The position numbers were made by a program, and so were the translations under genes. DNA of 64,000 nucleotides from Aquamicrobium sp. LC103. Its GTDB lineage: Bacteria; Pseudomonadota; Alphaproteobacteria; Rhizobiales; Rhizobiaceae. Below the pieces are notes generated by a model, which made no database searches, was not told the DNA's origin, and was given only the letters and a program-made list of their open reading frames with translations. The stretch is taken from positions 372,001 to 436,000 of the forward strand of contig NZ_LBCQ02000001.1 of NCBI RefSeq assembly GCF_001014615.2, in the 5' to 3' direction. This document shows, in pieces, positions 1 through 64,000 of the stretch (position 1 is the stretch's first letter; each line of letters begins with the position of its first letter).

Positions 1-1
1 C

Positions 2-466
2 GGCTCGCCGCTGGACCTCTATTGCCTCCCCGGAAACCTGTTCGTGGCGAAGTTCATCGGCTCGCCCTCGATGAACATCGTCCCCGCGACGATCGAGCGG
101 GCCGGCGGACCGACGGCCGTGCGGCTCGCGGGCGGCGTGGTGGCGCATGTGCCGGTCGAGACGCCCGCGAGCGCGGCGGGAACGCAGGCGAGCTTCGGCG
201 TGCGGCCCGAGGATCTCCACATCGCGGCGGACCTGGACGGCGGCGTGCTGTTCGAGGGCAAGGTCGACTATATCGAGCAGCTCGGCGAGGTTCAGCTCGC
301 CTATGTCGACATCGCCCGCGAGGGCGAGCCGCTGATCGTCAAGCTGCCCGGCAGCCGGGAAATCGCGCGGGGCGCGATCCTGAAACTCACGGCCGAGGCC
401 CGCAACCTGCACATCTTCGACGCGGACGGCAAATCCTTCGCGAGCCTCGCACGGGCGGCGGAGTAG
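2..466 (+). CDS. Sugar ABC transporter ATP-binding protein, C-terminal part
   Basis: Only the last 154 codons are in the window; the start and the Walker motifs lie upstream. The visible part opens with GSPLDLYCLPGNLFVAKFIG and then SPSMN, the hinge after the nucleotide-binding domain in MalK/UgpC-type ATPases. A TOBE-like regulatory domain follows, with the FGVRPEDL motif near the middle. By family this ATPase energises a CUT1 carbohydrate importer at the inner membrane. The substrate cannot be told from this end. A full homologue of the same family lies at 12212-13297, but it belongs to a separate operon. Confidence 0.9.
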   Translation, partial: GSPLDLYCLPGNLFVAKFIGSPSMNIVPATIERAGGPTAVRLAGGVVAHVPVETPASAAGTQASFGVRPEDLHIAADLDGGVLFEGKVDYIEQLGEVQLAYVDIAREGEPLIVKLPGSREIARGAILKLTAEARNLHIFDADGKSFASLARAAE

Positions 467-500
467 TCTCGCCGGACCGTTTCAGATTACCACTGAACCC

Positions 501-525
501 CCTTCCCCGCTTCGCAGGGGAGGAG
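501..525. terminator. Weak hairpin between convergent genes
   Basis: A short stem made of CTTCCCC and GGGGAGG, with one G-T wobble, flanks an 8-base spacer and lies between the convergent ATPase gene and sitD. There is no clear T-run, so it is only a possible shared terminator. Confidence 0.3.
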
Positions 526-528
526 CCT

Positions 529-1398
529 CTAGCGCAGCACCTTGGCCGTCGGCGCTTCGCCCGTGGAAGCCGTCTGCCGCGTGTCGCGCCACCGCGACAG
601 GGCGAACGCGCCGATGAACACGATGGTCATCAGGAGGACGATGGTCGGGCCCGGAGCGCTGTCGATGAAGAAGGCGAGATAGACCCCGCCGAAGGCGCAG
701 GCCATGGCGACCAGCGTCGACGTGACGAGCATCCGCTCGAACCGCTTCGTCAGGAGGAACGCGATCGCGCCCGGCGCGATCAGCATGGCGATCGCCAGGA
801 TGATGCCGACCGCCGTCAGCGCGCCGACGATGGTGAGCGAGATGACCGCGAGCAGCCCGTAATGCAGGAAGCGCACCGGCAGGCCGATCGCACGGGCGTG
901 CTGCGCGTCGAAGGCCTGCAGCAGCAGGTCGCGGCGGAACAGCCCCACCGCGAGCAGCGTCGCCGCCGCGATGACGCCGGCCTGCGCGATGTCGCCCCAG
1001 GTCACGCCCAGCATGTCGCCGAACAGGATGTGATCGAGATGAACCTCGGTCTCGATGGCGATGTAGAGCACGATGCCGAGACCGAACATGCCGGAAAAGA
1101 CGACGCCCATGACGGTGTCTTCCTTGACGCGGCTGTTGTCCTTGAGGAAGCCGGTCAGGAGCGCGCAGACCATGCCGGCGGCGAATGCCCCGAGCGCCAG
1201 CGGCAGGCCGGCGATATAGGCGAGCACGATGCCCGGCAGCACGGCGTGGCTGATCGCGTCGCCCATCAGCGACCATCCCTTGAGCACGAGGAAGGACGAC
1301 AGCAGCCCCATCGGCGCCGCCACCAGCAGCGCGATGACGAAGGCCTGCTGCATGAACGGGAAGGCGAAGGGGAGAAGAAGCGTGTCGAGGAAACTCAT
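529..1398 (-). CDS. sitD: Metal ABC transporter permease SitD
   Basis: This is a 289-residue polytopic membrane protein of the ABC-3 (SitC/SitD, MntB, ZnuB) permease family. The N-terminus MSFLDTLLLPFAFPFMQQAF leads into the family segment LKGWSLMGDAISHAVLPG and about eight hydrophobic helices. It would form half of the membrane channel of a manganese/iron importer. The ATG was chosen because it overlaps the sitC stop by 4 bases (ATGA), which implies translational coupling. A much longer reading frame enters this gene from upstream, but its extra part is a shadow of sitC. Having two different permeases in one cluster points to a Sit/Mnt-type rather than a Znu-type system. Confidence 0.9.
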   Translation of the reverse strand: MSFLDTLLLPFAFPFMQQAFVIALLVAAPMGLLSSFLVLKGWSLMGDAISHAVLPGIVLAYIAGLPLALGAFAAGMVCALLTGFLKDNSRVKEDTVMGVVFSGMFGLGIVLYIAIETEVHLDHILFGDMLGVTWGDIAQAGVIAAATLLAVGLFRRDLLLQAFDAQHARAIGLPVRFLHYGLLAVISLTIVGALTAVGIILAIAMLIAPGAIAFLLTKRFERMLVTSTLVAMACAFGGVYLAFFIDSAPGPTIVLLMTIVFIGAFALSRWRDTRQTASTGEAPTAKVLR

Positions 1399-2255
1399 CC
1401 CTCGCCTCCCTGGAGCGCGAGCCGCGCCTGCCGGCGCGCGGCGAAATAGCCGTGCTTGGGCGCGAGGAAGAAGGCGGTGAGGAAGACGAGCGTCTGCAGC
1501 ACGACGATGATGCCGCCGGTCGCGCCGTCGATGAAATAGCTGGCATAGGCGCCGACGAAGCTCGACAGCACGCCGATCGCCACGCTGATCATGATGAGCC
1601 GCGGGAACCGGTCGGTAAGCAGATAGGCGGTCGCGCCGGGCGTGACCACCATGGCGATGACCAGGAACGCTCCCACCGTCTGCAGGGCGGCGACCGTCGA
1701 GGCCGAAAGCAGCGTGAAGAACAGGATGCGCAAGAGGCCCGGCCGCAATCCGATCGAACGCGCGTGGTTCTCGTCGAAGAAGGTGACCATCAGGTCCTTC
1801 CATTTGACCATCAGGATCGCCAGCGAGACCCCGGCGATGATGACGAGCTGGATCGTGTCGGCCGGCGTGATGGCGAGAATGTTGCCGAGCACGATGGTCT
1901 GGATGTTCACCGAGGTCGGCGACAGCGACACCATGAACAGGCCGAGGCCGAAGAAGGAGGTGAAGATCAGGCCGATGACGGCGTCTTCCCTGAGCTTCGT
2001 CTGCTGGTTGAGGAAGAGCATGGCACCCGCCGCCAGCGCGCCGGAGAAGAACGCGCCGAGCGCGAAGGGAAGGCCGAGCATATAGGCGCCGGCGACTCCG
2101 GGCACGATCGAGTGCGAGAGCGCGTCGCCGATGAGCGACCAGCCCTTCAGCATCAGATAGGCGGAAAGGAAGGCGCAGACCGCGCCGACCAGCGCGGAGA
2201 CCCACATGGCGTTGACCATGTAGCCGTAGGAGAACGGTTCGAGGAGGACGCTCAT
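1395..2255 (-). CDS. sitC: Metal ABC transporter permease SitC
   Basis: This is a 286-residue ABC-3 family permease and the partner of SitD. It carries the related segment LKGWSLIGDALSHSIVPG near residue 40, several strongly hydrophobic helices, and the family motif FFDENHARSIGL in a cytoplasmic loop near the middle. It should form the inner-membrane pore with SitD, powered by SitB. A 115-base gap separates it from the sitB stop, the only sizeable spacing in the operon; no promoter or other gene is evident there. Its stop overlaps the sitD start. Confidence 0.9.
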   Translation of the reverse strand: MSVLLEPFSYGYMVNAMWVSALVGAVCAFLSAYLMLKGWSLIGDALSHSIVPGVAGAYMLGLPFALGAFFSGALAAGAMLFLNQQTKLREDAVIGLIFTSFFGLGLFMVSLSPTSVNIQTIVLGNILAITPADTIQLVIIAGVSLAILMVKWKDLMVTFFDENHARSIGLRPGLLRILFFTLLSASTVAALQTVGAFLVIAMVVTPGATAYLLTDRFPRLIMISVAIGVLSSFVGAYASYFIDGATGGIIVVLQTLVFLTAFFLAPKHGYFAARRQARLALQGGEG

Positions 2256-2370
2256 GCCGCGACCTCGCGCATGGCTGGGTCGACGGCGCGGCGGGAAGCG
2301 GCTGCTTCCGATCCGCCGGCGTTCTCACCCCGCGATCTCCAAGGATTGATGAGGATCTCACCAGGCATCG

Positions 2371-3306
2371 TCATTGCGTTCTCCGACCCACGCGGCCTTC
2401 TTCCGGCCCCGCCGGCGCGGATGCTCCGCCGGTCGAGCGGGTCTGCTCGCCATAGAGCACCACCGGCCGCTCGTCGTCGCTCAGCACCGTCACCTGGCGC
2501 GCATCCTCGTCCTCGTGCAGGTCGGCCCCGCCCAGCACGAAGTGGCGCAGCACGCCGCCGAAGGCCTTTTCCAGGTTGCGCCGGGTGAAGACGTCCTCGG
2601 TCAGGCCCGCCGCCAGCACGGTGCGGTTGATGAGGATCGCCCGATCGCAGAATTCCGGCACGCTGCCGAGATTGTGGGTGGAGACCAGCATGATGCGGCC
2701 TTCGTCGCGCAGGGTGCGCAGGAGCGAGATGATGGCTTCCTCGGTGTTGACGTCGACGCCGGTGAAGGGCTCGTCGAGCAGAATGACACGGCCCTCCTGG
2801 GCCAGCGCGCGGGCAAGGAAGACGCGCTTCTTCTGGCCGCCGGAAAGCTCGCCGATCTGACGCTTGCGATAATCCTGCATGCCGACGCGGGCGAGCGCCT
2901 CGTCCACCATCCCGCGGTCGCGCGCGGTGGGAATGCGCAGGAAGTTCATATGGCCGTAGCGGCCCATCATCACCACGTCCTCGACCAGGACGGGGAAGTT
3001 CCAGTCGACGTCCTCGCTCTGCGGCACATAGGCGACCACGTTGCGCCTCAAGGCACGGCCCGCCGCCTCGCCCATGATCGAGACCGAGCCCGCCGCCAGC
3101 GGCACGAAGCCCATGATCGCCTTGAAGAGGGTCGACTTGCCGCTGCCGTTGACGCCGACCAACGCGGTGATCGTGCCCTGGGGAATGGCGAAGCTGGCAT
3201 TGCGCAGGGCGGTTTGCCCGTTGCGGTAGGTGACGGTGACGCGGTCGACGACAAGACCGGCGCCATGAGCGCCGGTCCCTGCTGTCCCGAGGACGTTTTC
3301 ATTCAT
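2371..3306 (-). CDS. sitB: Metal ABC transporter ATP-binding protein SitB
   Basis: This 311-residue nucleotide-binding protein has Walker [10 protein letters not shown] at residues 51-59, a Q-loop at [12 protein letters not shown], the signature ELSGGQKKR and Walker B VILLDEP. The WNFP after the Q-loop is typical of manganese/iron and zinc type ATPases. It hydrolyses ATP on the cytoplasmic face to drive transport through SitC/SitD. The ATG at 3306 overlaps the sitA stop by 4 bases, so the two are coupled. About 50 residues after the D- and H-loops (from roughly residue 260) form a hydrophilic, Gly/Ser-rich tail that looks less conserved. Confidence 0.92.
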
Positions 3307-4223
3307 TCCGAAGGTCCCTTGGCGGAAGTCCCGTTGGCCGAAAGCCCGTTGGCGATCGTCTCGGTGGTCACCCGCAGAAGGTCGAGATAGGTCGGCACGG
3401 GACCGCCGGCATCGCTCAGCGAATCCACATAGAGCACGCCGCCATATTTCGCGCCAGTCTCCCGCGCCACCTGCTCGGCCGGCTTGGACGAAACCGTGCT
3501 CTCGCTGAAGATGGCGGGAACCTTGTGCTCGCGCATCTCGTCGATGACCTTGCGGATCTGCTGCGGAGTGCCCTGCGCGTCGGCGTTGATCGGCCACAGG
3601 TAGAGTTCCTTCAGGCCGAAGTCGCGCGCCAGGTAGCTGAAGGCGCCCTCGCTGGTGGCGAGCCAGCGCCGCTCCTCCGGGATCGCCGAAAGCGCCTCGC
3701 GGATCGGCGCGATGGTGGCCTCGATCTCGTCCTTGTAGGCCGCGGCATTCGCCTCGTAGACGGCGGCGTTCTCCGGGTCGTTCTCGGCGAAGGCAGCGGC
3801 GATGTTGTCGACATAGATGAGCGTGTCGGAAGGCGACATCCAGGCATGCGGATTGGGCTTGCCCTCATAGGGGCCTTCGCCGATGCCCATCGGCTCGACG
3901 CCTTCCGAGACGACGACGCTCGGCACGTCGCGCAGATTGCGGAAGAAGCGTTCGAACCATTGCTCGAGATTGAGCCCGTTCCACAGGATCAGGTCGGCAT
4001 CCTGCGCCTTGAGGATGTCGCCCGGCGTCGGCTGGTAGTTGTGAATCTCGGCATCCGGCTTGGTGATCGATTCGACGGTCGCCGCCTCGCCGGCGACGTT
4101 GCTTGCGATGTCGGCGATGACGGTGAAGGTGGTGACCACCTTCATCTTGTCGCCTTCCTGGGCGGCGGCCGGCGCGGCCAACAGGCATGTGAGGATGAAC
4201 GTCAGGATACGTGTGAACGACAT
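3303..4223 (-). CDS. sitA: Metal ABC transporter substrate-binding protein SitA
   Basis: This 306-residue periplasmic protein has a clear signal peptide (residues 1-21, ending AAPAAA) and the cluster A-I (ZnuA/SitA) fold. Likely metal ligands are H61 (IHNYQP), H126 (NPHAWMS), E192 ([10 protein letters not shown]) and D267 (YVDSLS). The His-His-Glu-Asp set is the one known for manganese/iron binding proteins; zinc binders usually have a third His and a His-rich loop, absent here. It should deliver Mn2+ (perhaps Fe2+) to SitC/SitD. It is the first gene of the operon, with a strong promoter and a palindromic operator upstream. Confidence 0.92.
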
Positions 4224-4282
4224 GAGGACTCCGGCTTCGGAATGATGGGCATCATCGGGAACGGATTGGCCAATCCTCGCCC

Positions 4283-4311
4283 TAGATAGCGCGGCGTCCG
4301 CCCAGCGTCAA
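4283..4311 (-). promoter_or_regulatory. sitABCD promoter
   Basis: On the minus strand TTGACG (4311-4306) and TATCTA (4288-4283) are separated by exactly 17 bases, a near-consensus housekeeping promoter. Transcription would start near 4276, leaving a leader of about 50 bases before the sitA ATG. Confidence 0.7.
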
Positions 4312-4316
4312 TGCAA

Positions 4317-4333
4317 TTGCAAATCGTTTGCAA
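4317..4333. promoter_or_regulatory. Probable Mur/Fur operator, site 1
   Basis: The sequence TTGCAAATCGTTTGCAA is a perfect inverted repeat with 7-base arms and a 3-base spacer. It abuts the -35 box of the sit promoter. A related copy lies at 4384. Its position and match to the Fur-family gene beside it make it the likely manganese-responsive operator. Confidence 0.75.
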
Positions 4334-4383
4334 CTGGAAACGAGAACGAGCAACCTCCGGGGGCATGCGGCCGCGGCGGCGCT

Positions 4384-4400
4384 TTGCAACCCGTTTGCAT
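4384..4400. promoter_or_regulatory. Probable Mur/Fur operator, site 2
   Basis: TTGCAACCCGTTTGCAT has the same 7-3-7 layout as site 1 with two arm mismatches. It ends 18 bases before the regulator ATG, so it could mediate autoregulation. Confidence 0.6.
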
Positions 4401-4418
4401 CTGGAGCATAGTCCGGCG

Positions 4419-4850
4419 ATGACCGAATCGCAGAGCCAGAAGCCCGACTACGAGCGCGAATTGCGCAATGCCGGCGTGCGCATCACGCGCCCGCGCCGGG
4501 TGATTCTCGGCATATTGTCGGACGCCGGCGACCATCCCGACGCGATGGAGATTTTCCGGCGCGCGGTGGCCATCGACGCCAGCATCTCGCTGTCGACGGT
4601 CTACCGCACCATGAAGCTGCTCGAGGGCGTCGGCGCCATCCACAGGCACGCCTTCGAGGGCGGCCCGTCGCGCTTCGAGCCGGCGATCGGCGAGCATCAC
4701 GACCACCTGATCGACATCGAGACGGGCGACGTGATCGAGTTCCAGTCGGACAGGATCGAGGAGCTTCAACAGGAAATCGCCCGCTCGCTCGGCTACGACA
4801 TCGTCCACCACCGGCTCGAGCTCTACGGCCGCAAGCGGCGCAAACGATAG
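4419..4850 (+). CDS. mur: Fur-family metalloregulator, probably Mur
   Basis: This 143-residue Fur-family repressor has an N-terminal winged helix (residues about 15-80, with the recognition region [13 protein letters not shown]) and the metal motif GEHHDHLID (H93, H94, H96). It lacks the C-terminal CxxC zinc motifs of many Fur proteins. In rhizobia the Fur orthologue is known to sense manganese and repress sitABCD, and the divergent position here plus two shared palindromes support that role. The ATG at 4419 was preferred to an upstream in-frame start because the family begins here and the longer form would translate through the operators. Fur or Zur activity cannot be excluded by sequence alone. 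Confidence 0.88.
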
Positions 4851-5005
4851 AGCCCGCGAGCTCCGCTGCTTCCTCCTGACGCAGGGTACACGATGTCGCA
4901 TGCCAGCCATGCGTCATCGCCGGTTGACGTTCGCGCGAGGCGCCCTTCATCATCAAGGTTAAAACTTGCAAAACCACAAAAACAGCAAGACGGGAAACGC
5001 CTGAT

Positions 5006-6424
5006 ATGTCGAAAGCTGAAATCGGACTGATCGGCCTTGGTGTGATGGGCTCCAACCTCGCCCTGAACATCGCCGAGAAGGGACACGCCGTCGCCGTCTA
5101 CAACCGTACCTCCGCCAAGACCGGCGCATTCTTCGAGAATGCGGGCGAGCTGCGGCAGAACCTCGTGCCCTGCGCCTCGCTCGCCGAGCTCGTCTCGCAG
5201 ATCAAGCCGCCGCGCCCCATCATCCTCATGGTGCAGGCCGGCAAGGCGGTGGACGAGCAGATCGACGGGCTGCGCGACCTGCTCTCGCAGGACGACATCA
5301 TCATCGACGCCGGCAACGCCAATTTCCGCGACACGATGCGCCGCTTCGCCAAGCTCGAGGGCAGCGGGCTGACCTTCATCGGCATGGGCGTGTCGGGCGG
5401 CGAGGAAGGCGCGCGCCACGGCCCCTCGATCATGGTCGGCGGCAAGCAGGAGGCCTATCGGCGCGTCGAGAGCATCCTGACCGACATCGCCGCCAAATAC
5501 GAGGGCGAGCCCTGCTGCGCCTGGCTCGGCGAAGGCGGCGCCGGACATTTCGTCAAGACGATCCACAACGGCATCGAATATGCCGACATGCAGATGATCG
5601 CCGAGATCTACGGCATCCTGCGCGACAGTTTCGGCCTGGAAGCGGGCGACATCGCTCCGGTCTTCGAGAAATGGAACGAGGGCCGGCTCAATTCCTATCT
5701 GATCGAGATCACCGCCGCCGTGCTGAAGGCCGGCGACCCGAAGAGCGGCAAGCCGATGGTCGACATGATCCTCGACCGCGCCGGCCAGAAGGGCACCGGC
5801 CGCTGGTCCGCGATCGAGGCGCTGATGATGGGCGTGCCGGCGACGGCGATCGAGGAGGCGGTGGCGGCGCGCAGCCTGTCGGCCGAGAAGGACCAGCGCC
5901 TGGCGGGCGCCGCAGCCTACGGCAAGGCGCCGCGCGCGAAGGCGTCGAGCCCCGAGGCGGACTTCCTGCACGACCTGGAGCTCGCGCTCTTCGCCGGCAA
6001 GATCGCGGCCTATGCGCAGGGCTTCGCCGTGATGGCGGAGGCCTCGTCGGAATTCAAATGGCAATTGCCGATGGCCACCATCGCCCGCATCTGGCGCGCC
6101 GGCTGCATCATCCGCTCGCAGTTCCTGAGCACGTTGGCGGCCTCCTTCGAGGCCGACGCGGAGGCCGAGAACCTGCTTCTCATCGACGAGTTCGTGCAGA
6201 TGATGAAGGAGGCGCACCCCTCGCTGCGGCGGATCGTGGCGCATGCGGCGCTCGCCGGCCTGCCGGTGCCGGCGCTGTCGGCCGCGCTCGGCTATTTCGA
6301 CAGCTTCCGCCAGGCGCGCGGCACCGCCAACCTCATCCAGGCGCAGCGCGACTTCTTCGGCGCCCACGGCTTCGAGCGCATCGACGAGCCCGGCGAGCAC
6401 CACGGCCCCTGGGGACAGGGGTGA
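5006..6424 (+). CDS. gnd: 6-phosphogluconate dehydrogenase, decarboxylating
   Basis: This 472-residue protein is a full-length enzyme of the oxidative pentose phosphate pathway, converting 6-phosphogluconate and NADP+ to ribulose 5-phosphate, CO2 and NADPH. The dinucleotide-binding motif GLGVMG is at residues 10-15. The substrate loop GMGVSGGEEGARHGPS is at 127-141, and the catalytic region GHFVKTIHNGIEYADMQ carries K184, H187, N188 and E191. It stands alone between the mur and nitrilase-like genes. A TTGACG at 4924 is a possible -35, but the matching -10 is poor. The product, ribulose 5-phosphate, is also the substrate of Rpe encoded at 16.6 kb. Confidence 0.96.
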   Translation: MSKAEIGLIGLGVMGSNLALNIAEKGHAVAVYNRTSAKTGAFFENAGELRQNLVPCASLAELVSQIKPPRPIILMVQAGKAVDEQIDGLRDLLSQDDIIIDAGNANFRDTMRRFAKLEGSGLTFIGMGVSGGEEGARHGPSIMVGGKQEAYRRVESILTDIAAKYEGEPCCAWLGEGGAGHFVKTIHNGIEYADMQMIAEIYGILRDSFGLEAGDIAPVFEKWNEGRLNSYLIEITAAVLKAGDPKSGKPMVDMILDRAGQKGTGRWSAIEALMMGVPATAIEEAVAARSLSAEKDQRLAGAAAYGKAPRAKASSPEADFLHDLELALFAGKIAAYAQGFAVMAEASSEFKWQLPMATIARIWRAGCIIRSQFLSTLAASFEADAEAENLLLIDEFVQMMKEAHPSLRRIVAHAALAGLPVPALSAALGYFDSFRQARGTANLIQAQRDFFGAHGFERIDEPGEHHGPWGQG

Positions 6425-6647
6425 GGGGCGTCGGGCGCGAAGGTCGGTAGATTTCGCGACAAGTTGACGAATCAGGGTCTCGACGACATTCTCGTCGTGG
6501 CGTGACCTGCGCCTAACCTCCCAAGGCCTTCCCCAGCATGGCCTCAAAGGGGGCAAAGGGACTTTCCGTCTCGGGTCGTTGTCCTTGGTCTGATCGTCCG
6601 GACGTGGTTGCTGGGGGACTCGCGTCCGTGACGTGAAAGGCCCGACA

Positions 6648-7640
6648 ATGACGAAGAATGCAAACTTCAAACGTCGTGTACGCGCTCGCGCCGCCAAAAC
6701 GGGCGAGTCATACACGGCCGCGCTCAGGCAGCTGCGACATACGCATGGCCCCAGGCATGCAAACAAATCGGTGCGGTTGGCCGTGGCGCAGACGACCTTC
6801 CACGACGATCCCCGCGACATCTCCCGGCTTCGCGCCAGCGGGCTGGAAATGCGGCGCCTCATGCATGAGGCGCATGAAGCGGGCGCAAGGCTTCTGCATT
6901 TTCCCGAGGGTGCAACCTGTTCGCCCAATAAACGCATCATGTCCGCCAACGGACCCGGAGAGATCGGCCCGTCCGACTGGAACCGGTTCGAATGGGGCGT
7001 CCTGAGAGAGGAACTGGACGCCACCCGGCGGCTTGCGCGTGAGCTTCGGCTATGGACGATAGTCGGCTCGGCGCACCGCCTCACGCCGCCGCACCGGCCA
7101 CACAACAGCCTCTATGTGATCTCCGATCACGGGGAAGTGGTGACGCGCTACGACGAGCGCATGCTGTCGAACACGAAAATCTCCTTCATGTACTCGCCGG
7201 GGAAGATTCCGGTGACGTTCGAGGTCGATGGCATCCGCTTCGGCTGCGCGCTCGGCATGGAAACGCACTATCCGGAGCTGTTCATCGAATATGAGCGGCT
7301 TGACGTCGATTGCGTGCTGTTCTCGACCACCGGCGAAACTCCGATTGCCGCTCCGGGCTTCGCCGCTGAGGCACTGGGCCATGCGGCAAGCAACGCTTAT
7401 TGGGTCAGCTTCTCCGCCCATGCGCCGCAAAGCCTGGCGGCCCCTTCGGGCATCGCGGGGCCGGACGGCCGATGGGCCACGCAATGCCGGACCGATGGCA
7501 CGGCGTCCATTGCCGTCGCCAATATCGAGACCAACCGGGAACATCCCGCACGGCCCTGGAGAAGAACGGCGCGGACCGGAATTTACGACCGGCATAGGGT
7601 GGACAGCGACCCGAGAAGCGACGGCCGCAATATGTTCTGA
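6648..7640 (+). CDS. Nitrilase-fold protein with altered catalytic triad
   Basis: This 330-residue protein has two parts. Residues 1-30 form a basic helical element with TGESYTAALRQLR. Residues 43-300 match the carbon-nitrogen hydrolase fold: LAVAQTTF at the start, FPEG with E87 as the first triad residue, and a YPELF motif near 208-212. In canonical members the lysine sits in a Y-x-K-x-x-L context and the cysteine two residues before an Asp/Glu. Here these positions read YDERML (E170) and ALGMETHYPE (G203), with the nearest cysteine at C200. By hand alignment two of three catalytic residues are missing, so it may be a pseudoenzyme. ATG 6648 has AAAGG 7 bases upstream; a GTG at 6633 is the alternative. 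No partner gene is evident. Confidence 0.72.
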   Translation: MTKNANFKRRVRARAAKTGESYTAALRQLRHTHGPRHANKSVRLAVAQTTFHDDPRDISRLRASGLEMRRLMHEAHEAGARLLHFPEGATCSPNKRIMSANGPGEIGPSDWNRFEWGVLREELDATRRLARELRLWTIVGSAHRLTPPHRPHNSLYVISDHGEVVTRYDERMLSNTKISFMYSPGKIPVTFEVDGIRFGCALGMETHYPELFIEYERLDVDCVLFSTTGETPIAAPGFAAEALGHAASNAYWVSFSAHAPQSLAAPSGIAGPDGRWATQCRTDGTASIAVANIETNREHPARPWRRTARTGIYDRHRVDSDPRSDGRNMF

Positions 7641-7662
7641 GCGACGGCCTTTTCGCTTCCCC

Positions 7663-8694
7663 TCATTTTGCCTCGCCCGGCGCGCTGAGTGTCTGCAGCG
7701 TCCTCGGATCCTCGCCGGCGATCGCGCCGAGCACGGCGCGGGCGAGCTCGCGGCCGGCGAGGCGGAAATCCTCGTCGACGGCGAGGAGTTCCGAGCGGAA
7801 CAGATGGAGGAGCTGCGAGGACTGTTTCGAGACGATGTCGACGTCGCGACCGAGTTTGAGCCCGGCGTCCTCCAGCCCGGCCACCAGCGCGAATGCCGAG
7901 GCGCCGCCGCCGCAGACGAAACCGTCGGGCCGGCTGGGCCGCTCCATCAGCGCGCGCGCATGCGCCCTCACCTGCTCGATCGAATGGTCGATGGTGACGC
8001 CGCGCAGCGGCACCTCCCGCGCGCCCGTCTCGATCAGCCCCTCGGCGAAGCCGTCCGACATGTGGCGAAAGTAGGTGAGCGCGCGCGGCGGGGCGAGCAG
8101 CGCCAGCCGCCCGCGCCCGAGCGCCGCCAGCCTGCGCACCGCGTCGCGCGCGAAGGCGAAATTGTCGAAATCGTGGAAGGGGTGGTCGACCGCGACCTCC
8201 GTCCTACCGTGGGTGGCGAAGGGAAAGCCGCGCTCGAGCATGTAGTGGACGCGCGGGTCGTCGGGCTCGGTGCGCGAGATGATGATGCCGTCGGCCGAGC
8301 CGGTCTCGACCACGTAGCGCACCGGGTCGAGCGGATCGTTGCTGCGCGAATAGGGCGTGACGATCAGATGATAGGAGGTGTCGGCCAGATGCTCGGAAAT
8401 GCCGTAGACGATGTCGGAGACGAAGCTCATCACCCGGTCCTCGACATTGAGCACCAGACTGATGACGCTGGTCTTGCCGGTCCTGAGGCGGACGCCGGCG
8501 CGGTTCGGCCGGTAGCCGATCTGGCGGGCGACGAGCTGCACGCGCCTCCTCGTCTCCGGTCCGATCTCCGGCGCGTCCTTCAGCGCGCGCGACACGGTGG
8601 TGACGCCGAGCCCGGTCATGAAGGCGATGGTCTTCAGCGTCGGCCTGTCGCCGGCGCCCTGCAGTCCGTCCCCGGCAATCTTCCGATCCGTCAT
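7663..8694 (-). CDS. LacI-family transcriptional regulator of the sugar operon
   Basis: This 343-residue protein has an N-terminal LacI helix-turn-helix (TLKTIAFMTGLGVTTVSRAL, about residues 19-38), a hinge helix region near YRPNRAGVRLRTGKT, and a periplasmic-binding-protein-like effector domain. It should bind palindromic DNA as a dimer or tetramer and release it when a sugar or sugar derivative binds. It is divergent from a complete sugar ABC operon, and matching palindromes lie upstream of both. The ATG at 8694 was chosen because the DNA-binding domain begins shortly after it; an upstream in-frame start at 8727 is less likely. Confidence 0.9.
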   Translation of the reverse strand: MTDRKIAGDGLQGAGDRPTLKTIAFMTGLGVTTVSRALKDAPEIGPETRRRVQLVARQIGYRPNRAGVRLRTGKTSVISLVLNVEDRVMSFVSDIVYGISEHLADTSYHLIVTPYSRSNDPLDPVRYVVETGSADGIIISRTEPDDPRVHYMLERGFPFATHGRTEVAVDHPFHDFDNFAFARDAVRRLAALGRGRLALLAPPRALTYFRHMSDGFAEGLIETGAREVPLRGVTIDHSIEQVRAHARALMERPSRPDGFVCGGGASAFALVAGLEDAGLKLGRDVDIVSKQSSQLLHLFRSELLAVDEDFRLAGRELARAVLGAIAGEDPRTLQTLSAPGEAK

Positions 8695-8772
8695 CGCTTG
8701 TCCGTTCCGTCCTTCGCGCACCGGCATACAGCATCGCCGCGCCCATTGCCACGGTGGAAGGGTCGCAAATTA

Positions 8773-8786
8773 CTGCAACGTTACAG
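8773..8786. promoter_or_regulatory. LacI-type operator O1, upstream of the regulator gene
   Basis: CTGCAACGTTACAG is a 14-base palindrome with one mismatch, 78 bases upstream of the regulator ATG. It differs by one base from the perfect site at 9009. The 345-base intergenic region 8695-9039 holds both operators and no gene. Confidence 0.75.
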
Positions 8787-8975
8787 ATAACAAATCCGTG
8801 TGACGCGGACCAGGGAAATTCTGCCGCGAGGTGGATGTTTCGGTGCAGCGCGGCATCCGTGAAATCAACGACTTGGCGCGCATGAAAGACGGAAATAATG
8901 CGGTGCAGCACCATTTCCGCACACCGGCGCGGGTGTCGTTCGCCGCCGCTTTAATTCGCCTCCCGAAAAATTTCA

Positions 8976-9004
8976 TTGCGCCTCCGGACCGATTCTCCTA
9001 GGCT
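8976..9004 (+). promoter_or_regulatory. Candidate promoter of the sugar operon
   Basis: TTGCGC and TAGGCT are separated by 17 bases. The predicted start near 9011 falls inside operator O2, a geometry expected for simple repression. The hexamers are only fair matches. Confidence 0.45.
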
Positions 9005-9008
9005 CTAC

Positions 9009-9022
9009 CTGTAACGTTACAG
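9009..9022. promoter_or_regulatory. LacI-type operator O2, upstream of the sugar operon
   Basis: CTGTAACGTTACAG is a perfect 14-base palindrome of the LacI type with a central CG. It lies 17 bases upstream of the binding-protein ATG and just before its ribosome binding site (AGGGAGG at 9026-9032). Its centre is 236 bases from the centre of O1. Confidence 0.85.
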
Positions 9023-9039
9023 TTCAGGGAGGAAATGTA

Positions 9040-10278
9040 ATGCGCCATGGGTTTCCGGCCGCCGCCCTCGCGGCATCGGTCTCGTTTCACCTCTCCGTAT
9101 CCGCGCAGGCGACCGACCTCGAGGTCACCCATTGGTGGACCTCCGGCGGCGAGGCGGCGGCCGTCGCCGAATTCGCCAAGGCCTTCGACGCTTCGGGCCA
9201 TAAATGGATCGACGGCGCGATCGCCGGCTCCGGCGAGACCGCGCGGCCGGTGATGATCAGCCGCATCACCGGCGGCGACCCGATGGGCGCCACGCAGTTC
9301 AACCACGGCCGCCAGGCGGAGGAGCTCGTCGAGGCCGGGCTGATGCGCGACCTGACCGACGTCGCCGAGGAAGAGAACTGGAAGGAGGTCATCCGGCCGT
9401 CCTCGCTGCTCGATTCCTGCACGCTGGACGGGCGCATCTACTGCGTGCCGGTGAACATCCATTCGCAGCAATGGCTCTGGCTCTCCAACAAGGCCTTCGA
9501 GGATGCCGGCGTGCCGGTGCCGGCCAACTGGGACGAGTTCGTGGCCGCCGCGCCGGCGCTCGAGAAGGCCGGCAAGATTCCGCTCGCCATCGGCCAGCAG
9601 CCCTGGCAGACGACGCTCGTCTTCCAGGTGATCCTCACGGCCATCGCCGGTCCGGAAGCCTATACGAAGATCTTCGGCGAAAAGGACGCCGAGCTCGCCG
9701 CGGGCCCCGAGATCGCCAAGGTGTTCGAGGCCGCCGACAAGGCGCGCCAGATGTCGGCCAAGTCGAACGTGCAGGACTGGAACCAGGCCACCAACCTCGT
9801 CATCACCGGCCAGGCGGGCGGCCAGATCATGGGCGACTGGGCGCAGGGCGAGTTCCAGGTCGCCGGACAGGTGGCCGGCGAGGACTATGGCTGCCTGCCC
9901 GGCCTCGGCGTCAACGAGGTCATCATGACGGGCGGCGACGCCTTCTACTTCCCCGTCCTCAAGGACGAGGCGAAGAGCGCGGCGCAGGCCGATCTCGCCA
10001 AGCTGATGGTGTCGCCCGAGGTGCAGGTCGCCTTCAACCTGAAGAAGGGCTCTCTGCCGGTGCGCGGCGACGTCGATCTCGACGCCGCCAATGACTGCAT
10101 GAGGAAAGGCCTGGACATACTCGCCAAGGGCAACATCATCCAGGCCCCGGATCAGCTCATGTCGGCGGACTCGCTCCAGCAGGTCAACGACCTGTTCGTG
10201 GAGTTCTTCAACAATCCGGGCATCACCGCCGCGGACGCGCAGAAGCGCTTCGTCGACCTCGTCGCCAGCGCCGACTGA
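9040..10278 (+). CDS. Sugar ABC transporter substrate-binding protein
   Basis: This 412-residue exported protein is a family 1 extracellular solute-binding protein (CUT1 class). A signal peptide covers about residues 1-23, ending SVSAQA. The mature part starts with LEVTHWWTSGGEAAAV, the usual opening of these proteins. Its role is to capture a carbohydrate in the periplasm for the two permeases that follow. AGGGAGG sits 7 bases before the ATG. It is the first gene of the LacI-controlled operon and is followed by a stable hairpin, as is common where the binding protein must be made in excess. The substrate is unknown. Confidence 0.92.
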   Translation: MRHGFPAAALAASVSFHLSVSAQATDLEVTHWWTSGGEAAAVAEFAKAFDASGHKWIDGAIAGSGETARPVMISRITGGDPMGATQFNHGRQAEELVEAGLMRDLTDVAEEENWKEVIRPSSLLDSCTLDGRIYCVPVNIHSQQWLWLSNKAFEDAGVPVPANWDEFVAAAPALEKAGKIPLAIGQQPWQTTLVFQVILTAIAGPEAYTKIFGEKDAELAAGPEIAKVFEAADKARQMSAKSNVQDWNQATNLVITGQAGGQIMGDWAQGEFQVAGQVAGEDYGCLPGLGVNEVIMTGGDAFYFPVLKDEAKSAAQADLAKLMVSPEVQVAFNLKKGSLPVRGDVDLDAANDCMRKGLDILAKGNIIQAPDQLMSADSLQQVNDLFVEFFNNPGITAADAQKRFVDLVASAD

Positions 10279-10294
10279 CCCGCCTGCCTTCCGT

Positions 10295-10322
10295 CTCCCG
10301 CGCCTCGCTGCAGGGGCGGGAG
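10295..10322 (+). other. Intercistronic hairpin after the binding-protein gene
   Basis: CTCCCGC and GCGGGAG form a 7-base stem. CCGTCTC (10291) and GAGACGG (10331) offer an alternative outer pairing. There is no T-run. Such structures downstream of binding-protein genes usually protect the upstream mRNA from 3' decay. Confidence 0.5.
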
Positions 10323-10358
10323 GCTGCACCGAGACGGCAAGAGACGGAACTGACGGCA

Positions 10359-11255
10359 ATGCAGGAAATCCGCCGGCCACCCAGGCTGTTCAAGAATCTC
10401 AACGCCAAGGTCGCGGCGATCCCGATGATCCTGACGGCGCTCGTCGTTTTCGTCGGCGGGACCGTCTGGACGGTGGTCTATTCCTTCACCAATTCGCGGC
10501 TGCTGCCGCGCGAGAATTTCGTCGGCCTGCAGCAATATGAGCGGCTGTGGGCGACGCCGCGCTGGCACGTCGCGGTCGAGAACATCTTCATCTACGGCGC
10601 CTGCACGCTGGTCTTCTCGCTCGTCGTCGGCTTCCTGCTCGCCGCGCTGATGGATCAGAAGATCCGCTTCGAGAACACGTTCCGCACGATATTCCTCTAT
10701 CCCTTCGCGCTTTCCTTCATCGTCACCGGCCTCGTCTGGCAATGGATCCTCAATCCGCAATTCGGCATCGAGGGCATCGTGCGCTCCTGGGGTTGGGAAA
10801 GCTTCTCCTTCGACCCGCTCTACAACGCGAACATCGTCATCTACGGCATCCTGATCGCCGGGCTGTGGCAGGGGACGGGCCTCGTCATGTGCCTGATGCT
10901 GGCCGGCCTGCGCGGCATAGACGAGGACATCTGGAAGGCCGCGCGCGTCGACGGCATTCCGACATGGAAGACCTATCTCTTCGTCGTCATCCCGATGATG
11001 CGGCCGGTCTTCGTCACCACGCTGGTCATCATCGCCGCGGGCATCGTCAAGGTCTACGACCTCGTCGTCGCGCAGACCGGCGGCGGGCCGGGCATCGCTT
11101 CCGAGGTGCCGGCCAAATATGTCTATGACGCGATGTTCCTGTCGCAGAATCTCGGCCAGGGCTTCGCGGCCTCGACGATGATGCTGCTTTCGGTGCTCGT
11201 CGTCTTGATCCCCTGGGCCTATCTGGAATTCGGCGGGAGGCGGAAGCATGGCTGA
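10359..11255 (+). CDS. Sugar ABC transporter permease (MalF type)
   Basis: This 298-residue inner-membrane protein has six predicted helices. The coupling EAA-type loop reads DEDIWKAARVDGIPTWKTYL in the C-terminal half and contacts the ATPase. It pairs with the following permease to form the channel of a CUT1 importer. Its 3' end overlaps the next gene by 8 bases, which implies coupled translation. Homologues with this pattern import glucosides or other sugars, but the sequence does not settle the substrate. Confidence 0.92.
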   Translation: MQEIRRPPRLFKNLNAKVAAIPMILTALVVFVGGTVWTVVYSFTNSRLLPRENFVGLQQYERLWATPRWHVAVENIFIYGACTLVFSLVVGFLLAALMDQKIRFENTFRTIFLYPFALSFIVTGLVWQWILNPQFGIEGIVRSWGWESFSFDPLYNANIVIYGILIAGLWQGTGLVMCLMLAGLRGIDEDIWKAARVDGIPTWKTYLFVVIPMMRPVFVTTLVIIAAGIVKVYDLVVAQTGGGPGIASEVPAKYVYDAMFLSQNLGQGFAASTMMLLSVLVVLIPWAYLEFGGRRKHG

Positions 11256-12183
11256 TACCGGCACCGCCGCCGTCTTCGCAGCGGAACCCGCCATGCGCGC
11301 CGGCGCCGAACCGCGCGGACCGCGGCCGCGCAAGGTGATCTCGCGGCGCAACATCCTCATCTACGGCACGCTTTTCGTCGTCGCGCTCTATTATCTCCTG
11401 CCGCTCTACGTGATGATCGTCACCTCGCTGAAGGGCATGCCGGAGATCCGGCTCGGCAACATCTTTTCGCCGCCGATCGAGATCACCTTCGAGCCATGGG
11501 TGAAAGCCTGGTCGCAGGCCTGCACGGGACTCAATTGCGACGGGCTCAGCCGTGGCTTCTGGAACTCGGTACGCATCACCGTGCCTTCGGTGATCCTCTC
11601 GATCGCGATCGCCTCGGTGAACGGCTACGCGCTCGCCAACTGGAAGTTCAAGGGCGCCGACATCTTCTTCACCATCCTGATCTTCGGAGCCTTCATCCCC
11701 TATCAGGTGATGCTCTACCCGATCGTCATCCTCCTGCGCGAGATCGGCTTCTACGGCACGCTGACCGGGCTCGTCATGGTGCACACCGTCTTCGGCATGC
11801 CGATCCTCACCCTGCTCTTCCGCAACTATTTCTCGTCGCTGCCGGAGGAGCTGTTCAAGGCGGCGCGCGTCGACGGCGCCGGCTTCTGGGGCATCTATTT
11901 CCGGATCATGCTGCCGATGTCGCTGCCGATCTTCGTGGTGGCCGTCATCATCCAGATCACCGGCATCTGGAACGACTTCCTGTTCGGCGTCGTCTACACG
12001 CGGCCCGACGTCTATCCGATGACCGTGCAGCTCAACAACATCGTCAATTCGGTCCAGGGCGTGAAGGAATACAACGTCAACATGGCCGCGACGCTGATCA
12101 CCGGGCTGGTTCCGCTGGTCGTCTATTTCATCTCCGGAAAACTCTTCGTGCGCGGCATCGCCGCCGGCGCGGTCAAAGGATGA
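11248..12183 (+). CDS. Sugar ABC transporter permease (MalG type)
   Basis: This 311-residue membrane protein has a cytoplasmic N-terminal stretch of about 35 residues followed by six helices. The coupling loop is PEELFKAARVDGAGFWGIYF, the standard EAA motif of the second permease in CUT1 systems. The end FVRGIAAGAVKG is typical of the family. It overlaps the first permease by 8 bases and is followed after 28 bases by the ATPase gene, consistent with one transcript. Confidence 0.92.
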   Translation: MADTGTAAVFAAEPAMRAGAEPRGPRPRKVISRRNILIYGTLFVVALYYLLPLYVMIVTSLKGMPEIRLGNIFSPPIEITFEPWVKAWSQACTGLNCDGLSRGFWNSVRITVPSVILSIAIASVNGYALANWKFKGADIFFTILIFGAFIPYQVMLYPIVILLREIGFYGTLTGLVMVHTVFGMPILTLLFRNYFSSLPEELFKAARVDGAGFWGIYFRIMLPMSLPIFVVAVIIQITGIWNDFLFGVVYTRPDVYPMTVQLNNIVNSVQGVKEYNVNMAATLITGLVPLVVYFISGKLFVRGIAAGAVKG

Positions 12184-12211
12184 GGCGAGACATGACGACG
12201 GCGGTGACCTG

Positions 12212-13297
12212 ATGGCGAGCGTCGAACTGCGCGGCATATCCCTGAATTTCGGCTCGTTCGAGGTGCTGAAGGCGCTCGATCTCGACATTCCCGAGGGCGA
12301 GTTCCTGGTTCTGCTCGGGCCTTCCGGCTGCGGCAAGTCCACTCTGCTCAACTGCATCGCCGGCTTGCTCGACGTTTCCGACGGGCAGATATTCATCAAC
12401 GGCAGGAACGTCACCTGGGAGGAGCCTAAGGACCGCGGCATCGGCATGGTGTTCCAGTCCTACGCGCTCTATCCGCAGATGACGGTCGAGGGAAACCTCT
12501 CCTTCGGGCTGAAGAACGCCAGCGTACCGCGCGACGAAGTCGCCCGGCGGATCGCGCGCGCCGCGGAAATGTTGCAGATCGAGCCGCTGCTGAAGCGCAA
12601 GCCGGCAGCGCTGTCGGGCGGCCAGCGGCAGCGGGTCGCCATCGGCCGCGCCCTGGTGCGCGACGTAGACGTCTTCCTGTTCGACGAGCCGCTCTCGAAC
12701 CTCGACGCCAAGCTGCGTTCCGAGCTGCGCGTCGAGATCAAGCGGCTGCACCAGCGCCTCAGGAACACCATGATCTACGTCACGCACGACCAGATCGAGG
12801 CGCTGACGCTCGCCGACCGCATCGCGGTGATGAAGGGCGGCGTGATCCAGCAGCTCGACGCGCCGCACGCGATCTACAATCGGCCGGTCAACCGTTTCGT
12901 CGCCGGTTTTCTCGGCTCGCCGGGCATGAACTTTCTTGCCGGCCGCCATGAGCCCGGCACGAACCCGCGTTTTTCGGCGGACGGTCTCGCGATCCCGCTC
13001 GACCGCTACCAGGCGGGCGGGAACGGAAAAACCGCCCAGGCAGCGGAATTCGGCGTGAGGCCCGAGCATGTGGCGATCGGCGAGGCAGCCAAATCGCTGC
13101 CTTTCAGCGAGGAGGTCACGGTCGAGATCGTCGAGCCCATGGGCTCCGACACGCTCGTCTGGGCCAGGCTCGCCGGGCAGAATTTCACCTTCCGCGTGGA
13201 ATCCGAAAAGGCGCTGTCGGTCGGCCAGAAGATCCTTGTCGGCTTCGATCCCGGCCGCGCCTCCCTCTTCGACGCGGAGAAGGGCGAACGCATCTGA
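12212..13297 (+). CDS. Sugar ABC transporter ATP-binding protein (MalK/UgpC type)
   Basis: This is a 361-residue ATPase with Walker A GPSGCGKST at residues 36-44, Q-loop VFQSYALYPQM, signature LSGGQRQRV, Walker B VFLFDEP and the switch histidine in YVTHDQIEA. The C-terminal third is a TOBE/MOP-like regulatory domain with FGVRPEHV. It energises the two permeases encoded upstream. Unlike the partial homologue at the left edge of the window, it lies inside a complete transporter operon, so the pairing is clear. Confidence 0.94.
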   Translation: MASVELRGISLNFGSFEVLKALDLDIPEGEFLVLLGPSGCGKSTLLNCIAGLLDVSDGQIFINGRNVTWEEPKDRGIGMVFQSYALYPQMTVEGNLSFGLKNASVPRDEVARRIARAAEMLQIEPLLKRKPAALSGGQRQRVAIGRALVRDVDVFLFDEPLSNLDAKLRSELRVEIKRLHQRLRNTMIYVTHDQIEALTLADRIAVMKGGVIQQLDAPHAIYNRPVNRFVAGFLGSPGMNFLAGRHEPGTNPRFSADGLAIPLDRYQAGGNGKTAQAAEFGVRPEHVAIGEAAKSLPFSEEVTVEIVEPMGSDTLVWARLAGQNFTFRVESEKALSVGQKILVGFDPGRASLFDAEKGERI

Positions 13298-13337
13298 ACT
13301 TTCGAGAAACATCCCCCCAAGCCATGGAAGCAAGCAC

Positions 13338-14090
13338 ATGAACTGGTCATTCCAACTCTATTCCGCACGCAAGTCCCAACCCTGGAGCGGGATCCTGAAG
13401 ATGCTGGCCGATGCCGGCTATGCCCAGGTCGAGGGTTTCGGCGGCCTTTACGACAATCCGGCGGCGCTGCGCGCCGAGCTCGACGGGAACGGGCTGGCGA
13501 TGCCGACGGGACACTTCTCGCTCGACATGCTTGAAGGCGATTTCGGCACGGCGCGGCGCATCGCCGGGACGCTCGGCATCGGCACCGTGATCTGCCCGCA
13601 CATCGCCGCGGATGCGCGCCCTTCCGACGAGGCCGGCTGGCGCGCTTTCGCGCACCGGCTCGCGGCCGTCCACGACGAATGCCGCAAGGCCGGCCTGCGC
13701 TTCGCGTGGCATAATCACGATTTCGAATTCCTGCCGCAGGCGGACGGCTCGATCCCGCAGCGCGTCATCCTCGATTCGGCGCCCGAAATCGGCTGGGAGA
13801 TGGATGTCGCCTGGGTGGTTCGCGGCGGCGGCGACCCGATGGCCTGGATCGAGGAATATCCTTCCCGCATCGTCGCCGCCCATGTGAAGGACATCGCGCC
13901 CGCCGGCGCGGCGCGGGACGAGGACGGCTGGGCCGATGTCGGCCACGGCACGCTCGACTGGCCGGGACTGTTGAAGGCGTTGCGCGACAGGACGCCGGCG
14001 AAAGTGTTCGTCATGGAGCACGACAATCCGAGCGACGTGGAGCGCTTCGCCCGCCGCTCGATCGAAGCCGTCAAGGCTTTCGGGGAGTGA
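13338..14090 (+). CDS. Sugar phosphate isomerase/epimerase family protein
   Basis: This 250-residue TIM-barrel protein of the AP-endonuclease 2 (xylose isomerase-like) superfamily begins MNWSFQLYSARKSQPW. Candidate metal and substrate residues are E32 (QVEGFG), E130 (WHNHDFEF), D156 (WEMDVAWV), H182 (AAHVKDI) and E227 (VMEHDN), the usual divalent-metal set of this fold. In sugar clusters such proteins isomerise or epimerise keto-sugars or inositol derivatives. It sits between the transporter ATPase and a Gfo/Idh dehydrogenase, 40 bases after the ATPase stop, so it probably acts on the imported sugar after oxidation. The exact reaction is not known. Confidence 0.85.
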   Translation: MNWSFQLYSARKSQPWSGILKMLADAGYAQVEGFGGLYDNPAALRAELDGNGLAMPTGHFSLDMLEGDFGTARRIAGTLGIGTVICPHIAADARPSDEAGWRAFAHRLAAVHDECRKAGLRFAWHNHDFEFLPQADGSIPQRVILDSAPEIGWEMDVAWVVRGGGDPMAWIEEYPSRIVAAHVKDIAPAGAARDEDGWADVGHGTLDWPGLLKALRDRTPAKVFVMEHDNPSDVERFARRSIEAVKAFGE

Positions 14091-14095
14091 GGGGC

Positions 14096-15238
14096 ATGGC
14101 GAGGAAACTCGGCGTCGGCATCGTCGGCTGCGGCAACATATCGATCACCTATCTGTCGCTCGCGCCGCTGTTCAAGGGCATCGAGATGCGCGCCTGTTCG
14201 GACATCGACATGAAGGCGGCGGAGGCGCGGGCGAAGGAATTCGGCGTGCGCGCGCAGTCGATCGACGAGATGCTGGCCGCACCCGACATCGACATCGTCG
14301 TGAACCTCACCGTTCCGGCGGCGCATTACGAGGTTTCGCGGCGTATCCTCGAGGCGGGCAAGCACGTCTATTCGGAAAAGCCCTTCGTGCTCTCGCTCAA
14401 GGAAGGGCTGGACCTGAAAAGGCGGGCGGAGAAGGCGAATTTGCGCATCGGCTCCGCGCCCGACACCTTCCTCGGCGGCGCGCACCAGCTCGCCCGCGCG
14501 CTCGTCGACGGCGGCGCGCTCGGCAGGATCACGAGCGGCACCTGCTACGTGATGAACCACGGCATGGAGCACTGGCATCCCAATCCGGACTTCTTCTTCC
14601 AGCCCGGCGGCGGGCCGATCCTCGACCTCGGCCCCTATTACATCTCCAATCTCGTCCAGCTCATCGGACCGGTGAAGCGTGTCGCGGCGATCGCCACCAT
14701 CCCCTCCCGCGAGCGCACCATCACCTCGAAGCCGCGTTACGGCCAGAAACTGGCGGTGAGCACGCCGACCACCATCCACGCGCTGATGGAATTCGAGAAC
14801 GGCGCGGCCGTCACCTTCAATTCGAGCTGGGACGTGTGGAAGCACGGCCACGCCCCGATCGAGCTCTACGGCGAGGAGGGCTCGCTGTTCGTGCCCGATC
14901 CGAACTTCTTCGGCGGCGCCGTGGCCTACACCCGGCGCGAGACGCCGGTCAGGAAACATCCGCGCTGGGCGCACCCGTTCTCCGTTGCGAACCAGAAGCA
15001 TCCGCAGGGCGAGATGGCAAACTACCGCGCCGCCGGTCTCGCCGAGATGGCGCAGGCGATGCTGGAAGGTCGCCCGCACCGCTGCTCGCTCGAGTTCGCG
15101 CTGCACGTGATCGACGTGATGACCGGTGTCCTGAAGTCGGGCGAGACCGGCAAGTTCGTGGCGATGAGCACGAGCTGCGAGCGGCCGCCGGCGCTGCCGC
15201 CCGTGGAAGCCCGCTCGATGCTGGCGAGGAGGAAATGA
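14096..15238 (+). CDS. Gfo/Idh/MocA family oxidoreductase (sugar operon)
   Basis: This 380-residue NAD(P)-dependent dehydrogenase has a Rossmann motif VGIVGCGNIS near residues 7-16 and the family lysine in SEKP (residues 93-96). The substrate-binding half contains GGGPILDLGPYYI. Members oxidise sugars or polyols at a secondary alcohol. The ATG at 14096 is preferred over an upstream GTG because GGGGAG lies 8 bases before it. Only 5 bases separate it from the isomerase-like gene. Together the two probably start breakdown of the sugar imported by the upstream transporter. Confidence 0.88.
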   Translation: MARKLGVGIVGCGNISITYLSLAPLFKGIEMRACSDIDMKAAEARAKEFGVRAQSIDEMLAAPDIDIVVNLTVPAAHYEVSRRILEAGKHVYSEKPFVLSLKEGLDLKRRAEKANLRIGSAPDTFLGGAHQLARALVDGGALGRITSGTCYVMNHGMEHWHPNPDFFFQPGGGPILDLGPYYISNLVQLIGPVKRVAAIATIPSRERTITSKPRYGQKLAVSTPTTIHALMEFENGAAVTFNSSWDVWKHGHAPIELYGEEGSLFVPDPNFFGGAVAYTRRETPVRKHPRWAHPFSVANQKHPQGEMANYRAAGLAEMAQAMLEGRPHRCSLEFALHVIDVMTGVLKSGETGKFVAMSTSCERPPALPPVEARSMLARRK

Positions 15239-15362
15239 CGCCTAGTCACCGCTCTCGGAACGGATAGCCCTCGGCAGCGAAAGACGCCACGCGAAGTTTC
15301 CCCTATCCTCCTCATGAAGGAACGATAGGATGGCGGCCCCCGCCGCATGAAAGGACCCTGGA

Positions 15363-16409
15363 ATGAGCTGGACGCCCGCCGAAAACCGTTACGAGAGCAT
15401 GATCTACAACCGCTGCGGCCGCTCGGGGTTGAAACTGCCCGCGATCTCGCTCGGCCTGTGGCACAATTTCGGCGGCGACACGCCGCATGAGACCAAGCGC
15501 GCCATCTGCCGCAAGGCCTTCGACCTCGGCATCACCCATTTCGACCTCGCCAACAATTACGGACCGCCGCCCGGATCGGCCGAAACCGCCTTCGGCGAAA
15601 TCCTCCGCACGGATTTCGCCGGCCATCGCGACGAGATGATCATCTCGACCAAGGCGGGCTACAATATGTGGCCCGGTCCCTATGGCGAGTGGGGCAGCCG
15701 CAAATATGTGCTTGCGAGCCTCGACCAGAGCCTCCGGCGCATGGGGCTCGACTATGTCGACATCTTCTACTCCCACCGCTTCGATCCGGAGACGCCGCTG
15801 GAAGAGACGATGACGGCGCTCGACCAGGCGGTGCGCTCCGGCAAGGCGCTCTATGTCGGCATCTCGTCCTACAATTCGAAGCGCACGCGCGAGGCGGCCG
15901 CCATATTGAAGGAGCTCGGCACGCCCTGCCTCATCCACCAGCCGAGCTATTCGATGATCAACCGCTGGATCGAGGAGGACGGCCTTATCGACACGCTCGA
16001 CGAATGGGGCATCGGTTCGATCGTGTTCTCGCCGCTGGCGCAGGGCATGCTGACCGACAAATATCTCGGCGGCGTTTCGGAAGGGACACGCGCGGCTCAA
16101 GGAAAATCGCTCAATCCGAAATTCCTGAGCGAGGCGAACATCGCCAATATCCGCGCGCTGAACGAGATCGCCCAGCGGCGCGGCCAGACGCTCGCGCAGA
16201 TGGCGATCGCCTGGGTGCTGCGCGGCGGACGCATCACCACCGCGCTCATCGGCGCGAGCCGCCCGCAACAGGTCGAGGATTGCGTCGGCGCGCTGAAGAA
16301 CCTGGAATTCAGCGCCGAGGAGCTGGCCGAGATCGACAGATACGCGCGCGACGCCGACATCAACCTCTGGGCGGCCTCGGCGGAGCGCCAGGGACCCGCA
16401 AGGAAGTGA
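15363..16409 (+). CDS. Aldo/keto reductase, YghZ/glyceraldehyde-3-phosphate reductase type
   Basis: This 348-residue TIM-barrel oxidoreductase has the complete AKR tetrad: D61 and Y66 (FDLANNYG), K97 (ISTKAGY) and H138 (YSHRF). The opening YNRCGRSGLKLPAISLGLWHNFG and the GPPPGSAE loop resemble E. coli YghZ (Gpr), which reduces L-glyceraldehyde 3-phosphate and methylglyoxal. It would use NADPH in the cytoplasm. It is 124 bases downstream of the Gfo/Idh gene, so it could be the last gene of the sugar operon or a separate unit. Confidence 0.88.
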   Translation: MSWTPAENRYESMIYNRCGRSGLKLPAISLGLWHNFGGDTPHETKRAICRKAFDLGITHFDLANNYGPPPGSAETAFGEILRTDFAGHRDEMIISTKAGYNMWPGPYGEWGSRKYVLASLDQSLRRMGLDYVDIFYSHRFDPETPLEETMTALDQAVRSGKALYVGISSYNSKRTREAAAILKELGTPCLIHQPSYSMINRWIEEDGLIDTLDEWGIGSIVFSPLAQGMLTDKYLGGVSEGTRAAQGKSLNPKFLSEANIANIRALNEIAQRRGQTLAQMAIAWVLRGGRITTALIGASRPQQVEDCVGALKNLEFSAEELAEIDRYARDADINLWAASAERQGPARK

Positions 16410-16418
16410 ACTTGATTT

Positions 16419-16449
16419 CCCTCACCCGGGTCTCCGCTTCGGGTGAGGG
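16419..16449. repeat. Perfect palindromic hairpin between aldo/keto reductase gene and rpe
   Basis: CCCTCACCCG and CGGGTGAGGG form a perfect 10-base stem around an 11-base loop, directly after the aldo/keto reductase stop. No T-run follows on either strand. It resembles the small intergenic palindromes scattered in rhizobial genomes more than a standard terminator. Confidence 0.55.
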
Positions 16450-16598
16450 CAAGCTCGGCGCTCGGCCGGAACGCCGGCGTGATCCGAAACCCGCCGAGAC
16501 GTTTCGAGGGGACGACGTCTGTTTCCGGGCTATCCACTCGACAAAGCGCCTCGCTGCCGTTAGGGCGAAGCCAGCTTCACAAGACTAGGGTGGATGTC

Positions 16599-17285
16599 AT
16601 GAAAGCCGGCACGCTGATCGCGCCTTCGGTTCTGTCTTCGGACTTCTCTCGGCTTGGCGAGGAGGTGGAGGCGGTGGCGGCCGCCGGCGCCGACTGGATC
16701 CATCTCGACGTCATGGACGGCCATTTCGTCCCCAACATCACCTTCGGCCCCTCCGTCATCAAGGCGATCCGCGGCCGGACGGACAAGGTCTTCGACTGCC
16801 ATTTGATGATCGCGCCGGCCGACCCCTATCTCGCCGCCTTCGCCGAGGCCGGCTGCGACATCATCACCGTGCATGCCGAGGCCGGGCCGCATCTCGACCG
16901 CTCGCTGCAGACGATCCGCGACCTCGGCAAGCGCGCCGGCGTGTCGCTCAACCCGTCGACGCCCGAAAGCGTCATCGAATACGTCCTCGACCGGCTCGAC
17001 CTCATCCTGCTGATGACGGTCAATCCCGGCTTCGGCGGCCAGGCCTTCATCCCGGCGGTGGTGGAGAAGGTCAGGCGGGTCAAGGCGCTGATCGGCGAGC
17101 GGCCGATCGACATCGAGATCGACGGCGGGGTCACGCCGCAGACCGCGCCGCTGGTGGCCGCCGCCGGCGCCAACGTGCTCGTCGCCGGCTCCGCCGTCTT
17201 CAAGGGCGGCAACAGCCAGGCCTACGCCGCCAACATCGAGGCGATCAGAAACGCCGCCGACGGGGCGGTCGGCCGGATGGTCTGA
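16599..17285 (+). CDS. rpe: Ribulose-phosphate 3-epimerase
   Basis: This 228-residue TIM-barrel enzyme interconverts D-ribulose 5-phosphate and D-xylulose 5-phosphate in the pentose phosphate pathway. Diagnostic motifs are [16 protein letters not shown] (H35 and D37 among the metal and acid/base residues), [17 protein letters not shown] and the phosphate-binding DGGV. The ATG at 16599 begins the conserved [13 protein letters not shown] region at residue 8; a longer in-frame form would add 52 unrelated residues and was rejected. It continues the chemistry of Gnd encoded at 5.0 kb. A tandem repeat array begins 15 bases after its stop. Confidence 0.96.
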
Positions 17286-17292
17286 GGGAGTT

Positions 17293-17335
17293 GTGCGTCC
17301 TTCGAGGCTCGCTTCGCTCGCACCTCAGGATGAGG
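17293..17335 (+). repeat. 43-bp repeat, left copy
   Basis: This 43-base element starts GTGCGTCCTTCGAGG and ends with the small hairpin CCTCA-GGA-TGAGG. It matches the reverse complement of 17851-17893 at 42 of 43 positions. It lies just inside the intergenic region after rpe. Confidence 0.85.
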
Positions 17336-17806
17336 GAAGTGCGAGGCTCGCTTCGCATGCACCTCAGGATGGAGGAAGCCCGAGGCTCGCTTCGCATGCA
17401 CCTCAGGATGGAGGAAGCCCGAGGCTCGCTTCGCGCGCATCTCAGAATGGGGGAAAGCCCGAGGCTCGCTTCGCGCGCACCTCAGGATGGGGAAAGCCCG
17501 AGGCTCGCTTCGCGCGCATCTCAGGATGGGGGAAAGCCCGAGGCTCGCTTCGCGCGCATCTCAGGATGGGGGAAAGCCCGAGGCTCGCTTCGCATGCACC
17601 TCAGGATGGAGGAAGCCCGAGGCTCGCTTCACGCGCATCTCAGGATGGGGGAAAGCCCGAGGCTCGCTTCGCGCGCACCTCAGGATGGGGGAAAGCCCGA
17701 GGCTCGCTTCACGCGCATCTCAGGATGGGGGAAAGCCCGAGGCTCGCTTCACGCGCACCTCAGGATGGGGGAAGTTCGAGGCGCTCGCGCCTCAGGATGA
17801 CGGAGG
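17301..17806. repeat. Tandem array of ~40-bp units
   Basis: About twelve consecutive units of 38-40 bases plus one truncated unit are visible. Each begins CGAGGCTCGCTTC and contains CTCAGGATG followed by a purine-rich tail such as GGGGGAAAGCC. Units vary at a few positions (CGCGCAC, CATGCAC, ACGCGCAT), and identical variants recur non-adjacently, which suggests unequal exchange or slippage. The first unit overlaps the left 43-bp element, so the array looks like an internal expansion of it. Open frames run through the array because the units lack stops in several frames; I do not regard these as genes. It separates the convergent rpe and chemoreceptor genes. Confidence 0.9.
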
Positions 17807-17850
17807 TGAGTTGATCGAACCCACAGCCTGCGGGCTCGATGCACAACCGT

Positions 17851-17893
17851 CCTCATCCTGAGGTGCGAGCGCAGCGAGCCTCGAAGGACGCAC
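17851..17893 (-). repeat. 43-bp repeat, right inverted copy
   Basis: This element is the inverted partner of 17293-17335 with one mismatch. It lies 25 bases beyond the stop of the convergent chemoreceptor gene, so the pair could fold into a very large stem-loop enclosing the array. Confidence 0.85.
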
Positions 17894-17918
17894 CGAAGCG
17901 CTGCCCGGAGAGATTGGC

Positions 17919-19358
17919 CTACACCTTGTAGCCGATCCGCAAGCCGCCCCAGTGCCGGCCCTTGACCGTGATCGGGGCGGAAACGTCCTTCATCAGCACG
18001 AAATTGCCGCCGCCCATGTCGCGGCGATAGGTCTGGAGCAGGAAGGGCTTGGTGTTGCGGCCGGCACCGAGACCGGTGCGGTCGTTGAAGATGCGGTGAT
18101 TGCGGCAGTTTGCGGCGTTCCATACCGGGTCCTCGCCCTGCGGCTTGGAATAGACCAGATTGTGCGTCGGCAGATAGCCGTTGCGGTCGACCGCGGCGCA
18201 GAAGACGATCCGCTCGTCGAGCCCGAGCACCGGTTCCTGGATCGCCGGCAGCTCGCGGTCGGTGAAGGCGGTGAAGCGGGCGGTCACCTGCGACGGGTCG
18301 CTGCCCGGCACCGGCACATAGGCCTCGTCGAACAGATCGGCCGCGCCGATCCCGCCCTCGTCGATCGCCGCCTCGAAAAGCGCCGCGACCTCGCCCGCCC
18401 TGTGCTTGCAGATCTCGATCAGCGGCGTGTCCGGCGTCTCGATCCCGCTCTGGGCGATGAACAGTATGAAATCCTCGCTGATGTCGAGGATCGTCTGCGA
18501 GCGCTCGCCGGCCGCCGCACGCTTGCGGTGCGAGGCCTGCGTCATGCCAACCAGCTCGCGCAGATGCTCGCGCACGCGGGTGCTGCCGGAGATGTTCTCC
18601 TGTACCGGGTCCGTCATCCGCTCGATGCGGTCGGCGAGTTGCTCGACGGTTGCAACCAGCGACTGGATCGTGCGCGTCGCCTCGGAGGCGTGCGCGGATG
18701 CAGCGATCGCCGCCTCGGCGGTTCCGGCACTGCTGCGGGCGAGCTGCTGGAGCTCGCCCAGCGTTCCCTGAAGCGCCGTCAGGCTGGTCTCGTTCTGCTT
18801 GGCGAAGCTGCCGATCTGGTCGGCGAGCTCCTTGACCGCGTTGCCGATCACCGCGAAGCCCTTGCCGGCGCCGCCGAGGCGCGCCGCCTCGATCGAAGCG
18901 TTCAGCGCCACGAGCTGGGTTTCGCGCGCGATCGCGTTGATCGAGGCGCTGGCGCTGCGCACCGCGTCGATCGTCTCCGTCACCTTGCCGAGCTGTCCGC
19001 TGAAATCGATGACGCCTCGGCTCAACGTCTCCATGTTGCCGACGGCTTCGGCAAGCGTGCGCTCCACCGTGTCGGCGCTGCCGGCCAGCATCGCGCGCGT
19101 CTCGTCGGCGGAAGCCCGCGCCTCGGCCATCGAGCTGGCGAGATCGTTGTTGGCGGCGCTGGTGGCGCCGGCCGAGCGGACGACTTCGCGCAGCCTGTCG
19201 AGCTGCCGTTCGCCGAGCCCGCCCATGTCGTCGATCAGTCCGACGAGATCGGCGATCTCGATGCCCAGCCGGCTCGCCCGCTCGCCGATCGCCGCGACAT
19301 CGACGGCATGGCGATCGGCATTCGCGTCGGCAACGACGTGAAGCTGAGTAAGGTTCAT
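17919..19358 (-). CDS. Soluble methyl-accepting chemotaxis protein
   Basis: This 479-residue chemoreceptor has no signal peptide or transmembrane helix, so it should be cytoplasmic. The signalling hairpin, normally the most conserved part, is at residues about 140-180 (INAIARETQLVALNASIEAARLGGAGKGFAVIG). Residues about 265-479 form a second domain with NRTGLGAG-like elements and QTYRRDMGGGNFVLMKDVSAPI and GRHWGGLRIGYK. Thus the sensory module follows the signalling module, the reverse of classical receptors. It would work through CheA/CheW arrays. The sensed signal is unknown. No chemotaxis operon is nearby. Confidence 0.88.
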   Translation of the reverse strand: MNLTQLHVVADANADRHAVDVAAIGERASRLGIEIADLVGLIDDMGGLGERQLDRLREVVRSAGATSAANNDLASSMAEARASADETRAMLAGSADTVERTLAEAVGNMETLSRGVIDFSGQLGKVTETIDAVRSASASINAIARETQLVALNASIEAARLGGAGKGFAVIGNAVKELADQIGSFAKQNETSLTALQGTLGELQQLARSSAGTAEAAIAASAHASEATRTIQSLVATVEQLADRIERMTDPVQENISGSTRVREHLRELVGMTQASHRKRAAAGERSQTILDISEDFILFIAQSGIETPDTPLIEICKHRAGEVAALFEAAIDEGGIGAADLFDEAYVPVPGSDPSQVTARFTAFTDRELPAIQEPVLGLDERIVFCAAVDRNGYLPTHNLVYSKPQGEDPVWNAANCRNHRIFNDRTGLGAGRNTKPFLLQTYRRDMGGGNFVLMKDVSAPITVKGRHWGGLRIGYKV

Positions 19359-19530
19359 CCGGATTCCCCCCGCAGAATATCGGACAGAATTCCAGCCTCA
19401 CCTTACATTAGCGTTAAGCAATACGCCCGGCGCCGGCAAAAGAAACGGCCTTGGACGAAAGTCAACCGCGACGCCGGCTCGATATGACCTTGAAGGCGAC
19501 GGCCGCGAGGAACCGGCCCCGGCTGGCCCC

Positions 19531-19959
19531 TCATGCGCCCGGTGATTTCCGGGCGCGCGCCGGGCGCGACGTGTTCAGCGCAACGGCGGCGCGAACGAGC
19601 GCCTTCAGCGCCTCTTCATCGATCTCGTCGCCCTCATGGAAATCGATGGCGCGCCTGGTGTTTCCCTCGAGACTGGAATTGAAGAGGCCGGAAGGATCGT
19701 CCAGCGAGGCGCCCTTGGCGAAGGTCATCTTCACGACTTGTCTGTAGGTCTCGCCGGTGCAGACGATGCCGGCGTGCGACCACACCGGAACCCCTCTCCA
19801 CTTCCACTCCTCGACGATCTCGGGATCGGCCTGCTTGACGAGGGCCCTGACCCGGGCGAGCGTCGCGCCGCGCCAGTCGCCCAGATCCTCGATTCTCGCA
19901 TCGATGAGTTCCGAGGGAGAGGTTCCCTCTCCTGCTTGCGTCGCGCCGCTTTTCTTCAT
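19531..19959 (-). CDS. DUF1801 domain protein
   Basis: This 142-residue cytoplasmic protein belongs to the DUF1801 (YdhG/YdeI-like) family. The core spans about residues 14-105: LGDWRGATLARVRALVKQ, EEWKWRGVPVWSH and the TYRQVVKMTFAKGASL strand. A charged DEIDEEALKALVRAA helix lies near the C-terminus, which ends in a basic tail. The ATG at 19959 has GGAGGAG upstream on the minus strand. The biochemical function of the family is not established. It is divergent from the arginase-fold gene, with 157 bases between them, and may share a regulatory region, but I see no convincing operator. Confidence 0.75.
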   Translation of the reverse strand: MKKSGATQAGEGTSPSELIDARIEDLGDWRGATLARVRALVKQADPEIVEEWKWRGVPVWSHAGIVCTGETYRQVVKMTFAKGASLDDPSGLFNSSLEGNTRRAIDFHEGDEIDEEALKALVRAAVALNTSRPARARKSPGA

Positions 19960-20116
19960 TCTCGTCTCCTCCCGTTGGCTGCCGTCGCATTGGTCACGAC
20001 TGTACCAGTCCCGATGCCGTTGTGCACGCCGGCGTCTAGCGAACATCCGCGGTCGCGGAGGAACTTCTCCTCACTCGATACGTTTGCAACGGAATCGCGC
20101 TAGATGGAGGTTTGAA

Positions 20117-21007
20117 TTGGCGGCGCGTTTGCTGAACATTGTCGGCGCCGCTACAAGCGCCGGCGCCTATGCGCCAGGGCAGGAACAAGCTCCCGCAACC
20201 TTTCGCCGGCACGGCCTTGCAAAGGCACTCGCGGGTCGGAAGAGGGAAGTCAGGGATCATGGCGACGTTGCGTCGTTCCGATGGCGCCCGGATTCCTCGC
20301 GGCCGCAGGCCATGAATCTTGAGGCCGTGCGCCACGCCTGCACCCTCGTAGCAAGCAAGGTGGCTGCGGCGATCGCCGAGCAGGAGGACACGCTTGTCCT
20401 GGGCGGTGATTGTACCGTGGAGCTGGGAACGGTCGCTGGGGCGAATATGGCCGGCGCACGAACCGGACTCGTCTATATCGACTTCGATGCCGACCTCAAC
20501 ATACCCGAGACGAGCGACGGTGCCTTGGACTGGATGGGCGTCGCTCATCTACTCGACATTCCCGGATGCGAGCCTTCGCTCGCCGGACTAGGCCCCATCC
20601 GTCCGATGCTCGCGCCTCGGCAACTCCTCTATTTCGGCGTCGAAAACATCACTCCGCCCGAAGCCGCTGCAATCAGGGATCATGCGATCAAGGTCATATC
20701 GCGCGAGGAGGCTTTGAACGATATCGGAGTGGCGGCGGCGCGGACGGTCAAATGGGCGGCGCAATTCGACTGTGTACTCATTCACTTCGATGCCGACGTT
20801 CTGTCCTTCATCGATTTTCCGATCGCCGAGAACGTGCGTCGTTGCGACGGTCTCAAACTGGAGCAGGCCGCTTTCGTGCTAAACCGTCTGACCGCCCTGC
20901 CGCAATGGCGCGCCTTGACCATCACGGAGGTAAATCCGGACCATGCGCCGGACGAGTCCGCCGCCTTCACCCGCTTGAACGACATGCTTGCGGATGCGCT
21001 TGGATAG
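20117..21007 (+). CDS. Arginase/agmatinase-fold protein with unusual ligands
   Basis: This 296-residue ureohydrolase-fold protein starts at TTG 20117, chosen because TGGAGG lies 6 bases before it and the fold begins at once (LLNIVGAATSAGAY). Family motifs are present but altered: LVLGGDCTVELG (canonical GGDHS, so His becomes C99), YIDFDADLN (canonical DAHxD, so His becomes D124, with D122 and D126 kept) and HFDADVLSFID (D225, D227). If the alignment holds, both histidine ligands of the two-manganese site are replaced. GGDC-type members exist, so the first change may be a subfamily trait. The substrate is unknown and it may not be an arginase. The codon context is similar to its neighbours. 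Confidence 0.75.
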   Translation: MAARLLNIVGAATSAGAYAPGQEQAPATFRRHGLAKALAGRKREVRDHGDVASFRWRPDSSRPQAMNLEAVRHACTLVASKVAAAIAEQEDTLVLGGDCTVELGTVAGANMAGARTGLVYIDFDADLNIPETSDGALDWMGVAHLLDIPGCEPSLAGLGPIRPMLAPRQLLYFGVENITPPEAAAIRDHAIKVISREEALNDIGVAAARTVKWAAQFDCVLIHFDADVLSFIDFPIAENVRRCDGLKLEQAAFVLNRLTALPQWRALTITEVNPDHAPDESAAFTRLNDMLADALG

Positions 21008-21090
21008 TTCGGCTGCGGCACGCTCCGACCCATCCGAATGCACCTGATCCGGAGCATCGGCTCGCGCCCAGGTCGAGCCAGAGCCGGGCG

Positions 21091-24033
21091 CTAATGCGCC
21101 TCGTCCCAATTGTCGGCCGCGCGGGCGTCGACATGCAGCGGCACCTTCATCGACAAGGCCGGCATGGCGGCGTTCTCCATCACCTCGCGTATGACGGGAA
21201 TGGCGCTCGCCACCTCGTTGTCGGGCGCCTCGAAGATGAGTTCGTCATGGACCTGGAGCAGCATCAGGGTCCGCTCCAGCCCGGCGGCATGCAACGCGCC
21301 TTCCATGCGCACCATGGCGCGGCGGATGATGTCGGCCGCCGATCCCTGGATCGGCGCGTTGATGGCGGCACGCTCGTTGAAGGCACGGACGGACGGGTTG
21401 GGCGAACGGATTTCCGGGTAGTGCGCGCGGCGGCCGAAGATCGTCTCGACATAGCCCTTGTCGCGCGCGAAGGCCTTGGTCGAATCCATGTAGTCCTTGA
21501 TGCCGGGAAAGCGCTCGAAATACTTCTTGATGTAGCTGCCGGCTTCCTCGCGCCCGATCGAGAGCTGGTTGGCGAGGCCGAAGGCGGAAATGCCGTAGAT
21601 GATGCCGAAATTGATCGCCTTGGCGCGGCGGCGAACCTCCGACGGCATGCCGTCGACCGGCACGCCGAACATTTCCGAGGCGGTCATCGCGTGGATGTCG
21701 ATGCCGTCGGCGAAGGCCTGGCGGAGCTGCGGAATGTCGGCCACATGCGCCAGCACGCGCAGCTCGATCTGGCTGTAGTCGGCGGAGACCAGCTTGTTGC
21801 CCGGATCGGCGATGAAGGCCGTCCTGATCTTGCGCCCTTCGGCGGTCCGGATCGGGATGTTCTGCAGGTTCGGCTCCGAAGACGACAGGCGGCCGGTCGT
21901 GGTGGCGGCGAGCGCGTAGGAGGTGTGGACCCGCTTCGTCTCGGGATGGATGTAGCCCGGCAGCGCGTCGGTATAGGTCGATTTCAGCTTGGTGAGCTGG
22001 CGCCAGTCGACGATCTTGCGCGGCAGCTCGTGGCCGGCCGCGGCCAGATCCTCGAGCACCTGCGCGGAGGTAGACCATTGCCCCGTCTTGGTCTTGGAGC
22101 CGCCCGGCAGCCCCATCTTGCCGAACAATATGTCGCCGAGCTGCTTCGGCGAGCCGATGGTGAAGCGGTCGCCGGCAAGCCGATAGATCTCGTCCTCGAG
22201 CGCCGCCGCGCCCTGCGCCAGCTCGCCCGAAAGCCGCGACAGGATCTGGCGGTCGACCGAAATGCCGCGCTCCTCCATGCGCGCGAGCACCGGCACCAGC
22301 GGTCGCTCCAGCCGCTCATAGACCGAGACCAGGCCTTTCTCGACGAGCCTCGGCCTCAGCACGCGCCAAAGCCGCAGCGTGATGTCGGCATCCTCGGCGG
22401 CGTAGCAGGTCGCCTTTTCGAGATCGACGAAATCGAAGGTGACGAGGTTCTTGCCCGAACCGCACACGTCCTTGAAGGCGATCGGCTTGTGACCCAGCCA
22501 GCGCTCGGAGAGGTCGTCCATGCCCTGCCCGCCGACACCGGCGTCGAGCACGTAGGAGAGCAGCATCGTGTCGTCATAGGGCGCCACCTCGATGCCGTGC
22601 CGGTGCATGACGACGAGGTCGTATTTCAGGTTCTGCCCGATCTTCAGGACGGAGCGGTCCTCGAGCAGCGTCTTCAGCTCGTCGAGCGCCTCGCGCACCG
22701 GTATCTGGTTCTCGACAAGTCCGCCGCCGAGCAGGTCACCGACGCCGGACTTGTGAGCGATCGGCACATAGGCGGCATGGCCGGGCCGGATCGCGATCGA
22801 GAAGCCGCAGAGCTCGGCCTGCATGGGATCGAGCGAGGTGGTCTCGGTGTCGAAGGCAACGACGCCTTCCTCGCGCGCCTCCTTCATCCAGGCCTTGAGC
22901 GTCACCAGGTCGCGGATGCAGGCATAGGCATTGACGTCGATCCTGCCGGCGATCGCCTCGGCGGCGCGGCCAGCGGCAAGGTCGGACGGCGTCGGAGCAT
23001 CGCCGCGCGAAGCCTCGGTCGGCGCCACGTCGCCGCTCGACAAGGCCTCGGGCTGCTCCGGCGACGACGCGACGAGATCCGGCCCGTGCGCATCCGCCCC
23101 CCATTGCACGTCGACATGCAGCGGCTCGATCTCCGCCGCTTCCGTGCCCGAGGCCTCGGCGACGCGGCGGGTGAGCGTGGTGAATTCCATCGTCTTCAGG
23201 AAGGCGACGAGCTTCGGCCCGTTCGGCGGCTGCAGCACGAGCTCGTCGAGCGTCTCGACCACCGGCACGTCGTTCTTGAGGCGCACCAGCTCGCGCGACA
23301 GAAGCGCCTTCTCCGTGTGTTCGATCAGAGATTCGCGGCGTTTGTTCTGCTTGATCTCGGAAACGCGCGCCAGAAGCGTATCGAGATCGCCGAACTCCTC
23401 GATGAGCTGAGCGGCGGTCTTCTGGCCGATGCCAGGCACGCCGGGAATGTTGTCGATCGAATCGCCCATCAGCGCCTGCAGGTCGATCATCTTTTCGGGC
23501 GGCACGCCCCATTTCTCGACGACCTCCGGCACCCTGATCTCGCGATCCTTCATCGGGTCGTACATGGAGACCGTCGGGCCGACGAGCTGCATCAGATCCT
23601 TGTCGGAAGAGATGATCGTGGTGTCGCCGCCCGCCTCGCAGGCAAGCCGCGCATAGGTGGCGATGAGATCGTCCGCCTCGAACCCCTCCATCTCGATGCA
23701 AGGCAGGTCGAACGCCTTGGTGGCGTGACGGATCAGCCCGAATTGCGGGATCAGATCCTCGGGCGGGGCGGAGCGGTTGGCCTTGTATTCGGGATAGAGC
23801 TCGTTGCGGAAAGTCTTCGACGAATAATCGAAGATGACCGCGAAATGCGTCGGCGTCACGCCCACATCGGTGTTGCGCGCGTCCTGCATCAGCTTCCAGA
23901 GCATGTTGCAGAAACCCGACACCGCGCCCACCGGCAGCCCGTCCGACTTGCGCGTCAGCGGAGGCAGGGCGTGATAGGCACGGAAGATGTAGCCGGAGCC
24001 GTCGACAAGAAAGAGATGATCGCCTTTTTTCAT
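21091..24033 (-). CDS. polA: DNA polymerase I
   Basis: This 980-residue enzyme has all three classical domains. A 5'-3' exonuclease lies at residues about 1-290 (FLVDGSGYIFRAYHALPPL, GFEADDLIA, SSDKDLMQL). A 3'-5' proofreading exonuclease follows at about 380-570 (VVAFDTETTSLD, LKYDLVV, CYAAEDADITLRL), with the DEDDy residues apparently intact. The polymerase fills the C-terminus (VSADYSQIELRVLAH, RRRAKAINFGIIYGIS, LLQVHDELIFEAP). It fills gaps in repair and processes Okazaki fragments. The ATG at 24033 was chosen over an in-frame TTG 6 bases upstream. A probable small RNA is divergent from it. Confidence 0.97.
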   Translation of the reverse strand: MKKGDHLFLVDGSGYIFRAYHALPPLTRKSDGLPVGAVSGFCNMLWKLMQDARNTDVGVTPTHFAVIFDYSSKTFRNELYPEYKANRSAPPEDLIPQFGLIRHATKAFDLPCIEMEGFEADDLIATYARLACEAGGDTTIISSDKDLMQLVGPTVSMYDPMKDREIRVPEVVEKWGVPPEKMIDLQALMGDSIDNIPGVPGIGQKTAAQLIEEFGDLDTLLARVSEIKQNKRRESLIEHTEKALLSRELVRLKNDVPVVETLDELVLQPPNGPKLVAFLKTMEFTTLTRRVAEASGTEAAEIEPLHVDVQWGADAHGPDLVASSPEQPEALSSGDVAPTEASRGDAPTPSDLAAGRAAEAIAGRIDVNAYACIRDLVTLKAWMKEAREEGVVAFDTETTSLDPMQAELCGFSIAIRPGHAAYVPIAHKSGVGDLLGGGLVENQIPVREALDELKTLLEDRSVLKIGQNLKYDLVVMHRHGIEVAPYDDTMLLSYVLDAGVGGQGMDDLSERWLGHKPIAFKDVCGSGKNLVTFDFVDLEKATCYAAEDADITLRLWRVLRPRLVEKGLVSVYERLERPLVPVLARMEERGISVDRQILSRLSGELAQGAAALEDEIYRLAGDRFTIGSPKQLGDILFGKMGLPGGSKTKTGQWSTSAQVLEDLAAAGHELPRKIVDWRQLTKLKSTYTDALPGYIHPETKRVHTSYALAATTTGRLSSSEPNLQNIPIRTAEGRKIRTAFIADPGNKLVSADYSQIELRVLAHVADIPQLRQAFADGIDIHAMTASEMFGVPVDGMPSEVRRRAKAINFGIIYGISAFGLANQLSIGREEAGSYIKKYFERFPGIKDYMDSTKAFARDKGYVETIFGRRAHYPEIRSPNPSVRAFNERAAINAPIQGSAADIIRRAMVRMEGALHAAGLERTLMLLQVHDELIFEAPDNEVASAIPVIREVMENAAMPALSMKVPLHVDARAADNWDEAH

Positions 24034-24152
24034 GCGCAAACGGGTAGCGCGGAGCGCTTCTGGTGTCCAGGTGCAGAATCCGAGCCTACTGCCACGGAAA
24101 AAGGGCCCAGAAACTCATCACGCCTATGTTACAGATCTTTAATGTTCGTGCC

Positions 24153-24182
24153 CTTGAATCGCCATTATCAACGACCCAAATA
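24153..24182 (+). promoter_or_regulatory. Candidate small-RNA promoter
   Basis: CTTGAAT (24153-24159) and CAAATA (24177-24182) are separated by 17 bases. This resembles the CTTGAC/CTATAT housekeeping promoters of rhizobia and points at the hairpins and terminator that follow. Transcription would start near 24189. Confidence 0.5.
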
Positions 24183-24188
24183 CATCGC

Positions 24189-24334
24189 ATCGGCAATTAT
24201 CGCCGAAGTCCGGAAGTAGGCCCGTCCCCCGCCTGACCGGACAAGAGCGGCAGCCTCATCCCCCTCTCCGGGCTGCCGCTTCGTTTAGAGTAAGGCCGCC
24301 GTGGTTCCCCCTCCACCACGGCGGCACTTTTTTG
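24189..24334 (+). ncRNA. Probable trans-acting small RNA, alpha-r7/Smr7C-like
   Basis: The 401-base gap 24034-24434 between polA and the M20 peptidase gene has no credible gene but ends in a strong terminator that no plus-strand gene uses. The implied transcript is about 146 bases. It holds a 10-base stem (24246-24255 with 24271-24280) and the terminator hairpin. Three single-stranded segments share a C-run: TCCCCCGCC at 24225, TCCCCCTCTCC at 24259 and TTCCCCCTCC at 24305. Such loops can pair with Shine-Dalgarno sequences. In Sinorhizobium meliloti a ~150-base sRNA, Smr7C of the alpha-r7 family, lies beside polA (from memory), so location and size agree. Exact ends are inferred. Confidence 0.65.
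24295..24333 (+). terminator. Rho-independent terminator of the polA-adjacent small RNA
   Basis: GCCGCCGTGG and CCACGGCGGC form a perfect 10-base stem around an 11-base pyrimidine-rich loop. Two bases later a run of six T follows. The T-run is on the plus strand only. Confidence 0.9.
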
Positions 24335-24434
24335 TGCGGATGGCATCGCAACCGCCTCCGCGCTCAAATCCCGGACTTTTCGAGCGTGCGGTGTGGCTAT
24401 AGGGTCGTGCCGAAGAATCGAAAGGTTTCCCGCC

Positions 24435-25820
24435 ATGTCCGCAATCTCTCCCGTTCTCGACAGGATCGACGCCGATCTCGAAAACAGCATCGAACGGCTG
24501 TTCTCGCTGGTTCGCATACCCTCGATCTCCACCGACCCCGCCTATGCCGCCGACTGCCGGCGCGCGGCCGAATGGCTGGTGGAAGACCTGAAGGGCATCG
24601 GCTTCGACGCCAGCGTGCGCGACACGCCGGGACACCCGATGGTCGTCGCCCATCACGAGGGGCCGGCGGGATCGCCGCACCTCTTGTTCTACGGTCACTA
24701 CGACGTGCAGCCGGTCGACCCGCTCGATCTCTGGGATACCGACCCGTTTGCCCCCGCGATCAAGGATCTGGGCGAGGGCCGCAAGGTCATTACCGGGCGC
24801 GGCGCGTCCGACGACAAGGGCCAGCTCATGCTCTTCGTTGAAGCCTGTCGGGCATGGAAATCCGTGCACGGCTCCCTGCCATGCAGGATCACCCTCCTGT
24901 TCGAGGGCGAGGAGGAATCCGGCTCGCCCTCGCTGAAGCCGTTCCTCGAGGCCAATGCGGAGGAGCTGAAGGCGGATTTCGCCATGGTCTGCGACACCGG
25001 CATGTGGGACCGCGAGACGCCGGCGATCTCAGTGGCGCTGCGCGGCCTCGTCGGCGAGGAGGTGACCGTGCACGCCGCCGACCGCGACCTGCATTCCGGC
25101 GAGTTCGGAGGCGCGGCCGCCAATCCGATCCGCATCCTGGCGAGGATCCTCGCCGACGTGCATGACGAGAACGGCCGCGTGACGATCCCGGGCTTCTACG
25201 ACGGCGTCGAGGAAACGCCGTCGCAGATCCTGAAATCCTGGGAAGGGCTCGGGGAGACCGCCGAAAGCTTCCTCGGCGAGGTCGGGCTTTCGATCCCGTC
25301 CGGCGAGAAGGGCCGGTCGATCCTGGAACTGGTCTGGGCGCGCCCGACCGCCGAATTCAACGGCATTTCCGGCGGCTATACCGGCAAGGGCTTCAAGACG
25401 GTGATCGCCTCGGAAGCTTCGGCCAAGGTCTCCTTCCGCCTCGTGCACAAACAGGATCCAGTGAAGATCCGCGCCGCCTTCCGCGCCTTCGTCGAGGCGC
25501 GCATCCCGGCCGACTGCTCGGTGGTGTTCCACAGGCACGGCGGCTCGCCCGCGATCCAGCTTTCCTACGATTCGCCCTTCCTGACCAAGGCGAAGCAGGC
25601 GCTGACCGACGAGTGGAACAAGCCCGCGGCGATGATCGCCATGGGCGGGTCGATCCCGATCGTCGGCGATTTCCAGAACATGCTCGGCATGGAATCGCTG
25701 CTCGTCGGCTTCGGCCTTTCGGACGACCGCATCCATTCGCCCAACGAGAAATACGACCTCTCCTCATTCCACAGGGGCCAGAGAAGCTGGGCGCGCATCC
25801 TCGCCGCCCTCACGGCCTGA
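24435..25820 (+). CDS. M20 family metallopeptidase (dipeptidase)
   Basis: This 461-residue zinc peptidase of the M20/M25/M40 family carries the metal motif FYGHYDVQPVD (H88, D90), GRGASDDKGQ (D126), and FEGEEESGSP (E159 as general base, E160 as ligand). The CDTGMWD and GGSIPIVGDF motifs resemble carnosinase-like dipeptidases, as does the length. It should cleave dipeptides or small N-substituted amino acids in the cytoplasm; there is no signal peptide. It is followed after 15 bases by nrnC and may be cotranscribed with it. The exact substrate is unknown. Confidence 0.9.
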   Translation: MSAISPVLDRIDADLENSIERLFSLVRIPSISTDPAYAADCRRAAEWLVEDLKGIGFDASVRDTPGHPMVVAHHEGPAGSPHLLFYGHYDVQPVDPLDLWDTDPFAPAIKDLGEGRKVITGRGASDDKGQLMLFVEACRAWKSVHGSLPCRITLLFEGEEESGSPSLKPFLEANAEELKADFAMVCDTGMWDRETPAISVALRGLVGEEVTVHAADRDLHSGEFGGAAANPIRILARILADVHDENGRVTIPGFYDGVEETPSQILKSWEGLGETAESFLGEVGLSIPSGEKGRSILELVWARPTAEFNGISGGYTGKGFKTVIASEASAKVSFRLVHKQDPVKIRAAFRAFVEARIPADCSVVFHRHGGSPAIQLSYDSPFLTKAKQALTDEWNKPAAMIAMGGSIPIVGDFQNMLGMESLLVGFGLSDDRIHSPNEKYDLSSFHRGQRSWARILAALTA

Positions 25821-25835
25821 CCACGAAAGGCGACG

Positions 25836-26453
25836 ATGACCATCCGCTTCCACAAGAACGACCTGCCCGACCTTGCCAACTACGATGTCGACGCGGTCGC
25901 GATCGACACCGAGACGCTGGGCCTGAACCCGCATCGCGACCGGCTCTGCGTCGTGCAGATATCGCCGGGCGACGGGACCGCCGACGTGATCCAGATCGAC
26001 CGCGGGCAGAAACGCGCGCCCAACCTGGTGAGCCTGCTGCGCAACCGCCGCATCACCAAGCTCTTCCATTTCGGGCGCTTCGACCTCGCCGTGCTCTACC
26101 ACACGTTCGGCGTGATGCCGGAGCCGGTGTTCTGCACCAAGATCGCCTCGCGACTGACGCGCACCTATACCGACCGGCACGGCCTCAAGGAGATATGCTC
26201 GGAATTGCTGGGCGTCAGCCTGTCGAAGGTCCAGCAATCCTCGGACTGGGCGGCCGAAACCCTCTCGCCGGAACAGCTCGAATACGCGGCCTCCGACGTG
26301 CTCTACCTGCACCAGCTTCGCGACAAGCTGGTCGCACGATTGGTGCGCGACGGGCGGCTGCGCGAAGCGGAAGCCTGCTTCCGCTTCCTACCGACCCGCG
26401 CCAAGCTCGACCTGATGGGCTGGGACGAACAGGACATCTTCGCCCATAGTTGA
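25836..26453 (+). CDS. nrnC: NrnC-type oligoribonuclease (RNase D-like 3'-5' exonuclease)
   Basis: This 205-residue DEDDy exonuclease has D24 and E26 in IDTETLG, D83 in FGRFDLAV, and Y150 and D154 in YAASDVLY. It consists of the exonuclease domain only, without the HRDC domains of RNase D. That size and the alphaproteobacterial context match NrnC, which degrades nano-RNAs, especially dinucleotides, in species lacking Orn. It would be essential for clearing pGpG and other short RNAs. The call of NrnC over RNase D rests on length and taxon. It converges with the acyltransferase gene, with 11 bases between the stops. Confidence 0.88.
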   Translation: MTIRFHKNDLPDLANYDVDAVAIDTETLGLNPHRDRLCVVQISPGDGTADVIQIDRGQKRAPNLVSLLRNRRITKLFHFGRFDLAVLYHTFGVMPEPVFCTKIASRLTRTYTDRHGLKEICSELLGVSLSKVQQSSDWAAETLSPEQLEYAASDVLYLHQLRDKLVARLVRDGRLREAEACFRFLPTRAKLDLMGWDEQDIFAHS

Positions 26454-26464
26454 TTTCCCCGCAG

Positions 26465-27577
26465 CTATTCGGCGGGCACGCCCGCCGGATCCTGCTTCGC
26501 CGGCTTGCGGTCGACATGGGCCCAGCGCGGCCGCTCGAACAGGAAGCGGCCGCGGCCCGACCACCGCACCAGGCCGTAGAGGATGGCCGGGCCGACCACG
26601 CCGGAGATCGTGACCAGCAGCGAGATCGTGCCGACATCGGTGATGATGCCGGTCTTGATGAGCAGCGAACGCGCCGTCGCCATCGGCAGGAAGAAGGCGA
26701 GGTAGACGACGATCGAATGCGCGCCGAGCCATGTGAGCCACCAGGCGGCCCGCATTTCCGATACCAGCGCGGACACGGCCACGATCGCCATCGCGCCGGC
26801 GACGCCGAGCAGAAGGGAGAGGATCGGCAGCGCCGCCAGGCTCGCCTCGGCATGCGCTCCGCCCTCGACCTGCGCGAAGCCCGCCATTGCCTCCGGCACC
26901 GGCGAGAAGACCAGCACGCCGTTGACGAGCGCCCATCCAGCCAGGAAGGCGAGCGCGCCTGCGCGATGCGCGCGCATCCATTCGGCGATGCCGAAGATGC
27001 GCGCGGCAAAGGCGTAGCCGGCGAAGAAATAGACGTAGCGGGCACAGAATTCGTCGAACAGCAGCCAGCCGGTGTGGATCGGCAGCATCTCCAGCACCGC
27101 CGCCCACGCGAAGACCAGCCAGACCGGCAGGCCCTTCACCAGCCGCGTGAAGACGAAGAAGATCGGCAGGATGTAGATGAACCACAAGGTTCCGAAAGGT
27201 TGGACGAAGGCCAGCAGATATTGCTCGAGCGGGGCGAGCGGTCCGTCCTCCAGATACATTCCCGGCGCCTTGAACGCGAACTGGATGGTGAGCCAGAGCA
27301 CGTAGAAGTAGACGAAGTGCACGACCTTGCGGTCGATATAGCGCAGCCAGGGCCGGTCGATGACGAGACCGAGGAACAGGCCCGAAATCAGGAAGAAATC
27401 GGGCATGCGGAAAGGCCGCGCGAAAGCGACGACATCGTGCATCCAGCCTTCCGCGCCCATCGCCAGGCCGACGCCGAGCGTCGAATGCATCATGACCACG
27501 AAGATGATGCAGATGCCCTTGGCGGCATCCACCCAGTCGACCCGCGCGTTTTCGCCCGAAAGCCTCATTTTTTCCAT
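26465..27577 (-). CDS. Acyltransferase-3 family membrane protein
   Basis: This 370-residue integral membrane protein has about ten hydrophobic helices and the family start WVDAAKGICIIFVVMMHS, with a histidine at the end of the first helix. The RMPDFFLISGLFLG segment in the second helix is the second hallmark of acyltransferase-3 proteins. Members move acetyl, succinyl or other acyl groups to polysaccharides or lipids at the inner membrane. No polysaccharide genes adjoin it, so the acceptor is unknown. The ATG at 27577 gives MEKMRLSG; MRLSG nine bases later is possible. Confidence 0.85.
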   Translation of the reverse strand: MEKMRLSGENARVDWVDAAKGICIIFVVMMHSTLGVGLAMGAEGWMHDVVAFARPFRMPDFFLISGLFLGLVIDRPWLRYIDRKVVHFVYFYVLWLTIQFAFKAPGMYLEDGPLAPLEQYLLAFVQPFGTLWFIYILPIFFVFTRLVKGLPVWLVFAWAAVLEMLPIHTGWLLFDEFCARYVYFFAGYAFAARIFGIAEWMRAHRAGALAFLAGWALVNGVLVFSPVPEAMAGFAQVEGGAHAEASLAALPILSLLLGVAGAMAIVAVSALVSEMRAAWWLTWLGAHSIVVYLAFFLPMATARSLLIKTGIITDVGTISLLVTISGVVGPAILYGLVRWSGRGRFLFERPRWAHVDRKPAKQDPAGVPAE

Positions 27578-27762
27578 CGCCCACGCCTCACCCTAAGACA
27601 ACCGGACGCAACGATAGGGCAAAAGAGCGAGGGAAAGGTTAGGGCGAGTGGTTAGCGCGGCATGAACCGGTTCGATAAAACCCTCTTAACACCCCCTTAA
27701 ATCGCCGCATTTAGTGTCCATCGCGGGCCGATATCCTGAAAAGAGAGAAATCAGGCACGGGG

Positions 27763-29961
27763 ATGGGCAGACGGGACCACAACGCACGCATCGAGCCGAC
27801 CTTCGACGGTCCGGCGGACGATGAGCAGCCTTCGGGCTTTTTCGTAAGTGAGGAGGACCGCGTCGTGCCGGCCGCCAAGAAGCGCAAATCCACCTCGACC
27901 CAGCGCAGGTCTTCCGCATCCTCGCGGGGCAAATCGTCGCGAAAGCCGGCCGGGCGCCGCTCGCGCGGCAAGCGCCGCGGCCTGCTCGGCCTGATGCGCG
28001 GCATGGTCTACTGGACCATGGTGCTCGGCCTTTGGGCGGGCATCGCCGGCGCCGGCCTCGTCGCCTTCTACGCGGCGCAGATGCCGAGCGCCACGACCTG
28101 GTCGATCCCCGACCGGCCGCCCAACGTCAAGATCGTCTCGGTCAACGGGCAGCTCCTCGCCAATCGCGGCATGACCGGCGGCGAATCCGTCGGGCTGCAC
28201 GAGATGTCGCCCTACATCCCGCAGGCGGTGATGGCGATCGAGGACCGCCGCTTCTACTCGCATTTCGGCGTCGATCCCTTCGGCCTCGGCCGCGCGGTGA
28301 TCGGCAACATCGTCGACCGACGCTTCTCGCAAGGCGGATCGACGCTCACCCAGCAGCTCGCCAAGAATCTGTTCCTGAAGCCGGACCGCACGATCGAGCG
28401 CAAGGTGCAGGAAGTGCTGATGGCATTCTGGCTGGAGCACACATACACCAAGGACCAGATCCTGGAGATGTATCTGAACCGGGTCTATTTCGGCTCCGGC
28501 TCCTATGGCGTCGAGGCCGCTTCGCGGCGCTATTTCGGCAAATCGTCGCGCGACGTATCGCTTTCGGAGGCCGCGCTTCTGGCCGGCCTGCTCAAGGCCC
28601 CGTCGCGGCTTTCGCCCGCGCGTGACCCGAAGGCGGCGGAGAGCCGCGCCCAGCTCGTTCTGTCCGCCATGCGCCAGGAAGGCATGATCGGCGACAGCGA
28701 GCTCGCCTCGGCGATGAGCGCGCCCGCCACGCGCGCCACCGCCTATTGGACCGGGTCGGAGCACTATGTCGCCGACCGCATCATGGAGGAACTGCCGCAG
28801 CTCATCGGCGAGGTACGCGAGGACGTGGTGGTGGAATCCACCGTCGACCTGGTGTTGCAGACCTTCGCCGAGGCCTCGATCCGCCGGCTGATCGACGAAC
28901 AGGGCGACAAATACAGTGTCAGCCAGGGCGCGCTCGTCTCGATCGACGCGTCGGGCGCGGTGCGCGCCATGGTCGGCGGCTACGACTACGCCACCAGCCA
29001 GTTCGACCGCGCTTCCGAGGCGCGCCGCCAGCCGGGCTCAGCGTTCAAGCCCTTCGTCTTCATGGCGGCGCTCGAGAACGGCATGTTCCCGGACACCGTG
29101 CGCAACGACGCACCGATCCGGTTCGGCAAATGGTCGCCGCGCAACTATGGCGACAAGTTCTACGGCCACGTCACGCTGAAGGAAGCGCTGGCGAAATCGC
29201 TGAACTCGGTCGCGGCCCAGCTCACCAACGAGGTCGGCCCGGCGGCGGTCGTCGAGACCGCCTGGCGCATGGGCATCGAATCCAACCTGCAGCCGAACCT
29301 TTCGATCTCGCTCGGAACGTCGGAAGTGACGCCGCTCGAGCTGACGGCCGCCTACGTGCCCTTCGCCAATGGCGGCTTCCGGCCGGAAGTGCACTTCATC
29401 AGCAGGATAACGACGGTGAAGGGCGAGGTGCTCTATCAGGACAGCCCGTCGCAGGGGCCGCGCGTCGCAAGGCCGGAGATCATCGGCATGATGAACGCGA
29501 TGATGAGCGAGACGGTGACCGGCGGCACGGCGCGCAGGGCTGCCTTCGGCTGGCCGGCGGCCGGCAAGACCGGCACCAGCCAGAATTCGCGCGACGCCTG
29601 GTTCGTCGGCTATACCGCGAACCTCACCACCGGCGTCTGGTTCGGCAATGACGACGGCAAGCCGACGAAGAACATCACCGGCGGCTCGCTGCCGGCGATG
29701 GCCTGGAACGAGTTCATGACGGCCGCGCATGAGGGCGTGCCGGTGGCGAACCTTCCCGGCGGCTGGAACGGGAGCACCCTGTCGCGGGTCGAGGACCTCC
29801 TGCGCTCGCAGGAAGGCGACGTCACGCCGCGGGCGGTGCCGGCATCGTCGCAGCCGGGCCATACCGGATCCATAGACGGCCGTCCGGTGCCGCCCGGCGA
29901 CGTCGGCGGCAAGCCGCAGCGGCGCCAGGGCACGATCCTGGACATCATTCTCGGCAACTAG
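27763..29961 (+). CDS. Class A penicillin-binding protein (GT51 plus transpeptidase)
   Basis: This 732-residue bifunctional peptidoglycan synthase has a long basic cytoplasmic tail (residues 1-72, rich in Arg/Lys/Ser) and one transmembrane helix at about 80-103. Its glycosyltransferase 51 domain shows AIEDRRFYSHFGVD with catalytic E160, and QGGSTLTQQLAKNLFL. The penicillin-binding transpeptidase has GSAFKPF (S426, K429) and KTGT at 602-605. It polymerises lipid II and crosslinks peptides in the periplasm. The C-terminal 60 residues are Pro/Gly-rich and probably disordered. It is monocistronic by spacing. I do not assign PBP1a/1b/1c type. Confidence 0.93.
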   Translation: MGRRDHNARIEPTFDGPADDEQPSGFFVSEEDRVVPAAKKRKSTSTQRRSSASSRGKSSRKPAGRRSRGKRRGLLGLMRGMVYWTMVLGLWAGIAGAGLVAFYAAQMPSATTWSIPDRPPNVKIVSVNGQLLANRGMTGGESVGLHEMSPYIPQAVMAIEDRRFYSHFGVDPFGLGRAVIGNIVDRRFSQGGSTLTQQLAKNLFLKPDRTIERKVQEVLMAFWLEHTYTKDQILEMYLNRVYFGSGSYGVEAASRRYFGKSSRDVSLSEAALLAGLLKAPSRLSPARDPKAAESRAQLVLSAMRQEGMIGDSELASAMSAPATRATAYWTGSEHYVADRIMEELPQLIGEVREDVVVESTVDLVLQTFAEASIRRLIDEQGDKYSVSQGALVSIDASGAVRAMVGGYDYATSQFDRASEARRQPGSAFKPFVFMAALENGMFPDTVRNDAPIRFGKWSPRNYGDKFYGHVTLKEALAKSLNSVAAQLTNEVGPAAVVETAWRMGIESNLQPNLSISLGTSEVTPLELTAAYVPFANGGFRPEVHFISRITTVKGEVLYQDSPSQGPRVARPEIIGMMNAMMSETVTGGTARRAAFGWPAAGKTGTSQNSRDAWFVGYTANLTTGVWFGNDDGKPTKNITGGSLPAMAWNEFMTAAHEGVPVANLPGGWNGSTLSRVEDLLRSQEGDVTPRAVPASSQPGHTGSIDGRPVPPGDVGGKPQRRQGTILDIILGN

Positions 29962-29972
29962 GCCCCGCAACC

Positions 29973-29997
29973 GTCGCACCGCTCCCACCGGTGCGAC
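29973..29997. terminator. Hairpin after the penicillin-binding protein gene
   Basis: GTCGCACCG and CGGTGCGAC form a perfect 9-base stem with a 7-base loop, starting 12 bases after the stop. It lacks a T-run, so it could be a weak terminator or an mRNA 3' end structure. Confidence 0.4.
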
Positions 29998-30057
29998 AAA
30001 GCATTTGCTCGCAATCCGCGCCCGCTTCGACTACATAGCAGCCGGGAGATCAAAGAC

Positions 30058-30810
30058 ATGGCCGCAGCAGTCGACGACCGCAAGACACTCGTGCTCACCG
30101 GGGCGAGCCGCGGGATAGGGCACGCCACCGTGAAGCGCTTCTCACGCGAGGGCTGGCGCGTCATCACCTGTTCCCGGCAGGCTTTCGCCGAGGATTGCCC
30201 CTGGCCGGCGGGGCCGGAAGACCACATCAAGGTCGATCTTTCCGATCCCGAGGACGTCGGCATCGCCGTTTCCGAGATCCGCCACCGGCTGGAGGCCAAT
30301 GGCGGGCGGCTGCACGCGCTCGTCAACAACGCCGCGATTTCGCCCAAGCTCAAGGACGGCGCGCGGATGAATTCCATCGAGACGCCGATGCATGTCTGGC
30401 GCGACGTCTTTCAGGTGAATTTCTTCGCGCCGATCATGCTGGCGCGGGGCCTCTTCAAGGAATTGTCGGCCGCGCAGGGCGCGATCGTCAACGTCACCTC
30501 GATCGTCGGCAGCCGGGTCCATCCGTTTGCGGGCACCGCCTATGCGACGTCGAAGGCAGCGCTTTCCTCGCTGACGCGCGAGATGGCCGCCGATTTCGGG
30601 CCGCACGGCATACGCGTCAACGCGATCGCGCCCGGAGAGATCGATACGGCGATCCTGTCGCCGGGCACCGAGAAGATCGTCGAGACCATTCCGCTGCGCC
30701 GGCTGGGCTCGACCGGCGAGGTCTCGGACATCATCTTCTTTTTGTGCTCGGGGCAGGCGTCCTACGTCACCGGCGCGGAAATCCACATCAATGGCGGCCA
30801 GCACGTCTGA
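30058..30810 (+). CDS. SDR family oxidoreductase
   Basis: This 250-residue classical short-chain dehydrogenase has the cofactor motif TGASRGIG (residues 14-21), LVNNAAIS near 88-95 and the catalytic residues S148, Y162 and K166 (AYATSK). The ending GAEIHINGGQHV is typical. It would reduce or oxidise a carbonyl or alcohol with NAD(P)(H) in the cytoplasm. A GGGAGA ribosome binding site precedes the ATG. Its neighbours do not indicate a substrate. It converges with the OpgC-type gene, with 11 bases between the stops. Confidence 0.88.
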   Translation: MAAAVDDRKTLVLTGASRGIGHATVKRFSREGWRVITCSRQAFAEDCPWPAGPEDHIKVDLSDPEDVGIAVSEIRHRLEANGGRLHALVNNAAISPKLKDGARMNSIETPMHVWRDVFQVNFFAPIMLARGLFKELSAAQGAIVNVTSIVGSRVHPFAGTAYATSKAALSSLTREMAADFGPHGIRVNAIAPGEIDTAILSPGTEKIVETIPLRRLGSTGEVSDIIFFLCSGQASYVTGAEIHINGGQHV

Positions 30811-30821
30811 GGGATGAACCC

Positions 30822-32006
30822 TCAGACGGAAACCGGCTTTGCGTGGACGGGCTGCGGCGCGACGCGCACCGGCGGCTGCAGGGCGGGCTCGATGATCGGC
30901 CGCACCTTGGCGGCGCGCACGGCGCGCTGATACCAGTCGAGATAGTAGGCGAGCGCGAATTGCAGCGCGATGCCGCCGACCACCAGCGCGGTGTCGAGCA
31001 GCATGCTCGCCGGCGCCACCTGCATATAGGCCTGCGCCGCCATCGAGAGGATCGTGCCGACGACGAAGACCGGCAGCGAATGCCTGCCGAGCACGGCGAG
31101 GGGATTGTCGAGGCGCGTGCGCGCCAGGTTGGAGATCGCCGGGATCGAGACGATCACATAGGCGAGCGCCAGCACGTGCAGGAGGCGCGGCAACGACAGG
31201 AAGGTCTTGTTGAAGCCGGTCAGCACGCCCGGCAGGCCGAGCGAGGTGTCGATGCCCCAGAGCGGGATGCGCACCCACAACAGCGACAGCAGGATATAGC
31301 CGAAGGCGGCGGCCAAAAGCAGCGGATTGGCCTCGATGCGCCCGCCGCGCCGGACATGCAGCATGCCGGCTATGCCGATCACGAACAGGAACTGCCAGGA
31401 AAGCGGGTTCAGGAACCAGTAGCCGCCACTGGGATAGTTGGGCGGCGCGACATTGTAGAGGCCGGCCAGCAGCCACACCGCCGCCGAGAAGGTGAGCATC
31501 AGCCGCAGGCTCACCGAGCCGAGATAGAGGAAGGCCGGCAGCAGGAGCAGCACAACGGCGTACATGGACAGGATGTTGTTGTAGCCGAGCTGGTGGCCGA
31601 GCGTGACGAGCCCGACAAGGGCGGCCGCCGTGTCGTTCATCACCGGCCCGATATTGATCTTCTCCATTACCTCCGGCGAGGAGTAGCGGATCGAGACCAG
31701 CGCGAAGATGCCGAGCGTCGCCATCGTCGTGAAAAGCTGCGCCGCATAGAGCACGCCGGCGCGCCGCCATGCCTTCAGGGTGCTCAGGAGCCGGTTGCCG
31801 GGCTGGAACTTCAGCCCGTAGGCGAGGCCGACGGCGATGCCCGAAATGAGGACGAAGGCCTCCGCCGAATCGGAGAAGCCGAAATTCTTGTGCGTCAGGA
31901 ACTCGAACGGGTTTCCCGGCACGTGGTTGACGTAGATCGTCAACAAGGCCAGCGCGCGGAAAACGTCGATGCGAGTGTCGCGGGTGGGGTGAGGCTGAAT
32001 GGTCAT
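30822..32006 (-). CDS. OpgC family membrane acyltransferase
   Basis: This 394-residue membrane protein starts with RDTRIDVFRALALLTIYVNHVPGNPFEFLTHKNFGFSDSAEA-type features (split here as residues 10-50), the signature of OpgC/GumF-like acyltransferases. About ten helices follow and the C-terminus is a cytoplasmic Pro-rich tail. OpgC proteins are known to succinylate periplasmic glucans, and rhizobia make such glucans; the substrate here is inferred. The ATG at 32006 was preferred over a TTG 51 bases upstream. The gene is divergent from fba across 256 bases that hold no other gene. Confidence 0.85.
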   Translation of the reverse strand: MTIQPHPTRDTRIDVFRALALLTIYVNHVPGNPFEFLTHKNFGFSDSAEAFVLISGIAVGLAYGLKFQPGNRLLSTLKAWRRAGVLYAAQLFTTMATLGIFALVSIRYSSPEVMEKINIGPVMNDTAAALVGLVTLGHQLGYNNILSMYAVVLLLLPAFLYLGSVSLRLMLTFSAAVWLLAGLYNVAPPNYPSGGYWFLNPLSWQFLFVIGIAGMLHVRRGGRIEANPLLLAAAFGYILLSLLWVRIPLWGIDTSLGLPGVLTGFNKTFLSLPRLLHVLALAYVIVSIPAISNLARTRLDNPLAVLGRHSLPVFVVGTILSMAAQAYMQVAPASMLLDTALVVGGIALQFALAYYLDWYQRAVRAAKVRPIIEPALQPPVRVAPQPVHAKPVSV

Positions 32007-32262
32007 GGTTCGGATAAAGTCGCCTCCTAGCGAGGGGGTTCCTCCGTGCCCACTCAAATCCTGTTACCTTGTGTGACAGCAGGCTTCCCGGGCCCGAGCA
32101 AGGCGGTTGCGGGGGAGTGCGACGAAATGGCCCTGCCCCTGGCAATCTATTGATTCGATTGAAATCGGGTTTTCGGACCGCCGCCGTCTCCAGCCATGTT
32201 GATTCCGCAATCGGCCTCCTTCATACCCGGTAGCAGTTCTATTGCTTCCAGGAGGACTGAAC

Positions 32263-33327
32263 GTGGCCCGCATCACCCTTAGGCAATTGCTCGATCACGC
32301 CGCCGAACATGGCTATGGCGTGCCTGCCTTCAACATCAACAACATGGAACAGGGCCTGGCGATCATGGCAGCGGCGGACGCGACCAAGTCGCCCGTCATC
32401 ATCCAGGCCAGCCGCGGCGCGCGCGCCTACGCCAACGACGTGGTGCTCGCAAAGCTGATCGATGCCCTCGTCGAGATCCATCCATCGATCCCCGTCTGCA
32501 TGCATCTCGACCACGGCAACAACGAAGCCACCTGCATGACCGCGATCCAGCACGGCTTCACCTCGGTGATGATGGACGGCTCGCTCAAGGAGGACGGCAA
32601 GACCCCGGCGGACTACGACTACAATGCCGGCATCACCCGGCGGGTGGTCGACATCGCGCATTGGGGCGGCGTTTCGGTCGAAGGCGAGATCGGCGTGCTC
32701 GGCTCGCTGGAATCCGGCGAGGGCGAGCAGGAGGACGGCCACGGCGCCGAAGGCCAGCTCAGCCACGACCAGCTTCTGACCGACCCGCAGCAGGCGCTGC
32801 AGTTCGTCCGCGACACCAAGGTCGACGCGCTTGCGGTGGCCATGGGCACCAGCCACGGCGCCTACAAGTTCAGCCGCAAGCCGGACGGCGAGGTTCTCGC
32901 CATGAACGTCATCGAGGAGATCCACCGCCTGCTGCCCGACACCCATCTGGTCATGCACGGCTCGTCCTCCGTGCCGGAGGAGCTGCAGGAGATCATCAAC
33001 AAGCATGGCGGCCAGATGAAGCCGACATGGGGCGTGCCGGTCGAGGAGATTCAGCGCGGCATCAAGCACGGCGTGCGCAAGATCAACATCGACACCGACA
33101 ACCGCATGGCGATGACCGGCGCGATCCGCAAGGTGCTTTCGGAGGCTCCGTCGGAATTCGATCCGCGCAAATATCTGAAGCCGGCGATGGATGCGATGAC
33201 CAAGCTGTGCAAGCAGCGCTTCGAGGAGTTCGGGACGGCCGGCAATGCCGAGAAGATCAGGGTCATCCCGCTCGCCGACATGGCCAAGCGCTACAGGGAC
33301 GGCAGCCTCGATCCGAAGCTCGGCTGA
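32263..33327 (+). CDS. fba: Class II fructose-bisphosphate aldolase
   Basis: This 354-residue zinc enzyme cleaves fructose 1,6-bisphosphate to glyceraldehyde 3-phosphate and dihydroxyacetone phosphate, and runs in reverse in gluconeogenesis. It starts at GTG with GGAGGA 7-8 bases upstream; a longer form would begin within that site. Key motifs are [16 protein letters not shown] (catalytic D83, zinc ligand H84), [15 protein letters not shown] and INIDTD. The sequence is of the longer CbbA type common in alphaproteobacteria, with an insert rich in Glu/Gly around [19 protein letters not shown] strong terminator follows. A 12-base palindrome, CGATTGAAATCG, at 32156 upstream is a possible regulatory site. 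Confidence 0.95.
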
Positions 33328-33351
33328 TCGAGCATCACCCGTGAAATCGCG

Positions 33352-33379
33352 AAAGGCGCCCCCAGCGGGGCGCCTTTTT
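33352..33379. terminator. Bidirectional terminator after fba
   Basis: GGCGCCCC and GGGGCGCC form a perfect 8-base stem with a 4-base loop. AAA precedes and TTTTT follows, so it works on the plus strand for fba and could also serve the convergent gene on the minus strand. Confidence 0.9.
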
Positions 33380-33413
33380 CATTTGTGCCTTCTTCCCGGT
33401 CGACCGCTGCCGC

Positions 33414-34400
33414 TCAGACCTCTTCCCAGCCGGAATGGCCCGCCGCGCGGTAGACCGCGTCGATGACCTTCTGGTTCCTGACCGAATCCTCGAGCGCAAA
33501 GATCGGCACGCCGTCTCCGCGCGCGGCACGGGCGAACGCCTCCACCTGGAGCCGGTATTGCTGGACGCCCGGGAAGCGGAACACGGTCGTCTCCGAATGA
33601 CTGCGGTCGTGGAGCTCGATGCGGTGGTGATCGTAATTTCCGGCGTTGAACGGGGCGATCACCTCGATGTAGCCGAGCTCGCCGTGGAAGACCATCGACT
33701 GGCGCGCGGCCATCTGCGTCGAGACGTAGAACGAAAGATCGAACCGGCCGAAATCGGCCTTGACGCTCGCATAGATGTCGGTGCCGAAGGTGCGGTCGCG
33801 CTCGATCGTCGCCTGCACGCGCGACGGCTCGGCGCCGGTGGCGAAGCGGGTGGTCACCGTCGGGTAGACACCGATGTCGGGAAGCGCACCGCCGCCCAGC
33901 TCCGGCCGGTTGCGCATGTTCGCCGGATCGACATTGTAGTAGGAGAACACGCCCTGCACATGGCGCAGCCGGCCGACGGCGCCGCCGTTCAGAAGCTCGC
34001 GGACCTTCAGCCATTGCGGGTGATAGGTCACCATGAAGGCCTCGGAGATCAGCACCTTGTTGCGGTCGCGCGCCGCGATCACCTCGGCGATCTGGTCGGC
34101 GCCGAGCGCCAGCGGTTTTTCCACCAGCACGTGCTTGCCGGCGTCCGCCGCCTTCACCGCCCATTCGACATGCTGGGCGGTGGGGAGGGGAATGTAGACG
34201 CCGTCGACCGCGTCGGAGGACAGAAGCTCCTCGTAGGAGCCGAAGGCGTGGCGCGCGCCGAACCTGTCGGCGAGGGTACGCGCCCTCGCCAGGTCACGGC
34301 TGGCGATCGCCGCGATCATGCCGTTGTCGGAATCGGTGATCGCCGGCAGAAGCTGCTCCCGCGCAATCTTCGCGGTCGATAGCACACCCCATCGAAACAT
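33414..34400 (-). CDS. Gfo/Idh/MocA family oxidoreductase
   Basis: This 328-residue dehydrogenase begins [20 protein letters not shown], where the usual GxGxxG is relaxed to GVLSTAKIA, a form seen in dimeric dihydrodiol dehydrogenase/glucose-fructose oxidoreductase-like members. VEKPLAL (about residues 93-99) has the family lysine. [13 protein letters not shown] forms the substrate-side motif. It is shorter than the sugar-operon homologue at 14.1 kb and not closely similar to it. Nothing adjacent suggests a pathway. It shares the fba terminator region at its 3' end. Confidence 0.87.
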
Positions 34401-34478
34401 CGTCGAACCTCCTCCGTTTTCACCCCTTCCGGCTTAGCATTGAATTGCGTGGCGGGAAACGAGGAAGGTTCCGGCTGG

Positions 34479-35063
34479 TCAGCGGCGCACGCCGCTGAGC
34501 GTCATGTCGAAATTGACCTTGTTGGAATAGATCGGCCTGCCGACATCCATGCCGAAAGGCGATCGATAGACGTCGCCGACGACATGGAAGCTGATTGCGC
34601 GACCGCTCGAATTCATCAATTCGGCGGTAAAGCTTTCCGGCACGGTCCGGCCGCGCGCCGTCAGATTTCCCTCGATCAGCGCGGTCCGTTCCCCGGTGCG
34701 CAGGACACGCGTCGACACGAAGCGTATCTCGCGCTCGTGCGCGGTGTCGAACACGGCGTTGGAGCGCAGGAAATTGTCCACCCGCGTCTTGCCGGTGGTG
34801 ACGCTTGCGGGAAAGATCGAGATGGTGACGCGGGAGCTCGCGACATTCGACGGATCGATCGTCATCTCCCCCTCGAAGCTCGAGAAGCGCCCGGCAATGC
34901 CGCCGCCGCCCACCTGCGGAACGGCGAAGGCGATTTGCGAGCCTCTGGAACTGATCGCGTAGCTGCCGGCGCCGCCGGGGAATCCCTGTTGGGCATGGGC
35001 GGCCACGGCGGAGATGCCCATTGCCAGGACGGCGAGAACGGGGAAGGCCGGCACGGCGCGCAT
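34479..35063 (-). CDS. YceI family periplasmic protein
   Basis: This 194-residue protein has a signal peptide (about residues 1-24, ending AVAAHA) and a lipocalin-like YceI domain: SQIAFAVPQVGGGGIAGRFSSFEGEMTIDP-like strands near the start and FLRSNAVFDTAHEREIRF in the middle. YceI proteins bind polyisoprenoids such as ubiquinone-type lipids in a hydrophobic cavity. The ATG at 35063 has GAAGG at a good distance; an ATG 9 bases upstream does not. The gene follows a cytochrome b561 gene on the same strand, the same pairing as yceJ-yceI in E. coli, which supports a quinone or redox role. Confidence 0.88.
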   Translation of the reverse strand: MRAVPAFPVLAVLAMGISAVAAHAQQGFPGGAGSYAISSRGSQIAFAVPQVGGGGIAGRFSSFEGEMTIDPSNVASSRVTISIFPASVTTGKTRVDNFLRSNAVFDTAHEREIRFVSTRVLRTGERTALIEGNLTARGRTVPESFTAELMNSSGRAISFHVVGDVYRSPFGMDVGRPIYSNKVNFDMTLSGVRR

Positions 35064-35149
35064 TGCGATCATCCTTCGCGCAAACACCCTCTGCCTGACG
35101 GCGCAGGATAAACCCGCGCATGGCGGCGCGCCAGCACCCGGGCGAGGCT

Positions 35150-35722
35150 TCACTCGGCTTTGATCGTGCCGTGATCGGCCGGCCGGACCATCCGCCGCAG
35201 GGCATGGTCGCGCAGGATGAAATGATGGCGCAGCGCGGCGGCCACATGGACGGCGATCAGCACCATGACGAGATAGCCGGCATAGACATGGGCGGCGGTC
35301 CAGAACTCCTCCGCCTGCTCGGACACGCCGAGCGGCAGATGCGGGACGAGGACGAGATAGAAGGCGAAGGTCGGTATCTCGAGCACCGAAACGGAGACCA
35401 GCGCCCAACCGGTGAGCGGCAGGACGATCATCAGGGCGTAGAGAAGCAGGTGGACCAGGATCGCCGCGCCCTGCTCCCACGCGGGCCCCGGCAGCGGGCG
35501 CGGCACCGCCTCCGCGAGACGCCAACCCGTGCGCACGAGCACCAACCCCAATATCAGGAAGCCGAAGGATTTGTGCCACTGGATCAGCTCGAAGGCGAGA
35601 CGCTGGTCGCCAATCCGCACCATGGCGAGCCCGAGCGCGATCTGGGCAAGGAAGAGGAGCGCGATCGTCCAATGCAGAACGATCGCGACGAGGCCGTAGC
35701 CGTCGGAAGAATTACGCATCAT
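35150..35722 (-). CDS. Cytochrome b561
   Basis: This 190-residue membrane protein has four helices and conserved histidines suited to two b hemes: H17 in IVLHWTIAL, H50 in QWHKSFGF, and others near AHVYAGYL and VHVAAAL. It matches the bacterial cytochrome b561 (CybB) family, which transfers electrons between quinol and partners such as superoxide. It lies upstream of the YceI gene on the same strand, so the two are likely cotranscribed. The start may be either of two adjacent ATG codons (35722 or 35719). Confidence 0.88.
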   Translation of the reverse strand: MMRNSSDGYGLVAIVLHWTIALLFLAQIALGLAMVRIGDQRLAFELIQWHKSFGFLILGLVLVRTGWRLAEAVPRPLPGPAWEQGAAILVHLLLYALMIVLPLTGWALVSVSVLEIPTFAFYLVLVPHLPLGVSEQAEEFWTAAHVYAGYLVMVLIAVHVAAALRHHFILRDHALRRMVRPADHGTIKAE

Positions 35723-35777
35723 GGCGGCACCCGGGCGCCAGCCTATACCCGGCCGGCGCGCGGGTCACCGCCAATCG

Positions 35778-38183
35778 TCAGGCGCGCAGCACGCCGCCGG
35801 TCTGCTTGCCGACATTCTCGACGATCCTGGCCGCGAGCGCCTCGAAATCCTCGTCCGTCAAGGTCTTGTCGACCGGCTGGATCGCCACCTCGATGGCGAC
35901 GGACTTCTTGTCGTCGCCGAGCGCAGCGCCCTCGAACACGTCGAAGACGCGCACGCCGGTGATCAGCTTCTTGTCGGCCGAGCTCGCCGCGCGCGTCAGC
36001 GCCGCCGCCTCGACGGACCTGTCGACGACGAAGGCGAAGTCGCGGCGCACCGCCTGGAAGGGCGAGATGTCGAGGCGCGGCTTGGTGCGTGTCGGCTTGG
36101 CCTTCGGCTCCGGAATCGCGTCGACGAAGATTTCGAAGCCGCAGAGCGGGCCGGACACGTCGAGCGCCTCCAGCGTCTTCGGGTGGAACTCGCCGAAGGT
36201 GCCGAGCACGACCTTGGGGCCGAGCTTGAACGTGCCGGAGCGGCCCGGATGGTACCAGGCGGGACCGCCGGCCTCGACCTGCAGCTTGTCGACCGGCGCG
36301 CCACAGGCCTCGAGCACCGCGAGCGCGTCCGCCTTGGCATCGAACACGCCGACCGCCTGGGCATTGCCGGCCCAGTGGCGGCCCTGCCCGTCCATGCGCG
36401 CCGTACCGCGCCGCACGCCGCCAGCGACCCGGCGCTGGTCTTCCGGCCGGTCGCCCTCATATGTGCCGGAGACCTCGAACAAGGCCACGTCGGCGAAGCC
36501 GCGATCGGCGTTGCGTTGCGCGGCCGCGACGAGGCCGGGCAGAAGCGAAGGGCGCATGTCGGACATGTCGGAGGCGATCGGATTGGCGAGCTTGAGCGCC
36601 GGCCGGCCGCCGCCGAAGAGCTCCGCATGGCCCGCCGGGATGAACGACCAGGTGACGGCCTCCATCATGCCGCGAACCGCGAGCGCGCGCTTCGCCGCGC
36701 GGGTGCGAACCTGCAGCGTCGTCAGGATGCGGCCGTTGACGGCGTCATGGCTGACGAGCGGCTGCGGCGCGATCTTGTCGACGCCGTTGATGCGCATCAC
36801 CTCCTCGACGAGATCGGCCTTGCCTTCGACGTCCGGCCGCCAGGACGGCACCGCCACGTCGATGACATAGCCGCCGCCGCGCGGCTCGAAGCCGAGGCGT
36901 TCGAGGATGGCGACGCTCTCCTCGGCCGGAACGTCGATGCCGGTCAGGCGTCGAACCTCCAGCGTCGGGAACGTGACGACCCTGGGCTGGTAGCCGGCAT
37001 AGCCGACGACCTCCGTCTCGCTCGGCGTGCCGCCGCAGAGATCCGTCACCAAGCGGGTGGCGAGCTCGATGCCGGGAACCATGAACTCCGGATCGACGCC
37101 GCGCTCGAAGCGATAGCGCGCATCGGTGATGATGCCGAGCGTGCGGCCGGTGCGGGCCACGTTGAGGGGCTCCCACAGCGCCGATTCGATCAGCACGTCG
37201 GTCGTCGCCTCGTCGCAGCCGGAATGCTCGCCGCCCATGACTCCGGCGATCGATTCGACACCATTGTCGTCGGCGATGACGCATATGCCGGAATTCAGCT
37301 CATATTCGCGGCCGTCGAGCGCCAGCACCTTCTCGCCGTCGAAGGCGCGGCGCACCACGAGGTCGCCCGCCACCTTCGCCGCGTCGAAGACATGCAGCGG
37401 CCGGCCGCGATCGAAGGTCATGTAGTTGGTGATGTCGACCAGCGCGTTGATCGGGCGCAGGCCGATGGCGATCAGCCGCTGCTGCAGCCATTTCGGCGAC
37501 GGACCGTTCTGGACGCCGCGCACGAGGCGGAGCGCGAAGCCGGGGCAGAGATCGGGCGCCTCGATCGACAGCTTGACCGGGCATTCGCCCTCGCCCGCGA
37601 CCGGCTCGACCGTGCCGTCCTTCAGCCGTCCGAGGCCGCTGGCGGCGAGATCGCGCGCGATGCCGTGGACGCCGGTGGCGTCGGGGCGGTTCGGCGTCAG
37701 GTTGATCTCGATGACCGGGTCGTCGAGTTTCGCCCATGCGGCGAAGCTCTCGCCCACCGGTGCATCCTCGGGCAGGTCGATGATGCCGTCATGCTCGTCG
37801 GAAAGCAGGAGCTCGCGCTCCGAGCACATCATGCCGAAGCTTTCCACGCCGCGGATCTTGCCGACCGAAAGCGTGACGTCGATGCCGGGCACATAGGTGC
37901 CGGGCGCGGCGAAGGCGCCGACGAGGCCGGCGCGCGCGTTGGGCGCGCCGCAGACGACCTGCACCGGCTGGCCGGAACCGGTGTCGACGCTCAGCACCCG
38001 AAGCTTGTCGGCGTCGGGATGCTTCTCGGCGGTCAGCACCCTGGCGATGACGAAGGGCTTAAGCGCCGACTTGTCATCGACGGATTCGACTTCCAGCCCG
38101 GTCATCGTCAACCGCTCGCAGATCTCCTCGAGCGTGGCGTCGGTTTCGAGATGGTCTTTCAACCAGGAAAGCGTGAATTTCAT
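35778..38183 (-). CDS. pheT: Phenylalanyl-tRNA synthetase beta subunit
   Basis: This 801-residue subunit has the usual bacterial order: an N-terminal tRNA-binding EMAP-like domain ([20 protein letters not shown], about 45-64), the B3/B4 editing region, the B5 domain, the inactive synthetase core and a C-terminal anticodon-binding FDX-ACB domain ending in [17 protein letters not shown]. It pairs with PheS as a heterotetramer that charges tRNA-Phe. The gene is separated from pheS by a small GFA-family gene. Only 21 bases lie between that gene and the pheT start. Confidence 0.96.
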
Positions 38184-38204
38184 CGGTCTCTTCCAGTCAC
38201 TCGG

Positions 38205-38603
38205 TCAGCGGTCGACGGAGAATCCGTCAAAATGCGGGAGGTCGTCGGCCATGTGCACAAACGGCAGCCGCCGCCTGGAGAAGGCATGCACGGTGGGCGG
38301 GTAGCGCTCGGGTTCGTCCATGAAGCCCAGGGCCAGGTAGACCTCGCCCGGCAGCTTGTCGTCGCGATAGCCGATCTGGCTGCCGCAATGGCCGCAGAAG
38401 CTGCGAACGACTCCGCCCGCGCGCCAGGTCTTCGCCTCGCCGTGCCATGTCAGGTCTTTCTCCCTGAAGCCGACGAAGGCCATGACCGGCGCGCCCGTCT
38501 GCTTGCGGCAGTCGCGGCAATGGCAATAGGAACGCAGAAAGGGTTCCGCGCCGGCCTCGGTCGCGATCAAGCCGCAACGGCAGGATCCGGTGTGGGCGCT
38601 CAT
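38205..38603 (-). CDS. GFA/CENP-V family zinc protein
   Basis: This 132-residue protein has the glutathione-dependent formaldehyde-activating (GFA) fold. Cysteines at 8, 10, 27, 29, 32, 70 and 73 (SCRCG, CHCRDC, CGHCG) match the family's zinc-binding pattern. True GFA activity has been questioned, so only the zinc-binding fold is safe. It starts inside the pheS stop (4-base ATGA overlap) and ends 21 bases before pheT, so it must be cotranslated within the pheST operon. No known link to aminoacylation explains this position. Confidence 0.88.
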
Positions 38604-39700
38604 CCGTTGCTCAGCCCGCCGAACAGCGTCGGCATGTCGAGCGGGCGGAAGCCGTAATGCGACAGCCAGCGCACGTCCGCGTCGAAGAAGGCGCGCAGGT
38701 CCGGCATGCCGTATTTCAGCATGGCGATGCGGTCGATCCCCATCCCCCAGGCGAAGCCCTGATATTCGTCCGGATCGAGCCCGCCATGGCGCAGCACGTT
38801 GGGATGCACCATGCCGCAGCCGAGGATCTCCATCCAGTCCGAGCCCTCGCCGAAGCGGACCTCGCCCGGGCGCGAGCGGTCGCACTGGATGTCCACCTCC
38901 AGCGACGGCTCGGTGAAGGGGAAGAAGGACGGGCGGAAGCGCATGTTCACGCTCGGCACCTCGAAGAACGCCTTGCAGAACTCGCTGAGCACCCACTTCA
39001 TGTTGGCGACATTGGCGCTCTTGTCGATCACCAGCCCTTCGAGCTGGTGGAACATGGGCGAATGGGTCGCGTCCGAATCCTGCCGGTAGGTCTTGCCGGG
39101 AATGACGATGCGGATCGGAGGCTTCTGCGTCTCCATCGTGCGGATCTGCACGGGCGAGGTGTGGGTGCGCAGAAGCTTGCGCGCGCCGTTCTCGTCCGGG
39201 TTGAAGAAGAAGGTGTCGTGCATCTCGCGCGCCGGATGCCCCTCAGGGAAATTCAGCGCGGTGAAATTGTAGTGGTCGGTCTCGATGTCCGGCCCTTCGG
39301 CGATCTGGAAGCCGAGGTCGCCGAAGATCGCCGCGATCTCGTCGATGATCTGGCTGATCGGATGAATGCGGCCACGCTCGGCGGGCGTCTGGCGCACCGG
39401 CAGGGTCACGTCGACCTTCTCGCCGGCGAGGCGGACCTCGATCGCCGCGTCGCGCAGCTCGGCCTTGCGCGCGGAAAGGGCGTCGGTGACCCGCTGCTTG
39501 AGACCGTTGATCGCCGGCCCCATGGTCTGGCGCTCCTCGGGACTCATCGAGCCGAGCGATTTCAGCTTTTCCGAAACCGAGCCCTTCTTGCCGAGCGCGG
39601 CAATGCGCACGGCCTCGATCGCCGCTTCGTCGGAGGCGGCCGTGATCTCTTCGAGCAGGGAGGCTTCGAGATCAGCGAGATTGGCGTTCTGTTCGCTCAT
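38600..39700 (-). CDS. pheS: Phenylalanyl-tRNA synthetase alpha subunit
   Basis: This 366-residue catalytic subunit has an N-terminal coiled-coil (residues about 5-100) for tRNA contact and a class II synthetase core. Motif 2 is at [19 protein letters not shown] and motif 3 at [17 protein letters not shown]. It catalyses ATP-dependent attachment of phenylalanine to tRNA-Phe together with PheT. It begins 71 bases downstream of the rplT terminator on the same strand, so it belongs to its own or a read-through transcript. Confidence 0.97.
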
Positions 39701-39770
39701 GATGATCGGATTTCACTCGTTGAATTGGTCGGTTCGAGAATGGCACTCGGCATTCGAGTAAGTCGCATCA

Positions 39771-39805
39771 AAAAGAAAAACCCGCGCCAGCCCTGCCAGC
39801 GCGGG
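39771..39805 (-). terminator. Rho-independent terminator after rplT
   Basis: On the minus strand CCCGCGC and GCGCGGG form a 7-base stem around an 11-base spacer, followed by TTTTTCTTTTT. It lies 45 bases after the rplT stop and before pheS. Confidence 0.9.
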
Positions 39806-39849
39806 TTTCCCAAACTGAATTCCAAATGCTTCGGGAAAGACGCTGGTCG

Positions 39850-40251
39850 TTAGGCGACTGCGCTTTCAAAAGCGTTCGGAGTGGTGTCCTTGAGATATTC
39901 GAGCGCGGTCTTCGACTTGGCGACCAGCGCGGCGAATGCCTGCGGCTCGTGGATCGCCATGTCGGAGAGCACCTTGCGGTCGATCTCGATGCCGGCCTTG
40001 TTGAGGCCGTCGATGAAACGACCATAGGTCAGGCCGTGCTCACGGACAGCAGCGTTGATGCGCTGGATCCAGAGCGCGCGGAAATTGCGCTTGCGGTTCT
40101 TGCGGTCGCGATAAGCGTACTGCAGCGACTTTTCGACCGCCTGCTTCGCGACGCGGATGGTGTTCTTGCGGCGGCCGTAGAAGCCCTTGGCGGCTTTCAG
40201 GACCTTCTTGTGCTTGGCGTGGGCGGTGACGCCCCTCTTTACGCGTGCCAT
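39850..40251 (-). CDS. rplT: 50S ribosomal protein L20
   Basis: This 133-residue basic protein is full-length L20, starting [20 protein letters not shown] and containing the conserved [21 protein letters not shown] region. It is needed for early assembly of the large subunit and in several bacteria represses its own operon. It follows rpmI by 34 bases. The last 15 residues are less basic than in E. coli, as is usual in rhizobia. Confidence 0.97.
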
Positions 40252-40285
40252 GTCATGATCTCCTTAAATCTCTTGTCCAACCGGC

Positions 40286-40495
40286 TCAGAGGCCGCCGCC
40301 GTTCGGCAGGAAGTTTTTGACGATCTTCTTGGCATCCGGCTCTGCGAGAACCATCGTGCCGCGGGCGTCGCGAATGAACTTGTTGGAGCGCTTGATCATG
40401 CCGTGGCGCTTGCCGGCAGCGGCGGACTTCACCTTGCCGGTACCGGTGATCTTGAACCGCTTCTTGGCGGCCGATTTGGTCTTCATCTTGGGCAT
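40286..40495 (-). CDS. rpmI: 50S ribosomal protein L35
   Basis: This 69-residue basic protein starts [20 protein letters not shown] and contains the [13 protein letters not shown] segment, diagnostic of L35. GGAG lies 7 bases before the ATG on the minus strand. It is paired with rplT as in nearly all bacteria, but is separated from infC by a methyltransferase-like gene and a 239-base leader. Confidence 0.97.
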
Positions 40496-40526
40496 TTTGC
40501 TACTCCGTTTTGTTATGCCCACGCCG

Positions 40527-40557
40527 GTCTGCCTGGCAGACGGCTCCGCAAGGAGCC
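40527..40557 (-). promoter_or_regulatory. Candidate structured leader of rpmI-rplT
   Basis: Two adjacent hairpins, GGCTCC-GCAA-GGAGCC (40542-40557) and GTCTGC-CTG-GCAGAC (40527-40541), lie 32-62 bases upstream of the rpmI start. The 239-base region 40496-40734 has no gene. L20-binding leaders control this operon in other bacteria, so these are candidates for such a site; the match is structural only. Confidence 0.4.
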
Positions 40558-40734
40558 AACCCTTCGATCAATTCGGGAGACCGGCAACAGGCCGGCTGCG
40601 TCCCAATTCGCTCGATGTCGGTGTGAGCTTTCAGCATCAAGAACCGCCACGGCATGCCCTGCCGGGCGGCTCGACAACGCGCGCCTCATACCAGCAAGTG
40701 GCCAGCGGCGCAATAGTTCGCTTCGCAAGGGCAT

Positions 40735-41355
40735 TCAGTAGAGCCAGAACAGCACCGGGATCAGCCCGATCTCCTGGCCTTCCTCGATCAGCTCGAAGAA
40801 CGGTATCGAAACGAGGAAGATCAGGCCGTCGAGCAAGGTCGTATTGAAGAGGCGCGGCCTGAAGGTGACTTCGCAATCGTCCCGGAACAGGCGGGGATTG
40901 GGAAGAAAGCGCGGCACCCGGCCGATATAGTCCAGATAGGGCGCTCCGAGCGTTGCCTTGAGATGCCGCTCCTCGCGCAGCGCGACGACGTGGAAGACGA
41001 TCGCGCAAAGCACGGCGAAGAGAGTGGCGACGACATAGCTGCCGGTCTGCGCCCCGACGCCCGCCGCCGCTATCGTCGAGAAGAAATAGAGCGGGTTGCG
41101 CATGACCGAATACGGACCGGTCGAGACGACTTCGGCCGATTTGCGCCCTCCGATATAGAGGATGGACCAAAGCCGCCCGCCGATGCCGACCAGAATGAGC
41201 GCGAGGCCGAGCGACTCGATGCGCTCGTGCATCAGCTCGTTCTGAAGGGAAGCCGCGAAAACGAGAACGAAGCAGATCAGCGCGATGAGCAACGCCAATA
41301 CAAATCTGCGCGCCGACTGATACGAAGCCAGCGACTTGGCATTCTCATCGCTCAT
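40735..41355 (-). CDS. Isoprenylcysteine carboxylmethyltransferase-like membrane protein
   Basis: This 206-residue membrane protein has four or five hydrophobic helices and the ICMT/PEMT family motif TGPYSVMRNPLYFFS followed by REERHLKATLG, which together bind S-adenosylmethionine and methyl acceptor in related enzymes. Bacterial members methylate lipids or unknown small substrates. It lies between infC and rpmI on the same strand, 60 bases after the infC stop. No prenylated-protein pathway is nearby, so its substrate is unknown. Confidence 0.8.
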   Translation of the reverse strand: MSDENAKSLASYQSARRFVLALLIALICFVLVFAASLQNELMHERIESLGLALILVGIGGRLWSILYIGGRKSAEVVSTGPYSVMRNPLYFFSTIAAAGVGAQTGSYVVATLFAVLCAIVFHVVALREERHLKATLGAPYLDYIGRVPRFLPNPRLFRDDCEVTFRPRLFNTTLLDGLIFLVSIPFFELIEEGQEIGLIPVLFWLY

Positions 41356-41415
41356 GACGATCCCTCGTGCGGAACCCGCGCTCGATACGAAGCGCAAGCT
41401 CGGGCGGGATCGTGG

Positions 41416-41952
41416 TTATTTCGGGGCGAGCACCATCATCATCTGGCGGCCTTCCAGCTTCGGCTCGGCCTCGACCTTGGCGATGCCCTCCACTTCCTCG
41501 CGCACGCGGTTGAGAAGCTGCATCCCAAGCTCCAGATGCGCCATCTCGCGGCCGCGGAAGCGCAGCGTCAGCTTGACCTTGTCGCCCTCCTCGAAGAACC
41601 GCCGCACAGCCTTCATCTTCACCTCGTAATCATGGGTGTCGATGTTGGGACGCATCTTGATCTCCTTGATCTCGATGGTCTTCTGTCGCTTGCGCGCCTC
41701 GGCGGCCTTCTTCTGGCTCTGATATTTCATCTTGCCGAGGTCGGTGATCTTGCAGACGGGCGGCTGCTGGTTCGGTGAAATTTCGACGAGATCGAGACCT
41801 GCCTCCTCCGCCATCAAAAGCGCGTCGTTGATCGAAACGACGCCGCGATTAAGGCCTTCCGCGTCGATGAGCTGGACTTGCGGCACGCGGATCTCGAGAT
41901 TTGCGCGGGGGCCTTCCTTGGTCGGCGCCGCGGCTTTGAATGGTCTGCGAAT
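41416..41952 (-). CDS. infC: Translation initiation factor IF-3, ATT start
   Basis: This 178-residue factor has both IF3 domains: the N-terminal domain ([38 protein letters not shown], split at about residues 20-55) and the C-terminal domain ([19 protein letters not shown] and [13 protein letters not shown]). It binds the 30S subunit and rejects non-canonical start codons. The best start is ATT at 41952: AAGGAG lies exactly 9 bases upstream and the protein then begins [10 protein letters not shown] as in relatives. No ATG or GTG near this site fits. An AUU start allows IF3 to limit its own synthesis, as known in E. coli. Confidence 0.94.
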
Positions 41953-42179
41953 GGTCGTAGTCTCCTTGAATTGTTGACCTTCAGGACATGCTTGCCCGAA
42001 CGGGCGATCGCCATGCCCGGGAAGCGCAGCGAACGTCAATAGCACATGAGTTAAAAAGAATCACGCGGCTGCATAAAAGAGTTGTCGCGCCTTCGACTGT
42101 GTCCCCGGGGCTTCACGGACAATGCCGCAAATGGCAATAGGTTGCCCGCAACATATAGGAACCTGCGGAGAAGATTGCC

Positions 42180-42953
42180 ATGGACGACACAGCGCCGACC
42201 TTCATGGAAGCAGAGGGCGACCGGATCGCGGTGCGCCATCGCGCGGGCGGCGCGCCGGGCATCGTCTGGCTCGGCGGCTACCGCTCGGACATGAAGGGCA
42301 CCAAGGCCGAGGCGCTCGACCAGTGGGCCGAAGCCGGGGGCCGCGCCTATACGCGCCACGACTATTCCGGCCACGGCGAATCCGGCGGCGAGTTCCGCGA
42401 CGGCACGATCTCGCGCTGGCTCGGCCAAAGCCTCGTCGTCCTGCGCCGCTTCACCGAGGGTCCGCAAATCCTCGTCGGCTCCTCGATGGGCGCGTGGATC
42501 GCGCTGCGCATGATCCAGGAATTGCAGAAGGCCGGCGAGGGCAGCCGGATCGGCGGGCTGCTGCTGCTCGCGCCGGCGCCGGACTTCACCAGCGATCTCA
42601 TGGAGCCGCAGCTCACCGACGCGCTTCGGCAGGACCTCGCAACCAGGGGCTATATAGAGGAGCATTCCGAATATTCGCCCGAGCCCAACATCTACACGCG
42701 CGCGCTCTTCGAGGACGGCGCGAGAAACCGCGTGCTTCTGGGGCTGATCGACACGCATTGCCCGGTGCACATCCTGCAGGGCATGGCCGATCCCGACGTG
42801 CCTTACACGCATGCGCTGAAGCTCGTCGAGCACCTGCCGGCCGACGACGTGACGCTGTCGCTGATCCGCGACGGGGATCACCGGCTTTCGCGGCCGCAGG
42901 ACCTCGCCATGATGATCGGCGCGCTGGAAGGGCTGGTCGAGAGAACCCGCTAG
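42180..42953 (+). CDS. Alpha/beta hydrolase
   Basis: This 257-residue hydrolase has the nucleophile elbow VGSSMGAWIAL (S101/S102 region), an oxyanion HG-type segment at WLGGYRSDMKGTKA, an acid near MADPDVPYTHA and a C-terminal histidine in DGDHRLSRPQ. It resembles ABHD10-type mitochondrial hydrolases, which act on acyl thioesters or acyl glucuronides, and such proteins are common in rhizobia. It is cytoplasmic by sequence. It converges with the Lrp-family gene, with 3 bases between the stops. The substrate is not known. Confidence 0.85.
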   Translation: MDDTAPTFMEAEGDRIAVRHRAGGAPGIVWLGGYRSDMKGTKAEALDQWAEAGGRAYTRHDYSGHGESGGEFRDGTISRWLGQSLVVLRRFTEGPQILVGSSMGAWIALRMIQELQKAGEGSRIGGLLLLAPAPDFTSDLMEPQLTDALRQDLATRGYIEEHSEYSPEPNIYTRALFEDGARNRVLLGLIDTHCPVHILQGMADPDVPYTHALKLVEHLPADDVTLSLIRDGDHRLSRPQDLAMMIGALEGLVERTR

Positions 42954-42956
42954 CGG

Positions 42957-43436
42957 TCAAAAGTCGAGCGGCGCGTTCTCGACCACTTCCTTGATGACGA
43001 AGAAGGTGCGCGTCTGGCGCACGCCGGGCAGGCCCAGCAACTGCTCGCCGTGGAGCCGGTTGTACTCCGACATGTCGCGCAGCCTGATCTTCAGGAAGTA
43101 GTCGAAGTCGCCCGCCACCAGATGACAGTCGAGCACGCAGTCGAGTTTTTTCGCCGCCGCCTCGAAAGCCGCGAAGCTGTCCTTCGTCGACCGCTCGAGC
43201 ACCACGCCGACCATAACCAGCGCGCCGCGATCGACCGACGCCGGCTCGACCAGCGCCCTGACCGAGCGGACGTGGCCACGCTCGAAAAGGCGCTGGGTGC
43301 GCCGGTGGCAGGTCGCCGGGCTGATATTGGCCCTGGCGGCCAGCTCGGCATTGGTCAGCCGGCCGTCCCGCTGCAGAAGCCGCAGGATCTTCACGTCGAT
43401 GCGGTCCAGCGCCTCCCTGTCGGAAGAATCTTCCAT
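42957..43436 (-). CDS. acdR: Lrp/AsnC family regulator, probably AcdR
   Basis: This 159-residue regulator has an N-terminal helix-turn-helix (DRIDVKILRLLQRDGRLTNA and SPATCHRRTQRL) and a C-terminal RAM ligand-binding domain (MVGVVLERST, HLVAGDFDYFLKIR). It is divergent from acdS, and in many proteobacteria an Lrp-type AcdR/AcdB protein activates acdS in response to ACC. The ATG at 43436 gives the normal family length; a longer frame runs upstream through the promoter region and was rejected. The regulatory link is inferred from the position. Confidence 0.85.
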   Translation of the reverse strand: MEDSSDREALDRIDVKILRLLQRDGRLTNAELAARANISPATCHRRTQRLFERGHVRSVRALVEPASVDRGALVMVGVVLERSTKDSFAAFEAAAKKLDCVLDCHLVAGDFDYFLKIRLRDMSEYNRLHGEQLLGLPGVRQTRTFFVIKEVVENAPLDF

Positions 43437-43473
43437 AAATTGGCACTCTCTATCCCATTTTTGGCAATCATGC

Positions 43474-43488
43474 ATGTCATATCGACAT
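43474..43488. promoter_or_regulatory. Palindrome in the acdR-acdS intergenic region
   Basis: ATGTC-ATATC-GACAT is an inverted repeat with 5-base arms in the 144-base region between the two divergent starts. Two GGCAAT direct repeats (43463 and 43494) flank it. A TTGGCA at 43461 with ACATAT 18 bases on is a possible acdS promoter overlapping the palindrome. It is a reasonable Lrp-type site. Confidence 0.45.
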
Positions 43489-43580
43489 ATGGATGGCAAT
43501 GCGTCGTAGTATTTTGAAAGCACCTTCCGCGCCACTTGCTGTAGCGTCCTGACGACGCTTTCGCCAAAAGGAACCGCCTC

Positions 43581-44594
43581 ATGCTCGAAAAATTCGCCCG
43601 CTATCCCCTCACCTTCGGCCCAACCCCGATCGAGAGGCTCGCGCGCCTGTCGGCGCATCTCGGCGGCGACGTCGAGCTATACACCAAACGCGACGACTGC
43701 AATTCCGGCCTCGCCTTCGGCGGCAACAAGCTGCGCAAGCTCGAATACATCGTGCCCGACGCGATCGCATCGGGCGCCGACACGCTGGTTTCGATCGGCG
43801 GCGTCCAGTCCAACCATACCCGCCAGGTCGCGGCGGCGGCCGCCAAGATCGGCATGAAATGCCGGCTGGTGCAGGAAAGCTGGGTGCCGTTCGAGGATGC
43901 CGTCTACGACCGCGTCGGCAACATATTGATGAGCCGCGTCATGGGCGCCGAGATCGAACTGGTCGACGAGGGCTTCGACATCGGCATCCGCGAAAGCTGG
44001 GAGCGGGCACTGGAGGACGTCAAGGCGAAGGGCGGCAAGCCCTATGCGATCCCGGCCGGCGCCTCCGTCCACCCGCTTGGCGGTCTCGGCTATGTCGGCT
44101 TCGCCGAGGAGGTGAGGGCGCAGGAGGCCGAGCTGGGATTCGCTTTCGACTACATCGTGGTCTGCACGGTCACCGGCTCGACCCATGCCGGCATGGTGGT
44201 CGGCTTCGCCAAGGACGGACGCCAGCGCAACGTGATCGGCATCGACGCCTCCTTCACGCCGGAAAAGACGCGCGCCCAGGTCCTAGAGATCGCCCGCGGC
44301 ACGGCCGACCTCGTCGGCCTCGGACGCGACATCGAAAATGACGACGTGGTGCTGGTCGAGGACTATGCCTACCCGGTCTACGGCGTGCCTTCGGCGGAAA
44401 CCAACGAGGCGATCCGACTTGCCGCTCGGCTGGAAGGCATGATGACCGACCCGGTCTACGAGGGCAAATCGATGCAGGGCCTCATCGATCTCGTGCGCAA
44501 GGGATATTTTCCCGCCGGCTCGAAGGTGCTCTACGCGCATCTTGGCGGCGTGCCGGCGATCAACGGCTACAGCTACATCTACCGCAACGGCTGA
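43581..44594 (+). CDS. acdS: 1-aminocyclopropane-1-carboxylate deaminase
   Basis: This 337-residue pyridoxal-phosphate enzyme converts ACC, the plant ethylene precursor, to 2-oxobutanoate and ammonia. PLP lysine K50 is in [12 protein letters not shown]293 and E294 (PVYEGKS) and L321 (YAHLGG) correspond to Pseudomonas Y294, E295 and L322. The E/L pair distinguishes genuine ACC deaminase from the related D-cysteine desulfhydrase, so the call is firm. The protein is cytoplasmic. A divergent Lrp-type regulator and a terminator frame it as a single-gene unit. In rhizobia it promotes nodulation and plant growth by lowering ethylene. Confidence 0.95.
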
Positions 44595-44612
44595 TGTGGA
44601 ATTCATCGGCTT

Positions 44613-44663
44613 GATTCAAGAGGTTGTCCGGTTTTCGGCCGGACAGCCTTGAATCGCCTTTTT
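44613..44663 (+). terminator. Rho-independent terminator after acdS
   Basis: GATTCAAG and TTGTCCGG pair with CCGGACA and CTTGAATC around a short TTTTCGG loop, giving about 15 paired bases with one internal mismatch. TTTTT follows at 44659. It begins 18 bases after the acdS stop. Confidence 0.85.
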
Positions 44664-44728
44664 GCCGTTCCCATTTCGAAATCATGCAGTCGCCGGACTG
44701 CACGCAAACCACGAAGGAACGGGTGATC

Positions 44729-45163
44729 ATGACCAAAACCGCATTGATCCGTCCTGCATGGACGCCAGCAACCATCGCGCTGATGGTGATCGGCTTCATG
44801 GTGTTCTGGCCGCTCGGCCTTGCCATGCTCGCCTACATCATCTGGGGCGACCGACTTGAAGGCTTCAAGGGCGACGTGAACCGGGCGACCGACGGCTTCT
44901 TTGCCGGTTGCAGGAAGGCATCCGGTCGCGGATTTGCCCAGACGGGCAATGTCGCCTTCGACGATTGGCGCGAGAAGGAACTCGAGCGGCTCGCCGAAGA
45001 GCGCCGCAAGCTCGACGAGATGCGCACCGAGTTCGACGACTACGCACGCGAGCTTCGCCGTGCCAAGGACCAGGAGGAGTTCGACCGCTTCATGGCGCAG
45101 CGCTCCCGGACCACTCCCGCGAAGCGCGGCAAGCCGGGCAAGGGCGAAGCCAGCGAGGCCTGA
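44729..45163 (+). CDS. DUF2852 domain protein
   Basis: This 144-residue protein has one strong hydrophobic segment (about residues 9-34, WTPATIALMVIGFMVFWPLG) followed by DVNRATDGFFAGC-type sequence and a long charged coiled-coil, EKELERLAEERRKLDEMRTEF. It matches DUF2852, an alphaproteobacterial membrane family of unknown function. The N-terminus is likely on one side of the membrane and the coiled-coil in the cytoplasm. A GAAGGA precedes the ATG; upstream in-frame starts would read through the acdS terminator. Confidence 0.8.
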   Translation: MTKTALIRPAWTPATIALMVIGFMVFWPLGLAMLAYIIWGDRLEGFKGDVNRATDGFFAGCRKASGRGFAQTGNVAFDDWREKELERLAEERRKLDEMRTEFDDYARELRRAKDQEEFDRFMAQRSRTTPAKRGKPGKGEASEA

Positions 45164-45189
45164 CCGTCCCAAACCCGCATCCTCCCGGA

Positions 45190-45223
45190 AACGGCGTCGG
45201 CATCCCCGGCGCCGTTTTCTTTG
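45190..45223 (+). terminator. Rho-independent terminator after the DUF2852 gene
   Basis: AAACGGCG and CGCCGTTT form an 8-base stem around a 13-base loop with inner CGG/CCG pairing. TTTTCTTT follows. Confidence 0.85.
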
Positions 45224-45262
45224 ACGTCCACGCACCGCCGCGAATCGGATAGATTGCCAGCC

Positions 45263-46030
45263 ATGGCGTTCGGCTTCCTCAGAAACCCAAAACCGAAGAC
45301 CAGACCGCGCCCTGCCCCACCGCAGGAGCGCATGCACATGGTCGCCGACCGGGCGCTGCCGCTGCGCATCGTGGAAAACGACCGCGCCAAGCGCCTGACG
45401 CTCAGGATCGATGCCGGCGGGCGCGGGTTGCGGGTCACGGTGCCGCCGGGCCTGGCGAATGGCGAGGTCGATCGCTTCCTCGAGCGCCATCGCGGCTGGC
45501 TGGAAACGCGGCTCGCCAAGGTGCCCGACAGGCCGCAGGTCCGCCCCGGCATCAGGATCCCGCTGCGCGGCATACCGCATCTGATCGTGCACGAGCCGGG
45601 AACGCGCGGCACGGTCAGCCTCGGCGAGGTCGACGGCAAGCCGGCGCTCATCGTCCATGGCGACCGCAGGCACTTGCCGCGCAGGATCGCCGACTTCCTC
45701 AAGCGCGAGGCCAGGCAGGAGATCGAGGCGCTGGTGGCGAAGCACACGGCGGCCATCGGGCGGCGGGCGAAGGCGGTGCGCTTCAAGGACACGTCGAGCC
45801 GCTGGGGCTCCTGCACGTCGGACGGCGCATTGTCCTTCTCCTGGCGCATCATGATGGCTCCGCGCCCGGTGATCGACTATCTCGTCGCGCACGAAGTAGC
45901 GCATCTGCGGGAGATGAACCACGGACCCGGCTTCTGGAAGCTCTGCAAGGAGCTTTGCCCCGACACCGAGCGCTGCAAGGCCTGGCTCAAGCGCAATGGC
46001 GGCGCGCTGCAGGCGATACAGTTCGAATGA
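45263..46030 (+). CDS. YgjP-like M48-type metallopeptidase
   Basis: This 255-residue protein belongs to the YgjP/SprT-like zinc metallopeptidase family (DUF45). The zinc-binding HExxH is AHEVAHL (H210, E211, H214) with a further ligand candidate H220 in MNHGPGFWKL. The upstream SSRWGSC motif (178-184) is characteristic. There is no signal peptide, so it should act in the cytoplasm. Its substrates are unknown. The start is the first in-frame ATG after the terminator. It is the last gene before the AT-richer dinD gene. Confidence 0.88.
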   Translation: MAFGFLRNPKPKTRPRPAPPQERMHMVADRALPLRIVENDRAKRLTLRIDAGGRGLRVTVPPGLANGEVDRFLERHRGWLETRLAKVPDRPQVRPGIRIPLRGIPHLIVHEPGTRGTVSLGEVDGKPALIVHGDRRHLPRRIADFLKREARQEIEALVAKHTAAIGRRAKAVRFKDTSSRWGSCTSDGALSFSWRIMMAPRPVIDYLVAHEVAHLREMNHGPGFWKLCKELCPDTERCKAWLKRNGGALQAIQFE

Positions 46031-46098
46031 ACTCTGGAGAGCTGCTCTTTAATGCGGCATATTCTGTAATATCCAAGTACCAGAAGGGGGAGGTGTAA

Positions 46099-47031
46099 AT
46101 GTCGGAGAAAAATGAACGTTTCGAAAAACTAGCGCAGATCGCGTTCGACGACGCTTTTGGACGCCAGAAGACAGGTAAAACAATCGAAGATCTTATTTCC
46201 GCTTTCGAAGAGGCCGCTCAATCTGACGACGAAGGCAATGAATTCTGGTTTGCGCGCGACCTCCAGCGACTACTGGGATATGCAAAATGGGATAATTTTC
46301 TGGCGGTCGTGCAACGCGCACGTGAAGCATGTATCGCATCTGGCCACGCAGCTTCTGACCATTTTGCTGGCGTCGGGAAAATGGTCAATCTCGGGAGCGG
46401 CGCCGCGCGTGAAATTGAAGACATCGTTCTCAGCCGCTACGCGAGTTACCTGATTGCGCAGAACGGAGATGCGCGAAAGCGAGAGGTTGCATTCGCGCAA
46501 ACCTATTTTGCTATCCAGACAAGACGCCAGGAAATCGCTGATCAGCAAGCTGATGAGTATATTCCCCTGTCCGAGGATGAGCGCCGGCGACTGCTCCGCG
46601 ATGAAATCAGAACGCATAACAAGAACCTAGCCAGCGCCGCAAAGAATGCGGGTGTGCGTGAAGGCATGGATTTTGCTATCTTTCAGACGCATGGATACAA
46701 AGGACTGTATGGCGGGTTGGACGTCCCTGGGATTCGACGTCGCAAGGGCTTGAGAGCCAGCCAGCAGATTCTGGATCACATGGGCAGCACGGAGCTTGCT
46801 GCAAACTTGTTTCGCGCTACTCAAACCGAAGAGAAATTGCGCAAAGAGAATACGCGCGGAAAGGATGCGGCCAACCGCACCCACTTTGAAGTGGGAGCAA
46901 AAGTGCGACAGACAATTCGTGAAATTGGCGGCGATATGCCCGAAACTCTACCTCCCGCCGAAGATATCAAGAAGGTAGAACGGCGCTTGAAAAAAGGAAT
47001 CGGAACGCAGAAACGCATTTCCGAGAGTTGA
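46099..47031 (+). CDS. dinD: DNA damage-inducible protein D (DinD)
   Basis: This 310-residue protein matches E. coli DinD: an N-terminal BRO-like region FWFARDLQRLLGYAKWDNFL (49-68) and the conserved SGAAREIEDIVLSRYASYLIAQNGDARKREVAFAQTYFA block (about 99-139, quoted in part). E. coli DinD inhibits RecA-mediated strand exchange and is LexA-controlled. Here no GTTC-N7-GTTC alphaproteobacterial LexA box is visible upstream. GGAGG precedes the ATG. The gene is clearly richer in A+T and in non-preferred codons than its neighbours, a sign of transfer. It ends 8 bases before the trpF ATG. Confidence 0.88.
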   Translation: MSEKNERFEKLAQIAFDDAFGRQKTGKTIEDLISAFEEAAQSDDEGNEFWFARDLQRLLGYAKWDNFLAVVQRAREACIASGHAASDHFAGVGKMVNLGSGAAREIEDIVLSRYASYLIAQNGDARKREVAFAQTYFAIQTRRQEIADQQADEYIPLSEDERRRLLRDEIRTHNKNLASAAKNAGVREGMDFAIFQTHGYKGLYGGLDVPGIRRRKGLRASQQILDHMGSTELAANLFRATQTEEKLRKENTRGKDAANRTHFEVGAKVRQTIREIGGDMPETLPPAEDIKKVERRLKKGIGTQKRISES

Positions 47032-47039
47032 ATTTTGAA

Positions 47040-47699
47040 ATGACCCTCGACATCAAGATATGCGGGCTGAAGACGCCCGACGCCGTTGCCGCCGCGCTCG
47101 CCGGCGGGGCGAGCCATGTCGGCTTCATCTTCTTCGAAAAGAGCCCCCGCAATATCGACCCGCCCGCGGCGGGACGGCTGCGCGAGGCCGTGCGCGGCCG
47201 CGCCAGCACCGTCGCGGTGACGGTCGATGCCGGCGACGCCTTTCTCGACGGGATCGTCGCCGGCGTCGCGCCGGACATGCTGCAGCTTCACGGCAAGGAA
47301 AGCCCGGAGCGTACGGCCGAGGTGAAGGCGCGCTACGGCCTGCCGGTGATGAAGGCGCTCCCGATCAGCGAAGCCGCCGATCTCGGCCGCGTCGCGCCCT
47401 ATCGCGGCATCGCCGACCGCTTCCTTTTCGACGCCAAGCCGCCCAAGGGTTCGGACCTTCCCGGCGGCAACGGCGTCTCCTTCGACTGGAAGCTGCTCTC
47501 CGCTCTTGACCCCGGCATCGATTACATGCTTTCGGGAGGGCTCAACGCCGCCAATATCGGCGATGCGCTGCGTCTCGCCAATCCGCCTGGCATCGACATC
47601 TCGTCAGGCGTGGAAAGCGCGCCGGGCATCAAGGACGCGGCGCTGATCGACGCTTTCTTCAAGGCTGTCCGGAACGCGCGGGAAAGAAGCGCTGCCTGA
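47040..47699 (+). CDS. trpF: Phosphoribosylanthranilate isomerase
   Basis: This 219-residue TIM barrel catalyses the third step of tryptophan synthesis from chorismate, an Amadori rearrangement of phosphoribosylanthranilate. Motifs are DIKICGLK with the catalytic cysteine near the start, [24 protein letters not shown] and [10 protein letters not shown]. The ATG at 47040 is 8 bases after the dinD stop; an in-frame TTG overlaps that stop. No good ribosome binding site is present, only GAGAG about 11 bases upstream, so translation may depend on dinD read-through. Confidence 0.95.
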
Positions 47700-47724
47700 C
47701 GCCTGTTTCCAGAGGAGTTCGGCC

Positions 47725-48945
<1,221 letters not shown>

Positions 48946-48947
48946 CA

Positions 48948-49787
48948 ATGACGACCCGCATCGACCGCCGCATGGCGAAACTCAAGCAAGAGGGCCGGCC
49001 CGCGCTCGTCACCTATTTCATGGGCGGCGATCCCGACTATGAAAACTCGCTCAAGATCATGAAGGCGCTGCCCGGCGCCGGCAGCGACATCATCGAGCTC
49101 GGCATGCCGTTCTCCGATCCGATGGCGGACGGCCCGGCGATCCAGGCCGCCGGCCTGCGTGCGCTCAAGAGCGGGCAGACGCTCGCCAAGACGGTCGCGA
49201 TGGCGCGCGAGTTCCGCGCCGGCGACGACGAGACGCCGATCGTCATGATGGGCTATTACAATCCGATCTACATCTACGGCGTCGACCGCTTCCTCGCGGA
49301 CGCGAAGGAAGCCGGCATCGACGGGCTGATCGTGGTCGACCTGCCGCCGGAGATGGACGAGGAGCTGTGCATTCCGGCGCTCAAGGCGGGCATCAACTTC
49401 ATCCGTCTCGCCACGCCCACCACCGACGACAAGCGGCTTCCCAAGGTGCTCGAGAACACGTCCGGCTTCGTCTACTACGTGTCGATGACCGGCATCACCG
49501 GCTCGGCGCTGCCGGACACGACCAAGGTCGCGTCGGCCGTGGCGCGCATCAAGGGCCACACCGACCTGCCGGTCTGCGTCGGCTTCGGCGTCAAGACCGC
49601 CGAGCAGGCCCGCGCCATCGGCGCCTCCGCCGACGGCGTCGTGGTCGGCACCGCGATCGTCAACGCGGTCGCCAACGTCATCGACGCGAACGGCAGGCTC
49701 ACCGCCGATCCGGCGGATGCGGTGGCGACGCTGGTCGACGGGCTCGCGCACGGCGTGCGTCGCGCCCGCCTTGCTCCCGCCGAATAA
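48948..49787 (+). CDS. trpA: Tryptophan synthase alpha chain
   Basis: This 279-residue TIM barrel cleaves indole-3-glycerol phosphate to indole, which is channelled to TrpB. Catalytic E50 ([11 protein letters not shown]) and D61 (MADGPAIQ) are intact, and [10 protein letters not shown] binds phosphate. It starts 2 bases after trpB, so translation is coupled. The trpFBA arrangement without trpC or trpD is normal for alphaproteobacteria. Confidence 0.97.
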
Positions 49788-49825
49788 TCACCCCATCTTG
49801 TGATCTAACACCGAGGATTTTTGCG

Positions 49826-50749
49826 ATGAACTGGATCACGAATTTCGTCAGGCCGAAGATCAACTCGATGCTCGGTCGCCGGGAAATGCCGGAGAATCTC
49901 TGGATCAAGGATCCCGAGACCGGCGAAATGGTCTTCCACAAGGATCTGGAAGGCAATCAATGGGTGATCCCGTCCTCGGGCTATCACATGAAGATCGCCG
50001 CGAAGGAAAGGCTCAAGCATTTCTTCGACAATGGCGATTTCGAGATCCTCGAAAATCCAAAGGTGCCGATCGATCCGCTGAAGTTCCGCGACGAGAAGCG
50101 CTACACCGACCGGCTGCGCGACCATCGCGCCAAGACCGGGCTCGACGACGCCGTCGTCAACGCCACCGGCGCGATCGAGGGCCTGCCCATCGTCGCCACC
50201 GTGCAGGACTTCTCCTTCATCGGCGGTTCGCTCGGCATGGCCGCCGGCGAGGCGATCGTCAAGGGCTTCGAGACGGCGATCGAGCTCAAGCGGCCGATGG
50301 TGCTGTTCGCGGCTTCCGGCGGCGCGCGCATGCAGGAGGGCATCCTCTCGCTGATGCAGCTCGCCCGCACGACGGTCGCCGTCGACCGCCTGAAGGAGGC
50401 GGGGCTGCCCTATGTCGTCGTCCTGACCAATCCGACCACGGGCGGCGTCACGGCTTCATACGCCATGCTTGGCGACATCCACATCGCCGAGCCCGGCGCG
50501 ATCATCGGCTTCGCGGGCGCCCGCGTCATCGAGCAGACGATCCGCGAGAAACTGCCGGAAGGCTTCCAGCGTTCCGAATATCTCATGGAGCACGGCATGG
50601 TCGACATGGTGGTCTCGCGGATCGAGCTCAAGCACATGATCGCGAGGCTCCTGAAGATACTGGTCAACGAAGACGTCGCGGAAGAAACGCCGCAGATGGA
50701 CATACTGCCGCCGCAACCGGCCAAGGCCGAAAGCCGCGCGGGCGCCTAG
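49826..50749 (+). CDS. accD: Acetyl-CoA carboxylase carboxyltransferase beta subunit
   Basis: This 307-residue subunit transfers CO2 from carboxybiotin to acetyl-CoA in the first step of fatty-acid synthesis, with AccA. The carboxyltransferase core ([20 protein letters not shown], then [13 protein letters not shown]) is intact. The N-terminal region that carries a C4 zinc ribbon in E. coli keeps its shape ([10 protein letters not shown] and [10 protein letters not shown]), but the four cysteine positions are D29, T32, I48 and S51. The zinc site is therefore lost. Close relatives may share some of these changes. It lies 38 bases after trpA, the usual trp-acc-fol order of Rhizobiales. Confidence 0.96.
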
Positions 50750-50801
50750 CTTCGCATTTCGACCAGACCGACCGACAGGCCCCTAACGAAAGCCGGTTCA
50801 A

Positions 50802-52139
50802 ATGACCATCGAGATGCACGCCGCCGACCGCGAGATCGAGCGGCTCATGTCGTTGCATCCAAAGGGCTTCGACCTGTCGCTGGGGCGGATCGAGCGCCTG
50901 CTCGAGCGGCTGGGCAATCCGCACGAGCGCCTGCCGCCCGTCATCCATATCGCCGGCACCAACGGCAAGGGCTCGGTCGCCGCCTTCTGCCGCGCGCTGC
51001 TGGAGGCCGGCGGGCGCACCTGCCACGTCCACACCTCGCCGCATCTGGTCAACTGGCACGAGCGCTACCGCCTCGGCGCCGAGGGCGGCGGCAGGCTGGT
51101 CGAGGACGCGATTCTCGCCGACGCGATCGCCCGGGTGGCAGAGGCCAATCGCGGCGAAACGATCACCGTCTTCGAAATCCTCACCGCCGTCGCCTTCGTG
51201 CTCTTTTCCGAGCATCCGGCGGACGCCGCCATCATCGAAGTGGGACTGGGCGGCCGCTTCGACGCCACCAACGTCATTCCGCGCCCGGCGACCAGCGTCA
51301 TCATGCCGATCTCGCTCGACCACGAAGCCTATCTCGGCGACCGGGTGGAGCTGATCGCGGCGGAGAAGGCAGGCATCATCAAGCAGGGCGTGCCGGTGAT
51401 CGTCGGCGCGCAGGAATACGAGGCCGCGCGCGAGCTGCTGATCGAAACCGCCGAGCGGCTCGATTGCCCGCTCCAGGTCTACGGCCAGGATTTCCTCGCC
51501 TATGAGGAGAACGGCCGAATGATCTTCCAGGACGAGGGCGGTCTGTTCGACCTGACGCCGCCGCGCCTGCCGGGCCGGCATCAATATGCGAATGCGGCCG
51601 CGGCGATCGCGGCGGTCAAGGCGGCGGGCTTCGAGGTCAGCCACCGCATCGCCGACGCCGCGATGACCCGCGTCGAATGGCCGGGCCGGCTGCAGAAGCT
51701 GACGGAGGGCCGGCTCATGGAATTGGCGCCGCAAGGCGCGGAAATCTGGATCGACGGCGGCCACAATCCAGGCGCCGGCGCGGTCATCGCCGAAGCGCTC
51801 GCCGACCAGGAAGAGCGCCATCCGCGCCCGCTGCTGCTGATTTCCGGGATGATCAACACCAAGGACCAGGCCGGCTATTTCCACACCTTCCACGGCATGG
51901 CGCGGCACGTCTTCACCGTGCCCGTCAACGAGAGCGACGCCGGCGTGCCGAATGACGAGCTCGCGGCAAAGGCGACGGAAGCCGGGCTTTCGGCGGAACC
52001 CGTCAGCTCGATCGAGAACGCCCTGATGCTGGTGCGCGACACCTGGGATCCATCCGAAACCCCGCCGCGCATCCTGATCGGCGGCTCGCTCTACCTGATC
52101 GGCGAAGTCCTGAGAAAGAACGGCACGCCGCCGGCCTGA
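50802..52139 (+). CDS. folC: Folylpolyglutamate synthase/dihydrofolate synthase
   Basis: This 445-residue Mur-ligase-fold enzyme adds glutamate to dihydropteroate and to tetrahydrofolate. The P-loop is GTNGKGSVAAF (about residues 51-61), followed by HTSPHLVNWHERYRL, VGLGGRFDATNV and the C-terminal DGGHNPGA. It is the last gene of the trpFBA-accD-folC run. It converges with trxA across a terminator. Confidence 0.95.
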   Translation: MTIEMHAADREIERLMSLHPKGFDLSLGRIERLLERLGNPHERLPPVIHIAGTNGKGSVAAFCRALLEAGGRTCHVHTSPHLVNWHERYRLGAEGGGRLVEDAILADAIARVAEANRGETITVFEILTAVAFVLFSEHPADAAIIEVGLGGRFDATNVIPRPATSVIMPISLDHEAYLGDRVELIAAEKAGIIKQGVPVIVGAQEYEAARELLIETAERLDCPLQVYGQDFLAYEENGRMIFQDEGGLFDLTPPRLPGRHQYANAAAAIAAVKAAGFEVSHRIADAAMTRVEWPGRLQKLTEGRLMELAPQGAEIWIDGGHNPGAGAVIAEALADQEERHPRPLLLISGMINTKDQAGYFHTFHGMARHVFTVPVNESDAGVPNDELAAKATEAGLSAEPVSSIENALMLVRDTWDPSETPPRILIGGSLYLIGEVLRKNGTPPA

Positions 52140-52155
52140 CGGAAATCCGCGATAG

Positions 52156-52180
52156 AAAAAGCCCGGCGCGATGGCCGGGC
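52156..52180 (-). terminator. Rho-independent terminator after trxA
   Basis: GCCCGGC and GCCGGGC form a 7-base stem with a 6-base loop. On the minus strand TTTTT follows. It also lies 21 bases after the folC stop, but the plus-strand side lacks a T-run. Confidence 0.85.
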
Positions 52181-52203
52181 TCGATTTCGCAATTCGCGAG
52201 AAG

Positions 52204-52527
52204 TCAGGCGACGTTGCCGCCGATCCAGGCCGAAAGCGCCGTCTTCGGCGCCGCGCCGACCTTCATGTCGGCCACTTCACCGCCCTTGAACAGCATCAGC
52301 GTCGGGATGGAGCGCACGCCGAACTGCGCCGCGATCTCGGGATTCTCGTCGATATTCACCTTGGCGATCTTCACCTTGCCGTCGAGCTCGGCGGAAATCT
52401 CTTCCAGGGCGGGAGCGATCATCTTGCAGGGGCCGCACCATTCGGCCCAGAAATCAACGACGACCGGCTCGGAAGCCTGAAGCACGTCGGACTGGAAATT
52501 GTTCTTGTCGATAGTGACAGTCGCCAT
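52204..52527 (-). CDS. trxA: Thioredoxin
   Basis: This 107-residue protein is a typical thioredoxin 1 with the WCGPC active site (C31, C34), the buried Asp in VVVDFWAEW and the cis-proline in RSIPTLMLF. It reduces cytoplasmic disulfides using thioredoxin reductase. The ATG at 52527 gives the standard length, and AAGGAGTCC lies just upstream on the minus strand. It follows addA by 86 bases on the same strand. Confidence 0.97.
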
Positions 52528-52613
52528 TTCGGACTCCTTCGAAATTTCCTGGGCGAGAATTCTGGTCCGCACGCATGTGGTGCGCGCGGGAACTGACTTC
52601 AAGCATCGTTGTG

Positions 52614-55600
52614 TCACGCTCGCGTGAGTCGGACAAGGGCGTCGTCCATCGCTTCCGCCGGAACCTCGATGAGGATCGGCTTCTCGGTGAAGAGCAATGC
52701 CGCGGATATCCGCCTGCCCGGATAGAGGGGCGCGAGCAACTCGCGATAGAGCGCGAGCTGGGCGACATAGCCGCCCGGCACCTCGCGGAGACCGGCCGGC
52801 GGCGGCCGGTTGGTCTTGTAGTCGACGACGAGCACCTCGCGATCCGTCGCGGCCAGCCGATCGATCTTGCCTGACACGGCGCGCTCGACCGCGCCCAGCT
52901 TGACCGTGCCCATGATCGTCACTTCGGCGCGCGAGCCCTGCGCGAAGATCGGCGCGAAGCGCGGCTCGCGCAGCACCGCCTCGACGGAGCCGAGCAGCCT
53001 TTCGCGGTCCGCCTCATGCCAGGATTTGCCGATGCGCGCGATATAGCGCATGGCGGCGGGCACCCGCTCCGCCTCCGCCAGCGCGGGCAGCATCTGCAGG
53101 AGCCGGTGCACGGCCAGGCCGCGCTCGATCGCGAAGGATGCGGCGGGTGCCTCGTCGAGCACCGGCGAGCCTTTCGCGCGCCCCAATTCACGCTCGGGCT
53201 CGATCAGCGCGGCGGCGCCGGAGGGCGAGAGCGGACGCGGCAGGCGCGGCGGTGCCGGCAAGGGCCGGGTCAACGCGGCGGGCATTGCCGCCAGCTCGGC
53301 ACGCGCGCCCTCCTCCGCCTTCCCTTCCTCGATCGCGCGCAACGGCGTGACGCGATACCGCAGCACCCTGGCACCGGAAACCGGGTGGACATGCTCGGCG
53401 CTGTCTTGCGACCCGCTCAGCGCATCGCGGACGATCGCGTGCCAGGTCATGTCGGAAGGTCCGCGCTTGCCGTGATAGCCGCAGACGACCAGGCGGTCCT
53501 CGGCGCGGGTCATGCCGACATAGAGCAGGCGGCGATATTCCTGCTCCGCCTTCTCGCGCGCGGTACGCGCCAGCTCGCGCGAGAATTTGTTGGTCATGTC
53601 GCCGGCGGCGCGCCAGAGATAGCCTGGCCCCCGCCAGCCCCTGCGCGGCGGGTCGAACGGCATCAGGCGCGGCAGATGGCTCTCGCTGAAGGCGGCACTG
53701 CCGCTGTCGACCAGGAACACGACCGGCGCCTCGAGCCCCTTCGCCGCATGCGCGGTCATGATGCGGACCTCGCCACGTGTCTGGTCCATCTCGCGCTTGA
53801 TCTCCGGCCCGCCGCCCTCGAGCAGCGCCAGAAGCGGCTCCAGGCCCGCAACGCCCGACTTCTCCGCCGCGAGACAGAAGTTCAGGAACTCGTCGACCAC
53901 GTCACCGGCCTCGTGCCCTAGGCGGGCGATCATCCTGCGGCGCAGACCGTCACGGGCGAGCAGCCCGGCATAGAATTCGAAAGCGGGGCGATAGCCCGCC
54001 TCGTCGCGCCAGGCGACGAGCTGGTCGAGCACCGCCTTCAGCGCATCGTCATTCTCCGCCGCCTGCCGCAAAGCGGCGAAGAGCGAGCGCGGCCGCTCCG
54101 CCGCGAGCCTGAACAGCGTCTCCTCGCCCAGGCCGAAGACGGGGCTCTTGAGCACCGCGGCGAGCGAAAGATCGTCCTCCGGCTGCAGCACGAAGCGGCC
54201 GATCGCCATCAGGTCCTGCACGGCGATGTGACCAGCCAGGACGAGACGGTCGGCGCCGGCGACCGGTATTCCGCAATTCTTCAATTCGCGCGTCAGCGCG
54301 TGGATGAAGCGGTCGCGCTTGCGCACCAGCACCATCACGTCGCCAGCGGAAAGGCGCTTGCCGGTGCCCTCGATCCTCTCGCCGGTGTCGAGCCACCGTC
54401 GAAGCGTCGCGGCGATCTGGCGCGCGAGCCTGACGGCGGGCGCCGAGGCGTGGTCGATGGGCGTCGTCCAGTCCTCGGGTTCCTCCACCACCTCCGGGCT
54501 CAGCGACGGCCAGAGCTCGACATAGCCCGGATCGTTCTCGCGCACCGCGCGATGCGCGATCGGCTCGGGGTCGCGCGTCAGTCCCTTGCGGGTCTCCTCG
54601 CGCGAGAAAACGAGGTCGACCGCCGAAAGCACGTCGTCGGTCGAGCGGAAGGAGCGCGTCAGCCGCACATGCTCGAACCGGCTTTCGGCCGCACGCACCC
54701 GCTCGGAGAACTCGCGCCCGCTGATGTCGAAGGCCTCCGGCTCCGCGCCCTGGAAGGAATAGATCGACTGCTTCTCGTCGCCGACGGCGAAGATGGTGCG
54801 CTCGACCCCTTCGCGCGCGCCCTTTCCCGCGAAGAACTCGGCGGCGAGGTTCTTGACCACGTTCCATTGATCCGGGCTCGTATCCTGGGCCTCGTCGAGC
54901 AGGATATGGTCGATGCCGCGATCGAGCTTGTACTGCACCCAGGCGCCGGAATCCTTCCGGCCGAGCAGCGCGACGGTGCGCGTGATCAGGTCGTTGAAGT
55001 CGAGGAAGCCGCGCGCGCTCTTCAGCCGCTCGTAGCGGGCGATGAGCCAATCGGCGATGACGAGCGCGGCGCGCGTGCCCTGCAGCATGTTGAGCAACGC
55101 GGCCCGGTCGCAGGCCGCGTCGATCGCCGTGGCGAAGCGCTCGAATTCCTCCGCGAAACCCGGAAAATGCTCGCCGACGCCCTTGGCCATAAGGGCCTTC
55201 GTCGACTTGGCGGTCCACTGGCCGTTCTTCCTGGTCATGAAAAGCGGGCGCAGCGCATCGAGCAGCGTGTCCGGCCCGGAAAGCGCGCAGGCGGCCGCGA
55301 GGTCCGCGCCGAAATCGGCCGCCTTCACCTTGCCGGCCGCATGGGCGCGGTCGGTGAGGGCGCGGGCGAGGCGCGCGTCGAAATAGCCGTCCGGCCAGAC
55401 CTCGGCGAGGATTGCGGCAGGGGTCTCGCGGCCCGAGAAGCCGAATTCCCCGAAAAGCGGGTGAAAGCGCGGATCGCCGTCGCCGATCGCAGAGATGAAG
55501 CGGCGCAGGCCGTCACGCTTGGCGACGACCTCGCCGAGCAGCGTTTCCAGGCCGAACTCGCCGCCGAGCTGCAGCACGGTCGCGAAGGCCTCGGCAAGTG

Positions 55601-56132
55601 CGGGGTCCTGCCCCTCCGCCGCGCCCGCGATCATCTCGCGCCGCGCCTCGGCGACCAGCGCCGCCTCCATCTGGTTGTCCAGCATCTCGAAATGGCCGGC
55701 GATGTTGGCCTCGAGCGGGAACTGGTGCAGCACGGCCTCGCAGAAGGCGTGGATGGTCTGGATCTTCAGCCCGCCGGGCGTTTCGAGCGCGCTGGCGAAG
55801 AGCTGGCGGGCGCGCTGGATCTTCCGCGCCGAGGGCGGACGGCCGTCGAGCTTCTCGATCTCGCCGGCGAGTTCGTCGTCGGGAAGCATCGTCCATCTGG
55901 CGAGGCTCGAAAAGACGCGGTTCGCCATGTTGGCCGCGGCGGCGCGCGTATAGGTCAGGCACAATATGCGCGACGGGTCGGTGCCCTCGAGCAGCAGGCG
56001 GATGACGCGCTGCGACAGCACGTGCGTCTTGCCGGAGCCGGCATTGGCCGACACCCAGACCGAACTGCGCGGGTCGGACGCCCGGGCCTGGCGCTCGACG
56101 GTCTCCTGCGGAACGACGAAGCTCTTCCTCAT
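52614..56132 (-). CDS. addA: Double-strand-break repair helicase AddA
   Basis: This 1172-residue helicase-nuclease subunit has Walker [13 protein letters not shown] (28-39), the UvrD-type motifs [41 protein letters not shown] and [12 protein letters not shown], and a C-terminal RecB-like nuclease with D1104 and K1106 in VVDYKTNR. With AddB it resects broken ends and loads RecA, the alphaproteobacterial counterpart of RecBCD. The ATG at 56132 overlaps the addB stop by 4 bases; a longer frame adds 12 Arg-rich residues and was rejected. Confidence 0.96.
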
Positions 56133-59100
56133 TCGCCGTCCCCGTCCTCGTCGCCGCCGGCGGACCATTCCAGAACGCGGGCAAGGTGGTCGTAGTCGCC
56201 GCCGACGTCACCCTCGCGGAATGGAAGCGCGCGCGACAGATAGCCGGTCTCCTCCCTGCGGTAGTGGGCCAGAAGCTTTTCCAGCCTTGCCCAGGCTTCC
56301 TCCGAAAGCTCGATCGCGGATTTGGGTTGGTTCTTGTAGTCGAGAACCGATTCCTCGAAGACCTCGCCATTGGCCTTGAGCCGGACATAGGCGAGCTCGG
56401 CCGGCATCGGGCTGCCGGCCTCCTCGAACGCGCCGCGCATCAGGAGGGCGCCTTCGAGCGCGAGCTGCGGCGAAAGCAGGGTGTGCGCCTGCGCCTTGGA
56501 CGGCGAGGAGCCGGTCTTGAAATCGAGTATGTCGGCCATGCCCGCCGCGCGCAGGTCGATGCGGTCGGCGCGGCCACCGAGGGTCGATCCGGTCAGACCG
56601 ACCTCGGTCTGGTTGGCGCGGGCCTCGGCGAGACGTTTCGCTATGCCACGCGGACGGTTGCGATCCCATTCGACGAATTTCCCGGCCATCAGCAGGAAGC
56701 GCGGCCACCAGACGGCGTCGATGTCGGGCGGCAGCGCCCATTCGTCGAAAAGCCGTCGTCCGATCTCGACGAAGCGGGCAACGGCGTCGGGTGCCGCCGG
56801 ATCGATGCCGGCCAGCGAGAAGCCGTGGATGATGTCGTGGAACAGCGTGCCGCGCTCGGCGGCACCCGGATCGCGCACCAGCGGCTCCACCGGCTCGAGC
56901 CGGAGCACACGCCGCGCATAGACCGCGTAGGGATCGCGGCGCAGCGTCTCGATCTCGGTGACGGAGAAGCGCAGCGGCCGGGCGTCGAGGGGCGGGCGCG
57001 GTTCGGGTCGCGGCGCGAAGGGCACCGCCGGCGCCTCGTCCAGCGCCTGCGCCCAATGAAGGATCGTCCTGCCGCGGGCGCGCATTTCCCGCGTCGGCGC
57101 CTCGCCGGCGAAGGTGACGAGCCGCTGCAGCCAGCGCGAAGCGACGGCCGGAGCGTCGCCCGCCCGGGCGGCACGGCTGAGCACGACCTTGTGCGTGCCC
57201 ATCGCCATGACGAAATCATGCGCCGCCTGGCCGATACGCCGTTCGGGCGGCTCGAGCTCCATGCCGGATTTCATGAAGCGCGACATGAAGCGGTCGGGTT
57301 CCGCCTTGCGCGGCCAGCTTCCTTCGTTGAGGCCGCCGATCACCAGCGTGTCGACCGCCTGCAGACGAGCTTCCAGCGCGCCCCAGATCGCGACGCGGCT
57401 GTCCGCGCCGACCGAGGGCTTGACCATCTGCCCGGCGACCAGGGCGGCGAGCACGTCCGGCCATTCGCCGGCGGCAAGCGGAACATCCGCGGTCGTGCCG
57501 ATCAGGGCGCGCAGGAAATCGGCGAGCTTGTCGCCCGCTTCGCCATGATAGAGCCCGTCGAGCGCGCCCTCCTCGTCGCGGCCGAGCCGTTCGAGGCATT
57601 CGACGGAAATGCGGGCGACCCCGCTCAGGAAAAGGTCGGCGCGCCGGCGCAACTCCGCCAGCGGCTCGACCACGTCGTGCAGCGCCTCCAGCACCTTGCG
57701 GGCGTTGTCGATTTCCCGCTCGTCGAGACGACGGCGCCAGAACGGCTTGCGCGAGGCGGCATCCATCGCCGACAGCCGGCGGTCGAAATCGGCCCGCAGC
57801 GTCGCGATGTCGGGACGGCCGGTGCCGCCGCGCAGCGCAACGAGATCGATTGTCTCGGAGGCTTCGCGCACGATGCCCCGCGGCAGGCCGAGGCGCAGCA
57901 GCGGATGCTTGATCAGGGTCAGTATTCCGACCGGATCGCCCGGCCGCAGCACCGCTTCCAGCAACAGCCGCAGCAGTGTGGCGGGCGGCGTGTTGGACAG
58001 CGGCGTTCCCCCGGAATCGTCGGCCTCGATGCCGAAGCGGCGCAGCTCCGTCGCAACCCGGCGGGCAAGCTCGCGGTCGCCGGTGACGAGCGCGGCGGTT
58101 TCATGTTCCCGTGAAATCGCGAGACGAAGCGCGACCGCGATCGCCAGGGCCTCCTCGCGCTCGTTGGCTGCTTCCATGAGCGTCACGCCGGCAAGGCCGG
58201 AGGCGATTTCCGCATCGTCGGCCGCCTCCCGCTCCCCCGCCCAGGCATCGATGGTCTCGGCCGGTCGCAGCGCCTGCCCGACGATCCCGGTCCGGGCGGC
58301 GAGCTCGGGTGGAGCTTCCGCGAGGTCGGCGATCTCGGTCCGGTCGACGCCGAGAACGCCGAGAAGCTTCTTCAGGCCGGCTTGCGGATGGCCGAAGCTC
58401 GCCGGCGGCGCATCGGGCTTGCCGATCTCGTCCCAGCTTCGCGTGTCGATCGCCCGATCGAGGCCCGGCAGCACCACCGCGCCAAGCGGCAATCTGGCGA
58501 TCACCGAAAGCAGACGCGCGGTCGCCGGGATCGAGCCGGTCGAGCCGGCGGCGATCACCGGGCCGGCCGGCGGATTTCGGGTGAGGCGCGCCGCCTCGGC
58601 GAGGATCATGGCGCTGCGATGCGCGGCGGGGTTCGAGCGGTCGCGCTCGGCCAAAAGCCGCGGCCAGGCATCGGTGACGATCTCCAGGAATTCGAGGGTC
58701 ACCTGCCACCAATTGGCGAGCTCGACCGGGACGAGCTGCGCGAGGCGGCTCCAGTCGGCGCCTTCCGTTTCGACCTCGTCCATGAGCGCGCCGAGATCGC
58801 GGGAAAGCCAGATCGCGTCGGCGAGCGAGGCCGGCACCACGATCTCCTCGCCATAGAGCGCGGCGACATGGGCGGGCAGCCTGCGCTTCCAGGCCTGCAC
58901 GAGTGGAGCAAGCAGCAGGATGCGGTCGAGCGCCTCGACAGGCGGGGCCATCGCCAGCTCGGCCGCGTCGCCGCCCTCGAAGATGGCGACGTCCTCGTCG
59001 AATTCGCCCAGCGGCCGGATCGCGGGCAGGATCGCGGACTGCCCGCCGAGCCGCTCGACGAGGATGCCGCGCAATTCGCGCGCGGCGCGGCGGGTGGGCA

Positions 59101-59251
59101 CGTAGATCGTCGCCTCGGCGAGCTTCAGCGGGTCTCCGTCATATTCGAAGCCCTTCACGAGTCGTCCGGAAAGAAGCGCATCGGCGAGCGTCGGCAGGAA
59201 CGGCACGCCCGCCGGTATCGACACAACGTGCGGCGCGGCGCGAACGCTCAT
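56129..59251 (-). CDS. addB: Double-strand-break repair protein AddB
   Basis: This 1040-residue subunit partners AddA. It has a helicase-like fold with a degenerate N-terminus (HVVSIPAGVPFLPTLADALL) that shows no Walker A lysine, and a C-terminal nuclease with ILDFKTGS. Very few cysteines are present, so the iron-sulfur cluster of Bacillus AddB is probably absent. Both traits fit the alphaproteobacterial AddB type. The start overlaps the stop of the upstream nucleotidyltransferase gene by 4 bases. Confidence 0.94.
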   Translation of the reverse strand: MSVRAAPHVVSIPAGVPFLPTLADALLSGRLVKGFEYDGDPLKLAEATIYVPTRRAARELRGILVERLGGQSAILPAIRPLGEFDEDVAIFEGGDAAELAMAPPVEALDRILLLAPLVQAWKRRLPAHVAALYGEEIVVPASLADAIWLSRDLGALMDEVETEGADWSRLAQLVPVELANWWQVTLEFLEIVTDAWPRLLAERDRSNPAAHRSAMILAEAARLTRNPPAGPVIAAGSTGSIPATARLLSVIARLPLGAVVLPGLDRAIDTRSWDEIGKPDAPPASFGHPQAGLKKLLGVLGVDRTEIADLAEAPPELAARTGIVGQALRPAETIDAWAGEREAADDAEIASGLAGVTLMEAANEREEALAIAVALRLAISREHETAALVTGDRELARRVATELRRFGIEADDSGGTPLSNTPPATLLRLLLEAVLRPGDPVGILTLIKHPLLRLGLPRGIVREASETIDLVALRGGTGRPDIATLRADFDRRLSAMDAASRKPFWRRRLDEREIDNARKVLEALHDVVEPLAELRRRADLFLSGVARISVECLERLGRDEEGALDGLYHGEAGDKLADFLRALIGTTADVPLAAGEWPDVLAALVAGQMVKPSVGADSRVAIWGALEARLQAVDTLVIGGLNEGSWPRKAEPDRFMSRFMKSGMELEPPERRIGQAAHDFVMAMGTHKVVLSRAARAGDAPAVASRWLQRLVTFAGEAPTREMRARGRTILHWAQALDEAPAVPFAPRPEPRPPLDARPLRFSVTEIETLRRDPYAVYARRVLRLEPVEPLVRDPGAAERGTLFHDIIHGFSLAGIDPAAPDAVARFVEIGRRLFDEWALPPDIDAVWWPRFLLMAGKFVEWDRNRPRGIAKRLAEARANQTEVGLTGSTLGGRADRIDLRAAGMADILDFKTGSSPSKAQAHTLLSPQLALEGALLMRGAFEEAGSPMPAELAYVRLKANGEVFEESVLDYKNQPKSAIELSEEAWARLEKLLAHYRREETGYLSRALPFREGDVGGDYDHLARVLEWSAGGDEDGDGE

Positions 59252-59970
59252 CGTCCGCCGGAACGGGCCGCCACCACCGCCTCGGCTGGCGCGATCGCCT
59301 CCGGCGTGCCGACCGTGATCCAGTGTCCTTCCATGACCGTGCCGAAGAGGCGGCCGGCTTCGATCGCCCGGTCGAAATAGAGGTTCAGCGAATGCGGCCT
59401 TGCGGCCGCGCCCTCGAAGATGCGCGGGTCGACGATCGCCGCGCCCGCATAGATGAAGCCGTCCGGCGAGCGGTTGGCGCGCATGAGCCGCCCGTCCCCG
59501 CCCATCAGGAAATCGGTCGAACCGTTGTGCCCCGTCGCCATGTCGAGTCGCGCTAGCATGAGAAGAATATCCATGCGCGCGCCGTCCCATGCAAGGGCGA
59601 GACGTTCGAGATTGGGCTTGTCCCCCTCGATCCAGAACGTGTCCGCGTTGAGCACGTAGAACGGCTCGGTCCCGAGCTCCGGCAACGCCCTGACGATGCC
59701 GCCGGCGGAATCGAGGAGTTCCGTGCTCTCGTCGGAAATCACCACGCGCGGCTTCTCGCGCCGCGCGACATGGGCAACGATCTGCCCGGCGAGATAATGG
59801 GTGTTGACCACCGCCGTTCCGACGCCGGCCTCGGCCAGCGCGTCGAGGCCCCAGTCGAGCAGCGGCTTGCCGGCGACCGGCACCAGGGGCTTGGGCATCG
59901 TGTCGGTGATCGGGCGCATGCGCTTGCCGAGCCCGGCCGCCAGCACCATGGCGATGGATGGAGCTTTCAA
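59248..59970 (-). CDS. murU: Nucleotidyltransferase, probably MurU-type
   Basis: This 240-residue sugar-1-phosphate nucleotidyltransferase has the GlmU/RmlA-like signature MVLAAGLGKRMRP and TMPKPLVPV, and a metal aspartate in VLNADTFW. MurU makes UDP-MurNAc from MurNAc 1-phosphate during wall recycling. The preceding gene carries an AmgK-like kinase domain that would supply that substrate, so the assignment is well supported by context. The start is TTG at 59970 with GGAG 7 bases upstream, overlapping the previous stop as TTGA; an ATG 21 bases later is the alternative. Confidence 0.85.
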   Translation of the reverse strand: MKAPSIAMVLAAGLGKRMRPITDTMPKPLVPVAGKPLLDWGLDALAEAGVGTAVVNTHYLAGQIVAHVARREKPRVVISDESTELLDSAGGIVRALPELGTEPFYVLNADTFWIEGDKPNLERLALAWDGARMDILLMLARLDMATGHNGSTDFLMGGDGRLMRANRSPDGFIYAGAAIVDPRIFEGAAARPHSLNLYFDRAIEAGRLFGTVMEGHWITVGTPEAIAPAEAVVAARSGGR

Positions 59971-61475
59971 GGCGCGTCTCCGAGGATGCCGGTCTTCTCG
60001 TAGAAATCGCGCAGCGACGCAAGCGACGGGTGCGAGACGGCGCGGGCGACATAGTCGCGGATGCGCGGCAGGTGCCTCAGATATTGCGGCTTGCCGTCGC
60101 GTTTGTTCAACCGCACGAAGATGCCGAGGATCTTCGAGTTGCGCTGCGCGGCCATGATCGCATAGGCCTCCTCGAAGGCCGGCCTGTCGAAACCGCCCTG
60201 CCGCGCGCGGGTGCTGCAATAGGCATCGACGATCTCGTTTTCGAGCGTGGGCGGGATCGTCACCCGCGCATCCATGGCCAGCGAGGCGACGTCATAGGCG
60301 GCAGGCCCGATCAGCGCGTCCTGAAAATCGATCAGGCCGAGGCGCGCCAGGCCGCGCTTCCTGCCCCTCCAGAGGAAGTTCGGCGACTGGATGTCCCGCA
60401 ACATCAGGGACCGTTCGGCTCCTGATATCCGGTCAAGCACCGCGTTCCACGCCTTGGCGAAGCCGTCGCGCTCGCCGGCGGTCGCCTGCCGGCCTGCGAC
60501 CGCCGGCAGATACCAGTCGAGCAGAAGGTCGACTTCGATCAGCATCGCCGGGCGGTCGAAGGGCGGGATGGCGTGCACAACGCCCGGCGCGGCCTCTGCC
60601 TCGCCCGGCCAATCCCTGCGATGGATCTCGGCGAGGAGTTCGGCGGCCGCCACGTAACGCTCCGGAATCGGTTCGCCGTCGGGCAAATGAAGGTTTTCCG
60701 ATCCGAGATTCTCGATGATGAGGAAGCCGCTGTCGAGATCCTGCGTGTGGATGACGGGCACGGCGAAGCCGGCGGCCTCGAGCAGCCGGTCGATCGCGGC
60801 GAAGGCCGTCACCGACCGCGCCGTATGCGCGATCTCGGCATAGGCCTTGCCGCCGCGCACGGGCGGCCCGAGCAGCAGCGGCGGCGAGTTCATCAGGATC
60901 GCCGGTGTGCGACCCGGCTGCTCGATCGTCTCGTATGAACGCGCCGAGGCATCGCCGGATTGCGGCGTGCGGACCGCCTCGTGCCAGCCGGATTCGTTCA
61001 GGAAATCGCGCGCCGCCAGCGAGCGCTCCAGCCGCGCCAGCTTTTCTTCCGGTCCTCGGAGGCGGGCGACGCGGCCGTCGCCTGCCTCGGCCAACTCGAT
61101 CCAGATCGCATCCGCCGGCAGACGGTCGCCGGCACGGTCCGGCCACTCGACGAGCACGACGCCCGCCTCGATCGCCTCCTCGAAGCCGAGCTCCTCCAGC
61201 TCTTCCGGCGACGACAACCGGTAGAGGTCGAAATGCCGGACCGGAATGCGCGCTTCATAGGCTTGCACCAGCGTGAAGGTCGGGCTCGGAACCTCGAGCC
61301 CGGCATCGTCGGCGAGCGCGCGGATGACGGCGCGCGCGAGGCTCGACTTGCCCATGCCGAGATCGCCGTTGAGCGCCAGCACGTCGCCGGCGCGCAGCGC
61401 CGCGGCTATGTCCTCGCCGAAGCGGGCGGTGGCGGCTTCGTCCGGCAGGAAGCGCTCCAGGGTACGGCCGTTCAT
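59967..61475 (-). CDS. tsaE: TsaE - AmgK-like phosphotransferase fusion
   Basis: This 502-residue protein joins two enzymes. Residues 1-150 are TsaE, the ATPase of the tRNA t6A37 modification complex, with Walker A NGDLGMGKSSLAR (36-48) and a typical VPSPTFTLV and HFDLYRL. Residues about 180-502 have an aminoglycoside-phosphotransferase fold with RDIQSPNFLW (D361, N366) and LIDFQDA (D383), resembling AmgK, the anomeric MurNAc/GlcNAc kinase. The fusion is a recognised alphaproteobacterial arrangement. Coupling to murU downstream supports a role in muramic-acid recycling. It begins 10 bases after divL stops. Confidence 0.93.
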   Translation of the reverse strand: MNGRTLERFLPDEAATARFGEDIAAALRAGDVLALNGDLGMGKSSLARAVIRALADDAGLEVPSPTFTLVQAYEARIPVRHFDLYRLSSPEELEELGFEEAIEAGVVLVEWPDRAGDRLPADAIWIELAEAGDGRVARLRGPEEKLARLERSLAARDFLNESGWHEAVRTPQSGDASARSYETIEQPGRTPAILMNSPPLLLGPPVRGGKAYAEIAHTARSVTAFAAIDRLLEAAGFAVPVIHTQDLDSGFLIIENLGSENLHLPDGEPIPERYVAAAELLAEIHRRDWPGEAEAAPGVVHAIPPFDRPAMLIEVDLLLDWYLPAVAGRQATAGERDGFAKAWNAVLDRISGAERSLMLRDIQSPNFLWRGRKRGLARLGLIDFQDALIGPAAYDVASLAMDARVTIPPTLENEIVDAYCSTRARQGGFDRPAFEEAYAIMAAQRNSKILGIFVRLNKRDGKPQYLRHLPRIRDYVARAVSHPSLASLRDFYEKTGILGDAP

Positions 61476-61484
61476 GATGCGTTT

Positions 61485-63911
61485 CTACTCCGCGGCGGCG
61501 CGGATTCCCTCCGGCGCCATCGGGAAACGGCAGATCACCGTCGTTCCGCTGTCCGCGCCGGTGCGGATGTCGACCGAGCCGCCATGCAGCTCGACGAAGC
61601 TCTTGACGATCGAAAGGCCAAGCCCGGCGCCGCGGCGGCGTCCGCCATTCGTTTGCGTCTCGAAGCGATGGAACAGCGTTTCCAGCAGTTCCGGCGCCAT
61701 GCCCGGTCCGTCGTCATGCACCGAAAACTCGACGCCCTGCCCGCCCGCGCGGCAGTTCAAGGTGATCGTCCCGCCCTCCGGCGCGTAGTTGGCGGCGTTG
61801 CTGAGCAGGTTGAAGAGTATCTGCCGCACGCGGTTCTCGTCGGCATGGAAGCTGCGGGGCGCGGCGCGGATATCGATCGCCAGCGAGATATTGTGCTCGC
61901 GCAGGCGCTCGGAGATGAGGTCGGCCGCCGACTGCACCGCGCGCGCGACCTCGACCTCGCCGATATCGAGCCGCATGATGCCCGCATCGACCGTTGCCAG
62001 GTCGAGGATGTCGTTGACGATCGTCAGGAGCACAGAGGACGAAGAGCCGATGTGATCGACATAGTCGCGCTGGCGCTCGTTGAGCGGGCCGGTCGAAGGC
62101 AGGGCGAGCAGTTCGGTGAAGCCGATAATGTTCGTCAGCGGCGATCGAAGCTCGTAGGAGACGTGCTGGACGAAATCGTTCTTGAGCCGGTCGGCCTTTT
62201 CCAGAGCGTCGTTCTTCTCCTTCAGCGCGCGCTCGACATTCACGCTGTCGGTGACGTCGACGAAGGTCGCCATCACCTGCCCGTTCGGCAGGTAGATGAT
62301 GGCGTAGCGCAGCACCGCGCCGTTCTGCAGCTCGATCTGGCCGTGGCTGTTGCGGCGCTCGTCGTCGAATCCGGTCACCGCCGCCGTCAGCTCGGCCCAG
62401 AGATTTTCCCTGGCAACGCCCTGGCAGGCAGCCTTGATGGCGGAGATGTGGGTGTCGGGCTTCACCAGCCCTTCCGGCATGCTCCACAGCGACGCGAAGG
62501 CCGGGTTGGAAAGGCGTATCCGCCCGTCGGGACCGAAGACCGCCACGCCCTCGGCGAGATTGTCGAGCGTTTCGCCCTGCACGCGCACCGCCGTGTTGTA
62601 ACGGCTCTCCAGATTGATCTTTTCGGTCAGGTTCTCGAACACCCAGGTCACACCGCCCTTAGGCTGCGGATTGGCGACCACGCGCAGCGTCTGCCCGTCC
62701 GGCAGATGCCAGAGATGCTCCTGCGATTCGACGGAGCGATAGGCCGCGAGGATGTTCTCCTTCCAGCGCCGCCATTCCGGCTGCTCGGCTAGCCTGCCCT
62801 CGCTGCGCAGCCTGTCGAGCAGCAATGTGTGGTCCGGCGCGCTGTGCAGGAAGGAGAGATCGAGATCCCACAGCTTCTGGAAAGCCTGGTTGAAGAAGCG
62901 CAGCTTCTCCTGCGTGTCGAAGATCGCCACCGCCGTGTTGAGCTGGTCGAGCGTGTCGGCGTGGCTGCGCACGGTGCGCCCGAATTCCTCGCGCACGGTC
63001 TCGATGTCGCTGACGTCGCAGGCGATACCGGCCGACCCCTCCGCCCCGATGACGTCGGTGACGGTGAACATCCTGCGGTCGCCGCCGATCACGGCGGAAA
63101 GCGTCTGCGCGAAGACCGGCCTCGCCAGGTGCTCGCGCGCGATGGTGTCGCGGGCGGCCGTGCCCAGGAATTCGCGGCTTTCGCGCAGGACGGCACCGGC
63201 GTCTTGCGCATCGACCGCTTCCGCATAGGCCTTGTTGACCCAGATCAGGCGGCCGTCCGTGCCGCGCAGCCAGAACGGCATTTTCACACCGTCGAGCAGG
63301 CCGACGACGCTGTCGTGCTCGCCCTGCAATCGCTGATGCTCGACGCGCAGCTCGGCATGGTCGCGGCGGGCCTCGGAAAGGGAGAGGAAGCGGACGGCCG
63401 CGTGCGAGGTAACCTTGCGTCCCTGCGCCTCGAGCAAGGCTCCCTTGTGCGTCTCGACCACCATGTCGAAGGATACGCCACGCTCGCGCAGGCCGGCAAT
63501 GGCGTGTTCCAGCGCGCTCGCGGTACGCGGGGTGAGCCACCGTCCGAAACCGAGGAAAGTGGCGCGGTCCTCCGGCACGCCGGCAACGGCCGGGAGCGTG
63601 CCGACCAGCTCCGGGCGGTCGCCGTCATTCATCCACACCAGGATGCGCTGATCCTTCAAATTGAGGAGCGCCTCGGACCGCTGCAGCGCATTGCCGAGTT
63701 CGGCCACGCGCTCGCGCAGCTTGACGTTTTCAGCGGCCGTGCGGCCGCGCTCGCGGATCAGCCAGATCGCCGAGAGCAGCGCGGCGCCGGTGACGCCGGC
63801 AAGCATCGCAAGCTGGATGACCTCGACCGTGCCAAGCGACAGGCGGCCGATCGTCAGCGCGCCCTCGCGGGCGAAGGCCTCGGCCGGCCACAGCGAAACG
63901 CCAAGCGCCAT
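61485..63911 (-). CDS. divL: DivL-type PAS sensor kinase with tyrosine in the H-box
   Basis: This 808-residue protein has an N-terminal membrane anchor (about residues 31-52), a coiled-coil, several PAS domains (about 180-560), and a C-terminal histidine-kinase core. The dimerisation motif reads HVSYELRSPL, with Y586 where the phosphorylated histidine belongs. The ATPase motifs are intact: ENRVRQILFNLLSNA, DDGPGM and GAGLGLSIVKSF. Caulobacter DivL has the same Tyr substitution and controls CckA and thereby CtrA at the cell pole. Length, PAS content and position beside tsaE agree. It is the first gene of the divL-to-addA run; the last 89 bases of the window hold only upstream sequence. Confidence 0.92.
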   Translation of the reverse strand: MALGVSLWPAEAFAREGALTIGRLSLGTVEVIQLAMLAGVTGAALLSAIWLIRERGRTAAENVKLRERVAELGNALQRSEALLNLKDQRILVWMNDGDRPELVGTLPAVAGVPEDRATFLGFGRWLTPRTASALEHAIAGLRERGVSFDMVVETHKGALLEAQGRKVTSHAAVRFLSLSEARRDHAELRVEHQRLQGEHDSVVGLLDGVKMPFWLRGTDGRLIWVNKAYAEAVDAQDAGAVLRESREFLGTAARDTIAREHLARPVFAQTLSAVIGGDRRMFTVTDVIGAEGSAGIACDVSDIETVREEFGRTVRSHADTLDQLNTAVAIFDTQEKLRFFNQAFQKLWDLDLSFLHSAPDHTLLLDRLRSEGRLAEQPEWRRWKENILAAYRSVESQEHLWHLPDGQTLRVVANPQPKGGVTWVFENLTEKINLESRYNTAVRVQGETLDNLAEGVAVFGPDGRIRLSNPAFASLWSMPEGLVKPDTHISAIKAACQGVARENLWAELTAAVTGFDDERRNSHGQIELQNGAVLRYAIIYLPNGQVMATFVDVTDSVNVERALKEKNDALEKADRLKNDFVQHVSYELRSPLTNIIGFTELLALPSTGPLNERQRDYVDHIGSSSSVLLTIVNDILDLATVDAGIMRLDIGEVEVARAVQSAADLISERLREHNISLAIDIRAAPRSFHADENRVRQILFNLLSNAANYAPEGGTITLNCRAGGQGVEFSVHDDGPGMAPELLETLFHRFETQTNGGRRRGAGLGLSIVKSFVELHGGSVDIRTGADSGTTVICRFPMAPEGIRAAAE

Positions 63912-64000
63912 GACGGAACGGGAAAGAAAAGTGCCGGCAAAAAGCCCGCGCGACCGGCGCGCGATCGAATCCTTCCGGCATCCGGTGCCGGTTTTCCCCG

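Follow-up and report, generated by a model that had tools for sequence, protein, structure and literature searches.

The RNA predicted at positions 24187..24333 (+ strand) of the window, the whole 64-kb stretch of Aquamicrobium sp. LC103 DNA analysed here, is the SmrC7/sra03/SmelC023 RNA of Sinorhizobium meliloti, named ReC06 in R. etli. The gap between polA and an M20-family peptidase gene thus holds a real, well-conserved and already catalogued small RNA (sRNA), another member of the known ar7 family. On balance we favour the reading that ar7 is a trans-acting sRNA with an RpoH-type promoter, whose loops repress several G-rich translation starts. Our own analysis supplies the family membership, the predicted structure with its covariation, the conservation of the loops, the promoter sequence and the synteny; the transcript, its ends and its induction in nodules and by heat come from papers on relatives. 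New here are an alignment of 30 genomes across genera, in which the promoter and an upstream palindrome are followed, and a search for conserved targets with exact complementarity, which was negative.

The first-pass annotation had proposed, from size and location, that the RNA belongs to the alpha-r7 (Smr7C) family, and the Rfam ar7 model (RF02342) bears this out. The model matches 24188-24330 (+) over its full length (positions 1-145) with 127.1 bits against a cut-off of 60. This is the only Rfam match above cut-off in the whole window, and a single ar7 copy was found in the genome. The predicted transcript is ~147 nt long, its ends being placed by the promoter, by the T run and by comparison with the S. 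meliloti transcript of 148-150 nt. Sequence and structure over the whole model, the polA neighbour, the size, the terminator and the conserved loops of the two middle hairpins are all shared with the SmrC7 family, and there is no difference of kind.

Other sRNAs with C-rich loops were also compared. NfeR1 of the alpha-r14 family (RF02344) folds, like ar7, into three hairpins whose loops are C-rich and whose stems vary. It carries CCUCCUCCC in each loop and has six copies in S. meliloti, whereas the RNA studied here has UCCCCC cores with CCUCC in loop 3 only, and one copy. The alpha-r14 model gives 40.2 bits, below its cut-off of 58.8, and CCUCCUCCC is absent from 24188-24333. Despite the three C-rich loops and this partial score, the proposal that the feature is an alpha-r14/cuckoo sRNA instead of ar7, whose own model reaches 127.1 bits, is already refuted by the model scores and we give it practically no weight. 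The CcsR/cuckoo RNAs (RF02791; CcsR1) share a C-rich loop motif with ar7, which lacks their CCUCCUCCC, and their model scores 20.8 bits against a cut-off of 65.3. The Pxr and anti-hemB models both fall below their cut-offs. PmaR of Agrobacterium is described as binding its targets through a C-rich loop, a kind of loop also present in ar7, but it forms one spoon-like hairpin and is reported only in Agrobacterium species and one Rhizobium strain.

The divergent neighbour of ar7 is polA, encoding DNA polymerase I (21091..24033, - strand; Pfam PF00476, PF02739, PF01367 and PF01612), whose start codon lies 155 bases ahead of the ar7 model start. Downstream, on the same strand as ar7 and at a distance of ~100 bases, is the M20-family peptidase gene (24435..25820, + strand; PF01546 and PF07687). 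No coding gene is assigned between the two, as had been noted at first pass; the listed ORFs that overlap the gap look mechanical, and length changes between helices are not multiples of three in the alignment, as judged by eye. The location beside polA is likewise a property of the family, with polA within 1.5 kb of ar7 in 25 of 30 family loci. The M20 gene is found within the same distance in 22 of them. This proximity could suggest that the RNA is a by-product of a cis-acting leader of the M20 gene, with the terminator serving as an attenuator. We regard this as quite improbable: at 8 of the 30 loci no M20 gene was found inside 1.5 kb, the alignable start of the gene lies more than 580 bases past the match in 7 of the 22 others (L003, L005, L006, L009, L010, L017 and L028), and the S. 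meliloti RNA is described as autonomous.

With an E-value threshold of 0.001, ar7 was matched in 31 of 61 genomes, 23 of which pass the Rfam cut-off. All 31 belong to the window's family, which contributed 37 genomes to the search; none of the 24 genomes from other families of the order matched. Across the class, one genome of 190 carries ar7, and it is the window's own. These searches used strict filters by which weak members can be missed, and the genus is represented by the window's own genome only. Read with these filters, the distribution agrees with the reported confinement of ar7 to Rhizobiaceae, Phyllobacteriaceae and Brucellaceae (PMC3927594). A copy is also present on a metagenome-assembled contig labelled Pseudolabrys (L151), which lies outside those families unless it is mis-binned. 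Smr7C is stated as not found in M. huakuii 7653R (PMC5596092).

An exact pattern made of loop 2 and its 3′ stem retrieved 52 stretches from named genomes; the titles of 28 give Mesorhizobium, Aminobacter or Chelativorans. The stretch closest over the flanks is that of Mesorhizobium sp. L-8-3 (80.6% over 2749 bases). Forty-nine of the 52 adjoin polA or the M20 gene (within 3 kb, polA in 45 and M20 in 41); of the remaining three, one is a second, truncated copy in Chelativorans sp. J32, and those in Collinsella and Streptomyces are probably chance matches. This named set and the 30-locus set share several genomes and are not independent. The J32 copy (L157, near 3424-3513; 90 bp, 95.6% identical) keeps loops 1 and 2, has neither terminator nor promoter, and adjoins trxA/addA-like genes, named by eye. 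In one genome, a weak second ar7 match (G032:C2:1130510-1130644, 31.5 bits) is a possible paralogue.

The RNA is predicted to fold with a minimum free energy of -71.6 kcal/mol (z-score -6.26), and none of 200 shuffled sequences was as stable. Hairpin 1 (24190..24206) forms a 5′ domain that is variable in the alignment. Hairpin 2 (24208..24242) has a covarying stem and carries loop 1 with the core GUCCCCCGC (24224-24232). The stem of hairpin 3 (24245..24281) also covaries and closes the 13-nt loop 2, CAUCCCCCUCUCC (24257-24269). Hairpin 4 (24295..24333) is the terminator; it carries loop 3, UUCCCCCUCCA, and a run of six U. Its 10-bp stem (24295-24304/24316-24325) and the six T at 24328-24333 are where the first-pass annotation had placed them; its loop of 11 bases is missed by a simple scan that allows loops of up to 8. 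TCCCCC occurs at 24225, 24259 and 24306. The first two positions had been given correctly, the third one T too early (24305). Moreover, all three runs lie in predicted loops, and not two as first described; the GCC after the first run is, in the predicted fold, part of a stem. When the 147 bases were shuffled 5000 times with dinucleotides preserved, 13 shuffles had at least three TCCCCC, the motif having been picked after the fact. The only other TCCCCC triplets in the window are on the minus strand at 17573-17772, inside a tandem array (17303-17773) of ~12 copies of a 40-bp unit (CGAGGCTCGCTTCGCGCGCACCTCAGGATGGGGGAAAGCC) that resembles expanded palindromic repeats.

Conservation was assessed in the 30-locus alignment, which has 30 distinct rows, 7 of them scoring below the Rfam cut-off. 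The consensus structure comprises 29 pairs, with 95.2% of the cells paired, and 27 of the 29 pairs show double changes; none of 500 shuffles reached either value, and sliding the pair partners abolishes the covariation signal. The loop 1 core (GUCCCCCGC; DNA GTCCCCCGC) is present in 27 of the 30 loci and in all 49 named loci beside polA or M20. The loop 2 core (CCCCUCUCC; DNA CCCCTCTCC) is also kept in 27 of 30; the named loci are uninformative for this loop, which served there as the search key. CCUCC of loop 3 (DNA CCTCC) is found in 25 of 30 loci, being missing in 5, and in 49 of 49 named loci. The mean frequency of the major residue over the 30 loci is 0.96 for cores 1 and 2, 0.78 for the stems and 0.69 for loop 3 as aligned. 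The mean predicted unpaired probability is 0.99 for the loop 2 core (its 27 loci), 0.99 for CCUCC of loop 3 (25 loci) and 0.73 for the loop 1 core (27 loci; minimum 0.09). Among the four stems measured, helix 4, which covaries, shows the lowest conservation, and helix 5, the terminator, is 99.7% paired across the 30 loci. One AT-rich outlier (L030) retains little of loop 1. The first-pass reading had been staked on loops that do not drift over kept stems. Since both cores are near-fixed (27 of 30 each) and the stems covary, such drift is not what loops 1 and 2 display; the terminator loop 3 is looser.

These features are in keeping with what is published. In S. meliloti, SmrC7 is reported as a discrete RNA of 148-150 nt with a processed form of 106 nt, ~13-fold more abundant in nodules (PMC2780559). 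Other size estimates are 120 nt (PMC2245857) and about 140 and 90 nt (PMC2573895). Three hairpins with a strictly conserved middle loop of 15 nt have been described (PMC2245857), as have the family model, a microsynteny with polA that has one exception, and loops that stay conserved while the stems vary (PMC3927594). Counting 106 nt back from the last U, and by analogy with S. meliloti, the processing site would fall near 24228, inside loop 1. SmrC7 is reported to give no signal when Hfq was pulled down, and the authors interpret this as an affinity that is absent or very low (PMC2848018). In the accessible open-licence literature we found neither a functional study nor a proven target of ar7.

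The promoter boxes given at first pass, CTTGAAT (24153-24159), 17 bases and CAAATA (24177-24182), are present at those positions, but their class needs to be changed. The RpoH1 consensus is reported as CTTGAA-N15-16-CCTATAT (PMC4843759). The -35 element CTTGAA (24153..24158, + strand) matches it and is kept in most of the family; the -10 element CCCAAAT (24175..24181, + strand), 16 bases after the -35, matches at 5 of 7 positions. The promoter CTTGAA-N16-CCCAAAT thus scores 11/13 with fitting spacing, better than the 9/12 of the sigma-70 form, and is probably, judging from its sequence, of the heat-shock (RpoH) type. At 20 of 30 loci the RpoH-like score is at least 10/13, a level that 102 of 3000 mononucleotide-shuffled upstream regions attain; 35 of 49 named loci attain it as well, and the other 10 of the 30 score below 10/13. 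The RpoH model has three matches in this genome, one of them above cut-off; as it also matches in 10 of 14 control genomes, the weaker matches may correspond to other sigma factors. Published tables already give RpoD and RpoH1/2 promoters for SmelC023, and ReC06 of R. etli, equated with ar7 in PMC3927594, is reported to be raised by heat shock (PMC4167512). In view of this listing and this heat response, the RpoH assignment corrects the first-pass annotation and is not new.

Upstream of the promoter, 24118..24143 (+ strand) is probably, on sequence grounds, a candidate regulator site. It consists of TCAC (24118-24121) and an imperfect palindrome, GTTACAGATCTTTAAT (24128-24143), whose family form is GTTACAAATTTGTAAT. 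The copy in this window is degenerate, with 3 mismatches to GTTACAAATTTGTAAT. With up to 4 mismatches, GTTACAAATTTGTAAT is found upstream in 25 of 30 loci, compared with 8 of 3000 upstream regions after mononucleotide shuffling, a lenient control since GTTACAAATTTGTAAT was derived from the loci on which it was scored. TCAC directly precedes the palindrome in 21 of these 25 loci, and a relaxed pattern of the palindrome occurs once in this genome. The gap between palindrome and -35 element is 9-11 bp in 18 and 20-21 bp in 5 of the 23 loci that score for both, with none between. Among the named loci, the gap is 9 or 10 in 45 of the 46 that score; the sole outlier (66, in L161) is due to a misplaced promoter score. 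Spacings that differ by one helical turn suggest that a bound protein contacts RNA polymerase, and the element of TCAC and palindrome is a candidate activator site, possibly shared with polA. In the S. meliloti SmrC7 promoter, a UlaR site was predicted by del Val 2007 (PMC2780559).

The first-pass annotation had described three anti-Shine-Dalgarno (anti-SD) segments. This stands for loop 3, the only one with CCUCC, and is too strong as a general statement: in modelled duplexes with a GGAGG site, loop 3 reaches -10.8 kcal/mol, loop 2 -7.9 and loop 1 (GUCCCCCGC), which pairs poorly, -5.6, the yardstick being the 16S tail with GGAGG at -17.0 kcal/mol. With GGGGG, all three loops give -14.1 to -15.2 kcal/mol. 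Since these energies favour GGGGG for every loop, the trait common to the loops, as modelled, is a C5 core facing G-rich sites and not a canonical anti-SD in each of them.

Targets were searched as exact 9-base complements of the loops ahead of a start codon, so that only exact pairing was covered. For loop 2, 23 genomes gave 96 matches, 15 of which are the sRNA itself; all 81 others were examined, and the 41 frames of at least 60 aa from ATG contained no homologous pair at 1e-6. The backward-pattern control gave 46 matches, 15 of them in one genome (G029). In this genome, two of the four non-self loop 2 sites are at plausible gene starts; judged by eye, one gene encodes a polyamine-type ABC permease and the other an MFS transporter. 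For loop 3, 15 genomes gave 88 rows representing 83 sites, one being the sRNA; 80 of the other 82 were examined, two sites in G035 being omitted, and 47 frames contained one weak homologous pair at 1e-4, UvrD/AddA-like by eye (control, 12). For loop 1, the 59 rows from 15 genomes represent 57 sites, two of them the sRNA; 40 of the remaining 55 were examined, and 19 frames contained no homologous pair (backward control, 29). Pooling the loops gave 116 proteins with one pair, branched-chain-type permeases by eye. The excess over the backward controls is expected from any SD-like pattern. For none of the three loops did these searches reveal a start site with exact complementarity that is conserved across genera, which argues against one conserved perfect target and not against short or imperfect pairing. 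The G-rich flanks of an interspersed palindrome, GGAGGGGGACCATGCGAAGCATGGTGGAGGGG, match ar7 loop 3 by complementarity (L193, L195 and L197 in this genome; part of L198-L221 in G031). Its core occurs at 10 places in this genome and 19 in G031; it resembles an ar7 sponge, but the core is present in only 4 of 10 ar7-bearing genomes.

A single antisense target, the operon upstream of zapA, was put forward for sra03 by Ulve et al. 2007, on the basis of a 15-nt loop complementary to the smc03977-smc03976 leader (data not shown in PMC2245857). In the 23 ar7-bearing genomes, all sites covered by a crude search of one strand over 1.5 kb upstream of zapA differed from the 14-base loop complement at 3 or more positions, and we hold it very improbable that ar7 acts as an antisense RNA for this operon alone.

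The main rival to the antisense reading is a decoy role, in which the three UCCCCC loops, as copies of one binding site, would titrate either an RNA-binding protein or a single RNA, and mRNA starts would not be the main partners. CsrB, which titrates CsrA, is the yardstick for such an sRNA. In favour of a decoy are the recurrence of a similar C5 core on several hairpins, the stronger conservation of two loop cores compared with the stems, the lack of a conserved exactly complementary start site in our searches and the reported lack of an Hfq pull-down signal in S. meliloti. Against it, loop 3 varies, related sRNAs with C-rich loops are reported to pair with mRNAs, and we know of no protein that recognises a UCCCCC loop motif. 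We judge the decoy unlikely. Decidedly unlikely, too, is a fuller version in which a stress-induced decoy titrates one pyrimidine-binding protein or a G-rich RNA, and ar7 is transcribed only when RpoH acts together with a dedicated regulator that occupies GTTACAAATTTGTAAT on a constant helical face.

For ar7, multi-target repression is our preferred guess, since the C-rich loops of NfeR1 silence mRNA at the start region: this alpha-r14 sRNA with three anti-SD loops is reported to pair there and repress, ntrBC being a target in S. meliloti. For ar7 such repression is plausible by analogy. Counted against the antisense reading are the lack of a conserved target in our searches, the poor pairing of loop 1 with GGAGG, the loss of CCUCC in 5 of 30 loci, the RpoH-like score below 10/13 in 10 of 30 and the reported lack of Hfq pull-down signal for SmrC7. 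According to the multi-target reading, ar7 would be transcribed from its own RpoH (sigma-32) type promoter, probably usable by sigma-70 too, with a putative regulator binding the palindrome just upstream, and transcription would stop at the intrinsic terminator. The folded RNA would expose three C-rich single-stranded loops. Through these loops ar7 would most likely pair with Shine-Dalgarno regions of the G-rich GGGG/GGAGG type in several mRNAs, and would lower the translation of those mRNAs under stress or in association with a host.

ar7 is widely kept in Rhizobiaceae and Phyllobacteriaceae, and its level is reported to rise in the nodules of S. meliloti and after heat in R. etli. Its near-fixed loops, its RpoH-type promoter and the phased upstream element are handles on the ar7 regulon and on its regulator.
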